The notes under the pieces were generated by a model. The model worked only from the letters and a program-made list of their open reading frames with translations. It did not search any database and had not been told where the DNA came from. A stretch of 64,000 nt of DNA from Lagierella massiliensis (GTDB lineage: Bacteria > Bacillota > Clostridia > Tissierellales > Peptoniphilaceae), in NCBI RefSeq assembly GCF_001407835.1, contig NZ_CYUO01000004.1:262739-326738 (forward strand). The letters are read 5' to 3'. Below, piece after piece: positions 1 to 64,000 of the stretch (its first letter is position 1; each line of letters starts with the position of its first letter). Made by a program: the position numbers and the translations under genes.

Positions 1-233
1 TTGTCTAAAAAGTCCTTTGCCCAGTCTACGTCAACGTAAACTCTTTTTTCTTCAACTACAGGTTGTATTTCAACACCTGTATTGTCATCTGCTTCTGTAG
101 CTTCTGTTTCTGTAGCTTCAGTTGCTTGTACACTTTCAGTAACATTTGTTTCTTTTGTTTCAGGCTTATTACAAGCTGTGAAAGTTAACGCCATCAATGC
201 TACAATCGCAAATAATTTAAAATATTTCTTCAA
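1..233 (-). CDS. Rhodanese-like lipoprotein, N-terminal part (cut by window edge)
   Basis: The reading frame on the minus strand starts at a TTG (231-233) behind an AAAGAAAGGA ribosome site. The only nearby ATG frame stops after eight codons, so TTG is the better start. The product begins with a basic stretch, a hydrophobic segment and the lipobox LTFTAC, followed by a Thr/Glu-rich linker typical of a lipoprotein spacer. The last visible residues (VYVDVDWAKDFLD) resemble the opening of a thiosulfate sulfurtransferase domain, which fits the rhodanese lipoproteins at 985 and 63421. The catalytic part lies outside the window, so the family is inferred. It is divergent from tpx. Confidence 0.6.
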   Translation of the reverse strand, partial: MKKYFKLFAIVALMALTFTACNKPETKETNVTESVQATEATETEATEADDNTGVEIQPVVEEKRVYVDVDWAKDFLD

Positions 234-383
234 ATAAATTCATCCTTTCTTTTTTTATTTAAATGGATTTTACCATACTTTATTGCACTTTGATATAAAA
301 GTATAAAAACAGAAAAAAGTTTTAGAATTAAGTGTAAGGGTATAAAAATAATGTTGAAAGTAAAAAACAAGGAGGTAATTTAT

Positions 384-884
384 ATGAAAAGAACTTTTGG
401 TGGTACACCAGTAACAATTGAAGGAGAAGAAGTAAAGGTTGGAGAAATGGCTCCAGAATTTAAAGCTATAAATAATGATCTATCTGTATACGATTCAAAG
501 GAAGATAGAGGTAAGATTGTAGTTTATTCTGTAATTCCATCAGTGGACACACCAGTTTGTAACATTCAAACAAGAACTTTTAATGAAAAGGTAGGAGAAC
601 TTGGTGATGGAGTTAAGGTTGTAACTATTTCTGTGGATTTACCTTTTGCACAACAAAGATATTGTGCAGCTGCAGGAATTGATAACATTGCAACTGTTTC
701 AGATTACAATGGACATGACTTTGGAAGAAAATATGGTTTTTTAATGAAAGAAAATATGTTGCTTGCAAGGGGAATTATCATAGTTGATAAGGATGGAAAG
801 ATAACTTATACAGAATATGTTCCTGAATCAGGAGATGCTGTAGATTTCGATAAGGCTTTTGAAGAAATAAAGAAATTAGCTTAA
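384..884 (+). CDS. tpx: Thiol peroxidase (atypical 2-Cys peroxiredoxin)
   Basis: Reduces hydrogen and alkyl peroxides in the cytoplasm using thioredoxin. The 166-residue length is normal for Tpx. The peroxidatic cysteine is Cys59 in DTPVCNIQT. The resolving cysteine is Cys94 in FAQQRYCAAAGI, the usual Tpx spacing. The ATG at 384 is chosen because AAGGAGG lies nine bases upstream; an ATG at 351 has no such site and would add a non-homologous tail. It stands alone between a divergent lipoprotein gene and a rhodanese lipoprotein, so the neighbourhood looks devoted to peroxide and sulfur stress. Confidence 0.93.
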   Translation: MKRTFGGTPVTIEGEEVKVGEMAPEFKAINNDLSVYDSKEDRGKIVVYSVIPSVDTPVCNIQTRTFNEKVGELGDGVKVVTISVDLPFAQQRYCAAAGIDNIATVSDYNGHDFGRKYGFLMKENMLLARGIIIVDKDGKITYTEYVPESGDAVDFDKAFEEIKKLA

Positions 885-917
885 TAAAAAAGAAATTTAT
901 AATAAGTTAAATAAGTA

Positions 918-960
918 TTGAGATTTTATTCATTTATGATATAATCATAAATGAATAAAA
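918..960 (+). promoter_or_regulatory. Promoter with a 17-bp perfect palindrome over its -10
   Basis: A TTGAGA (-35, 918-923) and a TATAAT (-10, 940-945) are separated by 16 bases. The segment 924-940 is the exact reverse complement of 944-960, with only ATA between the arms, so the palindrome covers the spacer, the -10 and the likely transcription start. No T tract follows on the plus strand, so an operator is more likely than a terminator for tpx. It would control the rhodanese lipoprotein at 985. The repressor is unknown. Confidence 0.6.
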
Positions 961-984
961 ATGAGAATTTAGGAGGCAAATTTA

Positions 985-1752
985 ATGGAATTTAAGAAAA
1001 TTGTATTAGGATTAGCAGTTGTTGCATCTTTAGGTTTAACAGCATGTAACAAACCAGCTACACCTAATGAAACAGCAGGAACACAAGCTCCAGCACAAAC
1101 TGAAACAGAACAAGAAACTGAAACACAACAAGCTGAAGCAGCAGAAATTAAAACTATGACAGGAGAAGAATTAGACGCAATTGAAGGTGACAACAAGAAG
1201 AAAGACGAAGTTGTTGTAGTTGACGTTAGACCATCAGAACAATATAAAGAAAAACACTTAAAACATGCTATTAACGTAACTCTTGATGAAATCAAGGCTG
1301 ATCCTGAAGTTTTATCTGAATACAAAGAAACTCCAATTATCCTATATTGCAACTCAGGTAAGATGAGTGGAGAAGCTGCTCAAATTTTAGCTGAAAATGG
1401 CTACAAAGACATTACTAATGCAGCTGGTGTTAAAGAATATGAATACCAAAACTTAGCAAAATACGAAAGTATTACAGCTAAGAAATTCTTAGAAATGAAA
1501 AATGATGCAACTGTAGTTGACGCTAGACCTGCAAAGGACTACGAAGAAGGACATATTGATGGCGCTGTTTCAGTTCCATTTGACGCAGTTGCAGATAATA
1601 TGGATAAGATTCCTGAAGGAAAACCAGTTATAGCTTATTGCTTCACAGGTAATAAGAGTAGTGAAGTAGCTACAGAACTTGCTGAAAAGGGCTACGAAGT
1701 ATACAACGTTCTTGAAGGAACCAAAGAATACGACTACGAATTAGTAAAATAG
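985..1752 (+). CDS. Two-domain rhodanese lipoprotein
   Basis: Predicted surface sulfurtransferase, anchored by a lipobox ending in Cys21 (SLGLTAC) and a Thr/Glu/Gln-rich spacer to about residue 55. Two rhodanese domains follow. The first (about 57-155) has DVRPSEQY and catalytic Cys122 in ILYCNSGKMSG. The second (about 160-255) has DARPAKDYEEGH and Cys219 in IAYCFTGNKSS. Both active-site loops keep the cysteine, so both may carry persulfide. The start follows TTAGGAGG. It ends at a strong terminator. A role in sulfide, thiosulfate or cyanide handling is inferred from family. Confidence 0.88.
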   Translation: MEFKKIVLGLAVVASLGLTACNKPATPNETAGTQAPAQTETEQETETQQAEAAEIKTMTGEELDAIEGDNKKKDEVVVVDVRPSEQYKEKHLKHAINVTLDEIKADPEVLSEYKETPIILYCNSGKMSGEAAQILAENGYKDITNAAGVKEYEYQNLAKYESITAKKFLEMKNDATVVDARPAKDYEEGHIDGAVSVPFDAVADNMDKIPEGKPVIAYCFTGNKSSEVATELAEKGYEVYNVLEGTKEYDYELVK

Positions 1753-1759
1753 TCTAATA

Positions 1760-1791
1760 TGGGGCTACTCCTTCTGGGGTAGCCTTTTTTT
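1760..1791 (+). terminator. Rho-independent terminator after the rhodanese gene
   Basis: GGCTACTCC, a four-base loop (TTCT) and GGGGTAGCC are followed by seven T residues. The T tract ends only a few bases before the ATG of the next gene at 1795. Confidence 0.88.
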
Positions 1792-1794
1792 ATA

Positions 1795-2424
1795 ATGAAA
1801 AAAGCGATAATTTTTTTTACAAGAGTTCCACTCCCTGGACTTACAAAGACAAGGCTTATAAAAGATTTTTCTTCACAAGAGGCATGTAGAATTCATGAGA
1901 TTATGCTAAAGTCTATTTTTAAAAGTATCAAAGAGACAAATGCAGATGTGTTCATATATATAAATCCAATTGAAAAAAAGGAAGTTCTTTTTGGCCTTAT
2001 AGGTGAGAACAATTACTATCCTCAGATAGGACAAAATTTAAATGAGAAGATGAAAAATGCAATCTTTGATGTGTTGGATTTAGGTTATGATAAAGTTATT
2101 TTACTTGGTTCAGACCTAATAGGAATAGATAGAGATTATTTGGAAAATGCCTTTGAAGTACTTCAGGATAAAGACATAGTTCTTGGACCTGTAGAAGATG
2201 GAGGTTACTGTCTAATAGGTATGAAGAAAAAAGAAAGTTCCCCCTTTGAAGAGATAAAGTCAAGTCATGGTAGGGTTTTGGAAAATTTAATTGGTAGAAT
2301 AGAAAGAGAAGATCTTACATATGGACTTCTTAAAGAGATATTTGATGTTGACGAAATAGATGACTTTTTTAAAGTTACAGGAAATAAAAAGGATATTGAT
2401 GAATTTGAAAGGAGAGTAAAATGA
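1795..2424 (+). CDS. TIGR04282-type glycosyltransferase (DUF2064), arsenosugar-cluster
   Basis: Soluble nucleotidyltransferase-fold glycosyltransferase. The N-terminal KKAIIFFTRVPLPGLTKTRL matches the start of this family, followed by the LLGSDLIGI and LGPVEDGGYCLIG motifs of the GT-A core. Its 209 residues are normal. It is the first gene of an overlapping run that ends with arsS, and the next gene overlaps it by four bases (ATGA). No Shine-Dalgarno sequence precedes the ATG, which sits directly behind the upstream terminator. The sugar donor and acceptor are not evident. The family name comes from co-occurrence with ArsS. Confidence 0.82.
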   Translation: MKKAIIFFTRVPLPGLTKTRLIKDFSSQEACRIHEIMLKSIFKSIKETNADVFIYINPIEKKEVLFGLIGENNYYPQIGQNLNEKMKNAIFDVLDLGYDKVILLGSDLIGIDRDYLENAFEVLQDKDIVLGPVEDGGYCLIGMKKKESSPFEEIKSSHGRVLENLIGRIEREDLTYGLLKEIFDVDEIDDFFKVTGNKKDIDEFERRVK

Positions 2425-3137
2425 GCGAGAAAAAAATGACCAGTGCAAGTAAGAAACGTATAGCCTTAGTTATAGTAGTAGCTATATGTCTGCTTGTTTA
2501 CTTTTTTGTTCCAAGTGTAAATAGTGGTATTAATAGTGCAGTAAAGACACTTACAAAATTGGACTTAGATGGAGTTATTGAATATATTAGAGGATATGGC
2601 ACATACGCAGCAGTAATATCATTCTTATTAATGATTTTACAATCAATCATGTCTCCTATACCTGCATTCTTTATTACACTTGCAAACGCAGCTATTTTTG
2701 GATGGTGGAAGGGTGCTATATTATCTTGGTCATCTGCAATGGTTGGAGCGGCAATGTGTTTCTTTATTGCAAGAATTTTAGGTAGAGATGTAGTTGAAAA
2801 GATTGCAACAAAAACAGCTCTTGAATCAGTGGACGGATTCTTTGAAAGATATGGAAACTATACAATCCTTGTTTGTAGACTACTACCATTTGTTTCATTT
2901 GATGCAGTAAGTTATGCAGCAGGACTTACACCTATGGGATTCTGGAAGTTCTTTATTGCAACAGGTATTGGACAACTTCCTGCTACACTAATTTATTCAA
3001 AAGTTGGAGAACTAAGTGGATCTGCAAAGACTTTAGTAATAGGACTACTTTGTCTATTTGCATTATCTGTAATTATTTTTATGATTAAGAAGATATATAA
3101 TGAAAAGCAAGCAAAAAAATCTACAGAAGTTAAGTAA
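2421..3137 (+). CDS. TVP38/TMEM64 (DedA-like) membrane protein 1
   Basis: An integral membrane protein of about six segments. After a cytoplasmic basic start there is one helix near 15-30. The core SNARE-associated (VTT) domain has FITLANAAIFGWWKG, FFIARILGRDVVEK and a C-terminal LPATLIYSKVGEL. The 238-residue length is typical. It overlaps the upstream glycosyltransferase by four bases and the next TVP38 gene by 38 bases, so the genes are translationally linked. The substrate of this family is unsettled (lipid scrambling or selenite/organic ion passage have been proposed); here it likely moves an intermediate or product of the ArsS cluster. Confidence 0.85.
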   Translation: MSEKKMTSASKKRIALVIVVAICLLVYFFVPSVNSGINSAVKTLTKLDLDGVIEYIRGYGTYAAVISFLLMILQSIMSPIPAFFITLANAAIFGWWKGAILSWSSAMVGAAMCFFIARILGRDVVEKIATKTALESVDGFFERYGNYTILVCRLLPFVSFDAVSYAAGLTPMGFWKFFIATGIGQLPATLIYSKVGELSGSAKTLVIGLLCLFALSVIIFMIKKIYNEKQAKKSTEVK

Positions 3138-3762
3138 GATATTAATAACTGTACTGATAGTTGTTATATCATTTTTTGTAATTAAATATCTGCCTCTTGA
3201 AAGAGTCAGAAGCATAATACAAAGTGGAGGAGGGTTTGCCCCTTTCATTTACATCTTGCTATTTTCAATTTTACCAATTTTCTTCTTTCCAGTGCCGGTT
3301 TTAGCATTAGCAGCAGGACTTGCCTTTGGTGTTTGGAAGGGAAGTTTCTATACTGTTATAGGTGCATCTATAAACTGTATTTTAATGTATTTAATTGCGA
3401 AGTATATTGGCAAAGAACAGGTTGATAAGTATCTTGAGAAACATTTAAGTAAAGATGTTAAGGAAAGAATAGCATCAAAGGAAACTGATATAGGATTTTA
3501 TTTATTTGTACTGAGACTTACCCCAATTATTCCATATAATTTAATTAACTATATGTCAGGATTATTGGATATAGGTCTTAAAAAATATATAATAATTTCA
3601 ATACTTGGAATTATGCCAGGAACAGCGGTTTATTTAAATATGGGAGATAAGGCGATAAATTACAAATCGAAAGAATTTGTATTTTCTGTTATCTTCATGA
3701 TAGTTTTAGTAATATTATCTAACCTATTGACAAAATATTTAAAGAAAAAGGGAAAATTATGA
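3100..3762 (+). CDS. TVP38/TMEM64 (DedA-like) membrane protein 2
   Basis: A second TVP38-family protein, 220 residues, directly following and overlapping the first. It has an N-terminal helix (about 12-27), the conserved AAGLAFGVWKGSFYTVIGAS segment, YLIAKYIGKEQVDKYL, the RLTPIIPYNLINYMSG re-entrant motif and a final helix near the lysine-rich end. The two proteins are clearly divergent rather than a recent duplication. The start lies inside the preceding gene with a weak AAGAAG site, as expected for translational coupling. The function is presumably membrane transport within the same pathway. Confidence 0.83.
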   Translation: MKSKQKNLQKLSKILITVLIVVISFFVIKYLPLERVRSIIQSGGGFAPFIYILLFSILPIFFFPVPVLALAAGLAFGVWKGSFYTVIGASINCILMYLIAKYIGKEQVDKYLEKHLSKDVKERIASKETDIGFYLFVLRLTPIIPYNLINYMSGLLDIGLKKYIIISILGIMPGTAVYLNMGDKAINYKSKEFVFSVIFMIVLVILSNLLTKYLKKKGKL

Positions 3763-4427
3763 TTTCCATTATAGTACCTATATATAAAGATGAAGCAGCT
3801 TTGAAAAACTTTTTAGCTCAAAAACATAAACTAAAAGGAGACTATGAGCTGCTTTTTGTTATAACAGAAGAAGATGAAAATTTAATAGAAAAATATTCAG
3901 ATGAAAGAATACTTCTTGCTTCAAAGGGAAGAGCATTTCAAATGAATTATGGAGCAAAGAAGTCTGTTGGAGAAATTCTTTTATTTTTGCACGCTGACAG
4001 TATAATTGAAGACAATATACTTGATGAGGTTCAAAATGGCATAAAAATTAGCCCAGCAGGCTGCTTGAAAATATATTTTGACTTAGGCCATCCACTAATG
4101 AAGATATGCGGCTATATGTCCCGTTTTAGGGTAAGACGAAGAAACATAGCCTTTGGAGATCAGGGTATATTTTTAACAAGAGAGCTTTTTGAAAAAATCG
4201 GTGGATATAGGGAGATTCCCCTAATGGAAGACTATCAACTGTCCATGGACATAAAGGATTTAGGAATAAAGATTAGGCAGTGTAACTCGAAAATAATTAC
4301 AAGGTCAATTAGATATGAAAAGGGTGGCATGCTAAAGACTATGTATAAGATGCAAAAATATCAACACATGTATAGAAAGGGAGTAAGCCCTGAAGAGATT
4401 GCAGAAAGGTATAGGAATGTAAGATGA
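3759..4427 (+). CDS. TIGR04283-type family 2 glycosyltransferase
   Basis: GT-A fold glycosyltransferase. The start MISIIVPIYKDE is the usual family 2 opening. SKGRAFQMNYGA, the LHADS metal-binding DxS-like motif, FGDQGIF and the PLMEDYQLSMDIK acid motif are all present. The 222-residue length is typical. It overlaps both neighbours by four bases. TIGR04282 and TIGR04283 glycosyltransferases are recurrent partners of ArsS-type radical SAM enzymes, so it probably transfers a sugar in the same unknown biosynthesis. Confidence 0.85.
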   Translation: MISIIVPIYKDEAALKNFLAQKHKLKGDYELLFVITEEDENLIEKYSDERILLASKGRAFQMNYGAKKSVGEILLFLHADSIIEDNILDEVQNGIKISPAGCLKIYFDLGHPLMKICGYMSRFRVRRRNIAFGDQGIFLTRELFEKIGGYREIPLMEDYQLSMDIKDLGIKIRQCNSKIITRSIRYEKGGMLKTMYKMQKYQHMYRKGVSPEEIAERYRNVR

Positions 4428-5377
4428 GCTATTTAGATTATGTAAATGAAAAATGTATTGAATGTGGAAAATGTACAAAAAACTGTGATTTTTTAACTAA
4501 GTACCACTTAAATTTAAAAGACTATACTAAACGTGAAGATTTAAAATATCACTGCTTTTTATGTGGTGTGTGTAAACAGGTATGTCCTCTGGACCTTGAT
4601 GGTAGAAAGGTTTCAACTGAACTTAGAATGGGTGAAGAAAAAGGTTTTGGAATGATGAAATTTGAAAAATCCCCATACATATTTAGAAATAATTCTAAAA
4701 AGAAGAGTAAGACACTACTTTTTTTAGGATGTTCATTTCCCAGACAATATCCTGAAACTACAAAGGCATTAATCGATTTATTTATCCAAAATGGAATTGA
4801 TTTTTCTCTTGATTGTTGCGGGAAACCTGTTTATGAAACTGGAGATGAAAAGAGAATAAAAAAAGACAAGGATAGGCTTGAGGGTATTTTTAAAGAAAAG
4901 GGTATAGAAAAAATTGTAACAGCTTGCATGAACTGTTACTACTTCTTTAAGAAGCACTACGACATTGAAGTTGTTTCTATATATGAAGAGCTCAAAGAGC
5001 TTGGACTTGGCAAAAAAATAGAAGAAGAGAGAAATATCTTTATACCATGTCCCGACAGACAGACAAAAGAGGTGTTGGAACACATAAGATATTTTGTACC
5101 AAATCTAAAAACGCCATTTGAAAATGTGCAATGCTGTGGTCTTGGTGGACTTGCCCTTGGTACAGAGCGTGAACTTGCCGATGGATTCGTGGAAAAACTT
5201 AGGGAATATGACATACCAGTTACTACCTACTGTGCCAGCTGCTCTGGTAGATTTAGGAAAAATGAAATTAAATTAACTGGACATATTTTATGTGAGATAA
5301 TGGATGTAGAAGAAAGAGAAAGTTTAGGTTTCTTAAAAGGGAGTCTACAAATTAGAAATTATAGGAGGAATAGATGA
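4424..5377 (+). CDS. Fe-S oxidoreductase with two CCG (heterodisulfide reductase-like) domains
   Basis: A cytoplasmic electron-transfer protein of 317 residues. The N-terminal part binds two 4Fe-4S clusters: CIECGKCTKNC near residue 12 and CFLCGVCKQVC near 45. Two cysteine-rich CCG domains follow. The first has FLGCS...CCGKP and CMNC. The second has FIPCPD, VQCCGLGGLAL and TYCASCSG. This architecture is like HdrD/GlpC/LutA subunits. It overlaps its neighbours by four bases. It may donate electrons to the cluster's redox steps (radical SAM reduction or disulfide chemistry); the partner is inferred. Confidence 0.82.
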   Translation: MSYLDYVNEKCIECGKCTKNCDFLTKYHLNLKDYTKREDLKYHCFLCGVCKQVCPLDLDGRKVSTELRMGEEKGFGMMKFEKSPYIFRNNSKKKSKTLLFLGCSFPRQYPETTKALIDLFIQNGIDFSLDCCGKPVYETGDEKRIKKDKDRLEGIFKEKGIEKIVTACMNCYYFFKKHYDIEVVSIYEELKELGLGKKIEEERNIFIPCPDRQTKEVLEHIRYFVPNLKTPFENVQCCGLGGLALGTERELADGFVEKLREYDIPVTTYCASCSGRFRKNEIKLTGHILCEIMDVEERESLGFLKGSLQIRNYRRNR

Positions 5378-5808
5378 CAGCTACTGAATTTCAAAGAGAG
5401 ATGAGTTCAAAAGGATGTAACTGTGCTCAAATAGTATTTTCATATTTTGCAGAAAAAAACGGCCTTGATATTAATAAAGCACTTAAAATTACTTCTGCAT
5501 TTGGTGGAGGTATGGGAAAGGGAGATGTTTGTGGTGCTATAACAGGTGCATATATGGCCCTTGGACTAATCTATGGAAATGATTTAGAAAATAGCGACAG
5601 GTCTATTCTTAAGGAAAAAATAAAAGAGTTTGACTTGGAGTTTCAAAAGATATCAATGGAACGTCGCTGTGAAGATATTCTTGGAGTAAATGTTGGAGAC
5701 AAAGAAAAGGTTATGGAGTTTGCAAAGAAAAATCCAGATTTCAAGGCGATTTGTCCCAAACTCGTTATAAATAGCATAAATATTATAGAAAAATTGGAGG
5801 AAAAATAG
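5374..5808 (+). CDS. C_GCAxxG_C_C family redox protein
   Basis: A small cytoplasmic protein of 144 residues. It carries the signature cysteines of the family: GCNCAQIVF near residue 15, the glycine-rich AFGGGMGKGDVCGAITGAYMALG near 44-66, and later RRCEDILG and FKAICPKLV. The glycine of GCA is followed by GAITG here, a mild variant of the name-giving motif. It starts inside the end of the Fe-S protein with a good AGGAGG site and ends one base before the next gene. The function of the family is unknown; metal binding or redox chemistry is likely. Confidence 0.83.
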   Translation: MTATEFQREMSSKGCNCAQIVFSYFAEKNGLDINKALKITSAFGGGMGKGDVCGAITGAYMALGLIYGNDLENSDRSILKEKIKEFDLEFQKISMERRCEDILGVNVGDKEKVMEFAKKNPDFKAICPKLVINSINIIEKLEEK

Positions 5809-6147
5809 ATGAGAGATTATTTTGAGAGAAAAGACTTAGAAGATTTTAATAATGGAAAAATTGGGGAAAGTGGAAAAGAACTTTGGGATAGCTTCTTAAA
5901 GTACTATGGTCCTGTATTTGAAGAAGGCGCACTAACAACAAGAGAAAAAAATCTAATTGCCCTTGCAGTTGCCCACGCAGTTTCATGTCCTTACTGCATC
6001 GAAGCATATACAGTGGCGTCTTTAGAAAGTGGATACACTAAAGAACAAATGATGGAAGCGGTTCATGTTGCATCGGCAATAACAGGGGGAGCAACTCTTG
6101 CCCATGGAATTCAAATGTCAAAAATTGTGGATGAACTTGAGATTTAA
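5809..6147 (+). CDS. Arsenosugar-cluster peroxidase-like protein (CMD/AhpD fold)
   Basis: A 112-residue AhpD/carboxymuconolactone decarboxylase-like protein. The redox CxxC is Cys60-Cys63 (VSCPYCIEAYT), followed by the helix that usually supplies the AhpD-type histidine region (MEAVHVASAITGGATLAHG). In some relatives the CxxC contains selenocysteine; here both positions are TGT and TGC cysteine codons. It abuts the previous gene and shares one base with arsS. It is inferred to be a disulfide reductase or peroxidase partner of ArsS. Confidence 0.85.
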   Translation: MRDYFERKDLEDFNNGKIGESGKELWDSFLKYYGPVFEEGALTTREKNLIALAVAHAVSCPYCIEAYTVASLESGYTKEQMMEAVHVASAITGGATLAHGIQMSKIVDELEI

Positions 6148-7100
6148 TGGAAAAAAGAAACGAAAAATTAGGAATTGTAACCCCGTTTTTTGAAAGAGCC
6201 GGAGAACTTGTGGCAAACTCCACTCCATCTACCATGCAGATTAATCTAACAAGAATATGTAACCTTGCATGTAAACACTGCCACTTAAGCTGCAGTCCAA
6301 ATAGAACAGAAGATATGGACTTTGAAACAGCAAAGGCCTGTGTAGAAGTTTTTAAAAGAGAAGGATTCAAGGTGCTTGACTTAACTGGGGGAGCTCCAGA
6401 AATGTCAAAAGTTTTTAAATATCTAATAGAAGAGCTAAGGGACTGTGCGGAAAATATAATTGTAAGGACAAATTTATCAATCTATCTTGAAGATGGATAC
6501 GATTTAGAATTTTTAAAAGACAATAGAATTGAAATTTTTGCATCCCTTCCCTTTTACGAAAAGTCAAAGACTGACAGAGTTAGGGGAGAGGGTGTTTACG
6601 ACTCCAGTATAATAATATTGCAAAAGTTAAACCAGTTAGGATATGGAACAGAGCTTCCATTAAACTTAGTATACAATCCATCGGGAGCAATTTTACCAGG
6701 AAATCAAGAAGATTTAGAAAATGTATATAGATCCAAACTTAAAGAAGACTATGGAATAGTTTTTAGTAATCTATTTTCAATTACCAATATGCCCATAGGC
6801 CGCTTTAGAAACTGGCTTGAAAGATCAGGCAACTACGAAAGATATATGAAGAAGTTAGAATCTGCTTTTAATGACGAAGTAGTTGAAAACTTAATGTGCC
6901 TTGACACCATATCAGTGGATTGGGACGGTAGTATTTATGACTGTGACTTTAACCTAAGCCTTGGATTTAAATGCCAAGGACAGTTAAATATAAAAGAGAT
7001 ACCAGAAGGTTTTGACTTTAAGAGAAAAGTTATGACCGCAGATCACTGCTATGGATGTACAGCTGGAGCAGGGTCATCCTGAGGTGGTTCATTAAGCTAA
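6147..7100 (+). CDS. arsS: Radical SAM protein ArsS, selenoprotein with UGA read as Sec
   Basis: Radical SAM enzyme related to arsenosugar-biosynthesis ArsS. The cluster-binding cysteines are Cys38, Cys42 and Cys45 (RICNLACKHC), followed by Cys49. The core continues with LTGGAPEM and the Cys-rich C-terminal region (LMCLDTISVDWDGSIYDCDFN). The C-terminus reads HCYGCTAGAGSS, then TGA at 7080-7082, then GGSLS and a TAA stop at 7098-7100. Family members end in AGxGSSCGG or AGxGSSUGG, so the TGA sits exactly where Cys or Sec is expected, giving 317 residues with Sec312. A hairpin follows at a suitable distance. The frame is seen directly; Sec decoding is inferred from family knowledge. It is last in the 1795-7100 cluster. 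No arsM-like methyltransferase is in the window. Confidence 0.9.
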
Positions 7101-7115
7101 GTTTAGCAAAAAAGA
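7088..7115 (+). promoter_or_regulatory. SECIS-like hairpin downstream of the arsS UGA
   Basis: GCTA (7096-7099) and TAGC (7104-7107) close a loop AGTT. The loop starts about 18 bases after the UGA, within the 16-37 base range known for bacterial SECIS elements, and holds the G-U pair of bases typical of SelB-binding loops. TT/AA pairs beyond a small internal AA/AA loop may extend the stem. It overlaps the ArsS stop codon. The stem is short, so this is a candidate. Confidence 0.55.
7092..7107 (+). repeat. 16-bp direct repeat, left copy
   Basis: TTAAGCTAAGTTTAGC, identical to 10823-10838. The left copy encodes the last ArsS residues, its stop codon and the SECIS-like hairpin. The two copies bracket the tetR-to-amidohydrolase cassette. 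Confidence 0.85.
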
Positions 7116-7122
7116 TTTATAC

Positions 7123-7160
7123 AAATAGGTAGTAAAAATTAACTACCTATTTTTTATTTT
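7123..7160. terminator. Bidirectional terminator between arsS region and tetR
   Basis: AAATAGGTAGT and AACTACCTATTT pair around an AAAAATT loop and are followed by a T-rich tract. It lies between convergent genes and can stop transcription from both sides. Confidence 0.8.
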
Positions 7161-7701
7161 TTATAAATCGAAATAAACTTTTAGGGACTAAGTTTTTAAA
7201 GCTTTCAGATATTTCTTTAGCGCTTAAGTTTTTATCGTCCTTTAACCACTGTAATAAACAAGTACAATAACCTATACAATAAAAATTATAGTCAAAATAC
7301 AAAACTTTATTGTTCAATATCTCTTGGCTATTTTGATTGAAGGTATAAATTAGCATATTTTTTTTAGTCTCAATAATATACCTATCGACAAAGGGACTGT
7401 TTGGATTAAAAGAGATAATTTGCTTATAAAAATTTCTGTTTGAATCCATTAAGTTTATATACAAATCAGACAAAGACGAAGAGTTATTTAGTCTTTCCAT
7501 TGCAAGATGTGCTGGCTCAACATTTTTTTTATGTATATAATAGATTAAATCATCAATATTATAAAAATTCCTATAGAATGTTTGCCTAGATAATCCTGAT
7601 TTTTCAACGATATCAATAACATTTATATTCTTTATTTTTGTTTCTTTAGACAATTCGATTAAAGCTTTTGAAAAAATATCTTTATTTGAAACGTTTTCCA
7701 T
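7147..7701 (-). CDS. TetR-family transcriptional regulator
   Basis: A 184-residue DNA-binding regulator. The N-terminal helix-turn-helix is IKNINVIDIVEKSGLSRQTFYRNFYNIDDLIYYI, the classic TetR helix 2-3-4 pattern with the TFYRNF recognition helix. The C-terminal half is a ligand-binding all-helical domain with no recognisable signature. The ATG at 7701 is chosen because GGTGAT lies five bases upstream; an ATG at 7761 would add a non-homologous tail without a ribosome site. It is divergent from the DUF5058 transporter operon at 7961, which it probably controls. Confidence 0.85.
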   Translation of the reverse strand: MENVSNKDIFSKALIELSKETKIKNINVIDIVEKSGLSRQTFYRNFYNIDDLIYYIHKKNVEPAHLAMERLNNSSSLSDLYINLMDSNRNFYKQIISFNPNSPFVDRYIIETKKNMLIYTFNQNSQEILNNKVLYFDYNFYCIGYCTCLLQWLKDDKNLSAKEISESFKNLVPKSLFRFIKNKK

Positions 7702-7813
7702 AATATCACCACATAAATTATAAGCTATTTGAGAAATATAAACAATATTAAACAAACTCAAGAAATTACAAATTATAGTAAATGTAACATAATAATTAAA
7801 CTTTCATAAAAAT

Positions 7814-7829
7814 GTACTTTTTCAAGTAC
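7814..7829. promoter_or_regulatory. Palindrome in the tetR/DUF5058 divergent promoter region
   Basis: GTACTT and AAGTAC flank TTTC in the about 260-base region between tetR and the transporter genes. It is the cleanest inverted repeat there and is a candidate TetR operator. A second imperfect repeat (ACTA...TAGT) spans about 7847-7872. No strong sigma-A promoter was recognised. Confidence 0.4.
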
Positions 7830-7960
7830 GAAAAAAGGTTTTCATAACTATATCACGACAAAGCGATGTAGTTGTAAATTGAAATAATAATCTTATATGA
7901 AATAATAAAATCATAAAATATGAATCTATAAAAACGATTCTAAAAAACGAGGAGGTTATT

Positions 7961-8677
7961 ATGCCGTATATGGAAGCAGCCAATTCGATTTGGCTATGGA
8001 TTGCTTGTGTACCTACAGTATTATTGGTAATTTATCAAGCATTGTATTTTTATAAAAAAGTAAAGGAAGCATCTGTGCTGGTTGACATGGGATCGGGAGA
8101 AGTTTCAAAAGCGTTTAAAATTGGAGCGATGTCAGCGATAGGGCCAGCGTTTGGTGTATTTGTAGTAATGTTGGGACTAAGTTCACAAATTGGGGGACCA
8201 TTAGCCTGGGTACGTTTATCAATCATTGGAGCTGCGCCAACAGAGTTAGGAGCGGCCGAATTAGCAGCTAACGCAATGGGTACTACTCTTGGATCTCCAG
8301 AATATAGCTTAGTTCATTTTGCAAATGCAGCATGGGTAACTGCACTGAATGGTGCTTCATGGCTTATAATTTCAGGTCTTTTTGCGGATAAGTTAGATGT
8401 TGCAAGCAAAAAAATTACCGGTGGAGATGCAAAGTTATTAGGTGTTATTTCCGTTGGAGCTGTTTGTGGAGCTGTTGGTTTCTTCTTTGCAAATGAAATT
8501 GCAAAAGGTATAAAAGGAAATCCAGCGGCTATAGCATCAGGTATATTATCATTAGTATCGATGGTAATTCTCCATAATATTGCAAAGAAACATCCTAAAC
8601 TTACAGAGTATACTTTGGGAATTGCAATGGTTATTGGAATGATAGCAGGAGTAATATGCAAGAGAGTAATAGGATAG
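7961..8677 (+). CDS. DUF5058 family membrane protein
   Basis: An integral membrane protein of 238 residues with about six to seven helices (for example 11-30, 53-73, 160-180, 188-205, 218-235). The start follows GAGGAGG. The segment MSAIGPAFGVFVVMLGL and the loop WVRLSIIGAAPTELGAAELAANAMG are conserved in DUF5058 proteins as I recall them. It is followed nine bases later by a second membrane protein and then an M20D amidohydrolase. The pair probably imports the peptide-like or acylated substrate which the amidohydrolase cleaves; the substrate is unknown. Confidence 0.75.
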   Translation: MPYMEAANSIWLWIACVPTVLLVIYQALYFYKKVKEASVLVDMGSGEVSKAFKIGAMSAIGPAFGVFVVMLGLSSQIGGPLAWVRLSIIGAAPTELGAAELAANAMGTTLGSPEYSLVHFANAAWVTALNGASWLIISGLFADKLDVASKKITGGDAKLLGVISVGAVCGAVGFFFANEIAKGIKGNPAAIASGILSLVSMVILHNIAKKHPKLTEYTLGIAMVIGMIAGVICKRVIG

Positions 8678-8686
8678 GAGAAAGAA

Positions 8687-9352
8687 ATGGAAAATAATAA
8701 TTACGATAAGATATTTACAAAACCGATTATAAGGGTAGGAAGAGCAGTTAATTTATTAGCTGTAATTACAAGTTTATTTCCTGCGTTTATGCTGTATTTT
8801 AAATTTGATACATTCCCGGGAATTGCATCAATACTTAAGGGATGGGGCCTGGTTCTTTCTGTGTTTTTAATTGTAGCAATTGTTGAAGCTGTTTCATATT
8901 TTCCTGTTTTAGGACTATCAGGAACATATATGTCATTTATAGCAGGAAATATAGGCAATATGAGGGTCCCTTGTTCTCTTATAGCACAAGAATCTCTTGG
9001 AACACAACCAGGAACAAAAAAAGCAGAACTAGTTTCTACTTTAGGGATAGCTGGCTCAGTTGTAACAAATATTATTGTAGTAACCGTAGCAGCAATTGGC
9101 GGACAAGCACTTATGTCAATATTTCCACCTGCAGTATTAGAATCTTTTACATATGTAGCACCTTCAATATTAGGAGCTGCATTTGGTATGTATGCTGTAA
9201 AAGATTTGAAATTAGGGTTATTAGCCTTATCCACAGGATTGATTATGTTATTAGTATTAAAAATTAATTCATTTGCAATAATGATTCCAGCAAATGTTCT
9301 AATTAGCATTTTAGTTGCTGTTTTTGTCTATAAAAAAAGTATTAATAAATAA
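8687..9352 (+). CDS. Membrane protein paired with DUF5058 (transporter half)
   Basis: A 221-residue protein with about six helices (20-38, 53-75, 79-97, 118-140, 150-168, 175-190, 195-215). A glycine-rich polar loop (LGTQPGTKKAELVSTLGIAGSV) sits in the middle, like the equivalent loop of its DUF5058 neighbour. The ribosome site is GGAGAAAG. Such proteins are often left unnamed or misnamed as channels. Together with the preceding gene it looks like a two-component membrane carrier of the NupG-like/SpmAB-like kind. The function is inferred only from its genetic link to the amidohydrolase. Confidence 0.65.
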   Translation: MENNNYDKIFTKPIIRVGRAVNLLAVITSLFPAFMLYFKFDTFPGIASILKGWGLVLSVFLIVAIVEAVSYFPVLGLSGTYMSFIAGNIGNMRVPCSLIAQESLGTQPGTKKAELVSTLGIAGSVVTNIIVVTVAAIGGQALMSIFPPAVLESFTYVAPSILGAAFGMYAVKDLKLGLLALSTGLIMLLVLKINSFAIMIPANVLISILVAVFVYKKSINK

Positions 9353-9411
9353 AGCTAATTTAATAAAAAGGTTTTTGATTTAGAATCTGATAGTCAGAGG
9401 GAAGGTAAATT

Positions 9412-10779
9412 ATGGAAAAAAATATCTCAAAATATATTGATGAGAAAAAAGATGAGTTGATAAATCTAAGCAAAAAAATTTGGGAAAATCCAGAAATTTC
9501 TTTTGAAGAATATAATGCAGCAAAATGGTTTGGAGAATTTTTAGAAAAAGAAGGTTTTGAAGTCAAGATAGGAGATTATGGAGTACCAACATCAATTAGA
9601 GCATCTTTTGGATCAGGTAAGCCAGTTATTGGTTTTTTAGGAGAGTATGATGCTCTTAGAGGAATGAGCCAAGTTGTAAGTACTCACAAAGAAGCAGTCA
9701 AAGAGGGAGCTCCAGGACATGCTTGTCAACATAATTTATTGGGTGTTGCACACTTAGGAGCGGCTATTGCATTAAAAAATGAAATTGAAAAAAACAATTT
9801 AAACGGAACCGTTGTTTTTTATGGTTGCCCTGGAGAGGAAGAATTGACCGGGAAAGGATTTATGGCAAGAGGAGGTGCGTTTAAAGATTTAGATATTAGT
9901 TTTTCGTGGCATCCAGGAAATGTTAATGGAATATTACTAGGAAAATTAACTGCTCTTAATACATTTGAAATACATTACAAAGGTACAACGGCTCATGCTG
10001 CTGCAGATCCTCAAAATGGACGTTCTGCATTGGATGCTCTTGAGCTAACAAATGTAGGTGTTCAGTATTTGAGAGAACATGTAACAAATGATGTTAGAAT
10101 TCACTATAGTATATTAGATGGAGGAAAAGCTCCAAATATAGTACCTGATACGGCATCGTCTTGGTATTTTGTAAGAGCACTTTCAAGAGAAACAGTTGTT
10201 GACATATATGAGAGAATAAAAAAGATAGCTAAAGGAGCAGCTATGATGACAGAAACTGAAGTAGAAGTAAAATATTTAGGTGGTTGTTATAATACAATGC
10301 CTAATAAAGTAATTGCAGATGTTCTTTTAGAATCGATGAATGAAATTCCGAAGCAGGAGTGGTCAGAATCTGATAAAGATTTTGCAAAAAAAATGGAAAA
10401 AGAAAAAGCTAACAAAGGTTCATATGCGTCAGATGATAAAAATAATATTGCTTTATATGAAGGAGAAGTTATAGTTAGCAACTCTGACTCTTATGGTTCA
10501 TCTGATGTAGGAGATGTACATCATATTTGTCCAGGGATATTTTTCTTAACGGCAACAACAAATATAGGAGCAGCAGGACATAGTTGGCAAAATACAGCTT
10601 GTGCAGGAATGGATATTGGATTTAAGGGAATGATTTATGCTGCAAAGTCAATGGCTCTTTCTGGTCTTAAGTTTATGAAAAACAAAGAATTAGTAGATAA
10701 AGCAAAAAAAGATTTTGAAAAAGACATGATGGGGAAAGAGTATATATGTCCTATAACAGAAGAATTAGAGATTAAGTAA
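9412..10779 (+). CDS. M20D amidohydrolase, AbgB-like
   Basis: A cytoplasmic metal-dependent amidohydrolase of 455 residues. Metal-binding motifs include GEYDALRGMSQ, PGHACQHNLLG, GCPGEEELTGKG and SWHPG, and the C-terminal AGHSWQNTACAG. The inserted dimerisation domain runs from about residue 185 to 300 (HYKGTTAHAAADPQNGRSALDA). HACQHN rather than HACGHD is the form found in the p-aminobenzoyl-glutamate hydrolase subunit B group. It follows two membrane proteins, so the operon likely imports and cleaves an N-acylated amino acid or dipeptide. The exact substrate cannot be read from the sequence. Confidence 0.85.
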   Translation: MEKNISKYIDEKKDELINLSKKIWENPEISFEEYNAAKWFGEFLEKEGFEVKIGDYGVPTSIRASFGSGKPVIGFLGEYDALRGMSQVVSTHKEAVKEGAPGHACQHNLLGVAHLGAAIALKNEIEKNNLNGTVVFYGCPGEEELTGKGFMARGGAFKDLDISFSWHPGNVNGILLGKLTALNTFEIHYKGTTAHAAADPQNGRSALDALELTNVGVQYLREHVTNDVRIHYSILDGGKAPNIVPDTASSWYFVRALSRETVVDIYERIKKIAKGAAMMTETEVEVKYLGGCYNTMPNKVIADVLLESMNEIPKQEWSESDKDFAKKMEKEKANKGSYASDDKNNIALYEGEVIVSNSDSYGSSDVGDVHHICPGIFFLTATTNIGAAGHSWQNTACAGMDIGFKGMIYAAKSMALSGLKFMKNKELVDKAKKDFEKDMMGKEYICPITEELEIK

Positions 10780-10822
10780 GAAGTAAAAGAGTAGACATAA
10801 AGTTTGAATTTTAGTTTTAGAT

Positions 10823-10838
10823 TTAAGCTAAGTTTAGC
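10823..10838 (+). repeat. 16-bp direct repeat, right copy
   Basis: TTAAGCTAAGTTTAGC, identical to 7092-7107, lying nine bases before a terminator that may once have ended the arsS operon. The flanking bases outside the 16 differ from those at the left copy. Confidence 0.85.
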
Positions 10839-10846
10839 TAAAACAA

Positions 10847-10874
10847 GGCGATGGAAATTCCGTCGTCTTTTTGT
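10847..10874 (+). terminator. Terminator right of the direct repeat
   Basis: GGCGATGGA and TCCGTCGTC pair (nine pairs with two G-U) around AAT, followed by TTTTT. It ends the amidohydrolase operon now, and could have been the original arsS terminator before the cassette was inserted. Confidence 0.75.
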
Positions 10875-10949
10875 ATGGACTTGAAGAGTATTTAAAACCT
10901 TGCTAAAATTATTATGGAAATTAAATTAAGTTTTAATTTAGGAGGCAAA

Positions 10950-11195
10950 ATGAAAATACTAAAAATAATATCACCACTTATTTTAGTGTGCATATTGGTG
11001 GTTTATATAATAAAGCTTGTTAAAAATAAAAATAAAAGTAACAATGAAGATGACAACGCCATGGCAGAGGGTATGGCCATAGGTATGGGCCTTGGTACAG
11101 CCATAGGATCTGCTTGGGGTGTAGAAAATCTCGCAATTGGCACAAGCATAGGAATGCTACTTGGAATGATTGTAGGAATGAATATAAAAAAATAA
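10950..11195 (+). CDS. Small glycine-zipper membrane protein
   Basis: An 81-residue protein of unknown function. The N-terminal transmembrane helix (about 5-24) is followed by a charged loop (KLVKNKNKSNNEDDN) and a glycine/alanine-rich stretch with GxxxG spacing (GMAIGMGLGTAIGSAWG and GTSIGMLLGMIVG), which resembles glycine-zipper segments that pack in membranes. The ATG at 10950 follows AGGAGG; an ATG at 10914 lacks one. It has its own terminator. No gene name can be given. Confidence 0.7.
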   Translation: MKILKIISPLILVCILVVYIIKLVKNKNKSNNEDDNAMAEGMAIGMGLGTAIGSAWGVENLAIGTSIGMLLGMIVGMNIKK

Positions 11196-11198
11196 AAA

Positions 11199-11231
11199 TA
11201 ATAAAAATCTCCCTTCATGGGAGATTTTTGT
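11199..11231. terminator. Bidirectional terminator
   Basis: AAAATCTCCC, TTCAT and GGGAGATTTTT form a stem with A and T runs on both sides, between the convergent small membrane protein and the CWB2 glucosaminidase. Confidence 0.85.
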
Positions 11232-12716
11232 CTATACATCTAAAATTGATTTTATTTGTTTTTCTACTGCTCCACTAACGGAACCATTTCCTCCAAGGAT
11301 ATAAAGTGTATTTATTTTTTTATACTTCAAGTAAGATATAAGTTCGTTTGGTGCTTGTGTCTTCTTACTTAGCACAATTGGTGCATTTAATTTATTTGAA
11401 AGAGTTGTTCCTGAAAGGGCATCTGCAAAGTCTTCGCCTGATGCTAACAATACAAATTCAGGATTACTATAGTAGTTATTTGCAATTTGTACAGAGGTTT
11501 CATATCTTGTCTTACCAGATATTCTTGAAACAGATGGTACAATATTTCTTATCTTGTTTTCAATTCCCTTAGAAACTGAATTGTCCCCACCAACTAAATA
11601 AACTTCCGATGCATTTTTAATTATATTCATAACATCACTGCTTAAAGTCTTTCCGTCTGTAAATAGCAGATTTGCATTTTTCATTTTAGCAACGCCAGCA
11701 ATTGAAAGTGCGTCTGGAAATAAAACTCCATTTGCTAAAAATACTATGTCTTTTGAGCTATCTTCCTTGGCAACTTTAACTGCGGTGTCGTATCTGCTCT
11801 TTCCTTTTAAGTATCTAACATCAATTCCCTTTGAAGTTAAAGTATCAATATAGCTCTTAGGTAGATTATTTCCTCCAACTAAATACACTGTTGAAATCTT
11901 TCCAGTGTTTATTGTGTTTGAAATTTCTCCAGTAACTCTATTAGGGTCGCTTAGTAGTAGATGGGCATTTAAATTGCCCGCAAGGATTGACGCTGCAATA
12001 CTATCAGGGAATGAATGACCATTTGAAATTACTGCAATGTCTGAATCCACATCTGCGTTTTTATTTATTAGCGCCGAAGTTTCAAATCTTGTGTTTCCAG
12101 AAATTCTTTTAACAGAAGAGTATGGAAATGAATGTAGTTCTTTCATAAGTAAAACTACTTCCACACCATAGTCTTTGCTCGGTGCCCATCTTGCTCCTAA
12201 ATCTTCAACCATTGGAGCTTTGCCATAAATTGCAGGAAAATGTCTTGGGTCTGGTGTGTTTTCTTTTGGATAACCATTTGCTCCAGCATAAAGTGCCAGG
12301 TGATCAACTTGAGCCGTGATTCCCTCTTCCCATGACTTAAATTTTGTGTGTGCCGAAGGCTCTTTGTCTCCGCCACCTTGAGTGGTCTTAAGTCCGCATG
12401 GGTTAAAGTAAGAAGCGTCTAATACTCCACCAAATCTTAAAAAGTTTGTCTCTTTTGCAGATTGGGTGTAAGTTACTGCTGGGTCAACCCCACTTTTAAC
12501 AGAAACTGAATAGTATAGAGGAGCTAAGTCAATAAATAATTGATTTGCATTTCTTGACCTTGCCCATAGCTTCATTTGATGAACTGTAGTTGTTGATTTT
12601 CCAAGTATAGGTGTAGAAGAATTTATTTCTTCAGCAATAGATTTTGAACTTAGGGGTACTAACATAGACACACAAAGCAAAATCGTAATTAATTTTTTAA
12701 AATATTTGTTTTTCAT
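11232..12716 (-). CDS. CWB2 surface protein with glucosaminidase domain
   Basis: A secreted 494-residue cell wall protein. A signal peptide (about 1-29, ending near SKSIAEE) is followed by a peptidoglycan N-acetylglucosaminidase-type domain (about 45-200) with GVDPAVTYTQSAKETNFLRFGG, where the glutamate of AKETNF is the likely acid, and YFNPCGLKTTQGG. Three cell wall binding repeat 2 modules follow (about 205-300, 300-395, 397-494), each with an RISGxxRYETS-like opening and YLVGGxxSVS-like closing motif. CWB2 repeats bind anionic wall polymers without covalent links. The start follows AAGGGAGG. It is likely an autolysin. Confidence 0.9.
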   Translation of the reverse strand: MKNKYFKKLITILLCVSMLVPLSSKSIAEEINSSTPILGKSTTTVHQMKLWARSRNANQLFIDLAPLYYSVSVKSGVDPAVTYTQSAKETNFLRFGGVLDASYFNPCGLKTTQGGGDKEPSAHTKFKSWEEGITAQVDHLALYAGANGYPKENTPDPRHFPAIYGKAPMVEDLGARWAPSKDYGVEVVLLMKELHSFPYSSVKRISGNTRFETSALINKNADVDSDIAVISNGHSFPDSIAASILAGNLNAHLLLSDPNRVTGEISNTINTGKISTVYLVGGNNLPKSYIDTLTSKGIDVRYLKGKSRYDTAVKVAKEDSSKDIVFLANGVLFPDALSIAGVAKMKNANLLFTDGKTLSSDVMNIIKNASEVYLVGGDNSVSKGIENKIRNIVPSVSRISGKTRYETSVQIANNYYSNPEFVLLASGEDFADALSGTTLSNKLNAPIVLSKKTQAPNELISYLKYKKINTLYILGGNGSVSGAVEKQIKSILDV

Positions 12717-12770
12717 TCTATCCTCCCTTACACATATAATAATCTATTGCTAAAAGGATTGCAAAGGGTA

Positions 12771-12826
12771 TTGACATAAAAAAATTGAATTGGTATTATA
12801 ATATTAACACATGAACAGTTGCTCAT
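12771..12826 (+). promoter_or_regulatory. Promoter and ArsR-type operator
   Basis: TTGACA (12771-12776) and TATTAT (12794-12799) are 17 bases apart. Directly downstream, ATGAACA-GT-TGCTCAT (12811-12826) is an inverted repeat of the form bound by ArsR/SmtB/CzrA repressors. It overlaps the start region of transcription, so the repressor at 12847 probably regulates itself and the ATPase. Confidence 0.75.
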
Positions 12827-12846
12827 ATATTCATAGGAGGATGAAT

Positions 12847-13185
12847 ATGGATAATGAAGATAATATAGATAAAAATAAAATTGAAAAAGCAAAAGAGTCT
12901 CTGCCCATAGAGGAGGATATTTATGACTTGGCAGACTTTTATAAAATGTTTTCAGATTCTACAAGGCTAAAGATACTTCTTACTTTAGGTAAAGGAGAAC
13001 TCTGCGTGTCGGATTTGTCCAATGTACTTGGCATGGGTCAGTCTGCCATCAGTCATCAATTACGACTTTTAAAACAGGCAAGACTTGTAAGAAATAGAAG
13101 GGAGGGTAAGGTCATTTACTACTGTTTGGACGATGAACATATTAGTGAAATTATAAACAGTGGTCTTGACCATATAATGGAATAA
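12847..13185 (+). CDS. ArsR/SmtB-family metal-sensing repressor
   Basis: A 112-residue winged-helix repressor. The DNA-binding helices are GELCVSDLSNVLGMGQSAISHQLRLLKQARLVRNRREGKVIYYCLDD, the standard ArsR fold, with ELCVSDL at the alpha-3 metal-site position and a C-terminal helix ending ISEIINSGLDHIME that may carry alpha-5 ligands. The ATG at 12847 is preferred since AGGAGG lies six bases upstream; the ATG at 12841 touches the site. It is three bases from the P-type ATPase and has a matching operator upstream, so it is probably a Zn/Cd-type sensor. The exact metal is not certain. Confidence 0.9.
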   Translation: MDNEDNIDKNKIEKAKESLPIEEDIYDLADFYKMFSDSTRLKILLTLGKGELCVSDLSNVLGMGQSAISHQLRLLKQARLVRNRREGKVIYYCLDDEHISEIINSGLDHIME

Positions 13186-13187
13186 TT

Positions 13188-15269
13188 ATGGAAGTTAAAT
13201 TAGATGGATTAAAATGTGCAAATTGTGGTGCAAAGATTGAAAGGGAGATAAATAATCTTCCAAATGTAAAATTTGCAAATGTAAATGTAATAGATAGCAC
13301 CCTAAATATAGAAACTGAAGATGGAAACTATGAACAAACTCTTAAAGAATGTAAGAAAATAGTTGATAGGATTGAACCAGGAACTGGATTTAGAGTTGTG
13401 GATGAAATGGAAGAAGTGGAAGAGGAAGAACCAGAGTCAAAGAAAAAAATAATTTCTATGGCAATTTCGGCACTTCTTATGGTTATTGCCTACCTAATAA
13501 AAGAAAAAAATTCCACTTTAAATCTAATACTTGAAATTTCAGCATACCTTGTTGTAGGTCTTCCAATATTAAAAACTGCCTTTATAAATATTACTAAGGG
13601 GCAGATTTTTGATGAAAACTTTTTAATGACCATTGCCACTCTTGGAGCCATAGCCATTGGACAACGAGAAGAGGGAGTCATGGTAATGTTACTTTATACC
13701 CTTGGAGAATATTTACAAGACAAGGCCGTTGACAGCTCCACCAAGTCAATAAAAAACTTGGTTAAGATGAAGCCTGAGTCTGCCAATTTAGTTTCAGATG
13801 GAAAGACTGAAGTTGTAAAACCAGAAGTTTTAAAAATAGGTGATATCATAAGAATACTTCCTGGAGAAAAAATTCCCGTTGATTCAATTGTGATAAAGGG
13901 AGAGACTTCTCTTGACACGTCTTCAATAACAGGAGAGTCAATGCCTGTAAATGTTTCTATTGGAGATGAAATAATTTCTGGATCCATTAACAATGAAGGA
14001 GTCATCGAGGCAAAGGTACGAAAAGAATACAAAGACTCGGCAGTAAGTCAAATACTGGACCTTGTGAAGAATGCTTCCAACAAGAAGTCGGAAACAGAAA
14101 ATTTCATTACGGTGTTTGCTCGTTACTACACACCTATTGTAGTTATAGCAGCTGTTGTGATAGCGGTACTTCCTCCAATTATTTTAAAGGAGGAGTTTAT
14201 AAAGTGGATATATACAGCTCTTACATTTTTAGTAATCTCATGTCCATGTGCCATGATAATATCTATTCCACTGGCATACTTTGCATCAATTGGAGTAAGC
14301 TCTAAACATGGTATCTTAGTTAAGGGCTCAAACTATGTGGAGTCCATGTCTAAGGTTGATACAATCATAATGGACAAGACTGGAACAATAACGGAAGGTT
14401 CATTTAAAGTTACAGATGTGGTGGCAAAGTCCTGCACCGAGGAAGAACTTTTATCCATAGCTAAAAAGATGGAGGAACATTCAAACCACCCAATAGCTCT
14501 GTCTATAAGGAACTACTATAAAGATGAAGTTAATTTGGACATAAAAAATATTAAGGACATCCCTGGAAAAGGTCTTAGTGGAGAACTTGAAGGAGAAAAA
14601 ATTCTTTTAGGAAATAGCAAGTTGTTAAAAGAAAATAAAATTTTAGTTGAAGAAGTGGAAAGCTCAGGCACAATGATATATGTTGCTAAGAATGGAGAAT
14701 TTTTAGGCCATATTGAAATTGCTGACAGCATAAAAAAAGATGCAAGAGAGACTATAAAAGAACTTAAAGAGCAAGGCATAAAAAATATTATAATGCTTAC
14801 AGGGGATAGAGAAATATCTGCGAGTGAAGTTGCAAAAAAATTAAAGCTTGATGGATATAGGGCAGGCCTACTACCACAGGATAAGGTTAAGTCCTTTAAC
14901 GAAATCAAGGAAAGTGCAGAAGGAAGAGTTGCCTTTGTAGGAGACGGAGTTAACGACGCACCAGTGCTTAGAATTTCAGATGTGGGAATTGTAATGGGAG
15001 AACTTGGAAGTGACGCTGCAATTGAGTCTGGAGATGTAACACTAATGGGTAATGGACTTAAAAAACTTTCCCTATTCCATAGAATTTCCAAGAAGACAAA
15101 ACTTATTTCGATGGAAAATATCGTATTTGCCCTGGGAGTTAAATTTATTGTAATGATACTTGGCGTAATGGGCCATGCCAATATGTGGGCGGCGGTTTTT
15201 GCAGACGTTGGAGTGTCATTAATAGCAGTGTTTAACTCACTAAGAATTATGTTTATAAAGAAAAACTGA
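13188..15269 (+). CDS. P1B-type heavy-metal-exporting ATPase (CadA/ZntA-like)
   Basis: A 693-residue membrane pump. The N-terminal heavy-metal-associated domain has CANCG (about residues 10-14), then an acidic linker and the membrane helices. The metal-passage motif is Cys352-Pro-Cys354 (SCPCAMIIS). The phosphorylated Asp396 is in DKTGTITEG, the HP motif is SNHPIA, and the hinge is GDGVNDAPVL. The CPC form with a C-terminal FADVGVSLIAVFNSLR is typical of Zn/Cd/Pb exporters rather than copper pumps. It is co-transcribed with the ArsR-type repressor and ends at a terminator. Confidence 0.92.
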   Translation: MEVKLDGLKCANCGAKIEREINNLPNVKFANVNVIDSTLNIETEDGNYEQTLKECKKIVDRIEPGTGFRVVDEMEEVEEEEPESKKKIISMAISALLMVIAYLIKEKNSTLNLILEISAYLVVGLPILKTAFINITKGQIFDENFLMTIATLGAIAIGQREEGVMVMLLYTLGEYLQDKAVDSSTKSIKNLVKMKPESANLVSDGKTEVVKPEVLKIGDIIRILPGEKIPVDSIVIKGETSLDTSSITGESMPVNVSIGDEIISGSINNEGVIEAKVRKEYKDSAVSQILDLVKNASNKKSETENFITVFARYYTPIVVIAAVVIAVLPPIILKEEFIKWIYTALTFLVISCPCAMIISIPLAYFASIGVSSKHGILVKGSNYVESMSKVDTIIMDKTGTITEGSFKVTDVVAKSCTEEELLSIAKKMEEHSNHPIALSIRNYYKDEVNLDIKNIKDIPGKGLSGELEGEKILLGNSKLLKENKILVEEVESSGTMIYVAKNGEFLGHIEIADSIKKDARETIKELKEQGIKNIIMLTGDREISASEVAKKLKLDGYRAGLLPQDKVKSFNEIKESAEGRVAFVGDGVNDAPVLRISDVGIVMGELGSDAAIESGDVTLMGNGLKKLSLFHRISKKTKLISMENIVFALGVKFIVMILGVMGHANMWAAVFADVGVSLIAVFNSLRIMFIKKN

Positions 15270-15283
15270 TAAAAGAGTAAAGT

Positions 15284-15318
15284 AATAGACCCTGATGTTT
15301 TCCAGGGTCTATTTTTTA
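15284..15318. terminator. Terminator after the metal ATPase
   Basis: AGACCCTG and CAGGGTCT pair around ATGTTTTC, followed by ATTTTTT. It lies between convergent transcription units and probably serves both. Confidence 0.85.
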
Positions 15319-16548
15319 ATCTTGATCTTTAAGCATTTTAACTGCCTTAAATAAGTTTATTCTATTTCCATAATTCAAAGTACCAAGTCTATAGATTCTG
15401 ATTGACAGGTAGGCAAATATTATTATAGATAATATTAACAGTCCTAGAGAAATCACAAAATCCATAATAGGAATACTTATTAAATTGTATCTTGTAAAAA
15501 ACGCTATAGGACTTGAGAAAGGTATTAATGATATAACTCTCAATATTGTAGAATCAGGTTTTGACATTGAAGAACTTGTCAAAATAAAAGATACTATGAT
15601 TATGACAGAGATAGGACCTACAGCATTTGCAACCTCTTCCACCTTTGAAACAAGTGCTCCAAGGGATGCGAAGATAAAGAGATATAGTAAAAGACCAAGT
15701 AAATAGTAGGCTAAGAATACTATGATGGACTTTGGATTTAGTGAAGCTGTAATCATATCTAAAAGCTCTGGAGGGTAGAAGGATTTGTTTAGCTTATATC
15801 CGATGAACAAGGCAAGGATTATAAGTAACATTTGAGCTAAGGCCAATACAGCCGTAGCAAATACCTTTCCCACAATTAGTCCAGTTGGCTTTGTAGTAGT
15901 TATGAGTATCTCCATGGTTCTATCGGACTTTTCCCTAGCAACTAAAGTTGCAACTTGGTTTCCAAATAGTATAACAGTCATATACATTATGAACATTCCA
16001 ATATATCCTGCTAAGAATCCAGTGCTGGCATTTTTACCTAAAGAGATGGGATTGATTTTTAGTTTTATATTTGATACCTCATCATATTCCCCTTGTCCTA
16101 TGTTTAGTTCTTCAAGCTTCTTGCTTTTTAAATAGCTTTCGCCCTGTTCCATAAGAACTTTACTGGAGTCATCAACTCCTATGCCTTGGTTTTTATAATA
16201 ACCATCTATAGCACTTTCACCTTTAAATAAAAATCCCGATTCGATGTCGTCGTTGCTAATGGCTTTTTTCATTGAGTCCAAATCCTCAAATTCAACGGCG
16301 TCAAATCCATTAATTGATGTTGTGACAAAGTTTTTATCCACATTTTCGTCATTTATCATATATCCAATTTTAGTTTTAGAAGTATTAATCGAATCTTTGT
16401 CCTCAGAGGATTTCACTGAAGAAATTATTCTTGGAATAAATGGAGTTGCAAAAGCAAGAAGTATAAAGATAAGAGTAGTTATTATTATAGTTTTTTGTTT
16501 TAATCTGTTTTTTAATTCAAATGAAAATATAGTAAAAGTATCTCTCAT
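15316..16548 (-). CDS. ABC-2 type exporter permease (NatB-like)
   Basis: A 410-residue membrane subunit. There is one N-terminal helix (about 20-40), a large outside domain to about residue 180, then five to six helices (about 180-205, 227-250, 270-300, 310-330, 350-385), the layout of NatB/YhaP-type permeases. The start codon shares one base with the stop of the ATPase gene. It is the last gene of the minus-strand ddl operon. NatAB-like systems export sodium or antimicrobial compounds; the substrate is open. Confidence 0.85.
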   Translation of the reverse strand: MRDTFTIFSFELKNRLKQKTIIITTLIFILLAFATPFIPRIISSVKSSEDKDSINTSKTKIGYMINDENVDKNFVTTSINGFDAVEFEDLDSMKKAISNDDIESGFLFKGESAIDGYYKNQGIGVDDSSKVLMEQGESYLKSKKLEELNIGQGEYDEVSNIKLKINPISLGKNASTGFLAGYIGMFIMYMTVILFGNQVATLVAREKSDRTMEILITTTKPTGLIVGKVFATAVLALAQMLLIILALFIGYKLNKSFYPPELLDMITASLNPKSIIVFLAYYLLGLLLYLFIFASLGALVSKVEEVANAVGPISVIIIVSFILTSSSMSKPDSTILRVISLIPFSSPIAFFTRYNLISIPIMDFVISLGLLILSIIIFAYLSIRIYRLGTLNYGNRINLFKAVKMLKDQD

Positions 16549-17465
16549 TATTCGTCCTTTCCTAAACTATCTTTTTTATCCAAGTCTATAAAAATATCTT
16601 CCAGTGAAGGAATATAATCGGAAAAACTTTTAATTGACAGTCCCTCTGTCAACAAGTTTTTTAAAAACATATCTGAATTTCCGCTTTCCAAATTAACTAT
16701 AAAAGATTTTTTATCTTTATTTACACCTTGGGCCCCAGCAGCTTTTAAAATATCTTCTACATTACTTAAATCCTGTGTCAAATTTATTCTATATCTGCCC
16801 TCTCTATATCTATTTTGTAAATTATTTAAATTTTCAGAGAGAATGATTTTGCCACTTTTAATAAAAGTTACATCATCACAGAACTCTTCTACATAGGACA
16901 TTTGATGACTTGAAAAAATTACGATTTTCTCCTTAGAAATCAAATCTCTAATTATATTTTTTAATACAGAAGCATTGACTGGGTCAAGTCCACTAAAGGG
17001 TTCGTCAAGGATAACAATATCAGGATCATCAATAACAGCTTGAAGGATTTGTACTTTTTGTTGATTTCCCTTCGATAGTGTGTCCAGATTTTTATTAGTG
17101 TGTTCACTTAGTTCAACGGTTTCAAGTAAGTTCGTAGCAGAAGAACGAGCTGCTTTTTTACTCATGCCCTTAAGTTCACCAAGATACACAAGTTGATCTA
17201 AGATTGAAATCTTTCCATAAAGTCCTCTTTCCTCTGGTAAGTATCCTATTTTGTGGTCATGTCGCTTAAACTTCTTGCCATCTAATAAAATTTCACCGCT
17301 GTCTGGTTTAAAAACATTCATTAAAGTTCTGATGGTAGTGGTTTTACCTGCACCATTTCTTCCTAAGAAGCCCATTGCCCTTCCACTTTCCACATCAAAG
17401 CTAACATTGTGTAGAATTTCTTTTTCTGAGAAGGACTTACAAATATTATTTAGTTCTAGTCTCAT
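16548..17465 (-). CDS. ABC transporter ATP-binding protein (NatA-like)
   Basis: A 305-residue ATPase subunit. Walker A is GRNGAGKT, the signature is LSKGNQQKVQ, Walker B is DIVILDEP and the H-loop is FSSHQMS. The C-terminal extension (about 215-305) is usual for ABC-2 exporter ATPases. GGGAGG lies close before the ATG at 17465; a longer start twelve bases upstream would include that site. It overlaps the permease gene by one base and follows the YaiI gene by one base, so it belongs to the cell wall precursor operon. Confidence 0.9.
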   Translation of the reverse strand: MRLELNNICKSFSEKEILHNVSFDVESGRAMGFLGRNGAGKTTTIRTLMNVFKPDSGEILLDGKKFKRHDHKIGYLPEERGLYGKISILDQLVYLGELKGMSKKAARSSATNLLETVELSEHTNKNLDTLSKGNQQKVQILQAVIDDPDIVILDEPFSGLDPVNASVLKNIIRDLISKEKIVIFSSHQMSYVEEFCDDVTFIKSGKIILSENLNNLQNRYREGRYRINLTQDLSNVEDILKAAGAQGVNKDKKSFIVNLESGNSDMFLKNLLTEGLSIKSFSDYIPSLEDIFIDLDKKDSLGKDE

Positions 17466-17466
17466 A

Positions 17467-17901
17467 TTACCTCCCATCTAAAATATTCAGAAGAGAATTT
17501 TTAAAGCTTTCATCATCTTTTCTACATCTTTTTCTTACCCTATTATTATAAATGTTAACTCTTCTTTCCCTTGAAGCCACATGCCTTTGAAATAAAAATA
17601 CATCAATGTTATTTAGGTTTATAGAATCTCCGTTAAAATTTAAAACAGTGACCTTTTTACCAAGTACCATTGATGCAAGTCCCATATCGTTAGTGATTAA
17701 AAAATCGCCACTTTCTATTCTATTTGCGATATAAAGGTCTGCCTCGTCCTGTTCACAGTCAACGATAAATCGGTTTTCTTCAGGAACTTTTAAATCGTGG
17801 TTGTAGTCAGAGATGACCATATACTTTAAATCTTTACTGTTACAAATATCTTTAATAATGGGGATAACTGGACAGCTATCCCCATCAACATAAATTATCA
17901 A
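17467..17901 (-). CDS. YaiI/YqxD family (DUF188) protein
   Basis: A 144-residue protein of the UPF0178 family, with a PIN-like nuclease fold. The acidic residues of the family are visible in IYVDGDSCP, VDCEQDEADLYIAN and LITNDMGLA, and the C-terminal basic region has RKRCRKDD. The start is TTG, overlapping the murF stop in TTGA, with GAAGGG upstream. Its biological role is not known. It lies between murF and the ABC exporter in one operon. Confidence 0.87.
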   Translation of the reverse strand: MIIYVDGDSCPVIPIIKDICNSKDLKYMVISDYNHDLKVPEENRFIVDCEQDEADLYIANRIESGDFLITNDMGLASMVLGKKVTVLNFNGDSINLNNIDVFLFQRHVASRERRVNIYNNRVRKRCRKDDESFKNSLLNILDGR

Positions 17902-19283
17902 TTTAAAGACCCTTCAAATTCGATTAGACTATTAACTATTTCTTCAAGTTTCATAGCCCTTGAAGCTTTGACCATAACTAATGTATTTGGTGTAATTATT
18001 TCCTTTAGTTTCTCTACCAGTTCTATTTTTGAATCGAAGTGAAAGCAGGTGTCTTCAGGAAAATTTTGTTTAGCAACATCTGAAATGTTTTTTGCTAAAG
18101 TACCAATTGTAAGAACATAGTCCAGTCTTTGAGGATCCAGTTCATCGGCAATGTCTTTGTGAATTTGAACTTCATCAACTCCAAGTTCCAACATATCTCC
18201 AATTACTACAATTTTTTTGTCGTAGTCCTTTAAGCTATAAATGGTTCTCAAGCAAGCTTCAAGAGATTGAGGGTTTGATTTGTAAGAGTCGTTTAATATG
18301 TCGAAGTTCTTTTGATGAATCAGTTCGTTTCTCATTCCTGTCAGTTCAATGTCGGTAAGACCTTTTGCAATTGTCGGGTAATCCAAGTTGAAAAATTCTG
18401 ATATTATTATTGCGATGCCACCGTTATACATTTGATGTTGTCCAAGTAATGGAACTGTATAGATGTGGCTGTCCATTGTAAATGTTGTTCCAGAAGCGTC
18501 AGCTATGCCTGGTTCTATTACAAAGTCACAGTCCTTGTCCATGCCATAGGTAAAGGTCCTTTCTGGAAGTTTAAATTCTTTTACAACTTTTCTTAAAATT
18601 GGATCATCGTAGTTATATAAGAAAATTCCATTTTCATCCAAGCCTTCAAGAATTTCTAACTTTGCCCTTGCAATATTTTCTTTTGTCTTTAGTTTTAATA
18701 GATGAGAATCTCCAATGTTTGTGATAATTGCATAATCAGGTTGACAAATATCTGTAAGTAGAGATATGTCACCAAACTTTTCAGTTCCAAGCTCCAATAC
18801 TGCAATCTCACAGTCTTCGTCTAATTCAAAAATCGTCCTTGGAAGACCATATTCATTATTGAAATTCTTTTTTGTGCAATCTACTTTATACTTTTGTTTT
18901 AAGAGTCCTGTAATAATATCCTTTGTAGTTGTCTTTCCATTACTACCTGTAAGGGCAACCACTTTACATTTTAAAGATAGCCTATAACTTTTTGCAAGTT
19001 TTGTCATAGCTTTAAAGCTGTCTTCAACAATAATTACAGGAATATCGTTTCTTGGTAGAAATCTCTTTTTTTCCCAAAGAATGGCAGCAGCTCCCTTTTC
19101 AAGAGCGTCGAAGGCAAAGTCGTGACCATCAAATTTTTCTCCTACAATTGGTATATAGAGGTTTCCCTTTTCAACGGTTCTGCTATCAGTGGAAACACCT
19201 TTAATATCTATATCACCATGGGAGATATTATAAAGTTCCCCATCGCACATTCTTGCAATATCTAAAAGTTTTCTTTCAATCAT
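17898..19283 (-). CDS. murF: UDP-MurNAc-tripeptide--D-Ala-D-Ala ligase
   Basis: Adds D-Ala-D-Ala to the UDP-MurNAc tripeptide, the last cytoplasmic step of the peptidoglycan monomer. The N-terminal domain has STDSRTVEKGNLYIPIVGEKFDGHDF. The ATP-binding loop is ALTGSNGKTTTKDI. Downstream are NNEYGLPRTIFEL, the GTEKFGDISLL motif and the C-terminal NDSYKSNPQSLEACL and GDMLELG motifs. The 461-residue length is normal. It overlaps ddl by one base, which supplies its substrate, and the YaiI gene by four. Confidence 0.95.
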   Translation of the reverse strand: MIERKLLDIARMCDGELYNISHGDIDIKGVSTDSRTVEKGNLYIPIVGEKFDGHDFAFDALEKGAAAILWEKKRFLPRNDIPVIIVEDSFKAMTKLAKSYRLSLKCKVVALTGSNGKTTTKDIITGLLKQKYKVDCTKKNFNNEYGLPRTIFELDEDCEIAVLELGTEKFGDISLLTDICQPDYAIITNIGDSHLLKLKTKENIARAKLEILEGLDENGIFLYNYDDPILRKVVKEFKLPERTFTYGMDKDCDFVIEPGIADASGTTFTMDSHIYTVPLLGQHQMYNGGIAIIISEFFNLDYPTIAKGLTDIELTGMRNELIHQKNFDILNDSYKSNPQSLEACLRTIYSLKDYDKKIVVIGDMLELGVDEVQIHKDIADELDPQRLDYVLTIGTLAKNISDVAKQNFPEDTCFHFDSKIELVEKLKEIITPNTLVMVKASRAMKLEEIVNSLIEFEGSLN

Positions 19284-20353
19284 TATATTAACCTTATAAG
19301 TTCTTTATCCTTATTGTACCTTTCTATTCCATAATCAATTAATTTTTCCAAAAGTTCTGAAAATTCTGTTCCATCAGTGACCTTCCAAAGCATTGTGCTC
19401 ATAGAGTGATTGGTCATTCCAGGTGCAGTGTTTATTTCATTTACAAGCATCTTCCTGTCGCTGTCTCGTAAAAATATATCCACCCTTGCAAAACCAGAAC
19501 AGTTACATAGTTTATAAACTTTTTTTGCAAGCTCTTGAACTTTTTCAGTTTCTCCATCCTTCAGTTCAAAGGGAACGATGTGAATGGTTCTGTCGTCAAA
19601 GTACTTGCTTTCATAGTTGTAAAATTCCTGCTGTACCCTTGAAACGCCAGGTAGAGAAGCTACCGGGTTTTCATTTCCTATAACTGAAACTTGAAGTTCA
19701 TCTCCAATGATGGCTTCTTCCAACAAAATTTTGTTATCAAATTTCAAAGCTTCCAAAACCGCTTGTTCAAGTTCATCTTTTGTGTGAACTTTTGTAATTC
19801 CAATAGAAGAACCAGAGTTGCATGGCTTTACAAACATTGGTAGACCTAAGCATTTTATGATTTCATCTTTATTTTTTAAATCATCTTCATATGAAAGATT
19901 TGTCATGACTCTAAATTTTGCTTGAGGAATATTATTTTCTTCATAGAGCTGGTTTGAAAAGGCTTTGTCCATACAAATTGCAGAAGATACAACGGAGTTG
20001 CCTACATATGGTTCGTCAATTATTTCCAAAAAGCCTTGCAGTTCACCATTTTCTCCATATGTGCCATGAACTATAGGAAAGAATACATTTTCTTCTCCTT
20101 CTTTATAGACCTCTTTTAAAAATTTTGCTATGGAAGAAGAGACAGTGCCTTCGCCTTTAAGCTTGAGTTCATTGTAGTCTTCAATAAAATTTTTACATTC
20201 TCCATATGAAACGAAACGACCCTTCTTATCTATGTACAAAGGGTAAACTTTAAATTTTTTTCTATCCAATCCGTTAATAACATTTTGTGCAGAGAGAATA
20301 GATACTTCATGTTCTACGGATATTCCACCATAGATGACAAATATATTTTTCAA
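19283..20353 (-). CDS. ddl: D-alanine--D-alanine ligase
   Basis: ATP-dependent ligase making D-Ala-D-Ala for peptidoglycan. ATP-grasp landmarks are visible: YGGISVEHEVSILSA at the N-terminus, FPIVHGTYGENGELQG, KPCNSGSSIG, ARVDIFLRD and VNEINTAPGMTNHSM. The active-site stretch YNYESKY has tyrosine in the place expected for D-Ala-D-Ala rather than D-Ala-D-lactate enzymes, which predicts normal vancomycin-sensitive precursors (inference). The start is TTG, with AGGAGA eight bases upstream. It is the first gene of the minus-strand operon, divergent from glgP. Confidence 0.94.
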   Translation of the reverse strand: MKNIFVIYGGISVEHEVSILSAQNVINGLDRKKFKVYPLYIDKKGRFVSYGECKNFIEDYNELKLKGEGTVSSSIAKFLKEVYKEGEENVFFPIVHGTYGENGELQGFLEIIDEPYVGNSVVSSAICMDKAFSNQLYEENNIPQAKFRVMTNLSYEDDLKNKDEIIKCLGLPMFVKPCNSGSSIGITKVHTKDELEQAVLEALKFDNKILLEEAIIGDELQVSVIGNENPVASLPGVSRVQQEFYNYESKYFDDRTIHIVPFELKDGETEKVQELAKKVYKLCNCSGFARVDIFLRDSDRKMLVNEINTAPGMTNHSMSTMLWKVTDGTEFSELLEKLIDYGIERYNKDKELIRLI

Positions 20354-20493
20354 ATTTACAATCTCCTATCACATTGAATAGCTTTATAATACTATAATTT
20401 TGATGTCTTTTCAATTTAAGTATACTATAATATTACTTAGAGGTATAAATTACATTGTAAAAAAGTAAGAGCTTCTAAATGAGGAGGTTATTA

Positions 20494-22854
20494 ATGACAG
20501 ATAAAAAAGTATTAGATACGACTAAAGATCTTATAAAATATAAAACAGGTAAAGATGTAAATGAAGTTAGTACGAAAGAAAAATATGATGGACTTTCACT
20601 TGCAATAATGTCAGATATAAATGACGATTGGATTAGGACGAGAAAAGAAGATAAATATAAAAGAAAAGCCTATTACTTTTCAGCGGAGTTTTTAATAGGA
20701 CGATCCCTTGGAAACAATATTTTAAATTATGGGATCTATGATGAAGTTAAAGAAACTTTAGATGCTCTTAATGTATCTATTGGAGCCATAGAAGATGTGG
20801 AAGAAGATCCGGCTCTTGGTAACGGAGGCCTTGGAAGACTTGCAGCTTGCTTTATGGAGTCTGCTGCAACGGAAGACTTACCTCTTGAAGGCTATGGAGT
20901 TAGATATTCTCAAGGACTTTTTAAACAGTCATTCAAAGAAGGGTTTCAAATGGAAGAGGGAGACGATTGGACATCTCTTGGAGACAACTGGTCTATAAGA
21001 CGCCAAGCTGACACCAAGATAGTTAAGTTCAAAGATCAGATGGTTTATGCAGTTCCATATGACAGTCCCATAGTGGGATATAGATCCAATAGAGTAAATA
21101 CACTTAGGTTATGGCAAGCGGAGTCTGTTGATGGATTTAATTTTATGAAGTTCAACAATTTTCAATACGATGACTCCATGTCAGCAAAGAACAGGGCTGA
21201 AGATATTACGAGAGTACTCTATCCAAATGACTCACAAAAAGCAGGAAAGATATTAAGGATAAAACAACAATATTTTTTCGTTTCTGCTTCAATTCAAGAT
21301 ATGGTATCAAGATATAAAAAGAATTTTCCACTTGATATTAAGTTTAAAGATTTTTCAAAATATCATGTAATTCAATTAAATGACACACATCCTGTAATGG
21401 CAATTCCAGAACTTATGAGAGTGCTTATGGATGAAAACTTTTTATCATGGGATGATGCATGGAAGATTACTGGCGAAGTGTTTGCCTTTACAAACCACAC
21501 CATCTTAGAAGAGGCCATGGAAAAGTGGACAGAAGATATTCTTGACACCACAAATCCAAGATGCCTTGAAATTATAAAAGAGATTGACAGAAGATTTAGA
21601 CTTGAATTAAAGGCAAAAAATTATGATGATAAAAAGATAGAGCACTTGGAGATATGCAGTGACGGCGTTGTTAAGATGGCAAACCTTGCAATCCACACTT
21701 CAATCAAAGTAAATGGAGTTGCAAGACTTCACACAGAGATTTTAAAGCATGAAACACTAAAGGACTTTTACGAGCTATATCCAAATAAATTTTTGAATAA
21801 GACTAATGGAATAACACCAAGAAGATGGTTACTATATTCAAACCCTGAGCTTTCAGAATTAATTACAGAACTATTTGGTGATGACTCATGGACAAAGGAC
21901 TTGTCAAAACTAAAAGAGCTTGAAAAATATCTTGACGATGATGAGGTTCTTGAAAGACTTTGGGATATAAAACAAAATAATAAAAAGAAACTTGCGAAAT
22001 ATATAAAGACAAACGAGGGAATTGACATTGACCCTGATTCCATATTTGACATTCAAGTTAAGAGAATTCACGAGTATAAGAGACAACTTTTAAATGCCCT
22101 TCACATCGTTTATCTATATCACACAATCAAAGAAAATCCAGAACTTGATATACCAAAGAGAACATTTATCTTTGGAGGAAAGGCAGCCCCTGGTTATTTT
22201 AGAGCAAAGTCAATAATAAAATTCATAAATGAAGTTGCAAAACTTGTTAATAACGACCCGGTTGTATCAGAAAAGATAAAAGTTGTATTTGTGGAAAACT
22301 TTAGAGTGACCTATGGAGAAAAAATCTATCCTGCATGTGATGTGTCTGAACAGATATCAACAGCGGGTAAAGAGGCCTCAGGTACAGGAAATATGAAATT
22401 TATGCTTAATGGAGCTTTGACCCTTGGAACATATGACGGTGCAAATATCGAAATATTTCAAGAGGCGGGAGTTGAAAACAACTTCCAATTTGGAGCGACA
22501 GTTGAGGAACTTAGAGATATTAAAGATGATTATAATCCAAGAAAACTTTATGAAGAGGATCCAATAATAAAGAGAACTGTGGACACACTGTTATCCGATG
22601 AAATAAATGACAATGGATCGTATATGTTCTTGGAGATATATAATGCCTTAGTAAATGAAAGAGACCCTTTTGCAGATAACTATTATGTGCTTTATGATTT
22701 TCATGAATATAGGAAAGCCCATGAAAGGATTGACGAAGCCTATAAAGATAAGAAAAAGTGGGCTAAGATGAGTTTAAAAAATATTGCAAACGCAGGAAAG
22801 TTCTCTTCAGATAGAACTATTAGAGAGTATGCAGATGAAATTTGGAACATATAG
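20494..22854 (+). CDS. glgP: Glycogen/starch phosphorylase
   Basis: Cytoplasmic PLP enzyme that releases glucose-1-phosphate from alpha-glucans. Family landmarks are EDPALGNGGLGRLAACFMES, EGYGVRYSQGLFKQ, QLNDTHPVMAIPEL, NGITPRRWLL, FDIQVKRIHEYKRQLLN and the PLP region KEASGTGNMKFMLNGALTLGTYDGANIE. The 786-residue length is normal. The ATG at 20494 has GAGGAGG five bases upstream, better than the ATG at 20479. No glgA, glgB or glgC is nearby. It is followed closely by a gene of unknown function. Confidence 0.95.
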   Translation: MTDKKVLDTTKDLIKYKTGKDVNEVSTKEKYDGLSLAIMSDINDDWIRTRKEDKYKRKAYYFSAEFLIGRSLGNNILNYGIYDEVKETLDALNVSIGAIEDVEEDPALGNGGLGRLAACFMESAATEDLPLEGYGVRYSQGLFKQSFKEGFQMEEGDDWTSLGDNWSIRRQADTKIVKFKDQMVYAVPYDSPIVGYRSNRVNTLRLWQAESVDGFNFMKFNNFQYDDSMSAKNRAEDITRVLYPNDSQKAGKILRIKQQYFFVSASIQDMVSRYKKNFPLDIKFKDFSKYHVIQLNDTHPVMAIPELMRVLMDENFLSWDDAWKITGEVFAFTNHTILEEAMEKWTEDILDTTNPRCLEIIKEIDRRFRLELKAKNYDDKKIEHLEICSDGVVKMANLAIHTSIKVNGVARLHTEILKHETLKDFYELYPNKFLNKTNGITPRRWLLYSNPELSELITELFGDDSWTKDLSKLKELEKYLDDDEVLERLWDIKQNNKKKLAKYIKTNEGIDIDPDSIFDIQVKRIHEYKRQLLNALHIVYLYHTIKENPELDIPKRTFIFGGKAAPGYFRAKSIIKFINEVAKLVNNDPVVSEKIKVVFVENFRVTYGEKIYPACDVSEQISTAGKEASGTGNMKFMLNGALTLGTYDGANIEIFQEAGVENNFQFGATVEELRDIKDDYNPRKLYEEDPIIKRTVDTLLSDEINDNGSYMFLEIYNALVNERDPFADNYYVLYDFHEYRKAHERIDEAYKDKKKWAKMSLKNIANAGKFSSDRTIREYADEIWNI

Positions 22855-22865
22855 AGAGAGTAATT

Positions 22866-23432
22866 ATGACAAGTAGTATATTTAATAGAAAACACGATGA
22901 AAAAGAGCAGATTGAAGCTTGGAAAAAAACTATAAGAATCTATTTTAATGGAGATGTGGAATACAATAAAAAATTAGATTTTTTAAAAAGGGAAATAGAA
23001 CATGATGAGGATATAAAAAATATTCTTGATGCATTTGATAATAAATACAATATTTCAGACCTTGAAGAGCTATGGGATGACATTATGCTCACTGCATTTT
23101 GTGAAGCAGAGAAAATGATATTTGTTTATGATGGCAATGGCAAGTTCACAAATGACAGAAAGATTTCACTTGAAAATTACCCTGCAAGTTTAAAACTTGG
23201 ATACCCACGAAAGTTTTGGATGAAAAAATGTGATGAGCTTGAAGATAATTCTACAAACGCTCTTCCAAATGCACTAAAGGACAGTTTAGTAGACATTGTG
23301 GCAACTAAACAGGGCTATATTGTAATTAGGATTATGCATGAAGAAGTGGATTGGTCTTTGGATAGCTCAATGGACGTATTGGGACAGATGATTCAAAACG
23401 CACATTCAGGTAAGTTTGGCATAACATGGTAG
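22866..23432 (+). CDS. Unknown protein downstream of glgP
   Basis: A 188-residue soluble protein that I do not recognise. It is charged and mostly helical in the first half, with a conserved-looking LEELWDDIMLTAFCEAEKMIFVYD segment and a C-terminal IVIRIMHEEVDWSLDSSMDVLGQMI. There are no membrane helices or signal peptide. The ATG at 22866 has GAGAGAG upstream; an ATG at 22842 inside glgP has no site. It lies 11 bases after glgP, so it may be co-transcribed. Confidence 0.65.
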   Translation: MTSSIFNRKHDEKEQIEAWKKTIRIYFNGDVEYNKKLDFLKREIEHDEDIKNILDAFDNKYNISDLEELWDDIMLTAFCEAEKMIFVYDGNGKFTNDRKISLENYPASLKLGYPRKFWMKKCDELEDNSTNALPNALKDSLVDIVATKQGYIVIRIMHEEVDWSLDSSMDVLGQMIQNAHSGKFGITW

Positions 23433-23501
23433 AAAGTTACAACAAGTCAACGAATAATAAAACCACTTACTATAGTGCTATAATATTAACGAGGTGATTT
23501 T

Positions 23502-24650
23502 ATGTACTGCCCAGAATGTGGCGAAAAAATTCCTGAAAACTCAAAATTCTGTCCCATGTGTGGACTTAACATAAATGAATTTTATAAAAATAAATATTCG
23601 AATAAGAATGAAGAAATAAAAAAAGAAGAAAAATCTTTTGAAGAAGATATAAAGCAAGAAACCAAAGAAGAAAAAGCAAAAAGGTTTGAAGAAATATTAA
23701 AAAATTCGGGAAATATTCAAGAAACAAAGTCAGAGGAAGAAATTGAAAATTGTGAAGTGTCAAATAAATCTAAAGGAAAAAATGATTTAGATGATGTTGA
23801 AGATGAATTAGATTTATCTGTGAATGAAAAAAATTCAGATGATAAAGATATTGGAAATGAAGAAGAAAATTATGTTGAAAAAATCTCTGATGATGAAAAT
23901 GTGGAAGATGAGGAAGAGGTTCATAGTGAAAATAGCGAAGGCACTCAAAGGGAATGGGAAGAGGATAGCCTGAATAGAGCAAGAAACTATATGGAAAACC
24001 CAGATAGGGAAGAATCTCCTATAGACCTAAGAGTCATGTTCAGTGAGATTAATTTTAAGATAATGAAGACTATATTTAATCCACTAAAGAGTTTTATAGA
24101 AATTTTAGAAAGTCCAAGGGGATTTTACAAAGACTTCTTTATAATACTTTCTACTCTATTCATATTGGTGACCAACACAGATGTGATAAGAAAGTCCAGC
24201 CCAACCCAAACACTAAGTGTAAATAGATTTTTAATAACCATAGTAGTATCGGTATTTGCCTTGGCTATGATAATTTTAAAGCCATATATAATTATGACTT
24301 TTGACAAGTGGGATAAGCTTAAAGAAGTTAAAGACTGTGAAAAGTTTTCGAAAATAGTCGCATTTGCAGTTATTACAAGTGTGATGAGATTACTTTTTTA
24401 CATCTTAATCGACTTTGTTCCAGGAGTTGGATTAATCCTTGGATATGGAGTTAGAGGAAGGTCTGCTTTACTATTCATAATATTTATGATTTTAGAAACC
24501 CTAATACTTGAGGGGATTTTAATGAATAAATGGAAAGACAAAAGGGATTTAAAAAACCTTGCTCTTTCAAGTATAGTAGTTTTCGGAATTGAAATATTTA
24601 GTATTATTGTTTTCAAACCAATTGTAACAATGATGATATCAAAATTGTAG
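23502..24650 (+). CDS. Zinc-ribbon, acidic-linker, Yip1-like membrane protein
   Basis: A 382-residue protein in three parts. Residues 1-25 form a zinc ribbon (CPECGEKIPENSKFCPMCG). Residues about 28-180 are a highly charged, glutamate/aspartate-rich disordered linker. Residues about 195-382 hold five helices resembling a Yip1-like domain. The ribosome site GAGGTGATTTT-ATG is like those at 24659 and 44701. The role is unknown; such zinc-ribbon proteins are common in Firmicutes envelopes. A similar layout is found at 44701. Confidence 0.75.
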   Translation: MYCPECGEKIPENSKFCPMCGLNINEFYKNKYSNKNEEIKKEEKSFEEDIKQETKEEKAKRFEEILKNSGNIQETKSEEEIENCEVSNKSKGKNDLDDVEDELDLSVNEKNSDDKDIGNEEENYVEKISDDENVEDEEEVHSENSEGTQREWEEDSLNRARNYMENPDREESPIDLRVMFSEINFKIMKTIFNPLKSFIEILESPRGFYKDFFIILSTLFILVTNTDVIRKSSPTQTLSVNRFLITIVVSVFALAMIILKPYIIMTFDKWDKLKEVKDCEKFSKIVAFAVITSVMRLLFYILIDFVPGVGLILGYGVRGRSALLFIIFMILETLILEGILMNKWKDKRDLKNLALSSIVVFGIEIFSIIVFKPIVTMMISKL

Positions 24651-24658
24651 GTGATTTT

Positions 24659-25570
24659 ATGATATATACAATCAGCCTGAATCCATCAATGGACTTTATA
24701 GTTGAAGTTGATGGAATCAAGAAAAATTATAAAAATAGAATGACGTCGGAGCTTAGAGTTCCTGGAGGTCGAGCCATAAATGTAGCAAGGGTATTAAGGC
24801 GAATGGGTATGCCTTCAGTTGCCACAGGATTTCTTGGTGGACACACGGGAGATTTTATAAAAGAATGGCTTAATATGGAGGGGATTCAAACTTCCTTTAT
24901 AGAAATAGACGATGAGACGAGAATAAATATTAAACTATACAATCATAACATCGTAATAAATGGTAAGGGACCAAACATATCTTTTAATGAACAAACTGAA
25001 CTCCTATATTTTATTTCACGAATCCAAGAAGGGGACACTGTAATACTAATGGGAAGTCTTCCACCAAATGTTGACAAGGATATTCTTGATAGAATTATTT
25101 CTATATGCAAGGCAAATAAAGCTGAGTTCATAGTTGATGCATATCCAAGTCAGTTGAAAAATTTTATAAAAAGAGGTCCTCTAATGATAAAACCAAATAT
25201 TTTGGATGTGGAAGAAATTTTCGATACAAAAATTGAAGACGAGAAAACTCTTATTAAATATGGAAGAGAACTTCTTAATATGGGAGCAAAACATGCAATA
25301 ATTTCTCTTGGAAAAGACGGAGCCTATCTATTTAGTGGAGACTGTGTCTACAGAGGTGAAGGCGTTAAGGGAAATGAAGTGAAGACTGAAGGTGTTAGAG
25401 ATTCTATGATTGCAGGATTTATTTCAACTTATATAAGAACTGCAGATCTGGAAGAGTCCTTTAGAATAGCAATGTCATGTGCTACTGCAACTGCCTTTTC
25501 TAAAGACTTGGCAAGGAGAGAGGATATAGATAAAATTTCTAAAGAAGTTGTGGTTCATAAAATATGTTAA
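24659..25570 (+). CDS. PfkB-family sugar kinase (1-phosphofructokinase/LacC-like), variant anion hole
   Basis: A ribokinase-fold kinase of 303 residues. The start MIYTISLNPSMDFIVEVDG and PGGRAINVARVLRRMG match the FruK/LacC group, as does GSLPPNVDKDIL. KPNILDVEEIF and ISLGKDGAYLF are normal. The C-terminal signature usually reads GAGDSM; here it is EGVRDSMIAGF, which keeps the catalytic Asp and Ser but replaces the Ala-Gly of the anion hole by Val-Arg. Activity may therefore be changed. No PTS gene is adjacent. The gene name fruK is avoided for this reason. Confidence 0.8.
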   Translation: MIYTISLNPSMDFIVEVDGIKKNYKNRMTSELRVPGGRAINVARVLRRMGMPSVATGFLGGHTGDFIKEWLNMEGIQTSFIEIDDETRINIKLYNHNIVINGKGPNISFNEQTELLYFISRIQEGDTVILMGSLPPNVDKDILDRIISICKANKAEFIVDAYPSQLKNFIKRGPLMIKPNILDVEEIFDTKIEDEKTLIKYGRELLNMGAKHAIISLGKDGAYLFSGDCVYRGEGVKGNEVKTEGVRDSMIAGFISTYIRTADLEESFRIAMSCATATAFSKDLARREDIDKISKEVVVHKIC

Positions 25571-25629
25571 GCTTTACCTAAACACTAAAATTGTAGTATT
25601 ATTAATATAACAAGTTATAGGTGGTTTAT

Positions 25630-26451
25630 ATGAATTTAAAAAAATCAAGTAAAATTGCCATAGGTATTGGCGCAATTATATTTATTATTATCATTGCTAT
25701 AATCTCATCTTATGCAGTAAATAAGTCGGGACTAAAAAAATTGGAGCAAGAAGCTATTGGCTATATCAAGGATGAAGAATTCGGCCCAGCGTCAACAATT
25801 TATTCAAGGCTATACACAAAGACTGGGGATAAAAAGTATGAAAAAGAGAGAGAGGAAACTCTTAAACTGAAGGAAGAGTCCAAAATATTTCATCAGGGAG
25901 AAAGCAAACTTAAGGACGGAGACTATCTTTCAGCTATAAAAATCCTTGCTCGCATAGATAGAGAAGGCTCAAAATATTATGAGGAAGCAAACAAAAAATT
26001 AAAAGAGGCTGAAGATAGTATTATTTCTGAAGTTAACAAGGCGATTGATGACGATAATGTCTATTTGGCATCATCAATATTAAAGGACTATGTGAAAATA
26101 GTAGGGGACTCTGAAAAGGCTAACGCTCTTCTTTCAAAAGTTAACTTAGATGTATTGGATGAAGATACTGTTGGTTCAAACTCAAATGTAACTGATGTTG
26201 AGACTGTTGAACTTCCTCAAAATCCAGAAAATTGGATAGGGAAGACTGTAGAGATAAAAGCCGAAAGATCAAATTTAAGATCACAACCAAGTTTAGACGG
26301 CAAGGTTGTAGGGCTTGCCCTTGAAGGCGATGCAATTGAAATAAAGAAAATAAAAAATGATGGAAATAGAATTTGGTGCTACGGAACTGTTACCAATTTA
26401 AGAGATGGTAAAAAAGTTGAAGCATGGATTTCTGGAAAACTTTTAAAGTAG
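25630..26451 (+). CDS. Membrane-anchored protein with SH3-like domain
   Basis: A 273-residue envelope protein. One N-terminal helix (about 8-30) anchors it, with the rest outside. A helical, charged, TPR-like region runs to about residue 175 (GYIKDEEFGPASTIYSRLY, GDYLSAIKILARI and VYLASSILKDYV look like repeated units). The C-terminal 70 residues form a bacterial SH3 domain (ERSNLRSQPSLDGKVVGLALEGD). The ATG at 25630 follows AGGTGG; a GTG at 25621 overlaps that site. It may bind cell wall. A terminator follows. Confidence 0.75.
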   Translation: MNLKKSSKIAIGIGAIIFIIIIAIISSYAVNKSGLKKLEQEAIGYIKDEEFGPASTIYSRLYTKTGDKKYEKEREETLKLKEESKIFHQGESKLKDGDYLSAIKILARIDREGSKYYEEANKKLKEAEDSIISEVNKAIDDDNVYLASSILKDYVKIVGDSEKANALLSKVNLDVLDEDTVGSNSNVTDVETVELPQNPENWIGKTVEIKAERSNLRSQPSLDGKVVGLALEGDAIEIKKIKNDGNRIWCYGTVTNLRDGKKVEAWISGKLLK

Positions 26452-26458
26452 AAGTAAT

Positions 26459-26494
26459 ACCTTATAGCTAAAGGGCTATAGGGTATTTTTTTAT
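26459..26494 (+). terminator. Terminator after the SH3 protein
   Basis: TACCTTATAGC and GCTATAGGGTA pair around a short TAAAGG loop and are followed by TTTTTTT. Confidence 0.85.
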
Positions 26495-26547
26495 TTAAAA
26501 GCTTTGAGAGATTAAAAAAAATAAAAAATTTCAAATTATTTTTTTCA

Positions 26548-26567
26548 TTTCATAAACGTTTCATAAA
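26548..26567 (+). promoter_or_regulatory. 11-bp-spaced direct repeats upstream of the TlpA lipoprotein
   Basis: TTTCATAAA occurs at 26548-26556 and again at 26559-26567, exactly 11 bases apart, about 80 bases before the start codon. This geometry is typical for OmpR/PhoB-type response regulators. The regulator is not identified; the two-component system at 33785-35745 is one candidate. Confidence 0.4.
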
Positions 26568-26644
26568 ACTCCTGTAAGATATGTTTGTAATCAAAAATGA
26601 ATTACAAAAATTTACTTATGAGAATAAATTTGGAGGAAAAAATA

Positions 26645-27805
26645 ATGAAAAAAAATCTATTAAAGAAAGCGACATTTTTACTTGCAGTATGTTTAACAGT
26701 TAGCGCTGTAGGATGTCAAAAGAAGGGAAATGAAAACAAAAATTCTACAGAGAGTGGAGTAACTCAGTCCATTGATTCTGAAAAAGCTGGCATGACAACT
26801 GATGCAAAAGGTAGTAACGAAACTTTTAAACCAGCTGACTATGGACTTGAAGCAAAGGACGAATACGTATATGAGTATCTTGGACTTAAGTTCAAACTTC
26901 CAGAAAATATCAAGTCTGCTATTAAGAATAAAGAATTAAATATGTCAGACGATCAAAGCCCAATAGACAAAGAGTTAAGATATGCAATGTTAACTTTCAG
27001 CAAGATGACTGAAGAACAAAAAAATGCTGAAGTGGGAAAAATGGGTGACGAGTTTGAAAAGTGGCAAGAAGCTCTTGAAAGAGTTGCTACTTTAGGAATG
27101 TTTGAAAAGGGAATGTCTGAAGATGAAATTTCTAAAATAACAAAATGTGACAGCCATAAAAAAATTGGTGAATCATCAGATGGTAAATATGAATATTATT
27201 TAAGCACTAAAAATGGTAGCGACTTAGCTGAAGAATTTGGAAAGACAGAAATTGAAATCATAGATAAAAAAGACAGACCAGAAAATGGATTTGTACTACA
27301 AGAAAAAACTGACTTAGAAGGTACAGAAGCATTTGGTGGGGGTTCTGTTGAAGACATAAGTAACGTTGTTACAAAGGACATTAACGGAAAAGAATTTTCA
27401 AAGAAGGACTATGAAAACTACGACCTTACAATGGTAAATGTATTTGCAACATGGTGCACAGCTTGTATAAAAGAAATTCCAGATCTTGTTGAACTTCAAA
27501 AGGAAATGAAGGACAAGGGGGTTAATGTAGTAGGTATTGTAACTGACACAGTTGATGAAGCTGGCGAAAACAAAGATGCTATTGCAAAGGCAAAGACAAT
27601 TCAAGAAAAGACAAAGGCAAATTATCCATTCTTAATGCCAGACAAGACTAACTTCAATGGAAGATTAAACGGAATTCAAGCTCTACCAGAAACTTTCTTC
27701 ATTGATAAAAATGGAAAGATTGTTGGAGAAACTTACTCAGGCTCCCACGATTTAAAGGACTGGAAGAAGATTGTAGAAAAAGAATTAGAAAATTTAAATA
27801 AATAA
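26645..27805 (+). CDS. TlpA-like thioredoxin-fold lipoprotein
   Basis: A 386-residue surface lipoprotein. The lipobox ends in AVGC (about residue 23), with a charged spacer. The middle part (about 55-235), rich in charged residues, is not recognised. From about residue 250 a TlpA/ResA-type thioredoxin domain has the redox motif WCTAC and the cis-proline region IQALPETFFIDKNGK. The ATG at 26645 follows TGGAGG. It heads an operon with a CD1871A-type CXXC peptide and a NapH-like Fe-S protein, which suggests a thiol/electron relay across the membrane. Confidence 0.87.
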   Translation: MKKNLLKKATFLLAVCLTVSAVGCQKKGNENKNSTESGVTQSIDSEKAGMTTDAKGSNETFKPADYGLEAKDEYVYEYLGLKFKLPENIKSAIKNKELNMSDDQSPIDKELRYAMLTFSKMTEEQKNAEVGKMGDEFEKWQEALERVATLGMFEKGMSEDEISKITKCDSHKKIGESSDGKYEYYLSTKNGSDLAEEFGKTEIEIIDKKDRPENGFVLQEKTDLEGTEAFGGGSVEDISNVVTKDINGKEFSKKDYENYDLTMVNVFATWCTACIKEIPDLVELQKEMKDKGVNVVGIVTDTVDEAGENKDAIAKAKTIQEKTKANYPFLMPDKTNFNGRLNGIQALPETFFIDKNGKIVGETYSGSHDLKDWKKIVEKELENLNK

Positions 27806-27807
27806 AT

Positions 27808-27960
27808 ATGAAAGAAAAAATTTTAAAGAGCCGAGTTACAAGCTTTGTAATCATAGCCATTGGTATTGGAATGATTTACTATGGATACAATAATGGGGAA
27901 GCAAAGGTTGTATTGGAAAAGGCCATAAGAATATGTATGGAGTGTATAGGAATTGGATAA
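27808..27960 (+). CDS. CD1871A-family CXXC peptide
   Basis: A 50-residue small protein, too short for most ORF cut-offs. One transmembrane helix (about 11-26, TSFVIIAIGIGMIYYGY) is followed by a short loop and the C-terminal motif IRICMECIGIG, whose CMEC pair is the hallmark of CD1871A-family proteins. It starts two bases after the TlpA-like gene and is followed at once by the Fe-S membrane protein, the usual order for this family. It probably passes electrons between them at the membrane surface. Confidence 0.85.
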   Translation: MKEKILKSRVTSFVIIAIGIGMIYYGYNNGEAKVVLEKAIRICMECIGIG

Positions 27961-27961
27961 A

Positions 27962-28828
27962 ATGAACAGAAACAAGAAAAATAAATATAAAATACACGAC
28001 TCTATAAGACATATTTTTCAGTCATGTTGGTTTTTAATAACCAACTCCTACTTTGAAGGATATAAAACCGGTAAAATTTACGGTGGGAATTTAAAGAAGA
28101 TTTGCGTTCCGGGCATGAATTGTTATTCATGTCCTGGAGCCAAAGGCTCGTGTCCCATAGGGTCGTTACAAGCGGTAATAGGAAATTCAAATTTCAAATT
28201 TAGTTACTACATAGTTGGATTTTTATTTTTTATAGGAGCACTTGTTGGAAGATTTGTATGTGGCTGGCTATGTCCCTTTGGTCTTTTTCAAGACTTACTA
28301 TACAAGATTCCATTTTTTAAAAAGATAAAAACATTTAAGTATGACAAGCACTTAAGAAAATTAAAATATGTTATTCTACTTGTCTTTGTAATATTATTAC
28401 CTTTGTTTTTGGTTGATGTTTTAGGACAGGGTTCACCATTTTTCTGCAAACTAATCTGTCCTGTGGGAATGCTTGAAGGTGGAATACCCCTTGTGTTACT
28501 AAACAAAACCATGAGAAGTGCCATAGGATTTTTATATTATTGGAAGGCTACAATCTTAATCATAACAATACTTCTTTCCATTATAATCTACAGACCTTTT
28601 TGCAAATACATTTGCCCCCTTGGAGCAATTTATTCAGTATTTAATCCAATATCAGTATTCAGATATAGAGTCGACAAAGACAAATGTATTAATTGTGGAA
28701 AATGTAAAAGAGTTTGCCAAATGAATATAGATCCTGTAAAAAATTGTAATCACTTAGAATGTATTCGATGTGCAAGATGTAAAAACGCATGTCCAGTACA
28801 GGCTATCAACTATAAATTCAAAAATTAA
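27962..28828 (+). CDS. NapH/CcoG-like membrane 4Fe-4S protein
   Basis: A 288-residue membrane electron carrier. Cysteine motifs near residues 43-60 (CVPGMNCYSCPGAKGSCPIG), then four helices with CGWLCPFGLFQD and CKYICPLGAIY of the NapH/NosR type. Two C-terminal 4Fe-4S ferredoxin motifs follow (CINCGKCKRVCQ and CIRCARCKNACP). The ATG at 27962 is preferred over the TTG at 27953 since AGGAATTGG precedes it. It likely draws electrons from cytoplasmic ferredoxin and supplies the CXXC peptide and TlpA-like lipoprotein outside (inference). Confidence 0.88.
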   Translation: MNRNKKNKYKIHDSIRHIFQSCWFLITNSYFEGYKTGKIYGGNLKKICVPGMNCYSCPGAKGSCPIGSLQAVIGNSNFKFSYYIVGFLFFIGALVGRFVCGWLCPFGLFQDLLYKIPFFKKIKTFKYDKHLRKLKYVILLVFVILLPLFLVDVLGQGSPFFCKLICPVGMLEGGIPLVLLNKTMRSAIGFLYYWKATILIITILLSIIIYRPFCKYICPLGAIYSVFNPISVFRYRVDKDKCINCGKCKRVCQMNIDPVKNCNHLECIRCARCKNACPVQAINYKFKN

Positions 28829-28839
28829 AGGAGTTTACA

Positions 28840-30117
28840 TTGTTTAAAAATGCTTTAAGATATGTTACGAGAAAAAAGAATCGTACAATTATCGTCTTTA
28901 TAATCTTAACAATTGTCCTTTCATGTCTATACTCATGTTTAAGTGTGATGAAGTCCAGTGGGAAGATGGAAGAGTCCCTTTATAAATCTTCCAACTCCTC
29001 ACTGGCACTCACACGAAAAGACAATGGACATTTTGAGACAAACAAGTTCAAAGACATTGAAAAAATAAAAGAAATTGACGAAGTGGTGTACCAATACTTT
29101 GGAATGGCAAAACCGACTGATGCAAAGGTTGTGGAAGGTGAGCAGAAAGTTCAAAGGGAAGATTTACCAGATGAATTTAAAAATATTCTGGCTGTAGAAG
29201 GTGCTAATAGCACAAAGAGAAATGTACTTTTTAGTAGCGGCGTGTTTACCATTAAAGAGGGAAGACATATTGAAAAGAAAGATATAAACAAAGTCCTTGT
29301 CCATGAAGAGTTTGCTAAGAAGAATAATTTGAAACTTCATGATAAAATTGGTCTTGAGTTTATTGAACTTGGACAAACCGATTCTAATAAGGAAGAAAAG
29401 TTTGAAATTGTTGGAATATTTTCAGGAAAGAAACAGGAAATGTACACTGGAATGTCATCAGACTTTAGCGAAAATAATATTTTTGTTGACTATGAGGGAG
29501 CTCAAAGTGCCATAGGAAGAGATAGCGACAGTAAAATTGTAAATAAAGTTTCTCTATTTTCAGAAACTGCGGACAAGATGAAAGAGTCAATGGGTAAAAT
29601 AAAATCCATAGACGCTCCATGGGAAGATTATAATTTAGAAAAGGACTCAAACGCCTTTGAAGAAGCCCTTGAGTCTGTAACAGGAATAAAACATATTATA
29701 AAGATTATGACCTATGCCATAATGATTGGTGGTGTGGTTGTACTTTCCCTTATATTAATACTTTGGTTAAGAGAGAGAATCTACGAAATAGGAATACTTT
29801 TATCCATCGGAGTAAGTAAGATTAAGATTGTAGGACAGTTTATCCTCGAACTATTATTTGTCTCAATACCTGCAACAGTTTTTTCACTACTATTTGGTAA
29901 TATTATGTTAAGTCAAATTGTTGGTGGATTTATAAACGCAGAAGGTGCTGGCGCTGTTACTGACAATATGTTAAAGAGTGAGAAATTTTCAGAAAGCCTT
30001 ATTACTTTCTTGCAAAGCTATGGAATTTTAATCAGCATCATAATCCTTTCAGTTATAATTGCATCTGGATTAATCTTAATAAAGAAGCCAAAAGAAATAC
30101 TATCAAAAATAAGTTAG
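28840..30117 (+). CDS. FtsX/MacB-type ABC permease (Vex1-like)
   Basis: A 425-residue permease with one N-terminal helix (about 17-37), an outside domain to about 285, and three C-terminal helices (about 287-310, 328-355, 390-418), the FtsX/MacB layout. It starts with TTG behind AAAGGAG. Sequence, order and lengths (425, 213 and 458 residues) match the pneumococcal Vex1-Vex2-Vex3 exporter pattern of permease-ATPase-permease. Its first residues (FKNALRYVTRKK) resemble those of the second permease. It follows the Fe-S gene by 11 bases and may share its operon. Likely exports a peptide. Confidence 0.85.
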   Translation: MFKNALRYVTRKKNRTIIVFIILTIVLSCLYSCLSVMKSSGKMEESLYKSSNSSLALTRKDNGHFETNKFKDIEKIKEIDEVVYQYFGMAKPTDAKVVEGEQKVQREDLPDEFKNILAVEGANSTKRNVLFSSGVFTIKEGRHIEKKDINKVLVHEEFAKKNNLKLHDKIGLEFIELGQTDSNKEEKFEIVGIFSGKKQEMYTGMSSDFSENNIFVDYEGAQSAIGRDSDSKIVNKVSLFSETADKMKESMGKIKSIDAPWEDYNLEKDSNAFEEALESVTGIKHIIKIMTYAIMIGGVVVLSLILILWLRERIYEIGILLSIGVSKIKIVGQFILELLFVSIPATVFSLLFGNIMLSQIVGGFINAEGAGAVTDNMLKSEKFSESLITFLQSYGILISIIILSVIIASGLILIKKPKEILSKIS

Positions 30118-30126
30118 GAGAATGTA

Positions 30127-30768
30127 ATGGACGTATTAGAAATAAAAAATGTAACATATAGTTATTCAAACTCAAGAGAAAAAGTTTTGTCATCAGTAAA
30201 TCAAAAGTTTGAACTTGGACAATTTTATGCCATAATCGGTAAATCGGGAACGGGAAAGTCAACCTTGCTTTCACTACTGGCAGGACTTGACAAGCCGAAG
30301 AGTGGAAAAATTTTATTTGAAGGTGAAGACATAGAAAAAAAGGGATATAGCAATCACAGAAAAAATAATATCTCCCTGGTTTTTCAAAACTATAACCTAA
30401 TTGATTACCTTTCACCACTGGAAAATATAAGACTTGTAAACAGCAAGGCATCTGAAGATATACTATTAGAGCTTGGACTTGATAAGAGTCAAGTAAAAAG
30501 AAATGTTATGAAACTTTCTGGAGGACAACAACAGAGAGTTGCAATAGGGAGGGCATTGGTGTCAGAGGCGCCAGTAATCTTAGCCGACGAACCTACTGGC
30601 AACTTAGATGACGGAACAGCTGGCGAAATTATTGACGTGTTAAAGAAACTTGCAAAAGAGAGAAATAAATGTGTAATAGTTGTAACTCATAGCAAGGAAG
30701 TTGCTAAGGCGGCTGATGTTGTGTTAGAACTTGATAGCAAGAAATTAAAAGAAGTAAGAAAAAATTAG
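30127..30768 (+). CDS. ABC transporter ATPase (Vex2/LolD-like)
   Basis: A 213-residue ATPase of the MacB/LolD group. Walker A is GKSGTGKST, the Q-loop is VFQNYNLIDYL, the signature is [15 protein letters not shown] and Walker B is VILADEPTGNLD. The H-loop is VVTHSKE. It lies between two FtsX-like permeases with short gaps, so it powers both as a heterodimeric exporter. Confidence 0.92.
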   Translation: MDVLEIKNVTYSYSNSREKVLSSVNQKFELGQFYAIIGKSGTGKSTLLSLLAGLDKPKSGKILFEGEDIEKKGYSNHRKNNISLVFQNYNLIDYLSPLENIRLVNSKASEDILLELGLDKSQVKRNVMKLSGGQQQRVAIGRALVSEAPVILADEPTGNLDDGTAGEIIDVLKKLAKERNKCVIVVTHSKEVAKAADVVLELDSKKLKEVRKN

Positions 30769-30779
30769 GAGGTATAGCA

Positions 30780-32156
30780 TTGATTAAAAATGCTTTTGCA
30801 TATGTAACAAGAAAGAGTTTAAAATCATTGATAATCCTGTTGGTTATCTTAGCCATGTCAACACTTAGCCTAATCAGTTTATCCATAAAAGATGCCACAG
30901 ATAGAGCGTCTAAAGAAACCTTTGGAAATATTACAAATAGTTTTTCTATGGAGATAAATAGACAGGTCAACATGGGAACACCGAGAGGTGGCGGAAATGT
31001 TAAAGGTGAAGACATAAAAAAGATAGCTGAGTCAGAGGACATTGACGACTATGTTAAGAGGATTAACAGCGTTGCAGACCTTGTGGACCATGATATTATA
31101 GAAACAGACGAAACCCGTGCAGGTATGTCTGAAGAAAGAGCAAAGAACTTCGGAAGAACCGTTATGCTTACAGGAGTCAACGACTCATCAAAGGAAACTA
31201 AATTCGTTTCAGGAGCATATAAATTAGTTGAAGGCAATCACTTAGAACCACAAGATAAAAATAAAATTTTAATGCATAAGGACTTGGCTGCAAAAAATAA
31301 TTTAAAAATTGGAGATAAATTAAAAATAAAATCCAATCTATTTGATGCGGACAACGAAAAGGGCGCAGACGAAACTGTGGAAGTTGAAATTAAAGGCCTA
31401 TTTGACGGTCACAACGAAGGTGGAGTAACAGCAGCACAGGAATTATACGAAAATACATTAATAACAGACATCGACACAGCTGCAAAAGTCTACGGCAACA
31501 CAGAGGACACAGCGGTGTATCAAGATGCCACATTCTTTGTAAAGGGAGATAAGTACTTAGACAAGGTTATAAAAAATCTTGGAAAGCTTGACATCAACTG
31601 GAGAGAATATAACCTAATAAAGAGTTCATCAAACTATCCACTACTACAACAATCAATCTCAGGCATCTACGGAATCGCAAATAAATTATTTGCAGGTTCA
31701 TTAATATTTGCTGGCGTTGTAGTTTCATTGTTGTTATTGTTATGGATGAACGCAAGAAAAAAAGAGATTGCAGTATTACTTTCCTTAGGAATTTCCAAGG
31801 CAAAGATATTTGGACAATTTGTAATCGAATTACTTTTTATTTCCATACCTGCATTTATAGGATCATACTTCCTTGCAGACTACACAGGCAAGATGATTGG
31901 AAATAATATTTTACAAAAAGTTACCGGCGACATCGCAAAGCAAGTTGCAAAACAAGCTTCCTCAAGCCAACTTGGTGGAGGTGCAGAAGTTGACGGATTT
32001 AACAAGACGCTTACAAGCCTTGATGTAAATATAATGCCAAAGGCAGTTGTATATGTAGTTGTATTTATGTCCATTGTGCTTTTAATATCCCTAATAGTGT
32101 CATCACTAAATATTTTAAAGAAAAATCCTAAAGATTTACTAATAGATACAAATTAA
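30780..32156 (+). CDS. FtsX/MacB-type ABC permease (Vex3-like)
   Basis: A 458-residue permease: one N-terminal helix (about 17-38), a large outside domain (about 40-300), then three helices (about 304-325, 345-370, 425-448). It starts with TTG behind GGAGGT. Its opening IKNAFAYVTRKS is alike in protein and DNA to that of the first permease, which shows that the two are diverged duplicates. The signal-like start and coupled ATPase point to export of a peptide or lipid. A terminator follows. Confidence 0.87.
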   Translation: MIKNAFAYVTRKSLKSLIILLVILAMSTLSLISLSIKDATDRASKETFGNITNSFSMEINRQVNMGTPRGGGNVKGEDIKKIAESEDIDDYVKRINSVADLVDHDIIETDETRAGMSEERAKNFGRTVMLTGVNDSSKETKFVSGAYKLVEGNHLEPQDKNKILMHKDLAAKNNLKIGDKLKIKSNLFDADNEKGADETVEVEIKGLFDGHNEGGVTAAQELYENTLITDIDTAAKVYGNTEDTAVYQDATFFVKGDKYLDKVIKNLGKLDINWREYNLIKSSSNYPLLQQSISGIYGIANKLFAGSLIFAGVVVSLLLLLWMNARKKEIAVLLSLGISKAKIFGQFVIELLFISIPAFIGSYFLADYTGKMIGNNILQKVTGDIAKQVAKQASSSQLGGGAEVDGFNKTLTSLDVNIMPKAVVYVVVFMSIVLLISLIVSSLNILKKNPKDLLIDTN

Positions 32157-32187
32157 AAAGTTAGTCAAATAAGACTTGAAATATAAA

Positions 32188-32232
32188 AGCTTCTGACTAT
32201 GGTAAAGTACCAGTCAGAAGTTTTTGTTTTTT
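32188..32232 (+). terminator. Terminator after the Vex-like operon
   Basis: GCTTCTGACT and AGTCAGAAGT pair around a loop of about 13 bases, followed by TTTTGTTTTTT. Confidence 0.8.
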
Positions 32233-32378
32233 AGTTAACAAAACAGTAAGAAAAAATAAAAATGCTCTAATTTACAATATTGCAACTGGGAGTTGACATA
32301 ATGTAGACTATAGATGGTAGAGTATTTTTTATTTTGATTTTAAAATATTATTAATAAAGAGGAGAGGAGGTAGTAAAT

Positions 32379-33104
32379 TTGTTACTCAGTGAAAAAATTT
32401 ATAAATTAAGAAAGGAGAATGGATTATCACAGGAAAACTTAGCGACAAAATTAAATGTATCAAGACAAGCTGTGTCAAAGTGGGAGTCGGGAGTAACTCC
32501 AGATATTGATAATATAGTCAACTTGGCTAGGTATTTTGATTGTTCCATAGACTATCTATTAAATGATGATATTGATTCCATAGACGGGAGTATAAAGAGC
32601 GATGAAGACAAAAATGATAACACCTTTACTGAAAATCAAAAAAATCGATTCTCTGAAAATTTAAAGATAAATATCTTGTTAACACTTCCTACATTAGTAA
32701 TATTAATTATGTGGATTATATCAAAACTTGTAGAAGTTCCAATAACACATCAAGATTACAATACCAAAAACTTTTACACCGGATTTTCAGGATTTATAGA
32801 CTACTACGATTTGTGGGGACTATTTTATATTTGTATAGCTGTATGGGTGGTAGGTGTTTTTATGCAGTTAGTATGGAAGGTTTATATTGAGCCTAAAAAA
32901 GAAAATATAGTCATAGATAGGAAGATGAAGGGGATTTATATAATTCGATTTCTTCTATTACTATGTGGAGCAACTTTATTTACCTATGGAATTTTAAATC
33001 CTTGGAAATTTAGTTGGACTATGCAAACTATTATAGCATTGACTTTGTACTTTATAGTTATTGCTTCTTTGTCGATTATTATTAGACGCCTAGAAAGTAA
33101 ATAA
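32379..33104 (+). CDS. XRE-family regulator with membrane domain
   Basis: A 241-residue protein. The N-terminal XRE helix-turn-helix (about 3-62) reads IYKLRKENGLSQENLATKLNVSRQAVSKWESG. An acidic linker follows, then four helices (about 98-115, 140-165, 185-205, 217-235). The start is TTG behind GGAGAGGAGG. Membrane-tethered XRE regulators of this kind are common in Firmicutes and often control a neighbouring transporter; here the nearest is the Vex-like exporter upstream. The signal is unknown. Confidence 0.85.
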   Translation: MLLSEKIYKLRKENGLSQENLATKLNVSRQAVSKWESGVTPDIDNIVNLARYFDCSIDYLLNDDIDSIDGSIKSDEDKNDNTFTENQKNRFSENLKINILLTLPTLVILIMWIISKLVEVPITHQDYNTKNFYTGFSGFIDYYDLWGLFYICIAVWVVGVFMQLVWKVYIEPKKENIVIDRKMKGIYIIRFLLLLCGATLFTYGILNPWKFSWTMQTIIALTLYFIVIASLSIIIRRLESK

Positions 33105-33154
33105 TAATTTAGAATTTAAAAACAAAGTTGCTTTAGATTTAAAAATAAAAAGTA

Positions 33155-33195
33155 TCAACCTTACTCCATTAAGAGTAGGTTGATACAAAAATTAA
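33155..33195. terminator. Terminator between convergent genes
   Basis: GTATCAACCTACTC-like arms: TATCAACCTTACTC and GAGTAGGTTGATA pair with a small bulge around CATTAA, between the XRE gene and the minus-strand operon. Confidence 0.65.
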
Positions 33196-33209
33196 TTTTT
33201 ATTTTGAAA

Positions 33210-33770
33210 TTACATTTCCAATAACTCATCCACTGCTTCTCTGACATCATCCACATCACAAAAGGAAGGATCTAGATGTGTTAAGAAGTGCCAGTCATTA
33301 CTATTTTTTTCCTTATACAATATGGCTTCGCCGTCTTCTGAGCCAAAGTAGCTTCTTGAAACTTCAAAGCCCTTTTCTTCCAAGTAGCTCTTTGCTTCGT
33401 CAAAAACCTTCTCACGGTTTTCAATATAACTTTTCACATCATTATTTTCAATTGCATAGGCGTCAACCCTTGTTACTCCTTCCACCAATCCATTTCCTGG
33501 CATTGACAAGTTTGGAATCTCCTTCCAAAAAACATCTATATCCCCCTCGCCAACAAACATGAATTTTGTAATTGGAACAATATTATTATTAAACTCCAGC
33601 TCCAAATAGTTTGGTATGGTATCTAATTTTATTGATTCATATAAAAATCCATCTTCCTCAACGCATCTATAGCCTTCCAGTTTTGAAATAAATTCTCTGC
33701 CCTCTTCAACGCTATTAAATGTTGCAAGTTCAATTGAAACACCTTCTTGGTACAATTCTAAAATAAACAT
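33210..33770 (-). CDS. Unknown soluble protein, last gene of the two-component operon
   Basis: A 186-residue acidic protein that I do not recognise. It has no signal peptide or helix long enough to cross a membrane. Features include FNSVEEGREFISKLEGY near the N-terminus and a C-terminal part rich in Asp/Glu ending DVDDVREAVDELLEM. The ATG at 33770 is chosen because AAAGGAG lies five bases upstream. It starts 15 bases after the histidine kinase gene, so it is probably co-transcribed. Confidence 0.65.
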   Translation of the reverse strand: MFILELYQEGVSIELATFNSVEEGREFISKLEGYRCVEEDGFLYESIKLDTIPNYLELEFNNNIVPITKFMFVGEGDIDVFWKEIPNLSMPGNGLVEGVTRVDAYAIENNDVKSYIENREKVFDEAKSYLEEKGFEVSRSYFGSEDGEAILYKEKNSNDWHFLTHLDPSFCDVDDVREAVDELLEM

Positions 33771-33784
33771 ACTAACTCCTTTCA

Positions 33785-35095
33785 TTAAGACAATTCTATT
33801 TTAAAAATAAATTTCTCTTGCGTCTTCGAAACATCATAGTTCAAATTATAATTTAGTAAAAGATTTCTGACTATATATAGTCCAAGTCCGTTGCTATTTT
33901 CTTTGCTGGAATTAAATTCTACATTAAAAATTCTGTCAATGTCAAAGTCACTTTCAAAATTATTTTCAATATAAAACCAATCATCACTAACACCAATGTT
34001 TATAAAGCCACCTTCTTTCGTGTACTTTACTGCATTACTTACAAGGTTTGATAAAATAATTTTAAGGGCAGACCTACCAATGTAAAGTTCTTCGCCTGAA
34101 ACCCCATTTTCAATGGTAATATTTTTTTGACTTGCCATTACTTTATACTTTTCTAAAACATCTTCTAAAATATCATTAATCCTTAATGTCTCTTCGTCGT
34201 CCTTTAAATGTTCCAGTGAAGAGATGGAAAGTATTTGTGAAATGTTTTGATTTAGTCCATCCACGATGTCAATACAGTTATCGATATAAAAATCTCTGTC
34301 TTTGTACTTTCCAATATTGAACTTCATATTTTCAAGTATTATCTTTAGGCTTGCCAGTGGTGTTTTTAGTTCGTGGGAGGCTCCTCTAAAGAAGTCGTAT
34401 TTTAATTTTTCAAGCTTTAAAATCTCTTTATTTTTGACTTCCAGGTCGTCAATGGAATCAAGCAGAGTAAAATATAAATTATTAATCTGTTCCTTTAGTT
34501 CTCCCACTTCGTTTTTAGAATCCACATTTAACCTTGCACCTTCATCAAGCTCCATCATCTTATCTGTAACATTTTTAATCTCTTGAATATTATTCTTTAT
34601 GGCCTTTGCATATATCAAAGACACAACTATTGAAAAAAGAAATGAAATTGAAAGGGAAAAGGGTAAAAATTTCAAACTTAGTTCCTTGGCATCTTTTTTC
34701 ATATCTGTAGTAGAAACAAATTGGACAAAGACTTTTTCAGAATCTTCTAAAGTGATTTCTCTTTCCTCGATGATTAAGGAGTTATTGTCACTACTTGGGT
34801 CGATGCCGATGTTGTTTTCAATGGGAACTTCATTGTCCTTAACATTTTCATTTACAAAGGCCTTTATGTCGCTGCTCTTGGAATAAAAATCCAGTGATTG
34901 TCTTATTGAGTCCAAGCTCTTTCCATTAAGGCTGGAAGAAATTTCATCTGCCTTTGAAGTAATCTCTTCCTTTCTGGTTTCCAAATAGGTTTTTGGAAAA
35001 ATAAAAAAGACAAGGGAGTGACTTAGAAGGATTATTACCCCAAGAACAGAAAATATCTGTATAAACATCTTAGGAAATATTTTTAAATTTTTCAT
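33785..35095 (-). CDS. Sensor histidine kinase
   Basis: A 436-residue membrane sensor. It has helices at about 10-32 and 143-165 bounding an extracellular sensing domain of about 110 residues, then a HAMP-like linker. The phosphorylated His is in FFRGASHELKTPLASLK. The ATP-binding domain has NLVSNAVKYT and NGLGLYIVRNLLLNY, while the usual DxGxG box is not clear, as in some VanS-like kinases. It overlaps the response regulator gene by four bases. The signal is unknown; bacitracin- or wall-stress sensing would be guesses. Confidence 0.87.
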   Translation of the reverse strand: MKNLKIFPKMFIQIFSVLGVIILLSHSLVFFIFPKTYLETRKEEITSKADEISSSLNGKSLDSIRQSLDFYSKSSDIKAFVNENVKDNEVPIENNIGIDPSSDNNSLIIEEREITLEDSEKVFVQFVSTTDMKKDAKELSLKFLPFSLSISFLFSIVVSLIYAKAIKNNIQEIKNVTDKMMELDEGARLNVDSKNEVGELKEQINNLYFTLLDSIDDLEVKNKEILKLEKLKYDFFRGASHELKTPLASLKIILENMKFNIGKYKDRDFYIDNCIDIVDGLNQNISQILSISSLEHLKDDEETLRINDILEDVLEKYKVMASQKNITIENGVSGEELYIGRSALKIILSNLVSNAVKYTKEGGFINIGVSDDWFYIENNFESDFDIDRIFNVEFNSSKENSNGLGLYIVRNLLLNYNLNYDVSKTQEKFIFKIELS

Positions 35096-35745
35096 CTTCT
35101 CTCCAATTTATATCCAACATTTCTTATGGTTACAATGCAGTCAAGTTCCAATTTTTTTCTTAGTTCTTTAATGTAGACATCTATTACACGATCGAATGGA
35201 ATCTCATCAGTTTCCTTCCATACATTGTCTATTATTTGAGACCTTGTTAGAGCCTGTCCTTCATTTTCTAATAGATATTTTAAAATCTCAAGCTCTTTTG
35301 CATTCATGTCGATGTCTTTGCCATTTAACTTTGCTGTATAACTTGTAAAATTGACCTCTGTGTTATTGTATTCAAATTTTTCTTTTGTTCCAGAGTACTT
35401 TTTAATTAAAGAATCTATTTGAACTTTTAATACTGGCAGAGAAAAAGGTTTTTCAATGTATCCGTCTGCCAAATTTGTAAATGCATCAATTTTATATTCT
35501 TCATCGCTAAATGCGGTAAGGATTAAAATGGGCAATTCGCTTTTTTTTCTAATTTCCTTTAGAACATCAAGTCCATTTATATAAGGTATTTGAATATCAA
35601 GTATGACAAGGTCCATATCATTATTAAATTTTTCTAAAGCCTCTTTGCCATCTCCAGCTTCTATAACTGAGTAGCCAAACTCCTGAAGGTATTCACTTAT
35701 ACCTTCTCTTATCATTTGATCATCTTCAACTACGAGAATTTTCAT
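35092..35745 (-). CDS. OmpR-family response regulator
   Basis: A 217-residue regulator. The receiver domain (1-115) has VVEDDQMI, the phosphorylated Asp in DLVILDIQIP, the switch Thr in ILTAFSDEE and Lys in YIEKPFS. The C-terminal winged helix (about 125-217) has LTRSQIIDNVW and VDVYIKELRKKLE. GGAGG precedes the ATG at 35745. It is divergent from pstS across about 175 bases, so a role in phosphate control cannot be excluded, but the pst operon carries its own pair. Confidence 0.88.
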   Translation of the reverse strand: MKILVVEDDQMIREGISEYLQEFGYSVIEAGDGKEALEKFNNDMDLVILDIQIPYINGLDVLKEIRKKSELPILILTAFSDEEYKIDAFTNLADGYIEKPFSLPVLKVQIDSLIKKYSGTKEKFEYNNTEVNFTSYTAKLNGKDIDMNAKELEILKYLLENEGQALTRSQIIDNVWKETDEIPFDRVIDVYIKELRKKLELDCIVTIRNVGYKLERR

Positions 35746-35828
35746 ATTTTCCTCCATGTAACTTTATATCTTAATTATACTAAAACAGCCCTATTTAATA
35801 AAATGAAATGATATTTACTAAATTCAAA

Positions 35829-35895
35829 TGTTAATTTATTTAACATGGAATTAACAAATCTCTACTTTTCATTTAACAAAGCCTTGTTATATTGT
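35829..35895 (+). promoter_or_regulatory. Pho boxes and promoter of the pst operon
   Basis: TTAACA occurs at 35840-35845, 35851-35856 and 35873-35878, i.e. spaced 11 and 22 bases, the direct-repeat geometry and sequence recognised by PhoP-type regulators in Gram-positives. A TTATAT (-10-like) begins at 35887. The pstS ribosome site GGAGG follows. This predicts induction at low phosphate. Confidence 0.7.
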
Positions 35896-35921
35896 AGTTA
35901 CAATAAAGTTGGAGGTAAAAA

Positions 35922-36842
35922 ATGAAAGGGAAATTTAAATTTTTAGGAATTTTATTGGCAGTAACATTACTATTTACTGCATGTGGTAAAGGTGGGTCAG
36001 ACACAGACTCAACAGAAGGTGCTGGTAACGAAACAACAGCAACAGAGGAAGCTTCAAATGATACTGCCGGTGGAATTGAAGGAATGATCTCCGTTGTTTC
36101 AAGAGAAGAAGGATCAGGAACAAGAGGAGCTTTCGTAGAACTTGTTAAAGTTGAAGATGCTGACGGCAACGACGCAACTTCAGTGGAAGCAGTTATTCAA
36201 AATAACACTGAAGCAGTTATGACAACAGTAGCAGGAGAAAAATCATCAATAGGATATATCTCTTTAGGTTCATTAAATGATACGGTTAAGGCATTAAAGG
36301 TTGATGATGTTGAAGCCACTGCTGAAAATGTAGCAAATGGAAGCTATAAAATAGCAAGACCATTTAACATAGTTACAAAGGAAGAACCTACTGGAGCAGA
36401 AGCGGATTTTATTGGATTCATATTGAGTGAAGAAGGACAAAAGATTGTTGAAGAAGAAGGTTATGTAAAAAGCCCTGACGCAAAGGACTACACTCCTGAC
36501 GACAAAGTTACAGGTTCAATTGCAATAGCTGGTTCTTCATCAGTAACTCCAGTAATGGAAAAATTAGTTGAAGCTTATGGAAAGATTAATCCAAATGTTA
36601 AGATTCAAGTAAACATGTCCGACTCAACTACTGGTGTTCAATCAGTTAAAGATGGCATTGCACAAATCGGTATGGCATCAAGAGAACTTAAAGACAGTGA
36701 AAAAGATTTGAATAAAGTTGTTATAGCCATGGACGGAATTGCAGTAATAGTTAACAAAGACAACAGTTTAGAAAATATTTCTTTGGATACTTTAAAATCA
36801 GTTTATCTTGGAGAAATTGAAGACTGGGAAGATGTAAAATAG
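35922..36842 (+). CDS. pstS: Phosphate-binding lipoprotein PstS, circularly permuted
   Basis: A 306-residue extracellular phosphate receptor. The lipobox ends at Cys21 (LFTAC), with a Ser/Thr/Glu-rich spacer to about 52. The order of domains is swapped relative to normal PstS. Residues about 55-185 hold what is usually the second half (VVSREEGSGTRGAF, SIGYISLGSL, YKIARPFNIVTKE and FILSEEGQKIVEEEGYV). Residues 198-306 hold what is usually the first half (IAIAGSSSVTPVMEKL, DSTTGVQSV, IGMASRELK, GIAVIVNKDN and YLGEIEDWEDVK). All phosphate-site motifs are present once, so the protein may fold normally. It heads the pst operon. Confidence 0.9.
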   Translation: MKGKFKFLGILLAVTLLFTACGKGGSDTDSTEGAGNETTATEEASNDTAGGIEGMISVVSREEGSGTRGAFVELVKVEDADGNDATSVEAVIQNNTEAVMTTVAGEKSSIGYISLGSLNDTVKALKVDDVEATAENVANGSYKIARPFNIVTKEEPTGAEADFIGFILSEEGQKIVEEEGYVKSPDAKDYTPDDKVTGSIAIAGSSSVTPVMEKLVEAYGKINPNVKIQVNMSDSTTGVQSVKDGIAQIGMASRELKDSEKDLNKVVIAMDGIAVIVNKDNSLENISLDTLKSVYLGEIEDWEDVK

Positions 36843-36851
36843 AGTGATAGC

Positions 36852-37736
36852 ATGGTAGAAAAAGATAGAAAAAAGTTTTATAGAAAAGAAAATGCTTTTA
36901 AGTATGTAGCCCTAATATCTGCATGTGTTTCAATACTTGCAGTAATAGTGATTTGCTTCTTTATATTCTCAAGAGGACTACCTACAATAAAAGAAATCGG
37001 AATAAAAAACTTTATCTTGGGGACCAAATGGTCCCCTACTGCCAGTCCCCCAAGTTTTGGAATATTGCCATTTATTATTTCCAGTTTCTATGTAACTCTT
37101 GGAGCCGTAATCCTTGGAGTTCCTACTGGGCTTTTCACTGCAATATTTATGGCTAAGTATTGCCCTAAGAAATTACATTCTACATTTACTGCAGGAATAA
37201 ATTTAATGGCAGGCATACCTTCAATAATATATGGTTTCTTTGGACTTACATTGGTAGTTCCAGTTATAGCAAAAGTTATAAACAAAAATGGGCTAACAAT
37301 GCTTTCAGCGATTATAATTCTTGGGATTATGATATTACCAACAGTAATATCACTTTCACAAGCAGCTATAAACTCTGTAGATGAAAGTTATTACGAAGGG
37401 GCAATAGGTCTTGGAGCTACAAAGGAGAGGGCAATTTTTACAGTTGTACTTCCAGCGGCAAAGTCAGGAATTATATCTGCAATTATCTTGGGAATGGGTA
37501 GAGCCATAGGAGAGACTATGGCGGTAATCTTAGTTGCAGGTGGACAACCAAGAATGCCGAAAGGACTCTTTAGAGGAGTTAGGACAATGACTATGAATAT
37601 AGTTACGGAAATGGGTTATGCGGCAGAGCTTCATAGAGAAGCACTTATAGCAACGGGAGCTGTACTATTTATATTTATCTTGATAATCAACCTATTGTTT
37701 GTAATCAGTAAGAACAGGGGGATAAAGCATGACTAA
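36852..37736 (+). CDS. pstC: Phosphate ABC transporter permease PstC
   Basis: A 294-residue membrane subunit of the high-affinity phosphate importer. It has six helices (about 17-40, 68-95, 105-130, 142-160, 205-225, 265-285), the conserved LGTKWSPTASPPSFGILPF loop, PSIIYGFFGL and the coupling motif YYEGAIGLGATKERAIFTVVLP. The length is normal. It follows pstS by nine bases and overlaps pstA by eight. Confidence 0.94.
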   Translation: MVEKDRKKFYRKENAFKYVALISACVSILAVIVICFFIFSRGLPTIKEIGIKNFILGTKWSPTASPPSFGILPFIISSFYVTLGAVILGVPTGLFTAIFMAKYCPKKLHSTFTAGINLMAGIPSIIYGFFGLTLVVPVIAKVINKNGLTMLSAIIILGIMILPTVISLSQAAINSVDESYYEGAIGLGATKERAIFTVVLPAAKSGIISAIILGMGRAIGETMAVILVAGGQPRMPKGLFRGVRTMTMNIVTEMGYAAELHREALIATGAVLFIFILIINLLFVISKNRGIKHD

Positions 37737-38556
37737 ATCATCTAAAATTTTAAAATTTTTTATATATTTCTTTTCCATATTAACCCTATTAAGTTTAGTA
37801 TTTGTGGTGACATTTGTGCTTATAAGAGGAATTCCATATCTTGAGCCAAAGTTGTTTTCCCTTAGATACACAAGTGACAATGTGTCCATGTTTCCAGCGA
37901 TTATAAATACGCTTATAATGGTTTTATTGGCGCTTTTAGTTGCTGTTCCTCTTGGAATAATGACTGCAATTTACTTGGCAGAATATTCAAATAAAGATAA
38001 TTTAATTGTAAGAGTGGTTAGAGTAACGGCAGATACTCTATCTGCCATACCGTCAATAGTATATGGTCTTTTTGGAATGTTATTTTTTGTTATATATCTA
38101 AAGTGGAATATCTCAATTCTTGCAGGAGCAATGACAACAGCGATAATGATACTTCCCCTAATAATGAGGAGTACAGAAGAAGCTCTTATTGCAATTCCCC
38201 AAGAACTTCGAGATGGAAGTTTTGGACTTGGAGCAGGAAAAGTAAGAACAATTGTAAGAATTGTACTACCAACAGCCATGCCGGGAATACTTGCAGGTGT
38301 TATCCTTGGTATAGGAAGAATTGTAGGGGAAACTGCAGCTCTGTTATTTACATCTGGGACAGTTGCGGAGATTCCAAAACGCATTGTAGGACCTGCATCT
38401 GGAGGAAGGACACTGGCTCTTCATATGTATGCACTTTCATCAGAAGGGCTTAATGTAAATCAAGCCTATGCTACAGGAGTCATACTTTTAATAATAATTT
38501 TAATTATTAATGGGATTTCAACCTTAATGGCAAAAAAACTTGGAAGGAATAAATAG
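37729..38556 (+). CDS. pstA: Phosphate ABC transporter permease PstA
   Basis: The second membrane subunit, 275 residues with six helices. Conserved segments include LGIMTAIYLAEYS, SAIPSIVYGLFGMLFFV, the coupling motif DGSFGLGAGKVRTIVRIVLPTAMPGI and GRIVGETAALLFTSG. It overlaps pstC and is directly followed by pstB with no gap, as in other pst operons. Confidence 0.94.
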   Translation: MTKSSKILKFFIYFFSILTLLSLVFVVTFVLIRGIPYLEPKLFSLRYTSDNVSMFPAIINTLIMVLLALLVAVPLGIMTAIYLAEYSNKDNLIVRVVRVTADTLSAIPSIVYGLFGMLFFVIYLKWNISILAGAMTTAIMILPLIMRSTEEALIAIPQELRDGSFGLGAGKVRTIVRIVLPTAMPGILAGVILGIGRIVGETAALLFTSGTVAEIPKRIVGPASGGRTLALHMYALSSEGLNVNQAYATGVILLIIILIINGISTLMAKKLGRNK

Positions 38557-39312
38557 ATGAACAAAACTAAGATTAAAATAGAGAATTTTAATTCATATTA
38601 TGGCGATTTTCATGCCATAAAAAATGTGAATATGGAAATAAAAGAAAATGAGGTAACTGCATTTATAGGACCTTCGGGTTGTGGTAAGTCAACCTTATTA
38701 AAGAGTTTAAATAGAATGAATGACTTGGTTTCGTCCTATAGAAAAGAGGGTAATATATACTTGGATGGTAAAGAAATCTTCTCTGAAATTGATGTTTATG
38801 AACTTAGAAAGAGAGTTGGAATGGTTTTTCAAAAGCCAAATCCTTTTCCAATGTCAATCTATGACAACATTGCTTATGGACCAAGAACCCATGGTATAAA
38901 AAATAAAAAGAGATTGGATGAGATAGTTGAGAGATCACTAAAGCAAGCAGCTATTTTTGATGAAGTAAAGGACAAGTTAAACAAGTCCGCTTTGGCACTA
39001 TCTGGTGGACAACAACAGAGAATTTGTATTGCAAGGGCTATGGCTGTTGAACCAGAAGTAATTCTTTTGGATGAACCAACTTCAGCGCTTGATCCAATAT
39101 CCACTTCTAAGATAGAAGAGCTTCTTGATGATATGAAAAAAGAATTCACTATAGTTATAGTAACTCACAACATGCAACAGGCAACAAGAGTTTCTGATAA
39201 AACAGGATTCTTCCTACTTGGAGACTTGGTAGAGTTTTCTGACACAGAAGCAATGTTCAGCGTTCCCAAAGATCAAAGAACGGAAGATTATATTACGGGT
39301 CGTTTTAGTTAG
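38557..39312 (+). CDS. pstB: Phosphate ABC transporter ATPase PstB
   Basis: A 251-residue ATPase. Walker A is GPSGCGKST, the characteristic PstB Q-loop is [18 protein letters not shown], the signature is [16 protein letters not shown], Walker B is [13 protein letters not shown] and the H-loop is [14 protein letters not shown]. The length matches PstB. The start is one base after the pstA stop. Confidence 0.96.
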
Positions 39313-39320
39313 GGGGAAAA

Positions 39321-39998
39321 ATGAGAAGTAAATTTGATGAAGAATTAAATATGCTCAATGAAGAACTGACTGAGATGGGAGAACTAATCTCCGTTAGAAT
39401 TATAGAAGCTATAAGATCCTTTAGAAATAAGGACTTGATTAAGGCAAAGTTCATTATGGAAAATGATGATGATGTAAATGAATATGAGAGAAGAATCGAA
39501 GAAAGAGCTTTAAAACTCTTACTAAGACAGCAACCAGTAGCAAGTGACTTAAGACTTATTTCTTCTGCTCTAAAAATGGTTACTGACATGGAAAGAATTG
39601 GAGATCATGCTGTTGACATAGCAGAGATAGTAATGACTATTCCAGAAATTACTAAAGACGAAACTTATGAAAATATTATGGAAATGGCAGATGTTTCAAT
39701 TGAAATGTTAAAAGAGAGTTTAAAGAGCTTTGTAACAGGAGATCTTTCTTTAGTTGATAGTATAAAAAAACATGACGACAAAGTAGATGGACTATTTAAC
39801 AAGGTTCGAAAAGATGTTATTAAAGAAATAAAAACTGCTGATACATCTTCATCTGCAGAGTATGCAGTAGATATACTTATGACTGCAAAGTACTTAGAGA
39901 GAATTGGAGATCATGCTGAAAATATTTCTGAATGGGTGGAATATTCAATAACAGGAAAACATGTTGAACATTTACCACATGGAAAAAAGTTGGGATAA
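39321..39998 (+). CDS. phoU: Phosphate signalling protein PhoU
   Basis: A 225-residue cytoplasmic protein of two similar three-helix bundles. Each has the metal-binding ExxxD-type signature: ALKMVTDMERIGDHAVDIAE in the first and AKYLERIGDHAENISEW in the second. PhoU links the PstSCAB pump with the histidine kinase and lowers the Pho response when phosphate is ample. It is nine bases after pstB and one base before the response regulator gene. Confidence 0.94.
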   Translation: MRSKFDEELNMLNEELTEMGELISVRIIEAIRSFRNKDLIKAKFIMENDDDVNEYERRIEERALKLLLRQQPVASDLRLISSALKMVTDMERIGDHAVDIAEIVMTIPEITKDETYENIMEMADVSIEMLKESLKSFVTGDLSLVDSIKKHDDKVDGLFNKVRKDVIKEIKTADTSSSAEYAVDILMTAKYLERIGDHAENISEWVEYSITGKHVEHLPHGKKLG

Positions 39999-39999
39999 T

Positions 40000-40686
40000 A
40001 TGAGAACTATCTATTTAGTGGAAGATGAAGACAATATAAGAGATTTGGTAGTATATGCTTTAGATAACTCAGGATTTAAAGCAGAAGGCTTTCCTGATGG
40101 AGATTTATTTATGGAAGCTATAAAAAAAGAAACCCCAGATTTAATTTTGCTGGATATTATGCTTGAAGGCATGGATGGATATGAAATCTTAAAGTGGCTG
40201 AGAAGTAACGAAGAGTACAAGGATATTCCAGTTATAATGGTTACTGCTAAAGATGAAGAAATAGACAAGGTTAGAGGTCTTGACATGGGTGCGGATGACT
40301 ATGTGAACAAACCCTTTGGAGTTATGGAACTCATTTCGAGAATCAAGGCTGTGCTTAGACGCTATGGCAAAAATCAATCTGAAGAAGTTGATGGAAAAAT
40401 AATATTTAGAGATATTGAAATGGACCTTTCTAAAAGAACTGTCAAAGTTGCTGGGGAAAAAATAAAACTTACCTTCAAAGAGTTTGAACTTTTACACTAT
40501 CTTATCCAAAACAAGAATATAGTCCTTTCAAGACAAAAGCTTACAGAGGAGATTTGGGGATTCGACTACGAAGGTGAAACCAGAACAATAGACGTTCATA
40601 TAAGAACTTTAAGACAAAAACTCGACAGAGAAGGATATATCGTAACAGTTAGAAATGTAGGTTATAAAATCGTAGACGGAGAATAA
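40000..40686 (+). CDS. PhoB/PhoP-like response regulator
   Basis: A 228-residue OmpR-family regulator. The receiver has YLVEDEDNIRDL, the phosphorylated Asp in DLILLDIMLEGMDG, Thr in MVTAKDEE and Lys in YVNKPFG. The winged helix ends with TIDVHIRTLRQKLDREGYIVTVRNVGYKI. The ATG at 40000 is the natural start of the receiver fold; an ATG at 39961 within phoU would add an unrelated tail. Its position after phoU and the Pho boxes before pstS suggest it is the phosphate regulator. Confidence 0.9.
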   Translation: MRTIYLVEDEDNIRDLVVYALDNSGFKAEGFPDGDLFMEAIKKETPDLILLDIMLEGMDGYEILKWLRSNEEYKDIPVIMVTAKDEEIDKVRGLDMGADDYVNKPFGVMELISRIKAVLRRYGKNQSEEVDGKIIFRDIEMDLSKRTVKVAGEKIKLTFKEFELLHYLIQNKNIVLSRQKLTEEIWGFDYEGETRTIDVHIRTLRQKLDREGYIVTVRNVGYKIVDGE

Positions 40687-40687
40687 A

Positions 40688-41713
40688 ATGGACAAGGACA
40701 TTTTAAAAAAACTGGGAATAATTTACCTAAGTTTATTCATAGTGTTTAAAATATTATTTGACTACATTCTAAAGGCGAACAAAGACCTGATTTTAATAAC
40801 AGGTCTTATTTTGCTACTCTGCGCTACTATAAATTATTTTTTACTTTTAAACCAAAAAGCTAAGTACAATCCTAAAAATATTTCAGCAATCATAATATCT
40901 GAAATTTTTAACGATGACAAATTGGATATTAAATATGATGAAGATATAAAAAAACTCTTGGATATACTTGAAAAAGAAAAGGGAAACTCAATGTTTTCCA
41001 TGGCACAGTACAAAGCGATGGAAAAACTTCGTTCAGAGTTTTCTGCAAATGTAACCCACGAATTAAAAACGCCTTTAACATCTATAATCGGTCATGCAGA
41101 GATGATACATGAAGGCATTGCTAAAGATGAAAAGGCAAAAGAGTTTGCTGGAATAATCATTGACGATGCAAGAAAGCAATTGGAACTAATAACTGATTTG
41201 ATTTCACTTTCAAAATATACGGGAAAGGAAGCTATTAACTTAGAGATTACAGAATTTGATTTAAAACCTTTGGCAGAGGATTGCATTGACAATATAAAAA
41301 ATATGGCAAGGGTAAAAAAAATAGAAATAATAAAAGACTTAGATCCTGTAATTGTAAATGCGGATAGGGAAAAAATAGAGAGTTTACTAAACAATTTACT
41401 TACTAATGGAATCAAATACAATAAAATTGGAGGTAAATTAAAAATAACAGTATATTCTAATTTAGATGAAGCGGTTATTAGAGTAAAAGATACTGGAATA
41501 GGTATATCAGAACCTGATAAGTCAAGAATATTTGAAAGATTTTACGTGGCTGACAAGTCAAGGGGAAAAAATTCTGGAACGGGACTTGGACTTTCCATAG
41601 TAAAACACATTGCACTTGCCCATAAGGGTGAAATAAAAGTAAAAAATGCCCAAGGTGGAGGTTCTGAATTTATTTTTACCTTTCCAAAAAAATTAAATAA
41701 AAAAAATAATTGA
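40688..41713 (+). CDS. PhoR-like histidine kinase
   Basis: A 341-residue kinase with two N-terminal helices (about 7-28 and 35-56) and almost no outside loop, as in kinases that sense through PhoU and Pst rather than directly. The phospho-acceptor is in FSANVTHELKTPLTSIIGHAEMI. The ATPase domain has NLLTNGIKYN, VKDTGIGISEPDK and GTGLGLSIVKHI. It starts one base after the regulator gene. A terminator ends the nine-kilobase pst-pho operon. Confidence 0.9.
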   Translation: MDKDILKKLGIIYLSLFIVFKILFDYILKANKDLILITGLILLLCATINYFLLLNQKAKYNPKNISAIIISEIFNDDKLDIKYDEDIKKLLDILEKEKGNSMFSMAQYKAMEKLRSEFSANVTHELKTPLTSIIGHAEMIHEGIAKDEKAKEFAGIIIDDARKQLELITDLISLSKYTGKEAINLEITEFDLKPLAEDCIDNIKNMARVKKIEIIKDLDPVIVNADREKIESLLNNLLTNGIKYNKIGGKLKITVYSNLDEAVIRVKDTGIGISEPDKSRIFERFYVADKSRGKNSGTGLGLSIVKHIALAHKGEIKVKNAQGGGSEFIFTFPKKLNKKNN

Positions 41714-41757
41714 AACCAAAAATGTGATTAAATTCCTTTTTGGTTTCTTTTTTTTGA
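41710..41757 (+). terminator. Terminator of the pst-pho operon
   Basis: GAAACCAAAAA and TTTTTGGTTTC pair around a loop of about 16 bases and are followed by TTTTTTTT. Confidence 0.8.
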
Positions 41758-41862
41758 AAATTTTTAAATGGTTCAGTAAATTAGTTCGCGCTTATATGAA
41801 ATTTATTTTTTTATAAATATAATAATGCTTATGTTGAGATTATAGTTTATTAATTTATTGTA

Positions 41863-41890
41863 TTGACAAGATAAATTGCAGGTATATAAT
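41863..41890 (+). promoter_or_regulatory. Sigma-A-type promoter of the DUF819-pepD operon
   Basis: TTGACA (41863-41868) and TATAAT (41885-41890) are 16 bases apart, followed by the AGGAGG site and ATG at 41925. Confidence 0.7.
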
Positions 41891-41924
41891 AGTTGTGAAA
41901 ACATTTTACAAGGAGGAGAAAAAA

Positions 41925-43136
41925 ATGGGTAGTTTAATTTCACCCGATAGTACATGGATACTATGGGCAATCTTGGCAAGCTCTGCCACATTAGCAATTA
42001 TTTTAGAGCAAAAGTATGAATGGGCAAACAAGGTGACAGGTTGTATTCTGGCATTATTTTTTATGTTAGTTTTAGCAAATCTTAAAGTTATACCAACTGA
42101 GTCACCAGTATATGACAATGTATGGGACTATGTTGTACCTCTTGCAGTTCCTATGCTTCTTTTCCATGCTGACATTAAAAAGATATGGAAAGGTTCAGGA
42201 AGAGTACTTATTATTTATTTTATTTCAGGTTTGGGAACGATTATTGGAGGATTCTTAGCATACGCACTTTTAAAAGGACTTATTCCACAATTGAATGACA
42301 TAGTACCTATGTTTGTAGGAACTTATACAGGTGGTTCCGTAAACTTTGTCGCAATGAGTGCATTATATGAAGTACCAGGTAAAACTACATCAGCAGCACT
42401 TGTAGCTGATAATTTATTGATGGCTTTATATTTCTTTACACTTGCATCACTTCCTACCATGGCAATAATTAAGAAAAAATACAAAATGCCATATGAAGCA
42501 AAGCTTGAAAAAATGAGTGATGAACAAAAATCAGAAAACAAGACAATGGCAGCTCAATATTGGGGAGCTAAGGAAATATCTTTAAAAGATATAGCTCTAA
42601 CAGTAGCAATTGCCTTTGTAATTGTTGCAGTTTCAGATAAACTTGCAGGAGTTATTAAAGCTGCATTACCTGGAGAAGATGCTTTTTCAAAAATCATTTC
42701 AGGATTTTTTGGAAACATGTATCTTTTAATCACAACAATAACTATGATAATTTCATCTGTATTTTCAAAACAAATGTCAAAGATTAAGGGAGCTCAAGAA
42801 ATAGGAACATTTTTAATATACCTTTTCTTCGCTGTAATAGGAGCACCTGCATCAGTATCTTTGATAATTAAGGAAGCACCATTACTATTGGTATTTGCAT
42901 TAATCATAGTTTTAGTGAACTTGATTTGGTCACTTATTTGGGGAAAAATATTCAAATTCTCCCTTGAAGAAATTATTATTGCATCAAATGCAAATGTTGG
43001 AGGACCAACAACAGCTGCTGCAATGGCTGTATCAAAAGGATGGCAAGAACTAATTGTACCAGCCATACTTGTAGGTACTTTAGGTTATGTAATTGGAAAT
43101 TATTACGGCATATTGTCAGGTCTTGTACTTCATTAG
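41925..43136 (+). CDS. DUF819 family membrane transporter
   Basis: A 403-residue integral membrane protein with about ten to eleven helices. Typical DUF819 segments are YVVPLAVPMLLFHADIKKIWKGSGR, PMFVGTYTGGSVNFVAMS and, near the end, IIIASNANVGGPTTAAAMAVSKGWQ. The pattern of two related halves is visible (TYTGGSVN and NVGGPTTAA). The ATG at 41925 follows AAGGAGGAG. It is nine bases from pepD, so it may import or export peptides or amino acids; the substrate is unproven. Confidence 0.85.
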   Translation: MGSLISPDSTWILWAILASSATLAIILEQKYEWANKVTGCILALFFMLVLANLKVIPTESPVYDNVWDYVVPLAVPMLLFHADIKKIWKGSGRVLIIYFISGLGTIIGGFLAYALLKGLIPQLNDIVPMFVGTYTGGSVNFVAMSALYEVPGKTTSAALVADNLLMALYFFTLASLPTMAIIKKKYKMPYEAKLEKMSDEQKSENKTMAAQYWGAKEISLKDIALTVAIAFVIVAVSDKLAGVIKAALPGEDAFSKIISGFFGNMYLLITTITMIISSVFSKQMSKIKGAQEIGTFLIYLFFAVIGAPASVSLIIKEAPLLLVFALIIVLVNLIWSLIWGKIFKFSLEEIIIASNANVGGPTTAAAMAVSKGWQELIVPAILVGTLGYVIGNYYGILSGLVLH

Positions 43137-43145
43137 GAGGAAAAA

Positions 43146-44582
43146 ATGTTAGAAAAATACGAACCGAAAGATGTATTATATTGGTTTGAAGAACTTACAA
43201 AAATTCCGAGATGTTCAAAAAATGAAGAAAAAGTAAGTGAATTTGTTTTAAACTTTGCTAAAGAAAGAGGTCTTTATGCAAAGAGAGATGATTTATATAA
43301 TGTAATAGTAAAAAAACCTGCAACTAAGGGTCTTGAAAATGGACCAACAGTAATATTGCAGGGACATATGGACATGGTTTGTGAAAAAACTTTAGACTCA
43401 AATCATGACTTTTGTAAAGATCCTCTTTCACTTAAGGTAGAAGATGGATACCTTATGGCAGATTCTACAACTCTTGGAGCCGATGATGGAATTGCAGTTG
43501 CATATTGTCTTGCTATTTTAGATAGTGATGACATACCTCATTCAAATTTGGAAGTTCTATTTACAACTCAAGAAGAACTTGCCATGGATGGAGCCTCTGC
43601 CGTTAAACAAGAGGACTTGGAAGGTAAGTATCTATTTAACATAGATGGCGAAGTTGAAGGAGATCTTTTAGTTGGATGTGCGGGAGCTTATACAATAACA
43701 TCAAAAAGAAAGATAGAGTTTAGAAAACCTTCATTAGAAAAAGCCTATTCTTTATCTATTTCAGGACTTACTGGAGGACACTCTGGTCAGGAAATTGAAA
43801 AATTTAGAGCAAATTCAATTAAAGTGTTGACAAGACTTCTTGAAGATGTAGATGGAATGGAACTTTCCTATATCGAAGGAGGATCTAAACACAACGCTAT
43901 TCCAATAGTATCAAAAGCATTGCTATATGCAAATGATGAAGCTGTTAAGGAAATAGAAAATAGAATTGAAGAGATAAAATTTGAACATAGAGAAACAGAT
44001 CCTAATCTTGAAGCAACTCTTTCTGAAATAAAAGAACTTCCAGAAAAGGTATGGGATGAAAAAAGTCAAAAAGATGTTCTATCTGCATTCATGGCAATGG
44101 CAGATGGGGTTTTATACATGGACTACGCATTTCCAGGACTTGTTCAAACTTCTATTTCAAATGGCATTTTAAGACAGGAAGAAGACACTATAAGTTTAGT
44201 TGCTCTTTTGAGGTCTTCAATGTTATCATCCCTTCTTGAAACAAAGAAGTCATATGAAATAATTATGAGAGCATTTGGATTTGAAGTTAGTGATGATGGA
44301 GGTTATCCTGCATGGGAATACGATCCTGACTCAAAGCTAAGAAAAATGGGAATTGAAGTTTATAAAGAGATGTATAATGAAGAACCAAATGTACACACTA
44401 TACACTGTGGACTTGAATGTGGAATCTTAAAGAAAAGTCTTACTGAGACAGACATGTTAACATTTGGACCACAAATGTATGATATTCATACCCCAAAAGA
44501 AAGAATTAATCTTGAATCTGTTCAAAGGGTTTGGGAATATACAAAGAGACTTCTTTACAAAGTAAGTAGCTCTGAAAAATAA
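43146..44582 (+). CDS. pepD: Aminoacyl-histidine dipeptidase (M20C)
   Basis: A cytoplasmic zinc dipeptidase of 478 residues with broad activity on dipeptides such as Xaa-His. Metal motifs are visible: LQGHMDMVCEK, TTLGADDGIAVAYCLA, TTQEELAMDGA and NIDGEVEGDL. The lid domain begins near SLSISGLTGGHSGQEI, and the last ligand is in HCGLECG...HTPKE. The length is normal. Together with the adjacent DUF819 transporter it points to peptide use as a carbon and nitrogen source. A terminator follows. Confidence 0.94.
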   Translation: MLEKYEPKDVLYWFEELTKIPRCSKNEEKVSEFVLNFAKERGLYAKRDDLYNVIVKKPATKGLENGPTVILQGHMDMVCEKTLDSNHDFCKDPLSLKVEDGYLMADSTTLGADDGIAVAYCLAILDSDDIPHSNLEVLFTTQEELAMDGASAVKQEDLEGKYLFNIDGEVEGDLLVGCAGAYTITSKRKIEFRKPSLEKAYSLSISGLTGGHSGQEIEKFRANSIKVLTRLLEDVDGMELSYIEGGSKHNAIPIVSKALLYANDEAVKEIENRIEEIKFEHRETDPNLEATLSEIKELPEKVWDEKSQKDVLSAFMAMADGVLYMDYAFPGLVQTSISNGILRQEEDTISLVALLRSSMLSSLLETKKSYEIIMRAFGFEVSDDGGYPAWEYDPDSKLRKMGIEVYKEMYNEEPNVHTIHCGLECGILKKSLTETDMLTFGPQMYDIHTPKERINLESVQRVWEYTKRLLYKVSSSEK

Positions 44583-44584
44583 AA

Positions 44585-44625
44585 TTAAAACTTCCTTGAG
44601 ATTTTCTTGAGGAAGTTTTTTTAAA
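44585..44625 (+). terminator. Terminator after pepD
   Basis: AACTTCCT and AGGAAGTT pair around TGAGATTTTCTTG (which can extend the stem), followed by TTTTTT. Confidence 0.85.
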
Positions 44626-44700
44626 AAAATTTTTCTCTTTAACCTTTATACATTTTCTTTTTCAGTATATAATTGAGTCATAAATATAAAAGGTGATTTT

Positions 44701-45606
44701 ATGAAATGTAAATTTTGCGGAGAAGAATTACAAGAGGGCTATAAATTTTGCACAAATTGTGGAATGCCTATAGCTGAAGAGGAAAATGACAGAGATATTC
44801 CTGAGTACTTTGAAGTGGTAGAAGACCAAAAAGAAAAATCAAAATATGATTTTAGTGAATTTCTTGGAGACTACAAGAGAGAAGAAGAAAAACAAAGGGA
44901 AGAGAGTAAAAGTAAAAGACCTGTTTTCGAAAAGGATTTTACAGATAGTTTAAACGCTAAAGATATAAATAGAGAATCTGAGAATTTCAATGACTTAGAA
45001 GACACTAAGAAGAGAAGACTCTTTGAGAGAACAGAATATAATCTATTTGAGGATATAAATAAAAATAAATCTGCAAGCTCTTATGATGACAATGAGTCTT
45101 CTGGTTTTTTTACTCAATATAAAAATCCGAAGAAAAAAAGAGAAAAGACTACAAAAAAAATTAATAGGGAAGAAAACTCTGAAGTGAATAGAAATTTTTA
45201 TGTGGAAGAAGAGTATGTTCCAGAGGGTTATATATCTAAAGAGGAATTAAAACGCGTTCGTAAGAAGGATAGAAACAGAAGTATTTTTCACATTGTGTTC
45301 AACATCTTCATTGTAGTTATAGCTGGAGTTATTTCTTACTTTGCATGCCCTTCAATACAAAGATTTTTAGGAGAGACTATGGGGATTTTTCTTCATATTC
45401 CTGAAAAATTTTTCCTTTTGATGTTGTATTTGGCAATTTTATTTTTGCTGATACCTTTCTTTAAGTGTAAGGGAAAGGCTAAGGTTATTTTGTTGATACT
45501 TTCAATACTAATAAGTTGGACATTAATTGGATGGATTGTTTTAATGATTGTAGCAAGTTTATCTAATAGAAAGTGGGATAAAAAAGTTAAGAATATTGCC
45601 ATATAG
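44701..45606 (+). CDS. Zinc-ribbon protein with charged linker and C-terminal helices
   Basis: A 301-residue protein. The N-terminal zinc ribbon is CKFCGEELQEGYKFCTNCG. A long, charged, probably disordered stretch (about 25-195), rich in Glu, Lys and Asp, follows. The C-terminal part has three helices (about 202-222, 235-255, 262-292). It shares layout and the AGGTGATTTT-ATG start region with the protein at 23502, but the membrane domains differ. The function is unknown. Confidence 0.7.
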   Translation: MKCKFCGEELQEGYKFCTNCGMPIAEEENDRDIPEYFEVVEDQKEKSKYDFSEFLGDYKREEEKQREESKSKRPVFEKDFTDSLNAKDINRESENFNDLEDTKKRRLFERTEYNLFEDINKNKSASSYDDNESSGFFTQYKNPKKKREKTTKKINREENSEVNRNFYVEEEYVPEGYISKEELKRVRKKDRNRSIFHIVFNIFIVVIAGVISYFACPSIQRFLGETMGIFLHIPEKFFLLMLYLAILFLLIPFFKCKGKAKVILLILSILISWTLIGWIVLMIVASLSNRKWDKKVKNIAI

Positions 45607-45611
45607 TATTG

Positions 45612-45850
45612 GAAAAAGATTGTTCTTATGATAAGATAGTTCTACCTGAGAAAAGAAATAGTACTTTAATCAAGCTTTTAGAGAGAAAGTGGCTGGTGAA
45701 AACTTTTGGCGTAGTTGAAGGAACCTATCTTGGAGGTTGCAATGAAAATTGTAGGGTTGTGCCTTATAGCTTATGAGAGATTATTAATTTAATTTAAAAG
45801 AAGTGGTACCGCGTAACCTTTCGCCTTCTGGTGGGAGGTTTTTTTATTTG
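45612..45850 (+). promoter_or_regulatory. T-box leader (proline) with terminator
   Basis: The leader of proS has the T-box landmarks in order: AGTA bulge, AGAGAG, GGCTGGTGAAAAC, a specifier region GGAACCTATC with CCT (Pro, 45724-45726), and the T-box AAGTGGTACCGCG (45801-45813), whose TGGT pairs with the tRNA acceptor end. A terminator follows: AACCTTTCGCC and GGTGGGAGGTT around TTCT, then TTTTTT. Uncharged tRNA-Pro is expected to favour the antiterminator and switch proS on. The codon assignment is inferred from position and the gene downstream. Confidence 0.88.
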
Positions 45851-45882
45851 TAATTTTATTTGTAATATAGGAGGAAATAATT

Positions 45883-47625
45883 ATGAAAATGTCTAAATTT
45901 TATATGCCGACTTTAAGAGAAGACCCGGCAGATGCTGAAATTGCAAGTCATAAATTGCTATTAAGAGGTGGAATGATAAGACGAAGTGCTTCAGGAATTT
46001 ATTCTTACTTACCTATGGGATATAGAGTTGTAAGAAAAATTGAAAACATAGTGAGAGAAGAGATGGACAACTTTGGAGCACAAGAGATACTTATGTCTGC
46101 ACTTCAACCAAGAGAAATTTGGGAGATGTCTGGAAGGTGGAAAACTTTTGGACCAGAGATGTTTAAATTAAGAGATAGAAATGACAGAGAGTTTTGCCTT
46201 GGACCAACAGCTGAAGAGTATTTTACAGATCTTATCAAGGGTGAGTTAAAGAGTTATAAGCAACTTCCACTAAACATCTATCAAATTCAACATAAGTATA
46301 GAGACGAAAAGAGACCAAGATTTGGTATAAACAGATCAAGAGAATTTATTATGAAAGACGCCTACACATTTGATACTTGTGAAGAGGATTTGAAAAAGGC
46401 ATATGATAATATGTGGAGAGCCTATGAAGTTATATTTGATAGACTTGAAATTGATTATAAAGTTGTTGCAGGTGACAGTGGAGCAATGGGTGGAAATAAC
46501 TCCCACGAATTTATTGCCCTTTCTGAAACTGGCGAAGGTGTAATCTTCTATAGCGAAGGTTCTGAGTTTGCAGCGACAGATGAAAAGGCACCTGTTTACT
46601 ATGAAATCAATGAAGAAAATATTGGGGAGGAAGAACTTACAAAAGAATTTACTCCAAATTGCAAGACTATTGAAGATGTATCCAAATTTACACAAGTAAA
46701 AGAAAGTCATTGTGCAAAGGCAGTTGACCTTATGGTGCAAGGAAAGCCTGTATTAGTTATAATTCCTGGCGATAGAGAACTTAATATGGCAAAACTCATC
46801 AGCTACTTAAAAGTTCCAGAACATGAAATCGAAATGATGGAAGACATTGACATTGAAGAGAGATTAAACTCAGTACCAGGGTTCACGGGACCAACTTCAG
46901 ATATTCCTGAAGAGGTTAGAATTCTTATTGATGAAAGAGTAACAAAGATGAAAAATCTTGTAATTGGTGCAAATGAAAAGGACTACCACTACAAGAACGC
47001 AAACTTCAAGAGAGACTTTGATGGCGAAGTTGTTAAAGACCTTCTAATGATTAGAGAGGGGGATATTGACCCTGAAACTAAAATGCCACTTAAATCTGCA
47101 AGGGGAATTGAAGTTGGAAATATATTCCAGTTAGGACAAAAGTATTCAAAGTCAATGAATGCCACATTCTTAGATGAAAATGGAAAGGAACAATATTTTT
47201 ACATGGGAAGTTATGGTATAGGAATTACAAGAACCGTAACTGCAATTATTGAACAAAACCATGACGATAAGGGAATTATTTGGCCACTAATAGTTGCACC
47301 ATACCACGCAATAATCTCTGTGCTTAACACAAAGGATGACACACAAATGGAACTTGGAACAAAGCTTTATGAAGAGCTTAGACTAAAGGGCGTTGAAGTT
47401 ATTCTTGACGACAGAAAGGAAAGAGCTGGAGTAAAATTTAACGATAGAGATTTAATAGGAATCCCTCTTAGAATAACAGTTGGAAAGAGAGCAGAAGAAA
47501 ATATAGTTGAGTACTCAACCAGAAGCGAAATGGAAAATAGAGACATCACCAGCGAAGAAGCAATTGAAGAAGTGATGAATGAAATTTCAAAATCTTTAAA
47601 ATGCTTGGATAATTTCTATAGATAA
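45883..47625 (+). CDS. proS: Prolyl-tRNA synthetase, bacterial type with editing domain
   Basis: Charges tRNA-Pro. The 580-residue length and the insertion between motifs 2 and 3 (about 225-390, the INS editing domain, with TQVKESHCAKAVDLM and GAN) mark the bacterial form. Class II motifs are visible: GIYSYLPMGYRVV, FCLGPTAEEYFTDL, YRDEKRPRFGINRSREFIMKDAY and GSYGIGITRTVTAI. The anticodon-binding domain has ILDDRKERAGVKFNDRDLIGIPLRITVGKRA. The start follows AGGAGG. Expression is controlled by the T-box upstream. Confidence 0.96.
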   Translation: MKMSKFYMPTLREDPADAEIASHKLLLRGGMIRRSASGIYSYLPMGYRVVRKIENIVREEMDNFGAQEILMSALQPREIWEMSGRWKTFGPEMFKLRDRNDREFCLGPTAEEYFTDLIKGELKSYKQLPLNIYQIQHKYRDEKRPRFGINRSREFIMKDAYTFDTCEEDLKKAYDNMWRAYEVIFDRLEIDYKVVAGDSGAMGGNNSHEFIALSETGEGVIFYSEGSEFAATDEKAPVYYEINEENIGEEELTKEFTPNCKTIEDVSKFTQVKESHCAKAVDLMVQGKPVLVIIPGDRELNMAKLISYLKVPEHEIEMMEDIDIEERLNSVPGFTGPTSDIPEEVRILIDERVTKMKNLVIGANEKDYHYKNANFKRDFDGEVVKDLLMIREGDIDPETKMPLKSARGIEVGNIFQLGQKYSKSMNATFLDENGKEQYFYMGSYGIGITRTVTAIIEQNHDDKGIIWPLIVAPYHAIISVLNTKDDTQMELGTKLYEELRLKGVEVILDDRKERAGVKFNDRDLIGIPLRITVGKRAEENIVEYSTRSEMENRDITSEEAIEEVMNEISKSLKCLDNFYR

Positions 47626-47714
47626 TTTAAAGATTTATAGTCCCACTGTATTTATTGATTGGTATAATACTAAAAGGGTATATATATCAGGAAAATAATT
47701 TATAGGAGGCAAGA

Positions 47715-48830
47715 ATGAAGAAAAAACTATTATTAGTTGCACTTTTTCTATGTTTTGCGGTAGGCTTTACAGCTTGTAATAAAAAAGACAACACAGATGA
47801 AACAAGTACACCACAAACGCAAGCACCGACTGAAACAGAAGCTGCAACAGAAGAAACTGAAAAGGAAAAGGAGGAAGCTGAAGAATTATCAGGAAGAGTT
47901 ACTCAAAACTTTGATCTTTCAAATCATGATTCAAAGGAATCTGCAAGACTTTGGATTCCATATGCAAAATCAGATGAATATCAAAACATTTCGAATGAAG
48001 AGATAACAATTGACGAAGAAGTTGGAACAGCATCTGTTGAAGAAGACGAACTTGGAAACAAGATGATATACGTTGAATTCAAACCAGAAGCAAAGGAAAA
48101 GAAAGTTAGCTATTCATTTGACGTAACAAGAAAAGAAGCTTTAAGACCTGAAATAAAACCAGAAGAGGAAATAAATACAGAAGAATTTAAAGAATATCTT
48201 AAAGACTCAAAACTTCTTAACATAAACGGTCCAATCAAAGAAGAAGCTATGAAGATAGTTGAAGGCAAAGATACTGTTGAAGAAAAAGTAAAAGCAATCT
48301 ATGACTGGATTTATGAAAACATGATTAGAGATAACGACGTTATAGGATGTGGTCAAGGAGATGTTGACGAACTACTTACAACAAAGGCTGGTAAATGTAC
48401 TGATATAGGATCAGTATTTGTGGCAATGTGTAGAGCAACAGGAATTCCTGCAAGAGAAACATTCGGTGTTAGACTTAGCAAGGACGACACAGCGGACATA
48501 ACAAAGTCACAACACTGCTGGGTTGAATACTATCAACCAGGAACTGGCTGGTTCCCAATAGACATTGCCGATGTATTAAAGGGATGTCTAACAGACAATC
48601 TTGAAAAGGACAGCAAAGAAGCACTTGAATTAAAAGATTACTTCTATGGAAATTGGGACGCAGTTAGAGTTGGTTTTACAAAAGGAAGAGATATAAACCT
48701 ACAACCAAAACAAGCTGGAGAACCACTTAACCAATTTGGTTATCCATATGCAGAAATAGATGGAAATGCATTAGACTTTTATAAAGCAGATGAATTTATT
48801 TACCAATTCAACTGGGAAAAAGCAAAATAA
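47715..48830 (+). CDS. Transglutaminase-like lipoprotein
   Basis: A 371-residue surface lipoprotein. The lipobox ends in VGFTAC (Cys21), followed by a long Thr/Glu linker. The middle part (about 65-150) is a beta-rich domain of unknown type. The C-terminal transglutaminase-like protease domain (about 185-300) has the triad: Cys in AGKCTDIGSVF, His in SQHCWVEYY and Asp in WFPIDIADV. Such proteins may cut or cross-link peptides on the surface. AGGAGG precedes the ATG. Confidence 0.87.
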   Translation: MKKKLLLVALFLCFAVGFTACNKKDNTDETSTPQTQAPTETEAATEETEKEKEEAEELSGRVTQNFDLSNHDSKESARLWIPYAKSDEYQNISNEEITIDEEVGTASVEEDELGNKMIYVEFKPEAKEKKVSYSFDVTRKEALRPEIKPEEEINTEEFKEYLKDSKLLNINGPIKEEAMKIVEGKDTVEEKVKAIYDWIYENMIRDNDVIGCGQGDVDELLTTKAGKCTDIGSVFVAMCRATGIPARETFGVRLSKDDTADITKSQHCWVEYYQPGTGWFPIDIADVLKGCLTDNLEKDSKEALELKDYFYGNWDAVRVGFTKGRDINLQPKQAGEPLNQFGYPYAEIDGNALDFYKADEFIYQFNWEKAK

Positions 48831-48836
48831 TTTTTT

Positions 48837-48873
48837 TAAAGCTATTGAGTAAGCAATTCTCAATAGCTTTTTG
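48837..48873 (+). terminator. Terminator after the transglutaminase lipoprotein
   Basis: AAAGCTATTGAG and CTCAATAGCTTT pair around TAAGCAATT and run into T residues. Confidence 0.88.
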
Positions 48874-48968
48874 TATTTAATAAATATAGAAAATTACGTA
48901 AAATAAGTGTAATGATATCAAAATTGGGTAGTTATAAAATAACATAAAAAATAAAGGTAGTGGTAATT

Positions 48969-49229
48969 ATGAAGAATAGAATCGAAGAATTTAGAAAACC
49001 TTTAGGACTTTCACAACACAGATTGGGAAAAAAAGTAGGCGTTTCAAGAGTGAGTATAAACAAGATTGAAAACGAAAAAACTATCCCAAATCTGAAGCTT
49101 GCGATGATGATTTCACAGGCATTAGATAAGTGCCTATATGAAGTTTTTGATCTTGATGGCACTGGAAAATATCAATGTCCATGCTCTAAGAATAAGCGTG
49201 GACGTAAAAATAAGGAACAAAGTCGCTAA
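48969..49229 (+). CDS. Small XRE-family regulator
   Basis: An 86-residue DNA-binding protein. The helix-turn-helix is NRIEEFRKPLGLSQHRLGKKVGVSRVSINKIENEKTIPNLKLAMMISQALD, close to the Cro/CopG-like XRE family found next to toxins and in phage-like genes. The C-terminal tail has a CPCSKNKRGRKNKE cysteine/lysine patch. The ATG at 48969 follows AAAGGTAGTGG. Its stop overlaps the start of the cysteine peptidase-like gene (TAATG), so the two form a tight pair. Confidence 0.85.
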   Translation: MKNRIEEFRKPLGLSQHRLGKKVGVSRVSINKIENEKTIPNLKLAMMISQALDKCLYEVFDLDGTGKYQCPCSKNKRGRKNKEQSR

Positions 49230-49783
49230 TGACAACTTCAAAAAAAGGTTTAGGCTCCAAAGGGAGCTTCTACATACCTGACCACGAAATTATAAAATAT
49301 TGTAAATACCCTAAAAATATTAACGGAACATGTGGTTATACCGCAGCATGTATACTTCTTAATTATTGGGAGAAGAGGTGTGGAGGTTACATCCCAGAAA
49401 AATTTTTAAAGGATTCCCAGTTAAAATTGGATGGAAATACATTACAAGATGAACTGAGAAACTATTCTAAATTTGATAGGAGTTGGGCAAGAAGTATTAG
49501 CCATGCCACAAATAACTACCTTAGAAAATATGGACTGAAGGGAAGAGCTAGTTTCAATTTATTTAGTACTGGCATAGAAAAGAGTTTACTAAGAGGATTC
49601 CCAGTAATAGCCTTCGGATATATTAAAGACGAGAGCAAAAAAAATAAATATATATTTCATGCAGTAACCATCTATGGAAAGAAAGGTGACAAATACATTT
49701 GCCATTATGGATGGAGAGGTTACGAAGAAGTGCTTTTAGAAAAGAGAATAATAGGATCAACAATGTTATTTAATCCTTTCTAA
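49229..49783 (+). CDS. C39-like cysteine peptidase family protein
   Basis: A 184-residue protein without a signal peptide. The papain-like fold is suggested by Cys35 in NGTCGYTAACILLNYW and His144 in IFHAVTIYG, followed by the YICHYGW strand with His159 that is common in peptidase C39-like proteins. It is translationally coupled to the XRE regulator. It could be an effector or toxin under XRE control, a maturation protease, or a degraded exoprotein lacking its signal; none of these is proven. Confidence 0.7.
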   Translation: MTTSKKGLGSKGSFYIPDHEIIKYCKYPKNINGTCGYTAACILLNYWEKRCGGYIPEKFLKDSQLKLDGNTLQDELRNYSKFDRSWARSISHATNNYLRKYGLKGRASFNLFSTGIEKSLLRGFPVIAFGYIKDESKKNKYIFHAVTIYGKKGDKYICHYGWRGYEEVLLEKRIIGSTMLFNPF

Positions 49784-49807
49784 ATAAAATAATTGTTGTA
49801 AAAGGAT

Positions 49808-49856
49808 ATAACACTTATAAGAAAAACCAAAAAATCTTATAGGTGTTATTTTTTAT
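49808..49856 (+). terminator. Terminator after the C39-like gene
   Basis: AACACTTATAAGA and TCTTATAGGTGTT pair around a loop of about 11 bases, followed by ATTTTTTATTT. Confidence 0.85.
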
Positions 49857-49966
49857 TTGCATACTAAGACCAAGCTATTTATACGCCTATATGATATAAT
49901 AATAAGAAATATATTTTTGAAATTTGGTATGAGTTAAGCTTTAGGAAAACATTTACGGAGGAAGCT

Positions 49967-51529
49967 ATGAAAAAACTAATCAAACAGACAGTGGCACTAA
50001 CACTATCAGTGGCAATTGCAGGTTCCACAATTGGAATGGCAACAACAAGCTTTGCAGAAGAATTAAAAGGGACAAAAAAAGTTAGAGAACTAAAAGTAGA
50101 CAGAATCTCTGGAAAGAATAGATACGAAACATCAGCAAAAATTTCAAGAGACTATGCCACAGTGGGAGGAAAAATCTTAGTAGCATCAGGAGAAAACTAC
50201 GCAGACGCACTATCAGGTTCCCCACTATCAGGAGAAATAGACGCACCGATACTATTAACATCAGAAAAAGAAACACCAGCAGCAGTAAAAGCAGAAATAA
50301 AAAGAATTAATCCAACAAAGACATATGTCTTAGGAGGAAATTCATCAGTATCAACATCACAACTTAACACAATACCAAATAGCCAAAGAATTGCAGGAAA
50401 AGATAGAATAGAAACAGCAATCAAAGTAAACGAACTGAGAAAAGAAAATAGCACACTTGAAGGCGAAGCAATCTACAATGCATTCAACTATCCAGATGCC
50501 CTATCAGCAGGACCCCTTGCAAGAGCAATGAAGCTTGAATTAATACCAGTAGAAAAAGCAAACAGCCCAAAATATATCTTTGGAGGAACCTCCACAGTAA
50601 GATATAGCGGAGCAGTGGAAAAGAGATTTTCAGGAAGCGATAGATACAAAACATCAGTAGACATAGCAAAGAAATTTGCTGAAGTAAATGGAGGAATAAA
50701 GAAAGTTGTAATTGCATCAGGAGAAGACTACCCAGATGCACTATCATCATCAATCGTTTCAAAAGCAGAAAACGCACCAATACTTTTAGTTAGAAACAAC
50801 AAACTACCAGAAGAAGTAGGAAAGTTTATAAAAGAGAACAAAGTTGAAAAGGCCATTGTTATAGGTGGAACTTCATCTGTTTCTAATGGAGTTATTGAAG
50901 AGCTTAAAGCTGTTTATAACATTGATGCTTCTGAATTTAAGGAAGCGTTTAATAATGACGAGTACATTGACTTACGAGAAATAGAAAAAGAGATGGTTAA
51001 GCTTGTAAATAATCTTAGGGCAGAAAATGGAGTGGCTCCTCTTGAAATCTCTGAAATAAATAGGAAAGAGACCATGATACGTGCTTCTGAAATGGCAGAG
51101 TATGGAAATATAACTGTAAAAGGAGTTCCTCATGCAAGACCTGATGGTAGTAAATGGATTACTGCATTTAATGAAGGTATCGCCCATGGAGAAAATATGT
51201 TAATCTATCCTTTGAGTTTCTATAAAGGTAAATTGTATGGTGGATTTTCAACTGATTTTAACAGTCCAGAAAAAATAGCGAAAGTTCTTTTTGATTTGTG
51301 GTATAATTCACCAGGTCATAAAGCCAATATGCTAAGGGAAAGTTTTAAGACAATGTCCCTTGGAGTTCAAGTAAATGAAACTGGTAAAGGGGTAGAACCT
51401 TTTTACAGCAAAAATCAAGTTATGTTTATGATGGTAGGTGTTCAAATATTTAGTTCATATACCGATGATGAAATAATTGAACTTAAAAAGAATGGGCCAA
51501 TTGAAATTGAAGGAATTTATTTTGAATAA
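49967..51529 (+). CDS. CWB2 surface protein with CAP (SCP) domain
   Basis: A secreted 520-residue wall protein. The signal peptide ends near SFAEE (about 30). Three CWB2 modules follow (about 42-135, 138-225, 226-325) with RISGKNRYETSAK, ASGENYADALSGS and IGGTSSVSNGV-type motifs; the middle one is shortened. The C-terminal CAP domain (about 345-495) has VNNLRAENG, HARPDGS, GENML and WYNSPGHKANML. The CWB2 part uses mostly A-ended codons, while from about nt 50840 T-ended codons are common, so the gene may be a mosaic. Confidence 0.9.
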   Translation: MKKLIKQTVALTLSVAIAGSTIGMATTSFAEELKGTKKVRELKVDRISGKNRYETSAKISRDYATVGGKILVASGENYADALSGSPLSGEIDAPILLTSEKETPAAVKAEIKRINPTKTYVLGGNSSVSTSQLNTIPNSQRIAGKDRIETAIKVNELRKENSTLEGEAIYNAFNYPDALSAGPLARAMKLELIPVEKANSPKYIFGGTSTVRYSGAVEKRFSGSDRYKTSVDIAKKFAEVNGGIKKVVIASGEDYPDALSSSIVSKAENAPILLVRNNKLPEEVGKFIKENKVEKAIVIGGTSSVSNGVIEELKAVYNIDASEFKEAFNNDEYIDLREIEKEMVKLVNNLRAENGVAPLEISEINRKETMIRASEMAEYGNITVKGVPHARPDGSKWITAFNEGIAHGENMLIYPLSFYKGKLYGGFSTDFNSPEKIAKVLFDLWYNSPGHKANMLRESFKTMSLGVQVNETGKGVEPFYSKNQVMFMMVGVQIFSSYTDDEIIELKKNGPIEIEGIYFE

Positions 51530-51538
51530 AGAATAAAA

Positions 51539-51566
51539 GAGTAGTGTAACGCTGCTCTTTTTATTT
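51539..51566 (+). terminator. Terminator after the CWB2-CAP gene
   Basis: AGAGTAGTGT and ACGCTGCTCT form a stem with G-U pairs and a very small loop, followed by TTTTATTT. Confidence 0.7.
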
Positions 51567-51834
51567 CAGGAGCTTTAGCAGGATTTTCTCTGGAACTTTT
51601 AGCAGTTATACTTACAGATATTTATCATTATATTAATGATTTTTTCATAAGTAAAGGATTTGTTCCATATCAATTTCCATTTTTCGGAGGACTTATATGG
51701 GGTGGTATAACTTTTTAGGCTATATGTTTGAAGTACTTTCCATAATTTATATGACTTTAAAATCTTGGCGAAAAGATGATAATAACAGAGTCAATTTCAT
51801 AAAGTCTTTATTGATAGGTCTTAATTGTAGTTGA
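51566..51834 (+). pseudogene. Remnants of a membrane protein gene
   Basis: This is the coding trace in an otherwise gene-free stretch (51530-52007). 51566-51718 is open and would encode a hydrophobic piece (GALAGFSLELLAVILTDIY, then FPFFGGLIWGGITF) but lacks a start codon. An overlapping frame, 51697-51834, begins with ATG and gives MGWYNFLGYMFEVLSIIY and then a charged tail. A third hydrophobic piece (KYIIIVFPILCSIFSFAAYY) lies near 51878-51956. Together they look like pieces of one or two decayed membrane proteins. No family was recognised. Confidence 0.4.
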
Positions 51835-52007
51835 TATAAAGAAAGAATAGGATTATAAATAAAAGAAAAAGCTGGAATTAAATATATTATAATAGTATTT
51901 CCAATATTGTGCTCAATATTTTCTTTTGCTGCTTACTATCTATATTTGCATTAATACAAGTGTTCTGCTATTATTGATAGATGTTAATAAAAAAGAAGTG
52001 GGGAGAC

Positions 52008-53285
52008 ATGACTGAACAACTAAGAACAAATATTAGAAAAGATAGAATAAAAAGAGCTATTATCATGGCTTTTGCGTATGTGGGAGTTTTGACTGGAGCT
52101 GGACTTGCTTCAGGACAAGAACTTTTACAATACTTTGTAGGATTTGGTGTTCCAGGGCTTATAGCAGTGGTGGTTACGGGACTTTTACATGTAGTATTCG
52201 GTTACATTATATTATCAATGGGATCATATTTCTTAGCTAGTAAACATAGTGAAGTTTTAGAACAAATGACTCATCCTATAATTGTAAAATTATTGGATAT
52301 AGCGCTTATGATTACCTGCTTTGTTATAGGTTTTGTAATGATAGCAGGAGCGGGATCAAATTTAAATCAACAGTTTGGTATACCTAGCTGGATAGGGGCT
52401 TTAATATGTGTAGTACTTATTTTGATAGTAAGTCAATTTGATTTTGAAAAAGTATCAGCTGTAATAGGGTCTTTTACACCATTTATAATAATTTTTATTA
52501 TTATGGGCACCATTTATACAATATTTTGGGCTGATGTAGATTTAAAAACATCTACTGAAATGACCAAAACTTTAAGCAGGGCTATTGACAATGTAGCATT
52601 ATCAAGTTTAAATTATTTTTCTATGTGTATGATGACAGGTGTATCTATGGCTTTTGTATTGGGTGGGGAAGAATTTAATAACAAAGTTTCCAAAACAGCA
52701 GGTATAGTTGGAGGTTTTATAGTAGGTTTTATAACTACTGTTGCAACATTTACTTTATATGCAAATCTTCCATATATTATAAATTCAGATTTACCAATGC
52801 AAGCTATTATCACAAACATTCACCCGATACTAGGAACTTTTATGTCCATAGTAATATATGGAATGATTTTCAATACAGGTATTTCATTATATTATGCTTT
52901 AGCGAGAAGAATTTCAGGCGATGATAAAAAGAAATTTAATTTAACTTTAACCATCCTTACACTTACAGGATATGGACTTTCATTTGCAGGATTTAAGAAA
53001 CTTATAGCTATCATGTACCCTATAATTGGGTATATGGGAATAGTATTGATACTTGTTATATTTTTAGGTTGGATTAAAAATAAATCAAAGATTGAAAAAG
53101 AAGCAGAGATAAGAAATAGAATTTATGATCTCATATTTGCTAAAAAAGATCCGGGTCAAGATTTTTCACAAAAAGATTCTAAAGAATTAGAAAAGCTTAA
53201 AAACAAATCTATTGCTGAAGATGATGACTTTAAAGAAAATGTTGGACAAGCTATAGATAAACATATAGATAATATTAATGATTAA
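52008..53285 (+). CDS. YkvI-type membrane protein
   Basis: A 425-residue integral membrane protein of the APC/LeuT-like YkvI family with about ten helices. The first helix carries the family motif FAYVGVLTGAGLASGQELLQYF; later SSLNYFSMCMMTGVSMAFVLGGE is typical. The last 70 residues are charged and cytoplasmic. The ATG at 52008 has GGGGA upstream, whereas an ATG at 51981 has no ribosome site. The substrate is unknown. A cysteine desulfidase gene follows after 366 bases and a terminator. Confidence 0.82.
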   Translation: MTEQLRTNIRKDRIKRAIIMAFAYVGVLTGAGLASGQELLQYFVGFGVPGLIAVVVTGLLHVVFGYIILSMGSYFLASKHSEVLEQMTHPIIVKLLDIALMITCFVIGFVMIAGAGSNLNQQFGIPSWIGALICVVLILIVSQFDFEKVSAVIGSFTPFIIIFIIMGTIYTIFWADVDLKTSTEMTKTLSRAIDNVALSSLNYFSMCMMTGVSMAFVLGGEEFNNKVSKTAGIVGGFIVGFITTVATFTLYANLPYIINSDLPMQAIITNIHPILGTFMSIVIYGMIFNTGISLYYALARRISGDDKKKFNLTLTILTLTGYGLSFAGFKKLIAIMYPIIGYMGIVLILVIFLGWIKNKSKIEKEAEIRNRIYDLIFAKKDPGQDFSQKDSKELEKLKNKSIAEDDDFKENVGQAIDKHIDNIND

Positions 53286-53436
53286 ATCATCAATATATTT
53301 ATAACGAGAGTTATTTTGCCATAATAAAACTACGGGTAAGAACAATTATAAAATGCGAAATATAATAAACGCTAATTATAGTACAACACAAAAATGGGCT
53401 GTGTTACAAGGTGCCCGCACAAAGTTGGACTTTATA

Positions 53437-53474
53437 TCAGAGACATTTAGAAATATTTGTCTCTGTTTTTTTAC
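53437..53474 (+). terminator. Terminator after the YkvI gene, in the 53286-53651 gap
   Basis: CAGAGAC and GTCTCTG pair around ATTTAGAAATATTT (itself partly paired), followed by TTTTTTT. The rest of the 53286-53651 gap shows only a hairpin before cyuA and no convincing gene. Confidence 0.85.
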
Positions 53475-53613
53475 GTTTTGTAAATTTCTCCTATGGAAAA
53501 TCACCTCTAAGCTGCATTTATTTTTCTATTTATTTCGACAAAATAGCAAAGATTATTTTTTAATGGATACAACTAAAACCAATATACTTAAGCCCTTGAA
53601 ATATCGTCGCTTT

Positions 53614-53646
53614 GCTGATATGATTAATAATAATATCAGCAGGAGG
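53614..53646 (+). promoter_or_regulatory. Hairpin touching the cyuA ribosome site
   Basis: GCTGATAT (53614-53621) and ATATCAGC (53633-53640) pair around 11 bases, directly followed by AGGAGG. It could protect the mRNA end or modulate ribosome access. Confidence 0.45.
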
Positions 53647-53651
53647 TAATT

Positions 53652-54926
53652 ATGGTTTCTTATAAGGATTTTGAAAAAGTTTTGCTTGATGAGTTAAAGC
53701 AGGCACTTGGTTGCACTGAGCCTATTGCTATTGCACTTTGTGGAGCTAAGGTTAGGGAATATTTAAGTTCAAAGCCTATGGACATAGAAGTTTATTGCTC
53801 TAAAAATATTATTAAAAATGCATGGTCTGTGTTAGTACCTAACTCTCAAGGTATGAAGGGAATATTAACTGCAGTATCCTTAGGGATTGTTGGAGGAGAT
53901 GCTTCAAAAAATTTAAGGGTTTTAGAAGATATTTCCAACGAAGATATTGAAAAGGCAAAGGAATTAATTGAAAATAAAATTATAAAGACACATGTGGCAG
54001 AAGTTCCAAACATGTTATATATAAGAATAGAGGCTGTAACGGCAAATGAAGAAGTAACTGTTGTTATTGAAGACAGCCACGACAATTTTACATTTATAAA
54101 AGTGAATGATGAAGTTGTGTTTGAAAAGGACAACGACAAAAATATTAGTGAAGTAGAAGACAGATCATTTTTATCTGTTAAGAGCATAATAGACTTTGCA
54201 GATAATGTTAATTTTGAAGATATTCCTGAACTAATTGAAAGACTTGACCTACAGATTAAATCCAATATGGAAATTGCAAAGCGTGGTCTTAGGGAAGAAT
54301 ATGGTGCAATGATTGGTCAAATTATAAAGCAAACTTCTAAAGGGAGTGTTGAAGATGAGATAAAATCTATGACCTGTTCTGCTTCTGATGCAAGAATGGG
54401 AGGTTGTTCTCTTCCTGTGGTTATAAATTCTGGTTCAGGTAACCAAGGCATAACTACCTCTGTGCCTGTAATTGTGTTTTGTGAAAAGGAAAATATTTCA
54501 AAGGAAAGACTTTACCGTGGACTTATGGTTTCAAATCTTATTGCAATTTATCAAAAATATTATATTGGAAAACTTTCTGCATTTTGTGGAGCTGTGTCTG
54601 CAGGATCAGCTGCAGCTTGTGCAATAGGATATTTAATTGGACTTGACGAAGAAAAAATTGAATCCATTCTTACAAATGCCCTTGCAACTTCTGGAGGAAT
54701 TGTATGCGACGGTGCAAAGGCGTCATGCGCTTCAAAGATTGCAGTGGCACTGGACAATGGTCTACTTGCCCTTGAAATGGCAAAGAGGGGAATAGAGTTT
54801 GAATATATGGATGGAATTGTAGGAAATAATTGCGATACCACTGTAAAAAACATTGGGAAAATGGCGAGTGAAGGCATGAAGGATACTGACGATAAAATTC
54901 TTGAAATCATGCTTGAAGAAAATTAA
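53652..54926 (+). CDS. cyuA: L-cysteine desulfidase family protein (UPF0597)
   Basis: A 424-residue cytoplasmic Fe-S enzyme of the CyuA/YhaM family, which splits L-cysteine into sulfide, ammonia and pyruvate. Characteristic motifs are ALGCTEPIAIALCGAK at the N-terminus, MGGCSLPVVINSGSGNQGITTSVPV, FCGAVSAGSAAACAIGYL and GGIVCDGAKASCASKIA with conserved cysteines, and GNNCDTTVKNIGKMASEGM. Length is normal. It precedes a GntR regulator, which may control it. The activity would give H2S and free ammonia. The gene symbol is from family resemblance. Confidence 0.85.
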   Translation: MVSYKDFEKVLLDELKQALGCTEPIAIALCGAKVREYLSSKPMDIEVYCSKNIIKNAWSVLVPNSQGMKGILTAVSLGIVGGDASKNLRVLEDISNEDIEKAKELIENKIIKTHVAEVPNMLYIRIEAVTANEEVTVVIEDSHDNFTFIKVNDEVVFEKDNDKNISEVEDRSFLSVKSIIDFADNVNFEDIPELIERLDLQIKSNMEIAKRGLREEYGAMIGQIIKQTSKGSVEDEIKSMTCSASDARMGGCSLPVVINSGSGNQGITTSVPVIVFCEKENISKERLYRGLMVSNLIAIYQKYYIGKLSAFCGAVSAGSAAACAIGYLIGLDEEKIESILTNALATSGGIVCDGAKASCASKIAVALDNGLLALEMAKRGIEFEYMDGIVGNNCDTTVKNIGKMASEGMKDTDDKILEIMLEEN

Positions 54927-54968
54927 TTAAAATTTTTTGGGATTTGGTATATAATAGTTACCAAATCC
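54927..54968 (+). promoter_or_regulatory. Promoter with palindromic operator before the GntR gene
   Basis: GGATTTGGTA (54940-54949) and TACCAAATCC (54959-54968) are perfect 10-base arms around TATAATAGT, so the spacer is itself a consensus -10. A weak TTAAAA lies 17 bases upstream. Arms of the type TGGTA...TACCA match the usual half-site style of GntR-family repressors. It may also act as a weak terminator of cyuA. Confidence 0.55.
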
Positions 54969-54997
54969 TATTTTATTAACTTAAGCGAAGGGAAAAA

Positions 54998-55621
54998 ATG
55001 ACAACATTAAGACAAAAGGTATATAATTCTATAAAACTGGATATTGTTTCTGGAAAGTATAGTCGAGATGATATTTTAAATGAAAAAAATTTGATGCTGA
55101 AGTACAATATAAGTAAGGCTCCTGTTAGAGACGCCCTTATTGAACTTTGTAATGAAGGTGTACTTAGGAGCATACCAAGACTTGGCTATGTGATGGTGAG
55201 TTATTCCAAGGAATATCTTGATGGAATTTTAAAACTCAGAAAATTTTTGGAACCAACTTACCTTGAAGAGAATTGGGATAGGATTACTGATGAGGATATC
55301 TCAAAGCTGGAAAGTCTACATAGGAAACATTTAGAAGAAGCTTGTAGAGAAGATCCAGTTTCCTATTGGAATACTAATATGGATTTTCATTTAACTTTAG
55401 CTTCTTTTTATCACGATGAGTACTTTTATGAGATTTTGGAAAATGCCTTTCAAAAACAAATGCTTGTTTTTTCTCAGTATTACTGGAATAATTGGAGGAG
55501 AGAGGTCTTTGACATCTACAGTCATCAGCATAGTGAATTTTTAAGTTATTTAAAGAGTAGGGACAGGAAAAAAGCGGTTTTAGAACTTCGAAAAGATATA
55601 GAATATTTTATGAAGGGTTAA
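54998..55621 (+). CDS. GntR-family regulator (FadR/FCD type)
   Basis: A 207-residue repressor. The N-terminal winged helix is LRQKVYNSIKLDIVSGKYSRDDILNEKNLMLKYNISKAPVRDAL in pieces typical of GntR. The C-terminal FCD domain (about 75-205) has LRKFLEPTYLEE, NMDFHLTLASFYHDEYFYEIL with likely metal-binding Asp/His, and HQHSEFLSYL. The start follows GAAGGGA. A palindrome over its promoter suggests autoregulation. Targets may be cyuA, or guaB downstream; this is inference. Confidence 0.88.
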   Translation: MTTLRQKVYNSIKLDIVSGKYSRDDILNEKNLMLKYNISKAPVRDALIELCNEGVLRSIPRLGYVMVSYSKEYLDGILKLRKFLEPTYLEENWDRITDEDISKLESLHRKHLEEACREDPVSYWNTNMDFHLTLASFYHDEYFYEILENAFQKQMLVFSQYYWNNWRREVFDIYSHQHSEFLSYLKSRDRKKAVLELRKDIEYFMKG

Positions 55622-55634
55622 TAGCCGTAGGTTG

Positions 55635-55663
55635 TTGACAAAAAAAAGAAAAGTTGTTACATT
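55635..55663 (+). promoter_or_regulatory. Promoter of guaB
   Basis: TTGACA (55635-55640) and TACATT (55658-55663) are 17 bases apart, 35 bases before the guaB start region. Confidence 0.65.
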
Positions 55664-55679
55664 ACTATTAAAAATTTAA

Positions 55680-57158
<1,479 letters not shown>

Positions 57159-57161
57159 AAA

Positions 57162-57203
57162 AAATTAAAATCCAAGGGAAATTCCTTTGGATTTTTCTTT
57201 TAA
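57162..57203 (+). terminator. Terminator of guaB
   Basis: AAAATCCAAGGG and CCTTTGGATTTT pair around AAATT, followed by TC and a T-rich run. Confidence 0.85.
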
Positions 57204-57250
57204 CTGTAAATAAAACCACGTAAAAGAACTGTAAAAAAATAAAAAAATCC

Positions 57251-57279
57251 TTGACGATAATAAATAAACTTGATACTAT
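57251..57279 (+). promoter_or_regulatory. Promoter of the purine operon
   Basis: TTGACG (57251-57256) and TACTAT (57274-57279) are 17 bases apart, starting transcription just before the first riboswitch. Confidence 0.65.
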
Positions 57280-57289
57280 GTATCCGTAA

Positions 57290-57452
57290 CGAGTTCATGA
57301 AATTTTTTAATTTTGTGAGCGAAAGTGTACCTAGGGATCCGGGCTATTGCACAGGACCAAGCGGTACGATGCCCTTACATAGGGTACACACCTGAGGGAG
57401 AAAAGCCCAGAGGGGTAGGTTTCGCTTAACCTACCCTTCTGGGCTCGTTTTA
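57290..57452 (+). promoter_or_regulatory. ykkC-subtype-2 riboswitch (PRPP type) before purC
   Basis: The aptamer core CTAGGGATCCGGGC...GGACCAAGCGGTAC matches the ykkC subtype-2 consensus (PRPP and ppGpp sensing). Outer arms GTGTACC (57325-57331) and GGTACAC (57383-57389) pair. An intrinsic terminator follows: AGCCCAGAGGGGTAGGT and ACCTACCCTTCTGGGCT around TTCGCTTA, then CGTTTTATTT. With purC downstream the PRPP class is most likely; PRPP would favour read-through. The class is inferred from context. Confidence 0.8.
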
Positions 57453-57475
57453 TTTCAATGAGAAAGGTGATAAAA

Positions 57476-58162
57476 ATGGCAAACATTAGAGAAGGAAAGA
57501 CAAAAGATTTTGTACAAGAAGAAGGAAGATGCTACTTTAAATTCAAAGACACTATGACAGGAACAGCTGATGGATCTTTTGATACTGGTGGCAACATGGT
57601 TGCAGGTTCTAAAGAAGGTGCTGGACTTGAAAGCTTAAAAGTTTCAAAATATTTCTTTGAATTATTAAAGGAAAAGGGAATCAAGACTCACTATATTTCT
57701 GCAAATTTAGATGAAGGAACAATGGACATCAAAAAGGGAAAATTATTTGGGGATGGACTTGAAGTTATAACCAGATTTGTAGCAGTGGGTTCTTTTATCA
57801 GAAGATATGGTAAATATGCTGAAGAAGGACAAAAGCTTGACGCCTACACTGAAATCACATTAAAAGACGATCAAAGAGAAGACCCTCTAATCACAAAAGA
57901 TGCCCTTGTTATGTTAAATATTTTAACAGCTGAGCAATATGAAGAAATTGTAGCGTTAAATGTAAAAATTTCAAATATTATCAAAGAAGAATTAGCAAAG
58001 CACGGACTTGAACTATACGATATAAAACTTGAATACGGTATGGTTGATGGAACTGATGAAATTGTATTGATAGATGAAGTTTCAGGTGGAAACATGAGAG
58101 CTTATAAAGGCGACACATATATTGAACCACTTGAACTTTCAAAATATTTAGATATTAAATAA
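57476..58162 (+). CDS. purC: SAICAR synthetase
   Basis: Joins CAIR and aspartate in step seven of purine synthesis. The 228-residue sequence has REGKTKDFVQEEG at the N-terminus, the substrate loop VVGSFIRR-like AVGSFIRRYGK, the DPLITKDAL motif and LIDEVSGGNMRAY in place of the usual LIDEISPDxxR, a notable variation at the C-terminal site. The ATG at 57476 follows AAAGGTGAT; an ATG at 57458 lacks a good site. It is flanked by a riboswitch on each side. Confidence 0.9.
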   Translation: MANIREGKTKDFVQEEGRCYFKFKDTMTGTADGSFDTGGNMVAGSKEGAGLESLKVSKYFFELLKEKGIKTHYISANLDEGTMDIKKGKLFGDGLEVITRFVAVGSFIRRYGKYAEEGQKLDAYTEITLKDDQREDPLITKDALVMLNILTAEQYEEIVALNVKISNIIKEELAKHGLELYDIKLEYGMVDGTDEIVLIDEVSGGNMRAYKGDTYIEPLELSKYLDIK

Positions 58163-58163
58163 G

Positions 58164-58283
58164 ATAGAGTACCTATTGATCCGGGCTATGCACAGGACCG
58201 AGCGGTACAATGCCTTAGGGCTTACCGAAAGGACAAAAGCCTGGACGGGAGGTTTCTACCTTCCTGTTTGGGCTATTTTTTAT
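58164..58283 (+). promoter_or_regulatory. Second ykkC-subtype-2 riboswitch (PRPP type) before purE
   Basis: A second copy of the motif starts two bases after purC: ATTGATCCGGGC...GGACCGAGCGGTAC, followed by a terminator whose arms AGCCTGGACGGGAGGT and ACCTTCCTGTTTGGGCT flank TTCT, then ATTTTTTATTTTT. It resembles the first unit but differs in sequence, so it is not a recent copy. It gates purE and the genes beyond independently of purC. Confidence 0.8.
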
Positions 58284-58330
58284 TTTTAATGGACAAAGCG
58301 AAAACAATTCAAATAAACATGGAGGAATAA

Positions 58331-58807
58331 ATGAAAGTAACAGTAATAATGGGTTCATTATCTGACAAGGAAATTGCAGATAAAGTTGTAAAGACATTAA
58401 AAGAATTTGAAATAGATTATGAAGTTAGAGTTATCTCAGCTCATAGAGCTCTTGGAGAACTTGTTAAGTACATGGACGAAACAAAAGAAGAAACTGGCGT
58501 GTACATTGGCATTGCAGGTATGGCCGCACACCTTGCTGGGGTTATGGCAGGTTCAACTACAAGACCTGTAATTGGAGTTCCAGCAAAGTCAACAGCACTT
58601 GAAGGTCTTGACGCGCTTTTATCAACAGTTCAAATGCCTAAGGGAGTTCCCGTAGCTACCGTTGCAATAAACGGTGGACAAAATGCAGCAGTTCTTGCAG
58701 CAAGGATACTAAGCCTATCTGATGAAAAGCTTTCAAAAAAATTGGAAGACTATAAAGCAGATATGGAACAAAAAATATTAGATAGTAAATACACATTCGA
58801 GGGTTAA
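58331..58807 (+). CDS. purE: N5-CAIR mutase (class I PurE)
   Basis: Rearranges N5-CAIR to CAIR. It has 158 residues. Landmarks are IMGSLSDKEIADKV, SAHRAL with the family histidine region, IAGMAAHLAGVMAGSTTRPVIGVP and LLSTVQMPKGVPVATVAINGGQNAAVLAARIL. These match class I, which needs PurK for its substrate, yet no purK lies in this operon. GGAGG precedes the ATG. purF starts two bases after it. Confidence 0.93.
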   Translation: MKVTVIMGSLSDKEIADKVVKTLKEFEIDYEVRVISAHRALGELVKYMDETKEETGVYIGIAGMAAHLAGVMAGSTTRPVIGVPAKSTALEGLDALLSTVQMPKGVPVATVAINGGQNAAVLAARILSLSDEKLSKKLEDYKADMEQKILDSKYTFEG

Positions 58808-58808
58808 T

Positions 58809-60086
58809 ATGTCAGGATTAATTGGAGTATATAGCAGAGATGGGAAACTAAATGTCTTTCCTCATCTATATTATGGATTACACGCCCTACAACACAGGGG
58901 ACAAGCTGAGATGGGAATAAGTCTATTTAAAGATGGAAATATAAATGAAATAAAAGGCAAGGGGCTAATCTCAGACAATATAACAGATGAAAATGTATCA
59001 AGTATTAGTGGAAATAAGGGTCTTGCCCATTGTAAATACGCTTTTAAAGATGACGATGTAAATTCAAAGACAATGCCATTAATCTACGACATAGACGGCG
59101 AAGCCATGATTATTATAGATGGAAAGATAATCAATGAAGACTTCGAGATGAGGGAACTTGTAACTAAGCTTAAAAATAGAGAAAAAGGTCTTTCAAAATA
59201 TATTTCAAGTTTAGAAGGAGCTTACTCTGTTATTTATATGGATAATGAAAAGATGATTGCATTTAGAGATGTCTATGGAATAAAACCACTTTCAATTGGA
59301 AAGACTGAAGATTTTATTGTAGTTGCATCTGAAACTTGTGCAATTGACACCATAAATGCACAAAATGTTCACCCTTTAAGACCGGGAGAAATCTACATCG
59401 TGGATCAATATGGAGAATCATCTCACTTTGCAAAGGAAAAAGATCATGCCCTATGTCTTTTTGAACTTGTTTATATTGCAAGAGACGATTCTTACATTGA
59501 TGAACTTTCAGTATATAAGGCAAGGTATAACATGGGAACTACCCTTGCAAAGGAACATCCTGTATATGCAGATATCGTAATTGGAGCACCAGATTCAGGT
59601 ATGATTGCTGCTCTTGGATATTCAAAAGAATCTGGGATTCCATATCAAAAGGGAATCGTAAGAAATAGATATATTGGGAGAACTTTTATAAATCCATCTG
59701 CGGATATGAGAAACTTTTCTGTACATCTAAAACTTTCTGCGATTAAACAGAACATTCGTGGAAAAAATGTGATTTTGGTGGACGACTCAATAGTTAGAGG
59801 AACAACTATAAAGAGAACTGTGGACATTCTTAAAAAAGCAGGAGCAAAGTCAATTCATATAAGAATTTCATCACCACCAGTAATCGAAAACGAAAACCTA
59901 AGTATCGACATTCCCGACAAGAGCGACCTCATAGCAGCAAATAATACAATTGAGGAGATGGAAGAGATGCTTGGATGTGACTCTTTGAGATTTTTGTCAA
60001 TTGAAGGCATTAGAGAAGCCTGTGGAAATAGAAACTTTTATGAAAAATATTTTGGCGGGTATAACCCCCTTGAGGAAAATAAATAG
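58809..60086 (+). CDS. purF: Amidophosphoribosyltransferase with degenerate glutaminase domain
   Basis: The phosphoribosyltransferase half (about 225-425) looks active: VIGAPDSGMIAALGYS, PYQKGIVRNRYIGRTFI, and the PRPP loop VILVDDSIVRGTT. The N-terminal glutaminase half is clearly homologous (LQHRGQ, LEGAYSV, FRDVYGIKPLSIG) but has lost its active site. The start is MSGLIG instead of MCGIxG, so the N-terminal nucleophile Cys is Ser. GHxRYSTxG is replaced by AHCKYAFKD (73-81), and the NGN loop by IDGKI. Such an enzyme would have to use free ammonia. There is no hint of a frameshift. Length is slightly short (425). Confidence 0.9.
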   Translation: MSGLIGVYSRDGKLNVFPHLYYGLHALQHRGQAEMGISLFKDGNINEIKGKGLISDNITDENVSSISGNKGLAHCKYAFKDDDVNSKTMPLIYDIDGEAMIIIDGKIINEDFEMRELVTKLKNREKGLSKYISSLEGAYSVIYMDNEKMIAFRDVYGIKPLSIGKTEDFIVVASETCAIDTINAQNVHPLRPGEIYIVDQYGESSHFAKEKDHALCLFELVYIARDDSYIDELSVYKARYNMGTTLAKEHPVYADIVIGAPDSGMIAALGYSKESGIPYQKGIVRNRYIGRTFINPSADMRNFSVHLKLSAIKQNIRGKNVILVDDSIVRGTTIKRTVDILKKAGAKSIHIRISSPPVIENENLSIDIPDKSDLIAANNTIEEMEEMLGCDSLRFLSIEGIREACGNRNFYEKYFGGYNPLEENK

Positions 60087-60094
60087 GAGGAATT

Positions 60095-61117
60095 ATGTCA
60101 ATTGATTACAAAAAAGCTGGCGTAGATAAAGAAGCCGGTTATGAAACTGTGAACCTTATCAAGGATATGGTAAAGAAAACCCATGATAAAAACGTGCTAA
60201 CAGATTTAGGCGGCTTTGCAGGTCTTTATGACATTGGCTCATTTAACTACAAAAATCCAGTATTAGTTTCAGGAACTGATGGAGTTGGTACAAAGGTACT
60301 TATTGCAAGGGAACTTGGAATAAATAACACAATTGGTCAAGACTGTGTTGCCATGTGTGTTAATGACGTGCTTTGCCAAGGTGCAAAACCACTATTTTTC
60401 CTTGACTACATTGGAACAGGAAAGGTAATACCAGAGAAGATGGCACAAATCGTTGAAGGAGTTTCAGATGGTTGTTACAAGGCAGGCTGTGCGCTAATTG
60501 GCGGAGAGACTGCTGAAATGCCAGGAGTATATGAAGTGGATGACTACGACCTTGCAGGCTTTGCAGTCGGAATTGTAGATAAGGATAAAATTATTACAGG
60601 TAGCAGCATAAAGACAGGAAATATTTTATTTGGACTTAAGTCCTCAGGAGTTCATTCAAATGGATTCTCCCTTGTAAGAAAAGTTGTAGAGACTGCAGGG
60701 CTAAAATATAGTGACAAGTTTGGTGACACCACTCTTGGAGAAGCTCTTTTAGTTCCAACAAGAATATATGTTAAGTCAATGCTTTCATTAATGGAAGAAG
60801 TTGAAGTTAAGGGAATGTGTCACATAACAGGTGGAGGACTTTACGAAAATGTTCCAAGAATGTTACCTGAAGACACAAAGGCAAAAATAAATCTTAAGGA
60901 CTTTGAAATTCCTGAAATATTTAAACTAATTGAAGAAAAGGGAAATATCGAAAGGGAAGAGATGTATAACACATTCAACATGGGAATAGGATTTGTCTTT
61001 GCAGTGGACGCTAAAGACAGTGAAAAAGTTAAGACATTCTTTGAAAACGCAGATGAAGAACTTATAGAACTTGGAACTGTAGAAGAGGGCCATAGGGAAG
61101 TTGGCCTTGAGTACTAA
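60095..61117 (+). CDS. purM: AIR synthetase
   Basis: Closes the imidazole ring of FGAM to AIR using ATP. The 340-residue length is normal. Motifs are DYKKAGVDKEAGYETV, VSGTDGVGTKVLIA, DCVAMCVNDVLCQGAKPLFFLDYI, LIGGETAEMPGVY and LKSSGVHSNGFSLVRKV, then HITGGGLYENVPR. GGAGG precedes the ATG, nine bases after purF. Confidence 0.95.
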   Translation: MSIDYKKAGVDKEAGYETVNLIKDMVKKTHDKNVLTDLGGFAGLYDIGSFNYKNPVLVSGTDGVGTKVLIARELGINNTIGQDCVAMCVNDVLCQGAKPLFFLDYIGTGKVIPEKMAQIVEGVSDGCYKAGCALIGGETAEMPGVYEVDDYDLAGFAVGIVDKDKIITGSSIKTGNILFGLKSSGVHSNGFSLVRKVVETAGLKYSDKFGDTTLGEALLVPTRIYVKSMLSLMEEVEVKGMCHITGGGLYENVPRMLPEDTKAKINLKDFEIPEIFKLIEEKGNIEREEMYNTFNMGIGFVFAVDAKDSEKVKTFFENADEELIELGTVEEGHREVGLEY

Positions 61118-61721
61118 AAATATTGCAATACTTGCATCGGGATCAGGCTCCAATGCCCAAGCCGTCATGGATGCTTGTAAACAAAATGAAATTGCTGGGG
61201 TTGTTAGGATAATTATTTCCGACAACCCTAAGGCATATGTGTTAAAAAGGGCTGAAGAAAATAATATTAAAGCAGTTGTGGAAAGGGATTTTGAAAAAAT
61301 AAAAAATCTACTTGAACAAGAAAAAATTGACTTAATAGTTCTGGCAGGATATTTAAAAATTCTTCCAACTTCATTTATAAGGCAATTTGAAAACAAGATT
61401 ATAAACATACACCCTTCACTAATCCCTTCATTTTGTGGAGAGGGCTTCTATGGCGAACATGTACATAGGGCTGCCATTGAAAGAGGTGTAAAAGTTTCAG
61501 GATGCACAACCCATTTTGTAAACGAAATTGCAGATGGAGGACCAATAATTTTCCAAAAGGTTGTTGAAGTAGTGCAAGGCGATGACTACAAGACCTTGGC
61601 TAAGAGAATTCTTGAACAAGAGCACCCACTACTTGTAAAGAGTTGTAAATATTTTTGTGAAGACAGACTGGAAGTAAGAGGACATAAGGTATATATAAAG
61701 GAGAAAAAATGCGAGCATTAA
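61107..61721 (+). CDS. purN: GAR formyltransferase
   Basis: Transfers formyl from 10-formyl-tetrahydrofolate to GAR. The 204-residue sequence has ILASGSGSNAQAV, DLIVLAGYLKIL, the catalytic INIHPSLIPSF (Asn and His) and CTTHFVNEIADGGPII, whose Asp before GG is the third catalytic residue. The TTG at 61107 is chosen because AGGGAAG lies six bases upstream; a TTG at 61101 touches that site. It overlaps the end of purM by 11 bases and purH by 13. Confidence 0.92.
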   Translation: MSTKNIAILASGSGSNAQAVMDACKQNEIAGVVRIIISDNPKAYVLKRAEENNIKAVVERDFEKIKNLLEQEKIDLIVLAGYLKILPTSFIRQFENKIINIHPSLIPSFCGEGFYGEHVHRAAIERGVKVSGCTTHFVNEIADGGPIIFQKVVEVVQGDDYKTLAKRILEQEHPLLVKSCKYFCEDRLEVRGHKVYIKEKKCEH

Positions 61722-63223
61722 TTTCTGTTTATGACAAAGAAAATATAATTGAATTTGCAAAGGAACTGGAAGATTTAGGATGGGATATTATCTCCACAGG
61801 AGGTAGCTTCAAAAAATTAAAAGAAGCTGGAATAGAAGTAAAAGAAGTTTCTTCCGTTACAAACTTTCCCGAAATACTTGGAGGTAGAGTAAAGACACTA
61901 CATCCATTTATCCACGGAGGGATTTTATTTAGAAGAGACAACGAAGAAGACGTTAAGACATTGAAGGAACAGGGCATAGAGTCCATCGACATGGTGGTAA
62001 ATAGTCTATATCCTTTCAAAGAAGTGGTTGCAAAAAGATCCAGCCACGAAGACACAATTGAAAATATCGACATTGGTGGTCCGTCCATGATTCGTGCCTG
62101 TGCAAAGAATTATAAACACTGTTTAATAGTTACAGATAAGAGCCAGTACAACGAAGTTATAAAGAGATTAAAAGATAAGACAGATGACGAAGATTTTAGA
62201 ATGAAACTTGCAAAAGAGGCATTTCAATTAACTGCCACCTACGACAGTTTAATTGCTGACTACTTCAACACTAAGGCAGAAGAAGAGTTTCCTGAAAAAC
62301 TAAACAAGTCATACGAACTCGTTCAAGAGCTTAGATATGGAGAAAATCCACATCAAAAGGCTGCTTACTACGAAGACTCAACACCATTTGGAAAGTTGGA
62401 ATTAAAACAGCTTCATGGAAAAGAGCTTTCATATAATAATCTAAATGACTTAACAGGGGCGTTCAAAGCGAATAAAGTATTTGAAGAACCATGTGTCGTT
62501 GCAGTTAAACATACAAACCCATGTGGCATTGGAGTTGGAGAAAATATTTATGAAGCCTACACAAAGGCATACGAATGTGATTCAGTTTCAATCTTTGGTG
62601 GCATAATTGTACTAAATAGAGAAGTGGACAAAGAAACTGCCCAAAAGATGTCAGAAATATTTTTGGAAGTTGTTGCAGCGCCATCCTTCTCAAAGGAAGC
62701 AATCGAAATTCTTGAAGGAAAGAAAAATATTAGATTAATAGAAATCTCCAACATGAACGAAGTTAAACTTGATGACAAGCAAATAAAACAAGTTTTAAAT
62801 GGGATTTTAGTTCAAGATGTAGACGACATATTGTACGCTTCTGAACTTGACTTTGTAACAAACAGAAAACCAAGCGAAGAAGAATTAAAACAACTTGAAT
62901 TTGCATGGAAATGCGCAAAGAGCGTCGCATCAAACGGAGTTGTAGTTGCAAAGGACGGACAGACTTTGGGAATTGGTCAAGGAGAAACCATGAGGGCGTG
63001 GGCTGTTGAAGAAGCTTTAGATCGAGCAGGAGAAAAAGTAAAGGGAGCAGTGTTTGCGTCAGATGGATTTTTCTTTGTGGACACAATGGAACTACTTCAC
63101 GAAAAGGGAATCACTGCAATTATCCAACCAGGTGGATCAGTAAAAGATAAAGATGTAATAGAATATGCCAATGAACATGATATGGCAATTGTATTTACCC
63201 ACACAAGACATTTTAGACATTAA
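61709..63223 (+). CDS. purH: Bifunctional AICAR transformylase/IMP cyclohydrolase
   Basis: Last two steps to IMP. The 504 residues contain the N-terminal cyclohydrolase (ALISVYDK, STGGSFKKLKEAG, GGRVKTLHPFIHGGIL, ENIDIGGPSMIRACAKN) and the C-terminal transformylase (RYGENPHQKAAYY, VAVKHTNPCGIGVG, SIFGGIIVLNR, GQTLGIGQGETMRAWAV, ASDGFFFVDT, IIQPGGSVKD). AAGGAG precedes the ATG. A strong terminator follows, so purD, purL and purK are not in this operon. Confidence 0.96.
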   Translation: MRALISVYDKENIIEFAKELEDLGWDIISTGGSFKKLKEAGIEVKEVSSVTNFPEILGGRVKTLHPFIHGGILFRRDNEEDVKTLKEQGIESIDMVVNSLYPFKEVVAKRSSHEDTIENIDIGGPSMIRACAKNYKHCLIVTDKSQYNEVIKRLKDKTDDEDFRMKLAKEAFQLTATYDSLIADYFNTKAEEEFPEKLNKSYELVQELRYGENPHQKAAYYEDSTPFGKLELKQLHGKELSYNNLNDLTGAFKANKVFEEPCVVAVKHTNPCGIGVGENIYEAYTKAYECDSVSIFGGIIVLNREVDKETAQKMSEIFLEVVAAPSFSKEAIEILEGKKNIRLIEISNMNEVKLDDKQIKQVLNGILVQDVDDILYASELDFVTNRKPSEEELKQLEFAWKCAKSVASNGVVVAKDGQTLGIGQGETMRAWAVEEALDRAGEKVKGAVFASDGFFFVDTMELLHEKGITAIIQPGGSVKDKDVIEYANEHDMAIVFTHTRHFRH

Positions 63224-63228
63224 AAATA

Positions 63229-63264
63229 ACCAGCATAGGAATATTCCTATGCTGATTTTTTTGT
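63229..63264 (+). terminator. Terminator of the purine operon
   Basis: CAGCATAGGAAT and ATTCCTATGCTG form a nearly loop-free stem, followed by ATTTTTTTG. Confidence 0.9.
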
Positions 63265-63420
63265 CTCATTTATTCTAAAGATATAAATTAAAAGGTTTAA
63301 TTTAAATAAGTTAAGATTAATCATAAACCTTGAAGAATAAATTTCTTAGAGTTATAATGATTTTTGAGTTTTAAATTTTTAAAACTCAGAATAATAATGT
63401 ATTTTAGAAAGGAGATTTAA

Positions 63421-64000
63421 ATGAATAAGAAGATATTATCTTTGGTTTTAGTATTTGCAATGATTTTAACTGCTTTTACAGGATGTAAACCTAAAGAAAA
63501 TAATCAATCAGAAGAAACTGGTTCTAAAGTAGAAGAAACAAATTCTACACAAGAAGCACAAGAAAAAGAGGAGGAAAAGGAAGTATCAAAATCTTACAAG
63601 AATGATGCAAAGATGAGTGATTTTGAAATGGCAAGTCTTGATGATGTAAAAGCTGCTATGGAAAAACCTGATGGAGATACTGTATTGGTAGATGCAAGAC
63701 CACAAGAAAATTATTCAGGATGGGCTTTAGAAGGTGCAAAAAATGGTGGACACTTAAAAAATGCAAAATTATTTTCATCCAGGTGGTTGGACTGTGAATA
63801 CTCTGCAGAAGCACCAAGAGAAGCGTACTTAAAAAGAGCTTTAGAAAGTCAAGGAATTAACAAAGATAAAAATGTTATAGTATATGACTATTCTGGAGAA
63901 CAAGCTGCACATGTTGCAAAATACTTAAATGATGAAGGAATATCTAATGTAAAAGTATTTTCTGCAAAAGAAATTATTGATGAAGGAAAAGATTTAGTAT
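63421..64000 (+). CDS. Rhodanese lipoprotein, N-terminal part (cut by window edge)
   Basis: A surface lipoprotein with lipobox AFTGC (about residue 21) and a Glu-rich spacer. The rhodanese fold starts near residue 65 (ASLDDVKAAME, VLVDARPQENYSGWALEGA). At the active-site loop it reads VIVYDYSGEQAAH, with Asp where catalytic rhodaneses have Cys. That is typical for the inactive N-terminal domain of tandem thiosulfate sulfurtransferases, so a catalytic second domain is expected beyond the window. GAAAGGAG precedes the ATG. Confidence 0.82.
   Translation, partial: MNKKILSLVLVFAMILTAFTGCKPKENNQSEETGSKVEETNSTQEAQEKEEEKEVSKSYKNDAKMSDFEMASLDDVKAAMEKPDGDTVLVDARPQENYSGWALEGAKNGGHLKNAKLFSSRWLDCEYSAEAPREAYLKRALESQGINKDKNVIVYDYSGEQAAHVAKYLNDEGISNVKVFSAKEIIDEGKDLV

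Follow-up and report, generated by a model that had tools for sequence, protein, structure and literature searches.

Exact copies of the 16-base sequence TTAAGCTAAGTTTAGC lie at 7092-7107 and 10823-10838 of the window, a stretch of 64,000 nucleotides from Lagierella massiliensis (genome G000 in our comparison). The left copy is the end of the gene arsS; the right copy follows a group of four genes, here called the cassette. How did a gene end come to stand on both sides of an operon? The sequence-only reading of this DNA had proposed an insertion into the 3′ end of arsS with regeneration of its selenocysteine signal, in the manner of elements which target tRNA genes. In our view the most likely explanation is a commonplace event, DNA gained or lost between short repeats, and not a novel type of mobile element; loss in a related genome (G002) is somewhat favoured over gain in G000. 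The features of the locus are collected in Table 1.

Table 1. Features around the two repeat copies (positions in the window)
Feature	Position	Strand	Evidence and remarks
arsS, radical SAM (seleno)protein	6147..7097	+	TIGR04167 above cut-off
Left repeat copy	7092..7107	+	Last two arsS codons, stop and hairpin; probable bSECIS
Terminator-like stem between arsS and tetR	7123..7152	+	Stem scan; G001 has an AGGTAG/CTACCT stem at the same place
TetR-family regulator	7147..7761	-	PF14278; TTG start as listed, ATG at 7704 equally likely
DUF5058 protein	7961..8677	+	PF16481, 214 bits
Second hydrophobic protein, 221 aa	8687..9352	+	No Pfam match
M20-type amidohydrolase	9412..10779	+	TIGR01891 above cut-off, PF07687
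Right repeat copy	10823..10838	+	No arsS or its UGA frame upstream; continues into the flank found behind arsS in G002
Terminator-like stem right of the second copy	10845..10869	+	G002 equivalent directly follows arsS
Small glycine-zipper-like ORF	10914..11195	+	Opens the right flank shared with G002; ATG at 10950 is the likely start

The end of arsS and its repeat

The arsS gene scores 384.9 bits against TIGR04167 (cut-off 300). It has an in-frame TGA (Sec codon) at 7080-7082, and readthrough yields ...GSS-U-GGSLS up to a TAA stop at 7095-7097 within the left repeat copy. A tRNA-Sec above the cut-off is found in all three genomes of the genus. At the threshold used arsS is present in 29 of 130 family genomes, with TGA at the Sec position in 15, a Cys codon (TGC/TGT) in 13 and the motif missing in one. 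The Sec and Cys forms alternate across genera, and both occur inside g33 (G034 Sec, G114 Cys) and g22 (G105 Sec, G103 and G104 Cys); this would be a good set for the study of Sec/Cys exchange and SECIS loss.

The left copy carries the hairpin GCTA-AGTT-TAGC at 7096-7107. According to PMC13188914, the consensus for bacterial SECIS elements (bSECIS) has a distance of 16-37 nt from the UGA to the apical loop, a loop of 3-9 nt, a stem of 4-16 bp, a G in the first two loop positions and a minimum free energy of -7.5 kcal/mol or lower, and some putative bSECIS elements fail this model. The arsS hairpin agrees with the geometry (17 nt from the UGA, loop AGTT, stem of 4 bp, G second) but misses the energy criterion with -3.9 kcal/mol for 45 nt; the same 45-nt folds give -6.5 in G002, -4.2 in G001 and -7.6 kcal/mol in G034. 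Many Sec-type arsS genes have a hairpin at a similar distance with other stem letters (GAGTA/TACTC in G079 and G090, GGATA/TATCC in G105), and the folded stability of these hairpins varies widely, being weak in G133 and G130. As the energy criterion is missed, while some putative elements fail the model as well, we grade the hairpin as a probable bSECIS, on comparative grounds only. Thus the left copy is, as had been proposed, a SECIS-like end of arsS. The two copies differ in the base which follows them. It is T in G002, in G034 and at the right copy of G000, A at the left copy of G000 and G in G001. In the predicted folds this T adds one pair to the hairpin, so that the cassette junction would shorten the probable SECIS stem. 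Judged from this base, it is the right copy which appears to hold the native arsS flank context. The 5′ half of the right copy is itself predicted to pair with upstream bases and not to form the SECIS hairpin.

The 16-mer occurs only twice in the G000 genome, even when one mismatch is allowed, and its 12-base core GCTAAGTTTAGC is likewise limited to these two sites. The left copy is kept in G001 and G002, and with one mismatch in G034. Among the 130 family genomes a 15-mer of the repeat is found in seven, in four of them at the arsS end and in three in other sequence, two of which look coding. We therefore rejected a widespread hairpin. The exact repeat on both sides of the cassette, noted earlier, is borne out, and the repeat is not a common hairpin, which the earlier reading had named as a finding that would refute it. 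By itself a 16-base repeat within 6 kb is unremarkable in AT-rich sequence. The window holds two such direct repeats at most 6 kb apart, against a mean of 0.74, or 0.18 with at least five G/C, in 100 order-3 Markov simulations of the window. A second exact direct repeat, of 19 bases, is located at 39594-39612 and 39900-39918, 306 bases apart. What makes the pair significant is that its copies fall on the two edges of a presence/absence difference which was defined independently of them.

The operon and its state in the relatives

The composition of the cassette had been predicted correctly as a TetR regulator, two putative membrane proteins and an amidohydrolase. The regulator is under the cut-off of TIGR02366. 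The DUF5058 protein is likely a membrane transporter subunit, a function which we infer, and the hydrophobic sequence of the 221-aa protein points to a membrane protein. No recombinase domain is found in the four genes with Pfam and TIGR profiles (the 221-aa protein matches no Pfam profile at all), in agreement with the earlier statement that no integrase or transposase lies inside. In the 14 loci examined the hydrophobic partner adjoins DUF5058 in all ten which bear it, and an M20-type match is nearby in six of these ten, three of the six being weak (25-28% identity). The operon is thus of a known type whose substrate is not known; a role in the uptake and cleavage of peptides or amides would suit it. 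The word DUF5058 was not found in any paper of the literature searched. Elsewhere G000 has a second, distant pair of DUF5058 and partner with 27% identity (locus L064, 6155-7481). In G020 this kind of operon has expanded locally: locus L197, 1845-11281, clusters several genes for M20 amidohydrolases and TetR-like proteins, with one M20 match split in two and one DUF5058 pair.

The comparison within the genus covers three genomes (G000, G001 and G002), one of which is 65% complete. G002 is the nearer relative, its arsS being 92% identical to that of G000 at the amino acid level. Here the arsS operon (about 90% DNA identity) runs into one 16-mer and then directly into the terminator and the small ORF of the right flank of G000. 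The small ORF is 80% identical in G002 and was not found in G001. Searches of the G002 genome gave no match to DUF5058 at E 0.001 and none to M20 at E 1e-100. The predicted empty site, a single copy between arsS and the terminator, therefore exists in G002. In about 105 aligned kb around the locus we checked the edges of seven one-sided differences between G000 and G002. Only the cassette has such an edge repeat, and the six others have no exact repeat of more than 11 bases near their edges. The stretch also holds a two-sided replacement of 4509 versus 2156 bases. Hairpin-bracketed indels as a general pattern were considered because overlapping alignments made a 5.2-kb gene of G002 seem bracketed by a duplicated terminator; its two terminators differ and have no exact common repeat of more than 10 bases, and this candidate was rejected.

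The terminator right of the second copy had been taken to suit arsS. This holds in so far as its G002 equivalent follows arsS; the stem between arsS and tetR, which probably serves both genes, had been overlooked. The stem scan by itself is not significant, since three terminator-like stems were observed in the region and 2.5 are expected from shuffles. Further downstream, the interval from arsS to a cell-wall-binding protein is generally variable. In G002 this interval contains, past the small ORF, a 1726-aa protein with five FMN-binding stretches (locus L052, 5409-10589), and G001 carries a pyruvate oxidase gene in its place.

G001 is the more distant member of the genus (arsS 76-77% identical to G000). 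Its gene order is that of G000: arsS, hairpin, stem, tetR, DUF5058, hydrophobic gene and M20, and in both genomes tetR stops about 40 bases past the hairpin. After M20, however, G001 continues with a different stem-loop and an oppositely oriented pyruvate oxidase gene, and only the left copy of the repeat is present. Thus a relative exists which has the cassette at the same junction and no second copy. The earlier reading had itself named this outcome as refuting, and it speaks against an insertion in G000 of the tRNA-targeting type. The cassette is, moreover, as diverged as its surroundings: synonymous differences between G000 and G001 are 0.61, 0.62, 0.62 and 0.77 for the cassette genes and 0.61-0.78 for eleven flanking genes. 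These sites are near saturation, so equal divergence is also compatible with import from an equally distant donor. The cassette M20 proteins of the two genomes are mutual best matches with 78% identity, the next match having 67% (130 family genomes, G000 as query). Gene order, equal divergence and this best match suggest that the cassette probably predates the split of the genus or was transferred from line to line within the arsS neighbourhood. In the neighbouring genus, the outgroup G034 has a different gene behind arsS and no cassette. A C-GCAxxG-C-C family gene at 5374-5805 of the window reaches just 43% identity between G000 and G001, compared to 58-88% for its operon neighbours, which suggests replacement or fast change.

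Outside the genus we looked for a second case. A second copy downstream of arsS is found in one of 15 Sec-type arsS loci, that of G000; in the other 14, no stretch of more than 12 bases from the UGA tail recurs within the downstream DNA covered (10 kb for 11 loci, 2341 bases for G090, 1970 for G022 and 4987 for G034). The related M20 genes of G020 and G119 have folate genes as neighbours, which likewise gives no support to an insertion of the tRNA-targeting type. As no viral contig matched the arsS-end pattern or the M20 protein, a link to phages was rejected. No second example or sign of mobility was found.

Probable loss in G002 or possible gain in G000

We put it slightly above even that the segment 7108-10822 is a resident operon of the genus and that G002 lost it by deletion between the repeats. 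We suggest the following steps. An ordinary chromosomal operon, made up of a divergent TetR regulator, a probable transporter of two proteins and an M20 amidohydrolase, would have been located downstream of arsS already in the genus ancestor. In the line leading to G000 its right edge would have gained a second 16-base arsS end together with the native arsS flank, and this copy would have been present before G000 and G002 parted. In G002 the two copies could then have served as sites of slippage or RecA-independent recombination, with loss of the operon. Such a deletion leaves one copy and thus keeps the selenocysteine signal and the stop codon intact. In G000 the left copy would today serve arsS, and the right copy would be a vestige between the operon and the former arsS terminator. 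That short direct repeats at hairpins give rise to deletions by slippage is well established (PMC4134008).

The age of the second copy bears on this proposal. A neutral 16-mer survives unchanged in one line since the split of G000 and G002 with a probability of about 0.42 (the square root of 803/4457, the fraction of noncoding 16-mers identical between the two). For a copy as old as the split of G000 and G001 the one-line survival drops to about 0.15 (32 of 1480 alignable noncoding 16-mers identical), and its perfect identity would be less likely. It is rare for 16-base repeats to give rise to a deletion of 3.7 kb. Since G034 has no cassette behind arsS, the proposal further requires one gain plus one loss.

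Alternatively, and in our opinion possible but doubtful, the operon is a recent gain in G000. A relative's arsS-adjacent operon would have recombined at or next to the hairpin, so that the left copy arrived attached to the operon and the resident copy became the right one, with illegitimate or template-switch joining on one side. The native flank of the right copy, with the T common to G002 and G034, is well explained in this way; the perfect identity of a right copy which probably has no function fits a young event, and the outgroup lacks the cassette. However, the left junction is the same as in G001, so that donor and site would not be independent, and the cassette is no closer to G001 than the flanks are. 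The arsS end also has no donor-like tract. In its last 61 aligned bases G000 groups with G001 at no site and with G002 at two. We had considered an import signature in the last 201 bases, where 11 informative sites join G000 to G001 and 25 join it to G002 (28 and 175 overall); as G002 groups with G001 at 18 sites there, the apparent enrichment indicates no G001-like import, and we rejected it. That an integrase-type element targets and regenerates the selenoprotein gene end, as islands do at tRNA genes, is improbable. The gene-end target, the exact repeat at both edges and the one-copy empty site would all agree with it, but there is no recombinase inside, the 16-base site is duplicated at a single Sec-type arsS locus, in G001 the cassette stands without a right copy, and viral contigs gave no match to the arsS-end pattern or the M20 protein. 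Improbable, too, is that the second copy was selected for itself, as a hairpin at the 3′ end of the operon RNA, its match to the arsS end reflecting copying and then maintenance. The identity of 16 out of 16 bases and the position directly before a terminator-like stem would suit such a role, but the predicted fold engages the 5′ half of the right copy elsewhere and the G001 operon ends without this copy. A chance repeat, unrelated to the presence/absence difference, is refuted on the present comparison: although repeats of this length at most 6 kb apart are no rarity in AT-rich DNA, the copies match both edges of the difference, and the six other one-sided differences lack comparable repeats. 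Hardly credible, finally, is a recombinase-free insertion of operons behind Sec signals, in which the hairpin guides template switching and the incoming DNA always regenerates the signal.

Neither loss nor gain fully explains how the second copy was made. If the operon was lost in G002, an accessory operon has been cleanly removed between short repeats and the neighbouring selenoprotein gene is unharmed, its own decoding signal and stop codon being what makes up the repeat. A gain in G000 would show that an insertion can duplicate the SECIS-bearing end of a gene and that this end survives; no paper returned by a literature search for SECIS with genomic-island terms appeared to describe such a duplication. 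Were hairpin-guided insertion true, selenoprotein gene ends would be safe docking sites like tRNA genes.

Comparison with known systems

The arsS gene itself corresponds to the known ArsS selenoproteins with a bacterial SECIS (TIGR04167) in sequence family, in the exchange of Sec and Cys and in a loop 17 nt past the UGA with a G in it. It differs in that the hairpin is weak (4 bp) and that the stem-extending base seen in G002 is altered at the cassette junction. Islands at the 3′ ends of tRNA and other genes resemble the locus in the gene-end repeat at both edges, the intact gene end and the empty site; here, in contrast, no integrase is present, other arsS genes show no recurrence, and the cassette is shared with G001, where the right repeat is missing. 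Deletion between short repeats by replication slippage has in common with our case that exact short repeats, with a hairpin inside, bracket a block which is absent in a relative, and that G002 keeps exactly one repeat joined to both flanks. As to the ancestry of the undeleted form, G001 has the cassette and G034 does not. The differences are that the block measures 3.7 kb and that the repeat doubles as the functional end of a selenoprotein gene, which is therefore preserved by the loss.

Follow-up and report, generated by a model that had tools for sequence, protein, structure and literature searches.

The window, by which we mean the whole 64,000-nucleotide stretch of DNA analysed here, encodes on its forward strand a 306-residue lipoprotein (positions 35922–36842) in which the C-terminal half of the phosphate-binding protein PstS comes before the N-terminal half. 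This pstS is the first gene of a pstSCAB-phoU operon, which is followed by a PhoB/PnpS-like two-component pair. The features of the locus, with the basis of each assignment, are as follows.

35840..35856 (+), Pho-box-like direct repeat TTAACA-N5-TTAACA, with a further TTAACA 22 bases after the second (pattern search of the window)
35922..35984 (+), lipoprotein signal peptide with lipobox Cys21, LFTAC (sequence)
35985..36086 (+), low-complexity tether from the lipid anchor to the folded part, residues 22–55 (sequence)
36087..36470 (+), PstS C-terminal half, now first, residues 56–183, SREEGSGTR ... EEGYVK (canonical profile columns 121–242; PDB matches in swapped order)
36471..36512 (+), linker between the old C- and N-termini, residues 184–197 (alignment)
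36513..36839 (+), PstS N-terminal half, now last, residues 198–306, IAGSSSVTP ... DWEDVK (canonical profile columns 1–112; PBP_like_2 5–125)
36852..37736 (+), pstC (TIGR02138 above cut-off)
37729..38556 (+), pstA (TIGR00974 above cut-off)
38557..39312 (+), pstB (TIGR00972 above cut-off)
39321..39998 (+), phoU (TIGR02135 above cut-off)
39961..40686 (+), PhoB-like response regulator (best NCBIfam match PhoB, 228 bits, below cut-off)
40688..41713 (+), PnpS/PhoR-like sensor kinase (best NCBIfam match PnpS, 236 bits, below cut-off)

The folded part of the protein runs from ISVVSREEGSGTRG at about residue 56 to EEGQKIVEEEGYVK (residue 183); the linker SPDAKDYTPDDKVT (184–197) follows, and the chain then continues from GSIAIAGSSSVTP to DWEDVK (198–306). 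The original prediction was that this PstS is circularly permuted with the VSREEGSGTRG half first, and both the swapped profile matches and the existence of permuted relatives bear it out. The predicted linker is likewise present, although its extent, given as about residues 186–197, has to be corrected to about 184–197. Compared with a profile of canonical PstS only (242 columns), as had been proposed for the two halves, the native protein gives two swapped matches, columns 121–242 in its first part and columns 1–112 in its second, and only an eight-column loop between the halves is left unmatched; when the halves are swapped back, a single match covers columns 1–242. Pfam PBP_like_2 also matches in two stretches, with profile positions 5–125 falling on residues 193–304. 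Both halves are homologous to PstS and the phosphate-site motifs are present; each half occurs once and nothing is duplicated, in line with the prediction that every core motif is found just once. Judged from its sequence, the protein is a PstS chain of new order, apparently broken open at the loop that precedes the SREEGSGTR strand and with its old ends linked. A search at the joints for DNA repeats, the marks of a recent rearrangement, returned weak short repeats only.

The new order has a consequence for annotation. With the NCBIfam model TIGR02136 (PstS), the protein scores 194.7 bits in its native order and 202.6 bits once the halves are restored to the usual order; both values fall narrowly short of the cut-off, 206.6 bits, which is an automatic naming threshold and not a biological defining feature. 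Half order as the full cause of the miss is thus rejected; it is responsible in part, because the swapped-back score remains below the cut-off. Profile annotation scores permuted PstS below the cut-off and labels it a 'substrate-binding domain-containing protein', so that pst operons appear to be without pstS.

The operon was predicted to be complete, and it is: PstC, PstA, PstB and PhoU, encoded alongside PstS, all score above the cut-offs of their NCBIfam equivalogs. A second, hidden canonical pstS was sought genome-wide and is absent. The third PBP_like_2 match was considered as an extra PstS and rejected, as it is a LysR-type regulator; the expectation that this is the only pstS in the genome therefore holds. 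The Pho-box-like repeat is the sole match to TTWACA-N5-TTWACA in the window (chance expectation 0.24 per 64 kb) and lies 65 bases upstream of the pstS start codon, and the pattern is kept upstream of pstS in the nearest relative (locus L034). It looks like a Pho box, to which we putatively assign it, and expression of pstS may be under phosphate control. Two further arrangements were observed around the gene. At 36840–36863, pstC comes in the same frame after the TAG stop of pstS (AGT GAT AGC ATG), as it does in the nearest relative; readthrough would yield a PstS–PstC fusion, but the in-frame arrangement is probably due to chance. Directly upstream of pstS lies a divergent two-component system (33785–35757, reverse strand) of a response regulator and a kinase, whose best matches are the VanR-B and VanS-B models, far below cut-off.

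Of the PDB sequences, 4h1x matches the protein best, and the two align in one colinear stretch (residues 52–306 to 7–265); other solved phosphate-binding PstS proteins match in two swapped stretches or over one half. For the fold, we used a template-free model of the mature protein (pLDDT 75.8, with low confidence at model residues 1–17 and 41–60) in place of an earlier prediction that included the signal peptide (pLDDT 64). Fold comparison with 4h1x gave Z 26.1 for 236 aligned residues at 3.0 Å, whereas canonical PstS gave Z 7–9 over the last ~110 residues only, and the Foldseek TM scores were 0.80 and 0.2–0.3, respectively. Alignment of the whole chain to 4h1x and of only a half to canonical PstS is what is expected of a circular permutation in a sequential aligner, and since the model behaves in this way, the permuted chain is predicted to form the PstS fold. 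The structure prediction that had been suggested as a check thus supports a two-lobe fold, and the crystal structure 4h1x, that of a permuted homologue, spans the whole chain. The protein shares with the 4h1x-like permuted group this full-length fold, a C-terminal half that comes first, an opening before the VVSREEGSGTR strand and old ends joined by a linker. In the architecture of E. coli PstS, the old termini are both on lobe I; by analogy, the new termini of permuted PstS would be on lobe II and the old ones on lobe I.

The permuted order is widespread. A colinear full-length match was obtained in 102 of the 130 genomes of the window species' family, the rest comprising 22 with split, weak or partial matches only (canonical or none) and six without a match. 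In the Lactobacillales, the order that includes Aerococcus, about 50 of 198 genomes have the permuted form, often with a canonical PstS nearby, and in a phylum-wide sample ten other genomes from eight further families were permuted and most others canonical. Among independently assembled related species, Mediannikoviicoccus vaginalis (94% identity) and Lagierella massiliensis (84%) have the same order, another independently assembled relative has it at 66% identity, and further named carriers are Aerococcus suis, Facklamia hominis and Monoglobus pectinilyticus. Uniqueness to the window genome is therefore rejected, and the rarity implied by the original prediction is not supported. The window gene belongs, as an ordinary case, to a group that is large and old and for which a structure has been solved. 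At the ORF level, the fetched loci (a redundant set) comprise 110 permuted (B-A), 40 canonical (A-B) and two A-B-A-B proteins; an additional B-A-B call, at L062, was owed to a spurious weak match. The suggested survey of relatives for tandem or permuted copies thus found permuted, tandem permuted, tandem canonical and fused A-B-A-B forms. Permuted and canonical PstS coexist inside single genera, and in three Lactobacillales loci (L124, L125 and L126) permuted and canonical pstS lie ~4–5 kb apart on a single contig.

A Treponema saccharophilum plasmid also carries a permuted PstS, with pstCAB-phoU behind it. On this plasmid, pTS2, a complete pst operon (L144, 5905–9923) is present in a spirochaete, which suggests that it came by transfer from Bacillota. 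A lipobox was found in 61 of 67 permuted relatives, with a median of 24 residues from the cysteine to the fold. The Facklamia-like permuted PstS proteins (L040, 3920–4945; L130, 1346–2461; L131, 1580–2563; L118, 194–1192) have no lipobox cysteine and their signal peptides have AFAQ-type ends; in the first three, the linker that joins the old termini contains long Glu-rich inserts, and L118 has a Glu-rich C-terminal tail in place of the linker insert.

To place the permuted order on a tree, the halves of 106 proteins were aligned separately and then re-joined. All 68 permuted rows, the window PstS among them, fall on the same side of a single branch, which has moderate support (SH-aLRT 86), so that one change of order suffices. 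A chimera of two PstS lineages was rejected, as the trees of the first and of the second half agree on the nearest relatives. Since the canonical order is found in most other lineages sampled, we regard the permuted order as derived, most likely with a single origin in canonical PstS; the permuted form would then have been handed down by inheritance and transferred among Bacillota lineages.

How the order changed is less certain. A fused tandem duplicate with both ends trimmed is a plausible route because tandem permuted, tandem canonical and fused A-B-A-B PstS all exist. Adjacent duplicate pstS genes are both canonical in L127–L129 and both permuted in L075 and L084, and a fused A-B-A-B PstS of 531–544 residues is located before pstC in two genomes of one genus (L071, 7850–9481, reverse strand, 544 residues, in G412; L148 in G627; 75% identical). 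The fused protein shows that a duplication-and-trim intermediate is viable. It belongs, however, to another branch of the PstS tree than the permuted group, and the predicted ancestral tandem pstS pair cut at both ends is a plausible origin for this lineage. The new order might instead have come from direct segment exchange, by rearrangement or by fusion of two half genes, with no fused tandem duplicate involved, and it fits this alternative that the tree of 106 proteins shows no tandem intermediate on the stem of the permuted group. The fused A-B-A-B proteins and the adjacent duplicates argue against it, as does the fact that isolated half genes were not seen as a stable state, and we regard direct exchange as doubtful, if a real possibility.

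We consider it improbable that several lineages were permuted independently at the same loop. The patchy distribution, the presence of both orders inside single genera and the two to three order changes in the single-half trees would favour such a history, but these trees are poorly resolved and contain no well-supported branch that contradicts one origin, and the patchiness can be explained by horizontal transfer. The full tree requires one change, the 67 permuted sequences inspected are all cut at the same place to within a few residues, and permuted proteins are closer to one another (mean identity 53%) than to canonical proteins (39%).

We take the window residues R61, S65, G66, T67, S206, S207 and S235 to be the equivalents of phosphate contacts in E. 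coli PstS, for which we used R135, S139, G140, T141, T10, F11 and S38. Across all 68 permuted rows these positions do not vary, except that 206 is S or T, and phosphate binding by the window PstS is predicted accordingly from its sequence. SP_2084, the pneumococcal protein of 4h1x, is presumably the PstS of the pst1 operon. The two Pst systems of S. pneumoniae have been dissected genetically, and pst1, which adjoins pnpRS, is induced more than 100-fold at low phosphate and is required for optimal phosphate uptake after limitation (PMC4913102). A divergent binding protein that no longer serves phosphate uptake, but another anion or a sensory role only, would be in keeping with the unspecific name ('substrate-binding domain-containing protein') that relatives receive from automatic annotation. 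This is very unlikely in view of the conserved contact positions, the Pho-box-like repeat upstream, the position of the gene as the sole pstS of the genome at the head of pstSCAB-phoU, and phosphate import by the pneumococcal pst1 operon (PMC4913102). An assembly or cloning artefact, in which the halves of an ordinary pstS were wrongly joined, found no evidence in its favour and has a practically negligible chance, since independently assembled related species show the identical order at 94%, 84% and 66% identity, as do more than 150 further genomes and a crystal structure. We conclude, with a probability of roughly 0.93, that the product of the window gene is a working PstS in circularly permuted form, which serves a phosphate-regulated PstSCAB importer as its lipid-anchored phosphate-binding protein; the original expectation of function, supported by the sole pstS, the full operon and the conserved contacts, is thus probably right.

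In the mechanism that we propose, the chain would have been broken at a surface loop, known in canonical PstS as the 'GGNDAPI' loop, which lies between the '..NW(S/K)E(V/L)' helix and the 'VVSREEGSGTR' strand, and a linker of 12–15 residues would have come to join the former C- and N-termini. The bilobed fold and the phosphate site would be retained, while the start of the chain, and hence the entry of the lipid tether, would have moved, so that the tether may have been transferred to the other lobe. It may further be speculated, although we hold this to be rather unlikely, that a single ancient and apparently undescribed permutation founded a large Gram-positive PstS clade tethered by the other lobe and was selected because it alters how the protein opens, docks or signals at the membrane, in parallel to the permuted sugar-binding protein MglB-2 discussed below. 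The interest lies more in the permuted group than in the window gene, as the group is widely spread, most likely of one origin and apparently unremarked, and an intermediate topology exists elsewhere. Permuted PstS, in the window the sole PstS of its operon and as a group spread over many Gram-positive genera, is good test material for the origin of permutations and the effect of a moved lipid tether, with a canonical sister group and the fused tandem form elsewhere offering comparison.

In the open-access literature searched, we found no paper on permuted PstS and no mention of 4h1x; the permutation is apparently undescribed. The closest known system is S. pneumoniae PstS2/SP_2084 (PDB 4h1x, released in 2012 by structural genomics), which, like the window PstS, is permuted over its whole folded part, with ~44% identity and the same cut point. 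Its host belongs to the Lactobacillales and carries a canonical PstS (4exl) besides it; in the window genome, the permuted PstS stands alone. Canonical PstS, such as C. perfringens PBP-1 (4gd5/4q8r), is homologous in both halves and has the same phosphate motifs, but the opposite half order, and it keeps the GGNDAPI loop where the window PstS is opened. In the fused PstS–PstS, the middle (B-A) has the permuted order with the old ends joined, but the protein has four halves, unlike that of the window. MglB-2 of T. pallidum (Tp0684) is a natural circularly permuted glucose-binding protein of an ABC importer that also occurs in Gram-positives, and its authors propose a link between the permutation and membrane tethering (PMC4990184). 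It resembles permuted PstS as a permuted ABC-importer binding protein of spirochaetes and Gram-positives, but belongs to the type I sugar superfamily, has another cut point and is an independent case; the significant matches of the window PstS are all to PstS/PBP_like_2 or other type II binding families, and none to MglB-like (type I) proteins. By class, the window protein is a PstS, and by topology it is of the class of 4h1x.
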